Below are positions 1 through 21,944 of a DNA stretch of 21,944 nt, piece by piece. The notes below the pieces were generated by a model. It saw only the letters and a list, made by a program, of their open reading frames with translations. It was not told the DNA's origin and ran no database searches. A program made the translations under genes and the position numbers. The DNA lies in IMG/VR virus record IMGVR_UViG_3300024344_000146, positions 1-21,944 of that record; one strand, written 5' to 3'. Within the stretch, counting starts at the first letter, position 1, and the number at the start of each line of letters is the position of its first letter. The stretch comes from a virus.

Positions 1-1
1 G

Positions 2-43
2 CTGGAACCGTTTGGCGATGAATTAGCAAAAGCATATGGCTAA
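2..43 (+). CDS. 3' end of an upstream phage gene (partial)
   Basis: An open frame enters from the left edge and ends at TAA 41-43; the visible residues are LEPFGDELAKAYG. It overlaps the terminase start at 36 by eight bases, so the two are probably translationally coupled. In Mu-like phages the gene just before the large terminase is usually a small terminase-type protein (DUF3486 or DUF1804), and that is the positional guess here. Too little sequence is present to assign a family. Confidence 0.5.
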   Translation: MEPFGDELAKAYG

Positions 44-1661
44 TTCCACCTCACGTCGTACATTTTTAGAAGAGATAGGCAAACTCGCTCAGGAGTTTCG
101 CATCCAGATCGAGGCCGAGGTTGACGGATTTGATCCTGATCCGGCAGCACTGGCCGCACGACGTGAGCAGTCGCAAAACGACTTATGCTTTTTTGCCAGA
201 GCCTATTTTCCCCACTACGTCAAAGAAGCGGATGCCGAACTGCATACTTACCTATACAAACGCTTACCTGAAATCGTAGATAACGAAGAAGGCGGTCATG
301 AAGCCATCGCCGCGCCACGCGGCAACGCCAAGTCCACCATCGTCACACAGATATTCGTATTGTGGTGCATCGTCACCGCTCGCAAACATTACCCGCTCAT
401 CATCATGGATGCGCTGGATCAAGCCGCGACCATGCTGGAGGCGATCAAGGCGGAGCTGGCTTTTAATCCACGCTTGGCGATGGACTACCCTGAAGCGTCA
501 GGCGTTGGCCGGGTATGGCAAGTCGGCACCATCGTCACCGCCAACGATGCCAAAGTGCAGGCGTTCGGTTCCGGCAAGCGTATGCGTGGCTTACGACACG
601 GCCCGCACCGTCCCGATCTGGTAGTGGGTGATGATCTGGAAAACGACGAAAATGTGCGCAGCCCCGACCAGCGCGACAAGCTGGAAAACTGGCTGAAGAA
701 AACCGTGCTGTCTCTGGGTGCGGCTGATGATTCGATGGACGTCATCGTCATCGGCACCATCCTGCACTACGACTCAGTGCTGTCACGCTTGTTAAAAAAT
801 CCGCTCTGGACATCGACAAAATTCAAGTCTATCCAACGCTGGCCAGACAACATGCATCTATGGGATCAGTGGGAAGAAGTTTTACTGAACCTTGGCGCAG
901 AGTCCGCGTTAGATTTTTACAACCGGCACAAACCCGAAATGGAAGCGGGAGCCATAGTGTGTTGGCCGGAAGGACAGCCGCTATACAAACTGATGGTGAA
1001 GCGCGCCCGTGATGGACGTGCTGCATTCGATAGCGAACAACAGAACGATCCGGTAAGTAGCGACGATGCGCCATTCGCCAACAGCATACAGTTCTGGGTG
1101 AATCGTCTAAACGAGTGGATATTCTTCGGTGCTTGTGATCCATCGCTAGGTAAAGCGGGTGCCAGCCGCGATCCTTCCGCCATCGGCATCGGTGGTTTCA
1201 ATCGCCGCACCGGGGTACTGGATGTAGTGGAAGCCGCCATCAAAAAACGCCTGCCGGACAAAATCATCGAAGACATCATCGCAATGCATGCTGAATATCG
1301 CTGCATCCTGTGGGTGATCGAGACCGTGCAGTTTCAGGAATTTTTACGCACCGAGTTGATTAAGCGTAGTGCAGCACGCGGAATACCGATACCTGCTCGC
1401 GCAGTGCAGCCCTATACCGATAAATTGTTGCGCATCGAGACGCTGCAACCGCATATGGCCAATGGCCTGCTGCGTCTTCATCCCGGCCAGACCACGCTGA
1501 TAGATCAGTTCCGCCACTTTCCGAAAGCCGATCATGACGACGGCCCGGACATGGTGCATATGTTATGGATGGCAGCACAAGGCAGTGGCAGAGGGACATC
1601 CGAATTTCAATCCGCAGGCAGTCGTGTCACCACATCCGGCGGCATCGCTGGCTTTATATAG
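36..1661 (+). CDS. Phage terminase large subunit (Mu gp28-like)
   Basis: ATP-driven DNA packaging motor that cuts and threads phage DNA into the prohead through the portal. The 541-residue protein shows a Walker A-type loop APRGNAKST (residues 93-101) and a Walker B segment DLVVGDDLE (194-202). The C-terminal RNase H-like nuclease half has acidic motifs at ACDPS (D368), WVIET (E429) and DDGPDMVHM (D501-D505). Length and domain order fit Mu-like large terminases. The ATG at 36 has no clear Shine-Dalgarno sequence but lies inside the end of the preceding gene, which supports coupling. The portal follows after an unusually long 223-base gap. It appears intact. The family is clear; the Mu numbering rests on gene order. 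Confidence 0.93.
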   Translation: MANSTSRRTFLEEIGKLAQEFRIQIEAEVDGFDPDPAALAARREQSQNDLCFFARAYFPHYVKEADAELHTYLYKRLPEIVDNEEGGHEAIAAPRGNAKSTIVTQIFVLWCIVTARKHYPLIIMDALDQAATMLEAIKAELAFNPRLAMDYPEASGVGRVWQVGTIVTANDAKVQAFGSGKRMRGLRHGPHRPDLVVGDDLENDENVRSPDQRDKLENWLKKTVLSLGAADDSMDVIVIGTILHYDSVLSRLLKNPLWTSTKFKSIQRWPDNMHLWDQWEEVLLNLGAESALDFYNRHKPEMEAGAIVCWPEGQPLYKLMVKRARDGRAAFDSEQQNDPVSSDDAPFANSIQFWVNRLNEWIFFGACDPSLGKAGASRDPSAIGIGGFNRRTGVLDVVEAAIKKRLPDKIIEDIIAMHAEYRCILWVIETVQFQEFLRTELIKRSAARGIPIPARAVQPYTDKLLRIETLQPHMANGLLRLHPGQTTLIDQFRHFPKADHDDGPDMVHMLWMAAQGSGRGTSEFQSAGSRVTTSGGIAGFI

Positions 1662-1884
1662 ATGCCTTGCTTTGTCAGGCTTCCTTCGACAGGCTGATGA
1701 AACAACTAGCCATCTGACTAACCCAGCAAAAAACGCTGAGTAAGTCATTGGTTATCAGGACGAACGGTTTTTGCTCCTTCCCCCATGCAGAGGGGGGAGG
1801 GAATCAGTTTGTAAGGCGCAATGCGCTATGTCCTTGACTGACGAAACAAGACGAACGGAAATTTAAAAATGAACGGAGATTAAA
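1662..1884. other. Terminase-portal intergenic gap with host-type repeat pieces
   Basis: No gene is seen here. The gap holds CCTTCGACAGGCT (1683-1695), which matches the core of a common proteobacterial interspersed repeat also seen at 15071, and a strong GC-rich hairpin at 1776-1800. Terminase and portal genes normally lie close together in Mu-like phages, so this looks like inserted host-type sequence. Bases 1873-1879 (CGGAGAT) supply the ribosome binding site for the portal gene. Confidence 0.5.
1776..1800. terminator. GC-rich hairpin, possible terminator or repeat element
   Basis: CCTTCCCCC (1776-1784) pairs with GGGGGGAGG (1792-1800) over nine positions, one of them a G-U pair, around the seven-base loop ATGCAGA. 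There is no T-run after it on the plus strand. It could reduce read-through from terminase into portal, or be an interspersed repeat carried in with the neighbouring CCTTCGACAGG piece. Confidence 0.4.
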
Positions 1885-3090
1885 ATGAAAACCGACCTCA
1901 AAAACGAAATCACCACCAGCCTGGACGAAATCGCCACCACTCGGGACGGACGCGACATCACACGCGGCCATGTCGATAGCCTGCCGCTGCTACCCGCCAC
2001 CGACCGGCTGCTATCACTCAAAGGTAGCGGCGACCTGCTGATCTATCAGGAAGTGCTGCGCGATGAACAAGTCAAAGCCTGTTTCGAGCAACGTGCGCGC
2101 GCGGTGATCGCCAAGCCCTGGGAAGTCATCCCCGGCGGCGATAAGCGCATCGACAAACAAGCGGCAGCATTCATCGAGCAGCAACTCAACAGTATTCCCT
2201 TCGACAGCATCACCGAAAAAATGCTCTATGGCATCTTCTATGGTTACGCAGTGAGCGAGCCGATTTATGCGGTGGAGGAGGGCAAGATTGTGCTCGACAC
2301 GACGCGTGGTGGCATCAAAGTACGCGACCGCCGCCGCTTTGGTTTCGCGCCGGATATGTCGCTACGCCTTAAGACATCCACCAATCCGATGGGCGAGGCC
2401 TTGCCGGATAAAAAATTCTGGACCTTCGCCACCGGCAGCGATCACGATGACGAACCCTATGGTTTAGGTTTGGCACACTGGCTTTACTGGCCGGTGTTCT
2501 TCAAACGCAGCGGCATTAAATTTTGGCTGATCTTTCTGGAGAAGTTCGGTAGCCCGACCGCACTGGGCAAATATCAACCCGGCACCGCCAAAGAAGATCA
2601 GGACAAACTGCTATCTGCCCTGCAAGACATCCAGACCGACAGCGCAATCATCTTCCCCGAAGGCATGAGTGCCGAACTGCTGGAAGCCACACGCGGCGGC
2701 ACGGCGGATTACACCTCACTTTACGACCGCATGGATGCCGCTATCGCCCGCGCCACACTCGGGCAAACCGCCAGCACACAAGGCACCCCCGGCAAACTTG
2801 GCAACGATGACCTACAAGGCAACGTACGCGACGACATCGTGCGTGCCGATGCAGACCTCATCTGCATGAGCCTCAACGCCACCATCGTTAAATGGCTAAC
2901 CGAATGGAATTTCCCCGGCGCCGCCCTGCCGCAAGTGTGGCGAAAATGCGCCGATGCAACAGACACCAACCTGACAGCAGAACGTGACAGCAAGATTGTA
3001 GAGATGGGATTCAAACCGACGCTGAAATATATACAGGATACCTATGGCGGAGAGTGGGTGGAGGAGGATGAGGCAGGTAAGAAAAAATAA
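1885..3090 (+). CDS. Phage portal protein, DUF935 family (Mu gp29-like)
   Basis: Portal subunit forming the ring at the capsid vertex through which DNA enters and to which the tail attaches. The 401-residue protein has the typical DUF935 opening (TRDGRDITRG near residue 19, LLSLKGSGDLLIYQEVLRDEQV) and the core segments KPWEVIPGG, EKFGSPTALGKY and LGQTASTQGTPGKLGND. The ATG follows GGAG at good spacing. Mu gp29 and most relatives are near 500 residues. This one stops soon after YIQDTYGGEW with a charged tail EEDEAGKKK, so roughly 100 C-terminal residues seem missing. The stop falls exactly where the non-phage island begins, so the tail was probably lost or replaced there. Family confident; truncation inferred. 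Confidence 0.9.
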   Translation: MKTDLKNEITTSLDEIATTRDGRDITRGHVDSLPLLPATDRLLSLKGSGDLLIYQEVLRDEQVKACFEQRARAVIAKPWEVIPGGDKRIDKQAAAFIEQQLNSIPFDSITEKMLYGIFYGYAVSEPIYAVEEGKIVLDTTRGGIKVRDRRRFGFAPDMSLRLKTSTNPMGEALPDKKFWTFATGSDHDDEPYGLGLAHWLYWPVFFKRSGIKFWLIFLEKFGSPTALGKYQPGTAKEDQDKLLSALQDIQTDSAIIFPEGMSAELLEATRGGTADYTSLYDRMDAAIARATLGQTASTQGTPGKLGNDDLQGNVRDDIVRADADLICMSLNATIVKWLTEWNFPGAALPQVWRKCADATDTNLTAERDSKIVEMGFKPTLKYIQDTYGGEWVEEDEAGKKK

Positions 3091-3142
3091 CACGGGTCTA
3101 GCGGTTTAAAGATGGCAGCACATTTTGCTTCAATAGATATTG

Positions 3143-3174
3143 TTGATATAAGGAAAACCCTGATTCAGAATCAG
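3143..3174. repeat. Inverted copy of TAAGGA-type dyad plus 15-base palindrome downstream of acpH
   Basis: On the minus strand, 3160-3143 reads GGGTTTTCCTTATATCAA, 16 of 18 bases identical to the plus strand at 3910-3927. The two copies bracket acpH as inverted repeats. Adjacent bases 3160-3174 form the palindrome CTGATTC-A-GAATCAG. It lies just past the end of acpH and could act as a terminator, a regulatory site or a boundary of imported DNA. Confidence 0.45.
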
Positions 3175-3184
3175 AAATGCCAAC

Positions 3185-3775
3185 CTACCGCTTAGATTGC
3201 GCTCTCCATTCGCTACTAAACGCTTTCGCATCAGCAAGCCAAATTTCAAAGTCGCTGGTGAATCCATCCACATCAGCAAGAAATTCTTGTTCTCCGTTAG
3301 TCAATGGGTTGGCTCGCCGGATTCGACGTGACATACGCGCTATGACATCTGCAATCTCTTCAATGTGCTGATAGCTTGTCAGCCAGTCTTCTTTGCGCAT
3401 CATCATTAATCCCAGATGTGAAGTGTCGGGTAGGTCAGGTAGTCTGTCATGGATGATGCTGTAGACATCTGCACAATATTCATTGAGGGGAATGTGATGA
3501 TGATCAGCCCAGTTTATTGCGAGCAAGTGATCGTAGATCACATCAACCAGCACGCCGGCATATCGTCTACGATGCGCTGAGATTCGCGTGCGACTTCTCC
3601 TGAAGGCAGGATTAGACTCGGCAAAATTATCTATTGCCCGGTGTAATGCAACACCTTGCGCTAGGTCATCGGGTAATGTGCCCGGCAAGACACCTTTGAT
3701 CCAGTCACCGATAACACCACCCACGATCAATGCGGGTTGGTCGCCCGCAAGCAGGGCATGCGCAAGAAAATTCAA
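3185..3775 (-). CDS. acpH: ACP phosphodiesterase (AcpH, DUF479 family), host cargo
   Basis: Acyl carrier protein phosphodiesterase, which in bacteria such as E. coli removes the 4'-phosphopantetheine group from holo-ACP, giving apo-ACP, in the cytoplasm. The 196-residue length is normal for the family. The N terminus NFLAHALLAG, the GDWIKG motif, the GVALHRAIDNFAESNP segment with its His-Arg and Asp residues, and VDVIYDHLLAINW are hallmark blocks. The start chosen is TTG at 3775, because it gives the expected N terminus and GGGAG lies seven bases upstream. It is a housekeeping gene, intact and opposite to the phage genes, in a region that should encode head proteins, so it is best read as imported host DNA. 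It is bracketed by imperfect inverted repeats. Confidence 0.88.
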   Translation of the reverse strand: MNFLAHALLAGDQPALIVGGVIGDWIKGVLPGTLPDDLAQGVALHRAIDNFAESNPAFRRSRTRISAHRRRYAGVLVDVIYDHLLAINWADHHHIPLNEYCADVYSIIHDRLPDLPDTSHLGLMMMRKEDWLTSYQHIEEIADVIARMSRRIRRANPLTNGEQEFLADVDGFTSDFEIWLADAKAFSSEWRAQSKR

Positions 3776-4117
3776 TTAACACTCCCTATAGTCGTGGCAT
3801 TTGCAACGATGCAGGATTGATGCGTTCAGCACTATCGTTGCGGGGTCTGATTGAGCAAAGCGTCTACACATAGTTGCGAAGTTTACCCTATGGGCTGAAT
3901 GCAAAATAAGGATTTTCCCTATATCAATCAGGAGATTTGAATGGTAACTTTTGGCGGTGCAGATTTTTCACTCTCGATATTATCTTAATGATGTTTTTGG
4001 ATGATGTTTTTGGCAATCAAAATTGAACGAAAGTGTTATTTCTCGTTTAAAAACAAAGAGGAGAAACTGGGTGCCTTACGGCTAGTTTTGTAACAATAAT
4101 AATAACAAGGAATAAGC
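3776..4117. other. Intergenic region between acpH and the membrane-protein gene
   Basis: A 342-base, rather AT-rich stretch between divergent genes. It holds the acpH ribosome binding site, the dyad at 3907-3921 and the ribosome binding site AAGGA before the gene at 4118. An ATG at 3941 with AGGAG six bases upstream opens a frame of only 15 codons. No other gene is visible, and no -35/-10 pair is good enough to call. Confidence 0.4.
3907..3927. repeat. TAAGGA-N3-TCCCTA dyad, upstream copy
   Basis: Bases 3907-3921 read TAAGGATTTTCCCTA, a dyad with one mismatch that is nearly identical to 5426-5440. The longer match at 3910-3927 pairs with the inverted copy at 3143-3160. It could be an operator for a regulator of the cargo genes, or an end sequence of mobile or imported DNA; the sequence does not decide. 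Confidence 0.45.
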
Positions 4118-4687
4118 ATGTTGAATGTAGCAATCATCGTCGTTATCGCAGCCTCCAGCGTGTGGGTATATCTTGACGCCACAAATTACAAAATAGGCAA
4201 AATCCCGGATAGGACTGGCATGTTTAACCTATCAGCGGGGCATTGGGGAACGGTCACGTTGCTGCTGTGGATTATTGGGTTTCCGGCATATTTGATCAAA
4301 CGAAATAGCTTGATCGAAATCGCAAAAGAACATCCGATTGATGTAAAAGGTCGCGCCGTTAAATCAGTCGTGTTCGCAACATTCGGTAGCCTCTGGGCAT
4401 TTATGTCGTTTGTCGGCGTTGCGATGACAATACTGCCGACCTGTAGCGATGCAAGCGTCAAATCTCTAGTTGGACAAATCCTCACTGAAATGTCCTCCGC
4501 CAAACGGGCGGGAGCAAAGTTCGTTTCCGTCGAAGATGAAGCAGAGCTAGGGTTTAATCAGACAACACAAATTCGCACTTGCACCGGCACGACAGTCACC
4601 ACCATCGGGGAAGATCTCACCCTCTACTCAATCATGTGGAGAAATCAAGACAGAGGCGAATATGAAGTTGAAGCGCAGCGGCAATAG
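4118..4687 (+). CDS. Putative inner-membrane protein, host-type cargo
   Basis: A 189-residue membrane protein with three predicted helices: residues 3-20, 44-62 (WGTVTLLLWIIGFPAYLI) and 86-106. The segment from VYLDATNYKIGKIP through NLSAGHWGTVTLLLW to FPAYLIKR resembles the N-terminal module of small membrane proteins found in many proteobacterial chromosomes; that comparison is from memory and gives no function. After the third helix a soluble C-terminal part begins LPTCSD and contains a second cysteine (RTCTG), probably periplasmic. The start ATG follows AAGGA at good spacing. A perfect nine-base hairpin follows the stop. Together with acpH and the haem-protein stump it forms the non-phage island. 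Not a recognised phage protein. Confidence 0.65.
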   Translation: MLNVAIIVVIAASSVWVYLDATNYKIGKIPDRTGMFNLSAGHWGTVTLLLWIIGFPAYLIKRNSLIEIAKEHPIDVKGRAVKSVVFATFGSLWAFMSFVGVAMTILPTCSDASVKSLVGQILTEMSSAKRAGAKFVSVEDEAELGFNQTTQIRTCTGTTVTTIGEDLTLYSIMWRNQDRGEYEVEAQRQ

Positions 4688-4704
4688 ATATTGATAAACG
4701 GGTA

Positions 4705-4731
4705 CAAGCCCATAATTCATACATGGGCTTG
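4705..4731. terminator. Nine-base-pair hairpin after the membrane-protein gene
   Basis: CAAGCCCAT (4705-4713) and ATGGGCTTG (4723-4731) are perfectly complementary around a nine-base loop, starting 18 bases after the stop at 4687. No U-run follows, so it may be a weak or bidirectional terminator or an RNA-stabilising hairpin between convergent genes. Confidence 0.55.
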
Positions 4732-4792
4732 GAATGAAATACAGAAAAATATATAACCTGAGTTTTAATGCTGCGCAAAAACGAAGCTCAGC

Positions 4793-5140
4793 TTATTGAT
4801 GATGCGACCCAGATTTGAGCATAGCGATAAGCTTGGTTCGCAGTATCATCATTCTATTGTAAGGCAGGCCAGCCTTAAGGAAAGTATGAAAATGCTCAGT
4901 CACATACATCACTTCATGCACTGTATGATGATAGGCAGGGCTGGTTAATCTCTCCTCAAACTGGGAGACTTGCAACCTTACATTCTGACTATCAGGCTGG
5001 CGCCTTTCAGTTATTTGAATAGTAAAATCACCCATGAGTACCTCACTTAAATGAGACAGCTGGCGTATCAATTTACTCCAATTTTCACCAATGTCAAGAT
5101 GCCGCCAAACCAATTTAGTAGGACAAGCCCGAAACTGCAT
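4793..5140 (-). CDS. Hypothetical protein or gene remnant, unknown function
   Basis: An unrecognised ORF of 115 codons from ATG 5140. That ATG has no Shine-Dalgarno sequence and an in-frame stop lies only nine bases further upstream. An internal ATG at 5035 (MGDFTIQ) has GAGG five bases before it and would give an 80-residue protein, so the shorter form may be the real one. Composition is soluble and mixed charge, with His-rich patches (YHHTVHEV, SGSHHQ) and no membrane segment or known motif. It lies beside a clear pseudogene on the same strand in imported DNA, so it may itself be a fragment. Existence and function are both uncertain. Confidence 0.35.
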   Translation of the reverse strand: MQFRACPTKLVWRHLDIGENWSKLIRQLSHLSEVLMGDFTIQITERRQPDSQNVRLQVSQFEERLTSPAYHHTVHEVMYVTEHFHTFLKAGLPYNRMMILRTKLIAMLKSGSHHQ

Positions 5141-5235
5141 TGCAACGCGCTTTACGTCTGAATTGGGGTATCCGGCACTGCCGGAAACGCCAAGCTGTCC
5201 TCACTATTCAGCAGCGTCATGCTTTAGTCATTGCT

Positions 5236-5397
5236 TCACAAAGGACGCTTAATGCTCACAGCACCGCGAATTTGCCCGACGCGGTATCCGGTTGCCGCGT
5301 CATGGGGGTATTCGGCATCCAAGCGTGCTTTTACCTTGTCCGAAATCTCACTGGCAGAGCCATGACAAGCCATACATCGAGGCTTAAAAGGTAAGTA
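5236..5397 (-). pseudogene. C-terminal remnant of a Tll0287-like (DUF3365) haem-domain protein
   Basis: Reading the minus strand, an open frame from 5397 to the stop at 5236-5238 encodes a haem motif CMACH, then SASEISDKVKARLDAEYP, then DAATGYRVGQIRGA and the terminal SIKRPL. This order (CxxCHG, a helix ending in YP, a DxATGY.VG.IRGA block and a final ..RPL) is the C-terminal signature of Tll0287-like / DUF3365 haem domains, often found as periplasmic sensors or small cytochromes. Only about 53 residues remain: a stop lies just upstream (TAA at 5400-5398) and no start or N-terminal half is present. It is therefore a truncated host gene, and supports a host origin for the island. Confidence 0.75.
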
Positions 5398-5425
5398 TTA
5401 AAGGGAGCGGGAGCGTTATTAAAAA

Positions 5426-5440
5426 TAAGGATTTTCCTTA
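5426..5440. repeat. Perfect TAAGGA-TTT-TCCTTA dyad at the right edge of the island
   Basis: TAAGGATTTTCCTTA is a perfect inverted repeat with six-base arms. It matches 3907-3921 at 14 of 15 positions and the inverted copy near 3149-3163 at 13 of 15. It lies 45 bases before the phage late promoter, so copies of this dyad occur near both edges of the island. Confidence 0.45.
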
Positions 5441-5484
5441 GCACTCAGCCCCTAGCCCAAAACTTTTCAAGCCCACTTTTCCCC

Positions 5485-5535
5485 CGGAAACCCTTCCGTC
5501 TTAACTGTCCTTGCCGCTTTCGCCATTATGGCGGC
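5485..5535 (+). promoter_or_regulatory. Putative phage late promoter for the head module
   Basis: The dyad CGGAA-ACCC-TTCCG (5485-5498) is followed by TTAACT (5501-5506), 17 bases, CATTAT (5524-5529), six bases and the ATG at 5536. The same arrangement with the same spacings lies before gpN at 14765-14815. The dyad centre (5491.5) is 44.5 bases before the ATG. If transcription starts at or next to the ATG, as the -10 spacing predicts, this is where Mor/C-type activators sit at Mu promoters. No Shine-Dalgarno sequence precedes the ATG, which fits a leaderless message. Spacing and repetition are seen; promoter function is inferred. Confidence 0.6.
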
Positions 5536-6723
5536 ATGAAAACGACGACTAAACAAATCCAAATCTTTAAGCCGGGCAAGCATGTCGCGATGAGCGGTGT
5601 GGCTTTGTCCTTTTCCGAAACTGAGCTTGCGGCTACGGTGGCTGCTTATGACCCTGCCAAGCATGAAGCACCCCTGGTGGTGGGGCATCCTAAACATGAC
5701 GACCCGGCCTATGGTTGGGTGCAGTCGTTGGCGTTTGCTGACGGTATCGAAGCCAGCCCGCATCAGGTCGATCCGGCGTTCGCCGAGATGGTCGAGCGCG
5801 GTGCGTTCAAAAAAATCTCTGCGTCGTTCTATGCACCTGACTCACCCAGCAATCCGGTACCGGGTGTTTACTATCTGCGCCATGTTGGTTTTCTCGGTGC
5901 GCAGCCACCTGCGGTTAAAGGTTTGCGTGCGGTAGAGTTTGCCGATGCCCCGGTGCATTCAGATAACAACGAGTTCGCTGAGATACTTGGACTTACCGAA
6001 ACAGGCGTAATCGAATTTGCCGACTGGGGCGATACGCAGCAGGCCAGCATTTTGCGCAATTTGCGCGAGTGGATCATCGGCAAGTTCGGTCGTAATGAGG
6101 CGGATAAAGCAGTGCCTAGCCATCTCGTACAAACGGCGGAAGCCCGCAAGTCAGAAACCAATAATAACGATAGCGAGGGAGCGGTTCCGGCTCCTGCATT
6201 CAATGAACCACAACCAGAAGGAGATCCCATGTCTGATGCAGACAAGGCGCGCTTAGCCGCGCTCGAAAAACAGAACGATGAGTTACAGAAAAGTCAGGCC
6301 GCATTCGCCGAGGCCGAAAAGAAACACAAGCGCGATGCGGCACACGCTGAGCATATTGCATTCGCAGACGGTTTGATCGGTGAAGGCAAGTTGCTGCCTG
6401 CCAATAAGGACGTGACCGTCGCCACGCTGGACTTCATGTCGGCACAAGACGAGCCGATTTTGTTCGGTGAGGGTGACGGCAATGGCGATACTGGCCAGCC
6501 ACTCATCAACGCATACAAAGCATCGCTACAGGCCAATCCCAAGCTGGTGGAGTTCGGCGAACTGGCAGGTGCAGCGTTAGACGAAAACGATGCACTCAAT
6601 TTCGCCGCCCCTGCCGGATTCACCGTCGATGCAGAACGGCTGACGTTGCACCAAAAGGCTCTGTCTTATCAGGCGACCCACCAAACCAGTTATGACGTCG
6701 CGCTCGTTGCGGTCAGCGCATAA
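5536..6723 (+). CDS. Phage prohead protease (Mu I-like) with C-terminal scaffold region
   Basis: Capsid maturation protease of the Mu I protein family, which cleaves scaffold and itself during prohead assembly. The N-terminal half of the 395-residue protein has typical blocks: IFKPGKHVAMSG, APLVVGHPKHDDPAYGWV, ERGAFKKISASFY and PGVYYLRHVGFLGAQPPAVKGL. From about residue 232 it becomes a coiled-coil-rich scaffold region (RLAALEKQNDELQKSQ...AEAEKKHKRDAAHAEH). An internal ATG there carries its own ribosome binding site. The ATG at 5536 has no Shine-Dalgarno sequence and follows a putative late promoter by six bases. This opens the head module after the island. Confidence 0.9.
   Translation: MKTTTKQIQIFKPGKHVAMSGVALSFSETELAATVAAYDPAKHEAPLVVGHPKHDDPAYGWVQSLAFADGIEASPHQVDPAFAEMVERGAFKKISASFYAPDSPSNPVPGVYYLRHVGFLGAQPPAVKGLRAVEFADAPVHSDNNEFAEILGLTETGVIEFADWGDTQQASILRNLREWIIGKFGRNEADKAVPSHLVQTAEARKSETNNNDSEGAVPAPAFNEPQPEGDPMSDADKARLAALEKQNDELQKSQAAFAEAEKKHKRDAAHAEHIAFADGLIGEGKLLPANKDVTVATLDFMSAQDEPILFGEGDGNGDTGQPLINAYKASLQANPKLVEFGELAGAALDENDALNFAAPAGFTVDAERLTLHQKALSYQATHQTSYDVALVAVSA
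6229..6723 (+). CDS. Nested in-frame scaffold protein (Mu Z-like)
   Basis: Inside the protease gene and in the same frame, ATG 6229 is preceded by AAGGAG with five bases between, a much stronger ribosome binding site than that of the full-length gene. The product (164 residues, starting MSDADKARLAALEKQ) consists of a charged coiled coil followed by an Ala-rich tail, which fits a capsid scaffold. Phage Mu and many other phages make scaffold from an internal start within the protease gene. The site is plainly visible; expression is inferred. Confidence 0.75.
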   Translation: MSDADKARLAALEKQNDELQKSQAAFAEAEKKHKRDAAHAEHIAFADGLIGEGKLLPANKDVTVATLDFMSAQDEPILFGEGDGNGDTGQPLINAYKASLQANPKLVEFGELAGAALDENDALNFAAPAGFTVDAERLTLHQKALSYQATHQTSYDVALVAVSA

Positions 6724-6768
6724 CGGTTTCAACTTACGAAAATCAATCTACCCATTAAGGAGAACACA

Positions 6769-7113
6769 ATGCATAACTCAACCCCCTTACTCGCCCTATC
6801 CATTTTGGCTATCGGCGCGATCACTGCCCACCGTTTCGTCACCCCTGCCGGTGATGTCGCCGCCGTTGCGGGTGTCAACACACAAGGCATAGCGCAATCC
6901 GATGCCGCGATTGGCGAACGCTTTACTGCAACGGTGATCGGCACAGAAGTCGTCGAAGCCGGAGCAGCGATAGCTGCCGGTGCGCTGATCGAAACCGATG
7001 CCACCGGACGAGCCACTACCCATAGCACTGGTGTTGCCGTGGCACGACTTGCCCCCGGTGAGTCTGCCGTCGCCGCAGGCGAATTCGTCGAAGTGATTCT
7101 GTTCGCCAATTAA
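6769..7113 (+). CDS. DUF2190 capsid decoration-type protein
   Basis: A 114-residue, Ala/Gly/Val-rich protein that starts after a strong ribosome binding site (AAGGAG). The pattern of RFVTPAGDVAAVAGVNTQGIAQSD, then IGTEVVEAGAAIAAGALIET and a C-terminal EFVEVILF is that of DUF2190 proteins, small beta-rich proteins encoded beside the major capsid gene. They are thought to decorate or stabilise the capsid surface. The N terminus (PLLALSILAIGAITA) is hydrophobic, but the family argues against a signal peptide. It lies between the protease/scaffold and major capsid genes, as expected. Confidence 0.8.
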   Translation: MHNSTPLLALSILAIGAITAHRFVTPAGDVAAVAGVNTQGIAQSDAAIGERFTATVIGTEVVEAGAAIAAGALIETDATGRATTHSTGVAVARLAPGESAVAAGEFVEVILFAN

Positions 7114-7149
7114 ACCCAAACCGTCAATATATTCTAAGGAGAAATTCAA

Positions 7150-8094
7150 ATGGTAATGTCATCCGCCCAAGCCCGCGTCGTCGATCCCATCTTGACCACT
7201 GTCGCACAAGGCCATCAAAACAACGAACTGGTCGCGCAATATCTATTCCCGGTCGTGCCGGTCGCGCAGCGCGGCGGCAAGATCATCCAATTCGGTAAAG
7301 AAGACTTCCGCCTGTACAACACCGGACGCACGCCGGGTGCCAACACCAAGCGCGTGCAATACGGCTATCAGGGCAATCCTTACGCGTTGGAAGATCACTC
7401 ACTTGAAGGCTCTGTGCCATTCGAGATCATGCAGGAAGCGAATGCCGTACCGGGTATCGACATGGGTCATACCGCCGTCGGCAAGACACAAAACATCATC
7501 CTGCTGAAAAGCGAAGTCGATGCCGCCAATATCGCACGCGACCCGGCTAACTATGCTGCGGGAAACCAAGTCGACCTATTGTTGGGGAACAAGCAATGGT
7601 CAGACCACGCTAATGTTGATTCCAACCCGTCTGCCGATATCGAAACAGCCAAAGAAGCCATCCGCACCGCAACCGGCAAACGCCCCAACGTAGTAGTCCT
7701 ATCCCCCAAGGCATACAACGCCTGCAAGCAACATCCCAAGATCATCGACCGCATCAAGTACACCGGGCGTGATTCCGTTACAACCGACATGCTGGCCACT
7801 TTGTGGGACGTTAAAAAAGTCGTCGTCGGTGACGGCATCTATGAAGACCAAGCTGGTGTGCTGACTGACGTATGGGGCACAGATGTCATCGTGGCCTACA
7901 CCGAGATGGGTACGCTGGCCGATGCCGGGTTGCCTAGCTATGGCTACACCTATCGTTTGACTGGCTACCCCTTGGTTGAGACGCCCTATATGGATCGCAA
8001 TGCGAAGTTATGGGCTTATCCGGTCAACGACAGTCGCGCTCCAGTTTTGGCGGCATCGGGCGCAGGCTATCTGATCACCGACGCAGCCGCATAA
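7150..8094 (+). CDS. Phage major capsid protein
   Basis: Main shell subunit of the head, 314 residues. It follows protease, scaffold and DUF2190 genes and has a strong ribosome binding site (AAGGAG eight bases before ATG 7150; a second ATG lies two codons later). Recognisable blocks include VAQYLFPVVPVAQRGGKII, the FEIMQEA segment, VVLSPKAYNACKQHP, KVVVGDGIYED and a C-terminal TGYPLVETPYMD. These resemble capsid proteins of other DUF2190-associated myo- and siphophages. I do not see the opening of Mu gpT (Mu-like major head subunit), so the head shell may come from a different lineage than the terminase and portal. Function confident; fold (HK97-like) inferred. Confidence 0.88.
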   Translation: MVMSSAQARVVDPILTTVAQGHQNNELVAQYLFPVVPVAQRGGKIIQFGKEDFRLYNTGRTPGANTKRVQYGYQGNPYALEDHSLEGSVPFEIMQEANAVPGIDMGHTAVGKTQNIILLKSEVDAANIARDPANYAAGNQVDLLLGNKQWSDHANVDSNPSADIETAKEAIRTATGKRPNVVVLSPKAYNACKQHPKIIDRIKYTGRDSVTTDMLATLWDVKKVVVGDGIYEDQAGVLTDVWGTDVIVAYTEMGTLADAGLPSYGYTYRLTGYPLVETPYMDRNAKLWAYPVNDSRAPVLAASGAGYLITDAAA

Positions 8095-8112
8095 CCCGCG
8101 GTAAAACACATC

Positions 8113-8541
8113 ATGACCTACGCCAATAAAGCTGCAATGATCTCCCGCTACGGTGAACGTGAAGTCATCGCGCTCACCGACCGTGAAGACCTCGGCATCA
8201 TCGACGACGCCGTGCTGCAAAGTGCGCTGGCAAGCGCAGATGCCGAGATCGATCCCTACCTGCTTTCAGCACTTTACACCTTGCCGCTAACCCAAGTGCC
8301 ATCACTACTTTCTGGCTTTGCCTGCGACATCACCCGCTACCGTTTGTGCGGCGCGGGCGTGACGGAAACAGACGAAGTGCGCAACCGCTACCGGGATGCG
8401 GTGCAGTTTCTGGAAAAAGTCGCCTCCGGCAATATCAATCTCGGTTTGGGTGTCTCGGGTGCTGCGCCCGCGCAGTCAGAACCGGTGCAAGTTAGTACGT
8501 CCGAAGGCGTGTTTACCGGCGACACCTTGCAAGGCTACTAA
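8113..8541 (+). CDS. gp36-like protein, DUF1320 (head-tail connector)
   Basis: A 142-residue member of the DUF1320 / Mu gp36 family. The opening TYANKAAMISRYGEREVIALTDRED, the ASADAEIDPYLLSALYTLPL block and the later ITRYRLC and NRYRDAVQFLEKV segments are typical. Members are small helical proteins encoded between capsid and tail genes, probably acting as adaptors at the portal-tail junction. It lies 18 bases after the capsid gene and is followed within one base by the gp37-like gene. Confidence 0.88.
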   Translation: MTYANKAAMISRYGEREVIALTDREDLGIIDDAVLQSALASADAEIDPYLLSALYTLPLTQVPSLLSGFACDITRYRLCGAGVTETDEVRNRYRDAVQFLEKVASGNINLGLGVSGAAPAQSEPVQVSTSEGVFTGDTLQGY

Positions 8542-8542
8542 C

Positions 8543-9145
8543 ATGATCGCCACCACCGAAGACGCCATCATCGCCCACATCAAAGATGCCGCATCTGCCA
8601 CGCCCGGTCTGGGTTACAGGCTCAAGGCAGTCACCAGCTACGGTGGTGAACTGGATGACGGTCTGGATAAAGTGATTCGCGCTTTTCCGTCGGTATGGGT
8701 GACCTATCAGGGTGGCGACAAACCGCGTGCCGTTTCTACTCAAAAGAATAAGTGGCTGATGTCCGCAACCTACTCGGTGATGGTGGGTTCGCGCAATGTG
8801 CGTGGTGAGCGCGCCACCCGACAAGGCAGCCAAACGCCCGGTGCGCTCAAAGAAGTCGGCGCCTATCAGATGCTGGCAGACATCAGCATGCTGTTAGCCG
8901 GACAGGATTTCGGACTACCCATCAAACGACTCCAGCCGGGCGCGATCAAGACGCTCTACAACGAAAAATTGCGTGGGCAAGGCTTAGCGGTATTCGCCAG
9001 AGAGTTTCACACGGAATATGTCGAGACACAGGCGCGTGAACCTATCGACTTGAGCGATCCGATGTGGCTGCGTATCGGACTGAACTATTACCTGCCACCG
9101 GACGATGGCTCAGTAGATAGCGCAGATGAATTAACACTTAAGTAA
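8543..9145 (+). CDS. gp37-like protein, DUF1834 (tail terminator/completion role)
   Basis: A 200-residue protein of the DUF1834 / Mu gp37 family. The chosen start is ATG 8543, directly after the gp36 stop, with AAGG upstream; the same frame stays open into gp36 but the extension is not protein-like. Typical features are TEDAIIAHIKDA at the N terminus, FPSVWVTYQGG, a GS(R)NVRGERATRQG loop and GAYQMLADISMLLAGQDFGLPIKRL. Proteins at this position complete or cap the tail tube before head joining; that role is known by position and family rather than visible here. Confidence 0.85.
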   Translation: MIATTEDAIIAHIKDAASATPGLGYRLKAVTSYGGELDDGLDKVIRAFPSVWVTYQGGDKPRAVSTQKNKWLMSATYSVMVGSRNVRGERATRQGSQTPGALKEVGAYQMLADISMLLAGQDFGLPIKRLQPGAIKTLYNEKLRGQGLAVFAREFHTEYVETQAREPIDLSDPMWLRIGLNYYLPPDDGSVDSADELTLK

Positions 9146-9157
9146 AGAGGAAACGAT

Positions 9158-9325
9158 ATGAAAGTCAAAGCCGCACCGGGAATCAAAGTCCCCAAAGAAA
9201 ACAATCCGCGTGAATACATCACCGATGCAGCAGCGGTGAACGTAGCGGACACCGCCTACTACCTGCGACGCAAAGCAGAAGGTGACCTGATCGAACTAAT
9301 CACTAAAAAGAAAGGACAGTCATAA
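9158..9325 (+). CDS. gp38-like small protein, DUF2635
   Basis: A 55-residue protein (MKVKAAPGIKVPKENNPREY... ending LIELITKKKGQS). The 'APG..VP.E..PR.YI' opening and the D-x-x-YYLRR segment match DUF2635 / Mu gp38 proteins, which lie between gp37 and the sheath gene. AGAGGAAA provides a ribosome binding site. The TAA stop shares its last base with the ATG of the sheath gene, so translation is coupled. Its role in tail assembly is unknown. Confidence 0.88.
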   Translation: MKVKAAPGIKVPKENNPREYITDAAAVNVADTAYYLRRKAEGDLIELITKKKGQS

Positions 9326-10743
9326 TGGCCAGCACAAATATCGACTTCGACAACATTCCGGCAAGCATCCGCAAGCCCGGCAAATATTTTGAATTCAACA
9401 CCAAGTTAGCGGTGCGCACCTTGCCCGGCAACCTGCAAAAGACCTTAATCATCGGTCAACGTATCGCCGCTGGTAGCGTAGCCGCAGATGTGGTGACGGA
9501 TATATTCTCCGACACCGAGGCCGCCACCTACTTTGGCAACGGCTCACAACTGCACCTGATGTGCCGTGCTGCGATCAAGGCGAATCCCTATCTCGCGCTA
9601 CAAGCCATCGCGCTGGATGATGCCGGTGCCGGTATCGCTGCCGAAGGCACGGTCACCATCACCGGCACGGCCACTTCTGGCGGCGCATTCACTCTCAATG
9701 TGGCAGGCAAGCGGGTGCAGATCGCCATTGCCGCAACGGATAGCGCAACGGCTATCGCCAATGCACTGGTTGCACAAATCGGATTACAACCGGATCTCCC
9801 GGTCACGGCAGCCGCCACAGCAGCCGTAGTCACCTTGACCGCAAAAAACAAAGGTACGCAAGGCAATAACATCAGCCTGCAAACCACCAGCTCAGCCAAC
9901 GGCATCACTGCCGCCGTCGTGGCGATGACATCCGGTGCATCCGACCCGGACATAGCAACACCGCTCGCCAATGTATTCGGCGCAGGTCACGACAATATCA
10001 TCTCAGCATTCAACGATGCCACTAGCCTGACCACATTGCGCGACCATCTCGATAACGTCAGCAGCCCCTTGGAACAACGCGGTGCAATCGGCATCTACAG
10101 TCACACTGGCACACTTGCCGCCTCGACCACTTTGGCAGCATCCATCAACACCGGGCGCATCAGTGCACCTAACATCAAAGTGCCCGAGCAACCCTGCGAA
10201 TTGGCTGCCGCCTATGGCGCAGTGGTAGCGAGCGAAGAAGACCCGGCACGCCCACTCAACCTGCTCGAATTAAAAGGCGTTACCGCCCCGGCATTGGCAG
10301 ACAGGCTCAGCCGCACCGAGCAAGAAAACGCGCTATACAACGGCGTCACCCCGCTCGAAGTCGGGCCGGGAGAAAAAGTGCAAATCGTGCGAGCTATCAC
10401 CACCTACACACTCGATGCACAAGCCATCCCCGACATCAGCCTGCTCGACCTCACCACCATCCGCACCCTGGACTATGTGCGCAAAGCCTGTCGTGAACGA
10501 GTCGCCCTGCGCTTCCCGCGCGAGAAACTATCGCAACGCACCGCCCCGAAAGTGCGCGACCAACTACTTGATGTGCTCTACAAACTTGAGGAATTGGAAG
10601 TCGTCGAAAACGTGGATGCGAACAAAAACGGACTGATCGTAGAACGTGATCTGCAAGACCCCAACCGGCTCAATGCCAAGATACCGACAGACGTCGTGAA
10701 CGGCTTGCATGTGTTTGCCGGACGCATAGATCTGTTGCTGTAA
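9325..10743 (+). CDS. Contractile tail sheath protein (Mu gpL-like)
   Basis: The 472-residue sheath subunit, which polymerises around the tube and contracts at infection. The N terminus FDNIPASIRKPGKYFEFNT is typical of gpL ('d.ip...r.PG.Y.e.n'). A variable Ala/Thr-rich insertion domain lies around residues 100-210. The conserved C-terminal sheath fold includes NLLELKGVTAPA, NALYNGVTPLEVGP, IVRAITTYTLD and DYVRKACRERVALRFPREKL. It ends NGLHVFAGRIDLLL. Its start overlaps the stop of gp38 by one base, and AAGGA precedes it. The tube gene follows, as in all Mu-like phages. Confidence 0.95.
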   Translation: MASTNIDFDNIPASIRKPGKYFEFNTKLAVRTLPGNLQKTLIIGQRIAAGSVAADVVTDIFSDTEAATYFGNGSQLHLMCRAAIKANPYLALQAIALDDAGAGIAAEGTVTITGTATSGGAFTLNVAGKRVQIAIAATDSATAIANALVAQIGLQPDLPVTAAATAAVVTLTAKNKGTQGNNISLQTTSSANGITAAVVAMTSGASDPDIATPLANVFGAGHDNIISAFNDATSLTTLRDHLDNVSSPLEQRGAIGIYSHTGTLAASTTLAASINTGRISAPNIKVPEQPCELAAAYGAVVASEEDPARPLNLLELKGVTAPALADRLSRTEQENALYNGVTPLEVGPGEKVQIVRAITTYTLDAQAIPDISLLDLTTIRTLDYVRKACRERVALRFPREKLSQRTAPKVRDQLLDVLYKLEELEVVENVDANKNGLIVERDLQDPNRLNAKIPTDVVNGLHVFAGRIDLLL

Positions 10744-10786
10744 AAAACGTTAATTAACTCGAATATAAATCAACTGGAGAACAAAC

Positions 10787-11158
10787 ATGTCAATCGAATA
10801 CGACGGCGAAATAGTAGTCGAGATCAACGGTCAAGAAGTCGATGTAGTGTCATTCGACGAAACAGTCAACGGAGGGCGCAAGGCGGTTAAAACCATGAAC
10901 CGCACCGGCCACGCCAAAGGCAGCGTAAGCGGTATGAAAACCTACGAGCTGAAAATCACCGCGCCCGCCCCTGCGTCTGGAGAATACGACTGGGAAGCCA
11001 TGCTGGATGCACAGATCGTCATCTACCCGCTGGGTAACACATCCAAGCGCACCACCTTTCAAGACTGCAACGTCACCAGCATCAACTCGCGCTATCAACT
11101 CGAAGGCGAAATGGTGCGCGACATCAGCCTGTATTGTTTGAGGAAGGTTAATCTATGA
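10787..11158 (+). CDS. Tail tube protein (Mu gpM-like)
   Basis: A 123-residue tail tube subunit forming the inner conduit beneath the sheath. Visible family blocks are a G-E-I-V-V-E-I-N-G-Q-E opening, a GGRKAVKTMNRTGHAKG loop and a late TTFQDCNVTSINSRYQLEGE segment with a C-terminal beta strand. Length is typical. ATG 10787 has GGAG upstream. The stop overlaps the ATG of the chaperone gene by four bases (ATGA), so the two are co-translated. Confidence 0.92.
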   Translation: MSIEYDGEIVVEINGQEVDVVSFDETVNGGRKAVKTMNRTGHAKGSVSGMKTYELKITAPAPASGEYDWEAMLDAQIVIYPLGNTSKRTTFQDCNVTSINSRYQLEGEMVRDISLYCLRKVNL

Positions 11159-11643
11159 GCAGCTTACTCGATAAGCTCAAGGCCGGTCGCGCAGCAACCT
11201 GCGAGACCACCCTCAACGGGGTGAAGATCGGCCTGCGGGTACTGACCGAGCAAGACTATCTCGATGCACAAATCGCCACCGAAGTCGCCATGATAGATGC
11301 CGGGGTAGAACTTAGCCTGTCCTCTTCCGAAGCCTTTGAATCAGAAAAAGCCAGCCAGTTGCTCTACCGCGCCATGATAGACCCGGTCACAAAAAAACCG
11401 CTGGCAGACTCTGCCCTGGCGTTGCGTGAAGTCATCACCCGTGATGAAAAATCCGCGCTGATCGAAGCCTATCTCGAACACGAAAAAACCTTCTCGCCCT
11501 CCGAACGGACGATGGGGGATGAAGAATTCATCGCACTGGTCGAGACAGTAAAAAAAACGCCGGAGAATCCGCCTTTGAACGATTTAAGTACCGCCATGCT
11601 GAAAAAGCTTATCACTGCTTTGGCCTCCCCGCCTGCGACCTGA
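11155..11643 (+). CDS. Tail assembly chaperone, unshifted form (Mu gp41-like)
   Basis: A 162-residue protein of the gp41 tail assembly chaperone family, analogous to lambda G and P2 E. It helps the tape measure protein fold and recruit tube subunits. It is mostly helical and acidic, with a LLDKLKAGRA opening, then DYLDAQIATEVAMID and LYRAMIDPVTKKPLADSA. It overlaps the tube gene by four bases. At GTA-AAA-AAA-ACG (11548-11559) a run of eight A residues permits a -1 shift into a long downstream frame. The unshifted product continues to TGA at 11641-11643. Confidence 0.88.
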   Translation: MSSLLDKLKAGRAATCETTLNGVKIGLRVLTEQDYLDAQIATEVAMIDAGVELSLSSSEAFESEKASQLLYRAMIDPVTKKPLADSALALREVITRDEKSALIEAYLEHEKTFSPSERTMGDEEFIALVETVKKTPENPPLNDLSTAMLKKLITALASPPAT

Positions 11644-11780
11644 CCGAAGGGCAATGGCTATGGATATTAGGAATGGTTGCTGCTGAGATGGAAGAACAGC
11701 GTCGCGTCAGAGGTGGCTCTGGGGATGCGAAGCGGCATCATTACAAGGGGGCTAGGCGGAAGGGTCAGTCAGGAAGGTGA
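11155..11780 (+). CDS. Tail assembly chaperone, -1 frameshift product (join 11155-11556 with 11556-11780)
   Basis: Slipping back one base at the A8 run (11550-11557) continues translation as AAC-GCC-GGA from 11556 and reads 74 further codons to TGA 11778-11780, giving about 208 residues. The -1 frame is clearly coding: NAGESAFERFKYRHAEKA, then CFGLPACDLTEGQWLWILG, then a basic tail RRVRGG...AKRHHYKGARRKGQ. The ACDLTEGQWLW and basic-tail features suit the 'T' extension of G/GT-type chaperones that contacts the tape measure. This exactly parallels frameshifted chaperones of other long-tailed phages. The slip site and continuing frame are seen; use and efficiency are inferred. Confidence 0.8.
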
Positions 11781-12017
11781 AAAAAACACCATGCCAAGAA
11801 ATAATAAAGCGGCAACCGATAAGAAAATTATTGGCATTGCTTTCTCAGTCCATGATGCCTCCGTTGAGGAAAACCAACCTGTCAGGCTCTTCACCATCTG
11901 CGGCAGTGCTATCAGGGCTGACAGCGATAAACCAGCACCAATCAATTCCACCGAAGTAAGTCCGAGTTGATGGAGGATCAGGAGTAGCAGGAATATCACT
12001 AAAATCTTAAATGTCAT
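11769..12017 (-). CDS. Small three-helix membrane protein, paralogue A
   Basis: An 82-residue, very hydrophobic protein. Helix 1 is at about residues 4-21 (FKILVIFLLLLIL), helix 2 at 26-46, and helix 3 at 61-79 after a polar, Trp-containing linker (GWFSSTEASWTEK). It shares architecture and its TFKI...FLL.LIL start with two further minus-strand genes at 12154 and 13959. The ATG follows TGTTATAAT by six bases with no ribosome binding site, so a leaderless transcript is likely. Its 3' end overlaps the end of the chaperone frameshift ORF by 12 bases, tail to tail. Function unknown; candidates are superinfection exclusion, a holin-like role or another lysogenic conversion function. None is shown by sequence. 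Confidence 0.6.
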   Translation of the reverse strand: MTFKILVIFLLLLILHQLGLTSVELIGAGLSLSALIALPQMVKSLTGWFSSTEASWTEKAMPIIFLSVAALLFLGMVFFSPS

Positions 12018-12023
12018 AGGAAA

Positions 12024-12032
12024 ATTATAACA
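12024..12032 (-). promoter_or_regulatory. Extended -10 promoter of membrane gene A
   Basis: On the minus strand this reads TGTTATAAT, a perfect -10 hexamer with an upstream TGn. The hexamer (12024-12029) ends six bases before the ATG at 12017. No -35 is obvious, as is common for extended -10 promoters. The same element precedes membrane genes B and C. Confidence 0.55.
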
Positions 12033-12033
12033 A

Positions 12034-12084
12034 ATGAAAAGTGACAGTCATCATACTGTAAATAGACAGCCCCAAGGATGTTGA
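12034..12084 (+). pseudogene. Vestigial tape-measure 5' end, copy 1
   Basis: ATG 12034 opens a 16-codon frame (MKSDSHHTVNRQ...). It aligns with the real tape measure start at 12540 (MNNDRNHTSTLL) in residues, in the preceding ATAACAAATG/ATAGCAAATG bases and in position relative to the divergent membrane gene. It ends at TGA 12082-12084 where the second chaperone-end fragment begins. Best read as the truncated start of a duplicated tape measure gene. Confidence 0.45.
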
Positions 12085-12196
12085 AGCGAAAGGAAAGCGT
12101 CGCATCAGTAGTATTTCTGAAGATGCGAAACGCCATCATTTTAAGAGAGCTAGCTATTTAGTCAGGAGAGACCATATTGATGGTACCCCGAGATAA
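12077..12196 (+). pseudogene. Duplicated chaperone 3' end, copy 2
   Basis: The frame DVEAKGKRRISSISEDAKRHH, continuing FKRASYLVRR and ending at TAA 12194-12196, matches the end of the chaperone frameshift product (EMEEQRRVRGGSGDAKRHHYKGARRKG). The DNA also matches: GCGTCGC-TCAG, GATGCGAA-CG-CATCATT and GAG-GCTAG appear in the same order at both places. There is no start or upstream part, so it is a fragment, followed by a membrane gene exactly as in copy 1. Confidence 0.65.
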
Positions 12197-12522
12197 ACTA
12201 ATACGGACACGATAGCAAAAAGTATCAACGTTTCGGTCAACGAAAACGAATAGTTTCCAGAGGACTCCTCCGACTCCTGATCGGACTGCTCTGATTGCAT
12301 CGAAGAAATTGCCCTTAAAACAAAAATCAGAATAAACGCTAGAAGATACGACAATATAAGCAGCATAAAAGACAGTACAGAAATAGCACCTATTGCATCC
12401 TCCAGAGAGAATCTCTCTTCCAGAGACGATCGATATTCCAGTGGCACTGCAAAGAAATATGAAAGTATCAGAATAAGCAAAAATACAAAGAATATCTTGA
12501 ACGTCGTTATATATATATTCAT
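12154..12522 (-). CDS. Small three-helix membrane protein, paralogue B
   Basis: A 122-residue membrane protein from ATG 12522 (the frame is open 16 codons further upstream). It has helices at about residues 8-28 (FKIFFVFLLILILSYFF), 44-72 and 97-117. A Ser/Glu/Gln-rich acidic linker (SSMQSEQSDQESEESSG) separates helices 2 and 3. The DAIGAISVLSF...LSYLLAFILIFVLR block parallels DGLIGISIVLFVIAYLIAFVLR in paralogue C. The start was chosen because a TGCTATACT promoter lies seven bases upstream, as in A and C. The gene is clearly more AT-rich than the flanking tail genes, suggesting foreign origin. It lies divergent from the tape measure gene, whose start overlaps this promoter region. Function unknown. 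Confidence 0.6.
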   Translation of the reverse strand: MNIYITTFKIFFVFLLILILSYFFAVPLEYRSSLEERFSLEDAIGAISVLSFMLLILSYLLAFILIFVLRAISSMQSEQSDQESEESSGNYSFSLTETLILFAIVSVLVYLGVPSIWSLLTK

Positions 12523-12529
12523 ATGAGGA

Positions 12530-12538
12530 AGTATAGCA
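12530..12538 (-). promoter_or_regulatory. Extended -10 promoter of membrane gene B
   Basis: On the minus strand this reads TGCTATACT; the hexamer (12530-12535) ends seven bases before ATG 12522. It abuts the tape measure ATG at 12540 on the other strand, so transcription of B would start within the tape measure leader. Confidence 0.5.
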
Positions 12539-12539
12539 A

Positions 12540-13787
12540 ATGAACAATGATCGCAATCACACGTCGACACTGCTGGTGCAGGCTACTCCCGAGGCTATGG
12601 CAGTGATGCGCCGCTTTAACGAGCAAAGCACACAGGGACTTGGTGCGGTGCGTCGTGACTTCAAACAGCCGCAGTCAACTGGCCTGGAAGCGGTCGGTAT
12701 AAAAGGTGAGCGTGGCCTAAACCTCACTGGAGCAATGACACAGGTGTTGCAGAAATCTGCCTCCGCCAATAGTCCTGAGCAGGCCAAGGCGAAAATGCAG
12801 TATGGACTGGTGAATAGCACCAGCGCACAATATGTAGAAGCGTTGAAAAATTTTGACATCGATGTCGAAAAATTTGCGCCGGATGGAAAGTTTCGCGGCG
12901 AAGGCGGTGTAGAGGGTTTGCTGGAGTTAGTCGATGTGATGAAAGCAAAAGGACTGGAAGATAACCTCAAGACAGGTCAGGCAGGCTTTAATAACCGGGA
13001 AACCAATCAACTGATTCAAGCCTTGATGGAAAACTCGGACATCATCCGCAGCGAGGTGGCTTCCGCAGATCAAACGGCAAAAAGCAAACGGCTCAGCACT
13101 GATTTTGCCGAAGCTAAACAGGCTGACTTCGGCAAAATCAAGGCGGCAGAAATTCAGGTTGATAAGCTGACATCCTCCGATAGTTCTGACAAAATCACCG
13201 CTAACGCTAGCAATTCACCGGGGAAATCGGCGGACGATACTGCACCGACAGGCGGGCTTGGCTTAGAAATGGGCGTGATAGGGGGTTTGACCACGGCCCT
13301 AGCTGGGGTGAGTTTGTACAAAAACCGCAGGAAAAAATCGGGTGGTAAGACGGGGAGGTTCGCTAACGTTGCTGGCTCAATGGATGTACAGAGCGTATTT
13401 GTCACCAACTGGCCGAGCGGAATGCTTTCGAAAGGAGAGCCATTACGACAAAAACGCAATGAGAAAAATCGTGAAGCCGCCATGCGGGGAGGCAATGGTA
13501 AACCCAGCAAGGGTGGCAGAACTTTGGGGCTAATTAATAAGGTGCGTTCGCTTGACTATCTGAAAGAGTCATTTTCGTTTGGCCGAGACGTAGTTGGCCC
13601 TGTGGTGCGCGATGGTATAGATTCGCTGGTGAGCGCCGTATCCGGCGAAGAAACGAAACTAGGTTTTTATCTACATGATTTAATTAACGGCAAGCAAGAA
13701 CCCACCAAGGTTGTCGTCGAGGTGCAAAACGGCAACATCGTTGCATCGGTTGATCAAGCGCATACACGCAACGCTGCTCGCCAATAA
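12540..13787 (+). CDS. Tail tape measure protein, short form
   Basis: Tape measure protein, which sets tail length and occupies the tube lumen. The 415-residue protein has a helical, Gln/Ala-rich N-terminal half containing a block like the later part of TP901-type tape measure cores (AKMQYGLVNSTSAQYVEAL, then FRGEGGVEGLLELVDVMKAKG). A hydrophobic Gly-rich segment follows (GLEMGVIGGLTTALAGVSLY, about residues 241-260). The C terminus, VVVEVQNGNIVASV, is typical of Mu-like tape measures. Most relatives are much longer, so the first part of the core is probably missing. By the usual relation of about 1.5 angstrom per residue the tail would be near 60 nm. GAGGAAG lies 11 bases before the ATG, a poor distance. 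It does not directly follow the chaperone because of the inserted membrane genes. Confidence 0.7.
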   Translation: MNNDRNHTSTLLVQATPEAMAVMRRFNEQSTQGLGAVRRDFKQPQSTGLEAVGIKGERGLNLTGAMTQVLQKSASANSPEQAKAKMQYGLVNSTSAQYVEALKNFDIDVEKFAPDGKFRGEGGVEGLLELVDVMKAKGLEDNLKTGQAGFNNRETNQLIQALMENSDIIRSEVASADQTAKSKRLSTDFAEAKQADFGKIKAAEIQVDKLTSSDSSDKITANASNSPGKSADDTAPTGGLGLEMGVIGGLTTALAGVSLYKNRRKKSGGKTGRFANVAGSMDVQSVFVTNWPSGMLSKGEPLRQKRNEKNREAAMRGGNGKPSKGGRTLGLINKVRSLDYLKESFSFGRDVVGPVVRDGIDSLVSAVSGEETKLGFYLHDLINGKQEPTKVVVEVQNGNIVASVDQAHTRNAARQ

Positions 13788-13792
13788 TTCCC

Positions 13793-13846
13793 CGGAATGT
13801 TTTCCGTCTTAACTACGTCACATTCGCCTAAGGGTAATCTCGCAAC
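13793..13846 (+). promoter_or_regulatory. Decayed copy of the late promoter element
   Basis: The dyad CGGAA-TGTT-TTCCG (13793-13806), TTAACT (13809-13814) and TAATCT (13835-13840) repeat the elements before the protease and gpN genes. Here the -35 to -10 spacing is 20 instead of 17 and no ATG follows. It lies directly after the tape measure stop and before the third chaperone-end fragment, so it is probably a duplicated, inactive copy of the promoter that originally separated tape measure and gpN. Confidence 0.55.
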
Positions 13847-13944
13847 ACTTCTATAGGCATTTGGAATCGCTACTTTCGGAGATAGAAGAAGATTGTCGAG
13901 TCAGTAGCGATTCTGAAAATGACGAATTGTCATTTCTACAATAA
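13846..13944 (+). pseudogene. Duplicated chaperone 3' end, copy 3
   Basis: The frame reads HFYRHLESLLSEIEEDCRVS, then SDSENDELSFLQ and TAA at 13942-13944. It is colinear with WLWILGMVAAEMEEQRRVRG in the chaperone frameshift product. At DNA level GGAGATAGAAGAA, GTCGAGTCAG, ATTCTGAAAATG and ATGCTAGGAG align with the copies near 11695 and 12095. This is the most diverged copy and is followed by membrane gene C. Confidence 0.5.
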
Positions 13945-13958
13945 TGCTAGGAGAAAAA

Positions 13959-14261
13959 TCAGGCGACTTTTGATATGTCATACCATATCCGCAAAGAAAT
14001 TAAGGCGAGCACGACTATCCACATCACCACTTGTGACCAATTCCACTTCGCATCGGATGGCTGTGAATCAGATTCATCTGACGGGTAAAAAAATATCCTA
14101 AGAACAAACGCTATTAAATACGCGATAACGAACAGAACAATAGAAATCCCTATCAGACCATCCAGAACCATTTGATCATCCAGAGAAAATCCGAATGCAA
14201 ATAATAAAAAGAGTAGCAAAAGTACCAGGAAGATATTGGATGCCATATTAAATGTCTTCAT
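13959..14261 (-). CDS. Small three-helix membrane protein, paralogue C
   Basis: A 100-residue membrane protein from ATG 14261 (the frame is open eight codons further). Helices are at about residues 7-26 (ASNIFLVLLLLFLLFAFGF), 34-58 (LIGISIVLFVIAYLIAFVLRIFF) and 79-96. A polar linker SDESDSQPSDAKWNW lies between helices 2 and 3. It resembles paralogue B most closely in helix 2 and in the acidic linker. The start was chosen for its TGTTATACT element six bases upstream. It sits between a decayed late promoter with a chaperone-end fragment and a vestigial tape measure start, so it is the third copy of the repeated unit. Function unknown. Confidence 0.6.
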   Translation of the reverse strand: MKTFNMASNIFLVLLLLFLLFAFGFSLDDQMVLDGLIGISIVLFVIAYLIAFVLRIFFYPSDESDSQPSDAKWNWSQVVMWIVVLALISLRIWYDISKVA

Positions 14262-14267
14262 TGCGAG

Positions 14268-14276
14268 AGTATAACA
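14268..14276 (-). promoter_or_regulatory. Extended -10 promoter of membrane gene C
   Basis: On the minus strand this reads TGTTATACT; the hexamer (14268-14273) ends six bases before ATG 14261. The next bases on the plus strand (14277-14300) keep similarity to the tape measure start (ACAATGACAG against ACAATGATCG), marking the third vestige of that gene. Confidence 0.5.
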
Positions 14277-14374
14277 AGTCGACAATGACAGAAACGCAGC
14301 AACTCAGTAGCTAGATAACGGCAAGACGCCATTAAGCTTTCCCAAGAACGTTCGATTTTCATTATGATAGGCCT

Positions 14375-14719
14375 ATGCGTTTATTGCTTATCTCACTATT
14401 GAGCCTGTCACTCGCAGCGTGTGAAACGGTGGTATTAAAGCCGCCCCCTGATATTGCTGTTGATCACAGCGTTAAGCCGACTTACACATGGCTTAGCCAA
14501 AACGTATTCGGCGAGATTTGTTCATATTGCCACGCCGCCCGCCCCCCTTTCCTGATGGATTACCGCAGCATTCAAAACGTTGTTAAGGCTGGAAAGCCTT
14601 TGGAAAGCCGGCTGTATTACATGGTCGCCACCGAGCGAATGCCTAAAGGGTCCAAGCTGTCTGAAGAAAAGAAATGGGCGATCTATCATTGGATACAGAA
14701 CGGCGCTAAGAACGATTAG
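14375..14719 (+). CDS. Lipoprotein with c-type haem motif (cytochrome-like cargo)
   Basis: A 114-residue exported lipoprotein. It has a signal peptide of Leu/Ser-rich helix ending in the lipobox LAAC (lipidated Cys16). The mature part carries a single c-type haem motif CSYCH (Cys49, Cys52, His53) and a later MPKG (Met89), a likely sixth ligand. It then has helix SEEKKWAIYHWIQNGAK, the pattern seen at the end of small cytochrome c domains in which a haem site is followed by '.MP.G...l...e...i..WI..GA'. This predicts a one-haem electron carrier anchored to a membrane facing the periplasm. It has no known role in a virion and lies between a rearranged tail segment and gpN, so it is probably host-derived cargo. 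Haem motif seen; electron-transfer role inferred. Confidence 0.72.
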   Translation: MRLLLISLLSLSLAACETVVLKPPPDIAVDHSVKPTYTWLSQNVFGEICSYCHAARPPFLMDYRSIQNVVKAGKPLESRLYYMVATERMPKGSKLSEEKKWAIYHWIQNGAKND

Positions 14720-14764
14720 CTTTATTACTAGCCGCCACTCCCCGGCTTAAGCTCAGGTTTCCCC

Positions 14765-14815
14765 CGGAACGCTTTCCGTCTTAACTGTGCATTCGCACTT
14801 GCGTAATCTCGCACT
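14765..14815 (+). promoter_or_regulatory. Putative phage late promoter for the baseplate module
   Basis: Dyad CGGAA-CGCT-TTCCG (14765-14778), TTAACT (14781-14786), 17 bases, TAATCT (14804-14809), six bases, ATG 14816. Every spacing equals that of the element before the protease gene, and the preceding TTTCCCC is also shared. The dyad centre lies 44.5 bases before the ATG. There is no Shine-Dalgarno sequence, which is consistent with a leaderless transcript activated by a Mor/C-like factor bound at the dyad. Confidence 0.6.
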
Positions 14816-16078
14816 ATGAGTTGGCGAGATACATTATTGGACGCATCTTTCAGGGGCATCGTTTTCGATTGCATCTCTACCGATGACGCTGCGGACCATG
14901 TCTTGGTCGAACATTCCTACCCTTATGTGGATGGAGCGGATGTCGAGAACATGGGTCGGCGTTCGCGCAAGATTTCGGTACAGGCGATTTTTTACGGGGA
15001 TGATTACGAGTCAGCGCTGCAAGAGTTCGAAGCGGCATTAGCTGGAAAAGATGAGCAGAATGGTGTTGTCCCTTCGACAGGATCAGGACAGGCTCAAGGC
15101 GGCTGGTTACAGCACCCGGTATTCGGGCTGATGTTTGTGCAGGTCGCCAGTTATAAGATTCGTCACGACGCGGAAAAATTTGATCAAGCCAGCGTGTCCA
15201 TCGAATTCGTCGAGTCCACTACCGCAGCAACATTTTTCTCGCGGGAGGTTGCGTCACAAAAAGCCGAGGACATCAAAAATCATGGCACTCAGGCCAGTGC
15301 GGCAGCAAGCGAAGTGCATGGCTCGGTCATTGATCGCCTGCGTGTGGCAAATCCGCTTTCAGCACTGGACCAAACACGCGCCAGTATGATCCAACCGCTA
15401 CTGGCATTGACCACCGGCATCAGCGTGACCTTGTCCGGCCTTGATGTGTTGGCTTACCCGCGTGCCTGGGGTAATGATATTTCTGCCATTGTGAATAACT
15501 TGCTGGATGTGTACGACTGGCGCGAACAACTTGAGCAGGACTGGATAAGCATACGCAATGATCTCAATGCCTTTGCCATCTTTAAAAAGTATGAAGCCAG
15601 CTCACAGATTTCTGCTGGCACAGCCCCGACAGAAGACCAAGCTGGTGCTGCTGTTGCCGTGACGATTGTGGTGAATAGCACCGTCACACTCGCCAATGCT
15701 GCGGGTTTGATGATGGTCAGCGAGGCCGATACCGCGACACGCTCACCGGTACAGATAGAAGCCATCGTCAATATCGCACGCGCTGATATCGACGCCACCA
15801 TCGAACAGGTGCGCTTGACCTATAGCATAGAGCAAAGCCGCACCATCACCGAGCCGTTAAAGAATCAGGCACTGGCGTTGCAAACCACCGCACGCGCCAT
15901 CATCGAAGCACGACCGCCGTTGATTTCGCGCACGGTTAAAACGCCGGGGAATCTACGCCTGATCGCGCATGCGTTCTATGGCGATCACAACCGCGCATCT
16001 GAACTACAACGTTTGAATAACTTGCGCCTGCCGAATTTCGTGCAAGCCGGAGACTCGCTCCATGCCTACTCCCGTTGA
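14816..16078 (+). CDS. DNA circularisation-type tail protein (Mu gpN-like)
   Basis: A 420-residue protein of the Mu N / DNA circularisation family, a baseplate hub-proximal tail component. The N terminus MSWRDTLLDASFRGIVFDC and the VLVEHSYPYVDGADVENMGRRSRKISVQAIFYGDDYE block are diagnostic. The C terminus (TPGNLRLIAHAFYGDHNRASELQRLNN.RLPN, then AGDSLHAY) is the usual LysM-like end. Residues 86-94 (PSTGSGQAQ) are not part of the family: they are encoded by an in-frame CCTTCGACAGG-type repeat inserted into a surface loop (see separate entry). Its 3' end overlaps the gpP start by 17 bases. No ribosome binding site precedes the start; a late promoter does. Confidence 0.92.
   Translation: MSWRDTLLDASFRGIVFDCISTDDAADHVLVEHSYPYVDGADVENMGRRSRKISVQAIFYGDDYESALQEFEAALAGKDEQNGVVPSTGSGQAQGGWLQHPVFGLMFVQVASYKIRHDAEKFDQASVSIEFVESTTAATFFSREVASQKAEDIKNHGTQASAAASEVHGSVIDRLRVANPLSALDQTRASMIQPLLALTTGISVTLSGLDVLAYPRAWGNDISAIVNNLLDVYDWREQLEQDWISIRNDLNAFAIFKKYEASSQISAGTAPTEDQAGAAVAVTIVVNSTVTLANAAGLMMVSEADTATRSPVQIEAIVNIARADIDATIEQVRLTYSIEQSRTITEPLKNQALALQTTARAIIEARPPLISRTVKTPGNLRLIAHAFYGDHNRASELQRLNNLRLPNFVQAGDSLHAYSR
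15071..15097 (+). repeat. CCTTCGACAGG-type interspersed repeat inserted in frame in gpN
   Basis: The sequence CCTTCGACAGGATCAGGACA followed by GGCTCAA matches a short interspersed repeat common in many proteobacterial genomes (CCTTCGACAGGCTCAGGACAGGCTC). It is read as PSTGSGQAQ within gpN, and its core recurs at 1683-1695. The insertion keeps the frame, so the gene survives. The repeat's mechanism of spread is not established. Confidence 0.7.
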
Positions 16079-17135
16079 GCCTACACAAATTGATAGGGTT
16101 AAATTATTGATTGGCGGGCAGATGCATGACCGCTGGCAAAGTTATGAGATCGATAGCGATCTGCTCGTCCCTGCCGATGCCTGGCAGGTGTCGCTGGGTA
16201 TGGCATTAAACCAAATGCCGCCCGCTGTTGCTGCGGGTGCGTCAGTCGAAGTACGTGTAGATGATGATGTGGTGATGACGGGTCGTGTGGATGAGATCAA
16301 TCATCAAGTCAGCAAAAACGATAATACTTTTAGCTTGTCCGGGCGCGATAAAGCCGCCGACCTGCTGGATTGTTCCGCACCGCTATTCGGTGTCAAGCAG
16401 GTCAGCCTGAAAGAGATCGCCGCCAAGCTGGTCACTGAGTTCGGCATCAAGCCGCCGCGAATAGATGCCGATGCGACGCTGATACGTGAGAAGGTCAACA
16501 TCCAGCCCGGCGATACCGCTTGGAATGCGTTGGTTCATGCTGCCGAAGCCAACGGTTTATGGCCTTGGTTCGAGCCGGATGGCACGCTGGTGATTGGCGG
16601 GCCGGATTACACAGTGCCTGTTTCGGCGACGCTAATCATCAAACGAGATGGCAAAGACAATAACGTGCTCAGCCTGAAACAAAATATCTCCATGCATGGT
16701 CGCTATTCAAAAGTGACCGTGCTTGGGCAAGCGCATGGCACTGAGCAAGAGCAAGGAAAGAATGCGCTGCGTGACACCGTGGAAGACAAGGACATCAAAT
16801 GGCATCGCCCCAAGATCGTGACCGATGCGTGCGACAGCGTGGCAGAGTGCCGCAATCGTGCGCAAAAGATCATCGACGAAAGTCATTTGAATGGCTTGAC
16901 GCTAACCGTCCAAGTGCAAGGGCATCGCATCGTTGCACCCGGCCAACCTGCCGATGGCCTGTTATGGAAACCGGGGCAGCGCATTCGCGTGGATTCAGAG
17001 CCACACGGCATCGATGGCATCTATTTTTTGATGGCACGTAAATTCACCCGCAGCCGCACTGACGGCACACGCACCATGCTGACGCTAAAACAAGATGGTA
17101 AGTGGATCGTGAACAAAACAAGCAGGAAGTCATGA
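16062..17135 (+). CDS. Baseplate hub protein (Mu gpP-like)
   Basis: A 357-residue member of the Mu P / gpD-like hub family, which links the tail tube to the central spike. Segments such as RVKLLIGGQMHDRWQSYEID, MTGRVDEINHQVSKNDNTFS, LSGRDKAADLLDCSAP and NIQPGDTAWNALVHAAEANG are typical. The domain order, beta domain then LysM-like NIQPGDTAW block and a C-terminal second beta domain, fits hub proteins. It starts inside gpN (17-base overlap) and its stop overlaps the gp45 ATG (ATGA). Confidence 0.92.
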   Translation: MPTPVEPTQIDRVKLLIGGQMHDRWQSYEIDSDLLVPADAWQVSLGMALNQMPPAVAAGASVEVRVDDDVVMTGRVDEINHQVSKNDNTFSLSGRDKAADLLDCSAPLFGVKQVSLKEIAAKLVTEFGIKPPRIDADATLIREKVNIQPGDTAWNALVHAAEANGLWPWFEPDGTLVIGGPDYTVPVSATLIIKRDGKDNNVLSLKQNISMHGRYSKVTVLGQAHGTEQEQGKNALRDTVEDKDIKWHRPKIVTDACDSVAECRNRAQKIIDESHLNGLTLTVQVQGHRIVAPGQPADGLLWKPGQRIRVDSEPHGIDGIYFLMARKFTRSRTDGTRTMLTLKQDGKWIVNKTSRKS

Positions 17136-17752
17136 TTAAGATTATCGACACCCGTATCCACCGCGCGTTAGCCGGTATCCGCCTAGCCTTTAGAGGCGTG
17201 TTCACACTGGTAAAGGCTGCGGGTGCAGTGCAATTGGTGCAGCTCGATGGCGTGGCAGGTGAGCAGTTGCAGGATGCCGAATATTTTCAACATTACGGTT
17301 ACACCAGCAACCCGCCCGCCGGGGCGATGTGTGTGGTGTTGCCGCTGGGTGGGCGCACCACACATGGCATTGTGATCGCCACCGAGCACGGTTCATATCG
17401 GTTGAAAAATCTCGCGCCGGGAGAAACCGCGCTCTACACCGATGAGGGCGACAGCATCGTACTCAAGCGCGGCAATGTCGTGGAAGTGAAGACCAAAACC
17501 TTCCGCGTCAATGCCAGTGAGCTGATCGAACTCAACGCACCGCAAGTAACAGTAGTAGCCGATGGCATCACCCTCACCTCCCCGACCGTGACAGCGAGTG
17601 GTGTGCTGACGGCATTGAGTGTCGCGGCTAGCGGCGTAGCGGGCATAAGCGACACGACGGGCAGCATGGCTGACATGCGCACGATCTATAACGGTCACAC
17701 GCACGCCCATCCGCACGGCGGCAGCGTGGGCGCAGCAAACGGCCAAATGTAA
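17132..17752 (+). CDS. Baseplate spike protein (Mu gp45 / gpV-like)
   Basis: The central spike that pierces the outer membrane, 206 residues. The start chosen is ATG 17132, which overlaps the gpP stop and has AGGAA five bases upstream, rather than the earlier ATG at 17102. An OB-fold N-terminal region (residues 5-95, GIRLAFRGVFTLV...EYFQHYGYTSNPPAGAMCVV) is followed by a repetitive beta-helix (ELIELNAPQVTVVADGITLT...). The tip ends NGHTHAHPHGG, whose H-x-H motifs bind an iron ion at the apex in related spikes. The order fits Mu gp45. Confidence 0.93.
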   Translation: MIKIIDTRIHRALAGIRLAFRGVFTLVKAAGAVQLVQLDGVAGEQLQDAEYFQHYGYTSNPPAGAMCVVLPLGGRTTHGIVIATEHGSYRLKNLAPGETALYTDEGDSIVLKRGNVVEVKTKTFRVNASELIELNAPQVTVVADGITLTSPTVTASGVLTALSVAASGVAGISDTTGSMADMRTIYNGHTHAHPHGGSVGAANGQM

Positions 17753-17768
17753 TGTGCAAGGAGATGTA

Positions 17769-18137
17769 ATGGACACACTAATTAATCCTCATACCCGTGA
17801 TTACGAGCTGCTGGCAGGTGCTGCGCAGCGTGACCCGTCCGGCGGGTTGATCAATGCGATCTATCTGCGTCTGAGTACGCCATTGGGTAGCTACTGGGCG
17901 AACCCGACACTGGGTAGCCGCTTGCATGAGTTGGCTCGCGAAAAAGACATCGCGAGCGTGACAAAGCTAGCCGGACAGTATGCCGAGCAGGCACTCGCGC
18001 CCATCATTGCCGACGGGCGTGCTACCGCAATAAATGTATCGACCGAACGACAGGCTAAAAGGTTGGCACTGTTGATCGAGGCACATGCAGCCAATGGCGA
18101 CACATTAACTTTCAAACATCCGGTACAGGTGATTTAA
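17769..18137 (+). CDS. Baseplate protein gp46-like
   Basis: A 122-residue protein of the Mu GP46 family, analogous to the gpW/gp25 wedge protein. It shows the hallmark block NAIYLRLSTPLGSYWANPTLGSRLHELAREKD, then a helical YAEQALAPIIADGRA segment. ATG 17769 is chosen because AAGGAG lies five bases upstream; a GTG at 17754 in the same frame sits before that site and is less likely. Three bases separate it from gp47. Confidence 0.92.
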   Translation: MDTLINPHTRDYELLAGAAQRDPSGGLINAIYLRLSTPLGSYWANPTLGSRLHELAREKDIASVTKLAGQYAEQALAPIIADGRATAINVSTERQAKRLALLIEAHAANGDTLTFKHPVQVI

Positions 18138-18139
18138 CA

Positions 18140-19201
18140 ATGGGATTCCCATCGAAAGATTATCGTCAAATTCGCGAAGATATTCTGCGCGATATCGTCA
18201 ACCAGAACCCGGATGCTTATACCGGTGACGACTCTGATTTTGCAGTGCGCGCCAATGCGGTCAGCGCGGCAATCGAGGGCTTATACCAGCATCAGCAGTG
18301 GCTAGTGCGTCAGGTGTTGGCCAGTACAGCAGATAGCGATTACCTTGATCTGCATGCCAGTCAGCGCGGCATGCAGCGTAAGTCGGCCGTGGTTGCGAGC
18401 GGGACGATTGAGTTTAACGGCGTGACTGGTAGCGCAGTGCCTATCGGCACCGAGGCCAAAACGACCAGCGGCGTGACCTTTGTGACCACAGCCGCCGATG
18501 TGATCGGTGCGGGCGGGACGGTAACGATAGCAGCGCAGGCAGCGCAGACGGGATCGTCCGGCAATCAAGCAGCAGACACAGCTTTAACCCTGACTGCTGC
18601 GCCTGTTGGTATAGATTCAAAGGCTGCCATCGTCGTGATGAGCGGCGGAACCGACATCGAGTCCGATGCAGATTTTCTGGCGCGCTATTTGTTCGATCTG
18701 CGTTTGCCGCCATCAGGTGGTGCAAAGCACGATTACTACAAGTGGGCGATGGAAGTACCCGGCGTGATTGATGCCTATGTGTTGCCGCAACGGCGCAACA
18801 CCCGTTCGGTCGACATCGTGATTGAGGCCGCTGGCGGATTACCATCGGCACAACTGATAGCGGATGTGTCGGCCTATATCGACGATGAGACACGCAGACC
18901 GCCTTGCTCGGATGTGCTGGTGATGGCACCTCAATTTATGCCGATTGATATCACTGGCGTGCTGACGTTATCAGATACCACGCTGGTAGATGCGACCAGT
19001 GCAATCAACACAGCATTAGAAACATTCTTTGCAGGCATCCATCTCGGAGAAGTGGTGCGAAAGACCAAACTCGAATCCATCATCACCAGTGTGTCGGGGG
19101 TGTTGGATGTCGCGCTCATGGAGCCTACTGCCAATATACAACCGTTAGTCGATGCGACGCATTCCGAGATTGCGGTGTTGGGTGTGGTGACACTGACATG
19201 A
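18140..19201 (+). CDS. Baseplate wedge protein gp47-like (baseplate J family)
   Basis: A 353-residue baseplate J-like protein, the main wedge arm subunit. Recognisable parts are DSDFAVRANAVSAAIEGLYQHQQWL, the DYLDLHASQRGMQRKSAVVASG block, VPIGTEAKTTSGVTFVTTA, a Gly/Thr-rich beta domain, DFLARYLFDLRLPPSGGAKHDYYKWAMEVPGVIDAYV and a final helix-strand domain (LESIITSVSGVLDVAL). Its stop overlaps the following ATG (ATGA), so it is translationally coupled to gp48. Confidence 0.94.
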   Translation: MGFPSKDYRQIREDILRDIVNQNPDAYTGDDSDFAVRANAVSAAIEGLYQHQQWLVRQVLASTADSDYLDLHASQRGMQRKSAVVASGTIEFNGVTGSAVPIGTEAKTTSGVTFVTTAADVIGAGGTVTIAAQAAQTGSSGNQAADTALTLTAAPVGIDSKAAIVVMSGGTDIESDADFLARYLFDLRLPPSGGAKHDYYKWAMEVPGVIDAYVLPQRRNTRSVDIVIEAAGGLPSAQLIADVSAYIDDETRRPPCSDVLVMAPQFMPIDITGVLTLSDTTLVDATSAINTALETFFAGIHLGEVVRKTKLESIITSVSGVLDVALMEPTANIQPLVDATHSEIAVLGVVTLT

Positions 19202-19788
19202 TGGCGACTCTCAATATGACTGGCCACGCAGAATTACTCAAGCGCTTGCTACCACCACAGGCATACGATCCGAATGGTGTGCTGCTATCTGCCGAGCTGG
19301 CAGCAGAAGGTTCAGCTTTGGATGCAGCTCAGGCCAGTGCCGCTCAGTTGTTGCGTGAGGTGATGCCCGCGACGGTGTCGGCGATGTTGGCTGAATGGGA
19401 ATATGAATACGGCTTGTCGGACGTTGCGCCGGATGGTTCGGCGTTAAGTAAAGAGCAGCGACTGGCTGCACTGAGAGCCAAAACAACATTGCGTGGCGGG
19501 CAATCACGCCGACACTTTATCGCAATGGCTGAGGCACTCGGATTTGCACCGGTCACGATCACGGAATTTGCTCCCGCCACTTGTCTGAATCATTGCAATG
19601 ACTCGCTGTATAGCGAGGAAGACAGAGCCGTATGGCGACTTAATGTCCCGCTAGCGGGCGGGCATTTTTCAGCCACTTGTAACAGCAACTGCAACAGCCC
19701 GCTTGCGTCTTGGGGATCTGACGTTTTGGAACAGACCATCAGGCTATTCAAGCCGGCAGATACCGAAGTGATATTTGCTTACCGATAG
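19198..19788 (+). CDS. Tail protein gp48-like (DUF2313 / YmfQ)
   Basis: A 196-residue protein of the Mu gp48 / DUF2313 family, which connects the wedge to fibre proteins. The LLKRLLPPQAYDPNGVLLSAEL opening, LREVMPATVSAMLAEWEYEYGL, EQRLAALRAKTTLRGGQSRRHFIAMAEALGF and a Cys-rich segment (TCLNHCNDSLYSE, then ATCNSNCNSPL) are all family features. ATG 19198 overlaps the gp47 stop; a second ATG follows directly. The tail-collar gene begins 13 bases after its stop. Confidence 0.92.
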   Translation: MMATLNMTGHAELLKRLLPPQAYDPNGVLLSAELAAEGSALDAAQASAAQLLREVMPATVSAMLAEWEYEYGLSDVAPDGSALSKEQRLAALRAKTTLRGGQSRRHFIAMAEALGFAPVTITEFAPATCLNHCNDSLYSEEDRAVWRLNVPLAGGHFSATCNSNCNSPLASWGSDVLEQTIRLFKPADTEVIFAYR

Positions 19789-19801
19789 AAGGAGAAAATG
19801 A

Positions 19802-20509
19802 ATGCGCAGAATTGATACGACCAATAGATCACCCAACCTGTTTGGATCAGGTAAGGATGGATTTCGCAACGGAGATATCGCACAGGGTGTCAGCCCGACC
19901 GAGTTCAATGCTGAGTGGTGCAATGCGATTCAAGAAGAACTGGCAAACGTCATAGAGGCGACCGGGGTTGCGCTCAATGGTGCGAACAATGCGCAGGTGC
20001 TCAACGCGATTCAAGACTTGATCGATACGACTGTCTCTTCACAGGCGTTGACCCAGGTGGTGGCAGATGGACGTTATGCGGCAATAGATGACGGCAAAAA
20101 GCCGGGCGAGATATTCATGCATGCAGGGACTGCTGCCCCTGCCGGTTCGCTGGTCGTACCAACTGTTCCGACTAATGTAAGTCGAACAACCTATGCCGCC
20201 CTGTTTGCAGCTATCGGGGTGACCTATGGCATCGGAAATGGAACAAGCACATTTGGTTTGCCATATCTACCCGAAGGTCACGCACTGCTGCAGGCGAATG
20301 GCAATGTCGGTGTTCAATCAACGGGTACGGTTAAGAACCACGTTCATCCCTTTCAAGGGCGAACTGATGGAACCCCTTACGCTGGTGCAACAGGTGCTCA
20401 AACGGGTGACGGCACATTTATACAAATGCGAGATACGTCTATCAACACCGGGGGTGGCACTGCCAATCTGGCAGCCGGTCTTAAAATCTTGCTCTGCATC
20501 AAGTACTGA
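19802..20509 (+). CDS. Tail-collar domain fibre protein
   Basis: A 235-residue fibre-associated protein. The N-terminal part (RIDTTNRSPNLFGSGKDGFRNGD, then VSPTEFNAEWCNAIQEELANVIE) is common to tail proteins following gp48 in Mu-like prophages and probably attaches to the baseplate. From about residue 100 it shows a phage tail collar domain: PGEIFMHAGTAAPAGSLVV, YAALFAAIGVTYGIGNGTSTFGLPYL, then NHVHPF and a C terminus LAAGLKILLCIKY. The ATG at 19802 follows AAGGAG; an ATG four bases earlier runs into a stop within five codons. The next fibre gene starts two bases after the stop. Confidence 0.85.
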   Translation: MRRIDTTNRSPNLFGSGKDGFRNGDIAQGVSPTEFNAEWCNAIQEELANVIEATGVALNGANNAQVLNAIQDLIDTTVSSQALTQVVADGRYAAIDDGKKPGEIFMHAGTAAPAGSLVVPTVPTNVSRTTYAALFAAIGVTYGIGNGTSTFGLPYLPEGHALLQANGNVGVQSTGTVKNHVHPFQGRTDGTPYAGATGAQTGDGTFIQMRDTSINTGGGTANLAAGLKILLCIKY

Positions 20510-20511
20510 TC

Positions 20512-21765
20512 ATGCCGACCAAACGCAAACTGGATAACGCGCTCAGCCCGATACTCGGGTTGAATCTGAAACCTGTCGCCAATGCCAGAGTGATATTTCA
20601 GCTGGTCGATGAGACCGGGCGTGCGACAGATGTCTGGACGGATGGTGCGCGTGTCGCCGGAATGTTGGAGGCATGCACCGACGTCAATGGCGTATTTTGG
20701 GATGAGAGCGCTGACCCCAAAGTCGATGTCGAGCTGTGGGCAAACGATGAGGGCTACACGCCTACGCGTTATAGCTGCCGCGTGATCGCCAGCGGTGTTG
20801 TCATCCATGATTTTATCGGGTCTGTCCCTGCCGGTGCGAGGCCGTTGAGCTGGGAAGGCTTTATGGCGAACGGAGAATCGCTGATCGCTGCCGGACTGGG
20901 TACTTTATATGTACAGCATTCGTTGGCTGTCGATGACGATGATTTTTTGCTGGCCTCTGCCGGGCGGTGGGTTAAACGCACACTCGCCGAAGTCGCCAAC
21001 AAGTTGGGCATTACTACCCATCTGGAAAATCTGAATAATCCGCATCAGGTCAGCAAGGCGCAAGTGGGCTTGGGCAACGTAGACAATACCGCCGACGCTG
21101 ATAAACCGATCTCAACGCTGACGCAGTGGGCACTTGATCTAAAGGCTGATTTGGTTGGCGGTGTTATCCCGCTGAGCCAAATCCCTGCTGCTGCACAAGA
21201 AAGATTGGTGACGGTAGCAAATCAAGCTGCGCGTTTTGCACTCACAACAACAGAAGTTCAGAACGGCGACAAGGTAAAAGAGTTGGATGGCGGCCTGCTT
21301 TATCACGTCGTGGACGATACACAGCTAGGCAATGCAGCCGGATATGTCTCATTCAAGATTGCCGAGGCATTGGCTGTTGAGTGGGCGGGTGTGCTGAATA
21401 AACCATCAACAGTGAAGTTGGAAGTGGTCAACTTGGGTAGTTCCTCGTTAAACCCTCAGACAGTTGATTTTTCGGTAGCGACTCAATATAGAATTCTTTG
21501 TAATGGAAGCTTTACGCTGACGCTCTCAAACTTTCCGGCTATGGGGAAGAGTGGAGAATTTATACTTGAAATTGAAAATGCAGGTTCGCAAGTTATAACT
21601 TGGGCTACTCCTGTTAATTGGTCTTTGCCGGATGGCACGTTCTCAACTGACATCGCCGCCTATCTTGCTGCGAACACAGGTAGAACCGCGTTAAAAACCG
21701 CTGGTGTGGATATGTTCGTGTTCTGGGTTGACTACCTTGGCAACATCTACGGGAAGCTGCTGTGA
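20512..21765 (+). CDS. Tail fibre / receptor-binding protein
   Basis: A 417-residue fibre protein. The N-terminal 110 residues form a beta-rich, carboxypeptidase-regulatory-like domain (LKPVANARVIFQLVDETGRATD...). Residues about 165-200 carry the motif NPHQVSKAQVGLGNVDNTAD, then PISTLTQWAL, a repeat unit typical of fibre shafts. The C-terminal ~100 residues (NPQTVDFSVATQYRILCNGSFTLTLSNFPAMG and on) look like a separate beta-sandwich tip, probably the receptor-binding part. That end is visibly more AT-rich than the rest of the gene, which fits exchange of the tip. Its stop overlaps a GTG start for the next gene. Confidence 0.82.
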   Translation: MPTKRKLDNALSPILGLNLKPVANARVIFQLVDETGRATDVWTDGARVAGMLEACTDVNGVFWDESADPKVDVELWANDEGYTPTRYSCRVIASGVVIHDFIGSVPAGARPLSWEGFMANGESLIAAGLGTLYVQHSLAVDDDDFLLASAGRWVKRTLAEVANKLGITTHLENLNNPHQVSKAQVGLGNVDNTADADKPISTLTQWALDLKADLVGGVIPLSQIPAAAQERLVTVANQAARFALTTTEVQNGDKVKELDGGLLYHVVDDTQLGNAAGYVSFKIAEALAVEWAGVLNKPSTVKLEVVNLGSSSLNPQTVDFSVATQYRILCNGSFTLTLSNFPAMGKSGEFILEIENAGSQVITWATPVNWSLPDGTFSTDIAAYLAANTGRTALKTAGVDMFVFWVDYLGNIYGKLL

Positions 21766-21944
21766 GTAACAAGAGGGCTGCTGCTGCGGCTGGATGCGCT
21801 TGTGACTCTGGAAACCTGCTTGGTGTGAAGCAGGACTTCACCACTTATACGATATTTGAGCAAGCTGGAAATCCGCTTGTTGAGACCGTTGATTATATTC
21901 GCGCTATCAATATGAATAATGTAAGAAAGGACACCAGCACAAAG
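21762..21944 (+). CDS. Start of a gene after the tail fibre (partial), unknown
   Basis: GTG 21762 overlaps the fibre stop (GTGA) and opens a frame to the window edge, 61 codons: SNKRAAAAAGCACDSGNLLG, then VKQDFTTYTIFEQAGNPLVE and onwards. It has no strong ribosome binding site, so coupling to the fibre gene is likely. Position suggests a fibre-associated or chaperone-type protein, but no family is recognised and the C terminus is outside the window. Confidence 0.55.
   Translation, partial: MSNKRAAAAAGCACDSGNLLGVKQDFTTYTIFEQAGNPLVETVDYIRAINMNNVRKDTSTK

Follow-up and report, generated by a model that had tools for sequence, protein, structure and literature searches.

Three small antisense membrane genes (A, B and C), each lying head-to-head with a tape measure protein (TMP) gene start or its remnant, were found in an IMG/VR virus record of 21,944 bases, the whole of which was analysed and is called the window here. 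We consider them best explained as a lysogeny-expressed superinfection-exclusion (Sie) moron multiplied into a small array, and assign this reading a probability of about 0.55. According to the ORF list and the Pfam and PHROG matches, the window is the structural half of a Mu-like myophage, with terminase, Mu portal, protease, capsid, gp36, gp37, sheath, tube, gp41 chaperone, TMP, gpN, gp44-type hub, baseplate J and fibres. The features discussed are listed in Table 1.

Table 1. Features of the chaperone-TMP region of the window.
Feature	Positions	Strand	Basis or remark
gp41-type tail assembly chaperone, short form	11155..11643	+	77% identical to L138 gp41; weak Pfam Gp41_Mu match
Chaperone frameshift extension (GT), -1 frame	11601..11779	+	Open frame ending in DAKRHHYKGARRKGQSGR and a stop
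Antisense membrane gene A, 82 aa	11769..12017	-	ORF; extended -10 six nt before ATG
Promoter of gene A (predicted), TGTTATAAT	12024..12032	-	TGNTATAMT; best -35/-10 match of region
TMP 5' remnant A (MKSDSHHTVN..., ~15 codons)	12034..12076	+	Alignment against shuffles
Chaperone 3'-end remnant B	12079..12153	+	~73% identity to copy A end, 75 nt
Antisense membrane gene B, 122 aa	12154..12522	-	ORF; homologous to C; start set by promoter
Promoter of gene B (predicted), TGCTATACT	12530..12538	-	TGNTATAMT
TMP gene, 415 aa	12540..13787	+	PHROG tape measure match; aligned to L138 TMP
Late-promoter-like element P, copy 2	13790..13844	+	Dyad GGAA-N4-TTCC
Chaperone 3'-end remnant C	13851..13958	+	Score 30 against copy A (shuffled 9.1 +/- 1.5)
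Antisense membrane gene C, 100 aa	13959..14261	-	ORF; homologous to B; start set by promoter
Promoter of gene C (predicted), TGTTATACT	14268..14276	-	TGNTATAMT
TMP 5' remnant C	14278..14322	+	Start codon lost (GTC), then DNDRNAATQ and a stop
Late-promoter-like element P, copy 3, ahead of gpN	14762..14813	+	Dyad

Three copies of the chaperone-TMP junction

The preliminary description of this DNA reported three segments that share the order chaperone end, antisense membrane gene, TMP start, and the alignments bear this out far above shuffled sequence. Segments A (11658-12076), B (12079-12584) and C (13851-14322) each run from a chaperone 3' end through a minus-strand membrane ORF to a TMP start, with order and orientation unchanged, and a three-way alignment spans all parts. 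In local DNA alignments compared with dinucleotide shuffles (1000 for the TMP starts), the chaperone ends score 33 for A-B (shuffled 9.0 +/- 1.5), 30-32 for A-C (9.1 +/- 1.5) and 20 for B-C (10.6 +/- 1.9), and the three TMP-start pairs score 20, 19 and 19 (about 10 +/- 1.8, reached by 0 of 1000 shuffles); all these pairs beat all or nearly all shuffles. Whole segments score 55 for B-C (18.7 +/- 2.9), 35 for A-B (15.3) and 37 for A-C (15.6). The TMP starts read MKSDSHHT in A, MNNDRNHT in B and (V)DNDRNAA in C. In copy A the first repeated fragment, which resembles those of B and C, is the 3' end of the chaperone frameshift extension itself (11601..11779). An AAA AAG slippery site in the gp41 frame (window 11590-11610), followed by the -1 frame extension, is as expected for a frameshifted tail chaperone.

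A local tandem triplication of the unit chaperone end - membrane gene - TMP - element P, already proposed in the preliminary description, fits these data best, because the A, B and C remnants are nearer to one another than to any of 44 relatives' junctions (maximum chaperone-end scores 22 for A, 14 for B and 18 for C), and because the NDRN TMP N-terminus, common to B and C, was seen in none of the relatives. The copies are about 30% diverged and are therefore no assembly artefact. We rejected an origin of the modules in three separate phages, as the TMP remnants are all of one type (MxxDxxHT / NDRN). A second array was seen in none of the 127 checked loci that have both TMP and gpN. The Neisseria-type loci L122 and L123 showed none either in their large gaps on the chaperone side, where mainly plus-strand ORFs occur.

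Element P consists of the dyad GGAA-N4-TTCC followed by GTCTTAACT. Its copies lie at 5482-5506, ahead of the protease gene, at 13790-13814, 3' of the copy B TMP, and at 14762-14786, ahead of gpN; the last two had been recognised before, at 13793 and 14765, and the first is an addition. A similar dyad occupies the TMP-gpN gap in relatives. Scanning with element P retrieved relatives of other chaperone types and none with the window-type gp41. Extra ORFs are present in the TMP-gpN gap of some loci (L162:4066-4350, L031:9435-10037, L134:10799-12121), and they suggest a second insertion site for accessory genes.

The same junction in relatives

Relatives were collected by a tail-sheath search, which gave 135 loci, and further by gp41 and TMP alignments. 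We scored an antisense ORF with at least two transmembrane (TM) segments and a start within -5 to 30 nt of the TMP start. One such head-to-head gene is present at 27 of 130 non-redundant Mu-like TMP starts, compared with 0 of 347 sheath, tube, gp41 and gpN starts, a control that is partly trivial because tight packing leaves little room there. The nearest relative, L138 (gp41 77% identical), and the loci L018, L162 and L217 hold one homologous antisense gene each, and a single membrane gene at the gp41-TMP junction is therefore the ancestral state, which answers a question raised by the preliminary description. Between the gp41 stop and the TMP gene, most relatives that lack the antisense gene have a gap of about 10-180 nt, and most that carry it have one of about 200-410 nt. 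Queries with gp41 and TMP against named phages gave nothing close, and extending the gp41 search to two groups of bacterial genomes, the order and the family to which the L089 Sideroxydans genome belongs, added few more junctions. Two moron traits are seen in the window, namely an extra gene between genes that are adjacent in relatives and a promoter of its own, the latter a sequence prediction.

Predicted leaderless promoters within the TMP start region

The extended -10 sequence TGNTATAMT occurs three times in all on the two strands of the window (0.70 expected), each time directly ahead of gene A, B or C, with 6, 7 and 6 nt, respectively, to the ATG. Guided by these promoters, we corrected the starts of two of the genes, B to the ATG at 12522 (122 aa) and C to the ATG at 14261 (100 aa). 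Copy A has lost about 16 nt upstream relative to B and C, and its new ATG is again exactly N6 from the -10. A -10 hexamer that ends six bases ahead of +1 sets +1 on the A of the ATG, and the geometry therefore predicts a leaderless antisense mRNA. TANNNT lies exactly 6 nt ahead of the ATG in 14 of 17 of the relatives' genes, as against 0.76% of minus-strand ATGs (p ~1e-21 to 3e-21, with loci treated as independent, which they are only partly) and as against 10 of 1778 hydrophobic control ORFs. Among relatives of the gp41 type the antisense ATG is mostly 17-18 nt from the TMP start codon. Two observations weigh against the promoter reading. The -10 of some relatives (TACCCT) is at once the complement of the TMP Shine-Dalgarno sequence, and a second, rarer class (L010, L011, L013, L031, L172, L190) has overlapping CATG starts without such a -10. 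Its genes, which overlap the TMP start codon in this way and belong partly to phages of other chaperone types, include L010:5955-6257, L013:3495-3722, L031:7049-7351, L172:3197-3391 and L190:6544-6738.

Because each TGNTATAMT lies just ahead of a membrane gene, the retained TMP 5' pieces would be the membrane genes' own promoters and hence functional sequence, only partly relics. The earlier picture of decayed phage genes beside open membrane genes thus holds for part of the flanks and probably fails for the TMP 5' piece. Downstream of B and C there are hairpins without clear T-runs, and no convincing terminator is seen at A. Lambda cI, a prophage-expressed gene, is transcribed from PRM as a leaderless mRNA. 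The window genes would share this trait, as predicted; cI, however, encodes a repressor in the immunity region, whereas the window genes are membrane genes in a tail operon.

Membrane proteins and selection

At the protein level, the relationship proposed for the copies is clear for B and C (score 102, compared with 34 +/- 6 shuffled and 49 +/- 9 composition-windowed), weaker for A and B (p ~0.01) and inseparable from hydrophobic bias for A and C (p 0.12-0.19). Protein A has the same three-segment layout as B and C, and the homology of its gene to theirs is based mainly on the flanks. Pfam, PHROGs, PADLOC and PDB sequence searches yielded neither a convincing family for the membrane proteins nor a sequence match to known Sie proteins, and direct IMG/VR search gave no close relatives of gene B or of the window TMP. 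An AlphaFold model of gene B from a three-row alignment shows three helices; with a pLDDT of 61.5 it is too weak to serve as query for a fold search. The GC content of the window membrane genes is 38-44%, compared with 51-57% in gp41, sheath and TMP; the relatives' genes match their own loci, and for this reason base composition is unusable as a moron test.

Related antisense gene pairs have dN/dS of 0.23-0.68, with 0.39 for B-C, where synonymous sites are near saturation. Values below 1 argue that the antisense genes are protein-coding and, together with the intact promoters, favour the selection on them that had been suggested from their open frames. That the antisense transcription itself is the function, silencing the chaperone or TMP in the prophage with an incidental ORF, would suit a promoter overlapping the TMP start region, but it is very improbable in view of this constraint and of the recurrent TM architecture; moreover, A and C are kept beside dead TMP starts, which leave no gene to be silenced. 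Hydrophobic antisense ORFs can arise by chance, and yet chance ORFs or unrelated insertions are scarcely credible here given the shuffle comparisons, the three TGNTATAMT sites, the TANNNT geometry, dN/dS and the 0 of 347 control starts. The gene, its promoter motif, the geometry, the duplication and the coding constraint are established at the level of sequence.

State of the prophage

The head genes gpF and gpG are absent between portal and protease (window 3090-5536), whereas relatives with a readable portal-protease stretch (e.g. L018, L004, L005) carry gpF (and gpG). The TMP of copy B, earlier taken to be full, is about 160 residues short in the alignment with the L138 TMP, the result of an in-frame loss that follows residue 43. 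Since gpF and gpG are missing and the TMP is short, the prophage is probably defective. Despite this, membrane genes A, B and C and their promoters are all intact, which fits a benefit at the level of the host; the decay may be recent.

The stretch without gpF and gpG contains a gene for an acyl carrier protein phosphodiesterase on the minus strand (3185-3775, Pfam 2.8e-55) and an ORF at 4118-4687. Between module C and gpN, the window contains an inserted lipoprotein (14375-14719) with an LAAC lipobox, a CSYCH c-type haem motif and a weak cytochrome cbb3 match (E 0.0033), possibly a phage-borne cytochrome.

Possible role in superinfection exclusion

HK97 gp15, whose gene separates that of the frameshifted tail chaperone from that of the TMP, was reportedly described as a superinfection-exclusion moron by Cumby and colleagues in 2012, and is a YebO-like protein with one TM segment. 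It resembles the window genes as a single small membrane-protein moron at the chaperone-TMP position, and in the literature the HK97 block of DNA entry depends on the tail tube or TMP. In contrast, gp15 is on the same strand and has 62 aa, while the window genes are antisense, have 2-3 TM segments, are predicted to be leaderless, are triplicated and lack a YebO match (Pfam gives none for any of the three proteins at E values as high as 1).

Prophage Sie proteins such as HK97 gp15, P22 SieA and T4 Imm block DNA entry, several of them via TMP (PMC10883804, PMC3952083, PMC11436027). HK97 hybrids with the tail tube and TMP genes of HK022 escape gp15, and Ltp of TP-J34 was escaped through TMP changes (PMC10883804). 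A TMP contacts an inner-membrane defence protein during injection, according to the SNIPE work of 2026 (PMC13190303). SieA and Imm are phage injection blockers, and SieA is a 3-TM inner-membrane protein (PMC10883804; PMC11436027); unlike the window genes, they are not at the TMP gene and not leaderless head-to-head genes, and no sequence match between them and the window genes was found.

Position, orientation, predicted lysogenic promoter and topology make exclusion at the injection step the most likely role, at slightly better than even odds. The module would be a self-contained prophage moron in which a gene for a small inner-membrane protein lies antisense and head-to-head with the TMP gene. 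In lysogeny, with the late genes silent, the gene would be transcribed from the extended -10 within the TMP ribosome-binding and start region into a leaderless mRNA that begins with the A of the start codon. The protein, if located in the inner membrane, could act as a Sie factor by obstructing the crossing of the TMP and DNA of an incoming related phage. Triplication of the unit chaperone end - gene - TMP - P in the prophage, deletion of two TMP copies down to the part holding the membrane gene's promoter, and divergence of the three genes would then have produced a small exclusion-gene array. We infer that the genes are expressed in lysogeny, that their products reside in the membrane and exclude phages with TMP as the target, and that A, B and C differ in specificity.

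The same moron and array could instead serve another lysogenic conversion, acting on host membrane physiology or interfering with a receptor or with defence. The proteins have no homology to Sie proteins, small proteins with 2-3 TM segments have many roles, and adjacency to TMP may merely mark an insertion hotspot. We nevertheless regard this as somewhat unlikely, since the gene is tied specifically to the TMP start (27 of 130 against 0 of 347) and covaries most strongly with the TMP N-terminus, while a generic conversion gene need not keep its neighbour. Distances between membrane proteins correlate with those of the TMP N-terminus at r 0.69 (partial 0.62 given gp41), compared with r 0.44 for gp41. 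This agrees with a functional pair and also with plain linkage.

The covariation also enters a stricter proposal, in which each protein excludes only the matching TMP allele and the modules are orphan immunity genes comparable to cdiI in CDI loci. Orphan cdiA-CT/cdiI arrays have a like anatomy, with stacked intact small protective genes each accompanied by a fragment of the large delivery gene (PMC3150448), and A, B and C are strongly diverged beside conserved flanks. The window modules differ in that they contain no toxin, their fragments supply the small gene's promoter and 3' flank, and the array is a local triplication. Modules of an array of the CDI orphan kind would come from different effector alleles, whereas the three TMP remnants here are of one N-terminal type and indicate one TMP lineage, not three; with linkage accounting for the covariation, we consider cognate pairs unlikely.

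Exclusion at injection by a multiplied moron, the preferred reading, invites a wider and decidedly tentative generalisation: in Mu-like contractile phages each TMP may be paired with a dedicated, fast-diverging, leaderless antisense exclusion gene, and some prophages may stack multi-specificity arrays that outlive the phage. A prophage moron with likely exclusion is of a known kind; what appears to be new is its head-to-head, leaderless layout, together with the array. The leaderless promoter in the TMP start, the wide occurrence of the head-to-head gene in Mu-like phages and the probable defectiveness of the prophage were absent from the preliminary description. Text searches of open-licence papers, which are weak evidence of absence, returned no account of either an antisense membrane gene at a Mu-like TMP start or stacked exclusion genes at TMP.

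The recurrent, promoter-defined slot at the TMP start offers candidate exclusion proteins in Mu-like phages that can be found by geometry and not by homology, and that are unrecognised by the family libraries used (Pfam, PHROGs, PADLOC). An array of three genes in a prophage that is probably defective suggests an ability of prophages to gather such genes and keep them for the host, and it renders TMP-specific exclusion by a contractile-tailed phage directly testable.
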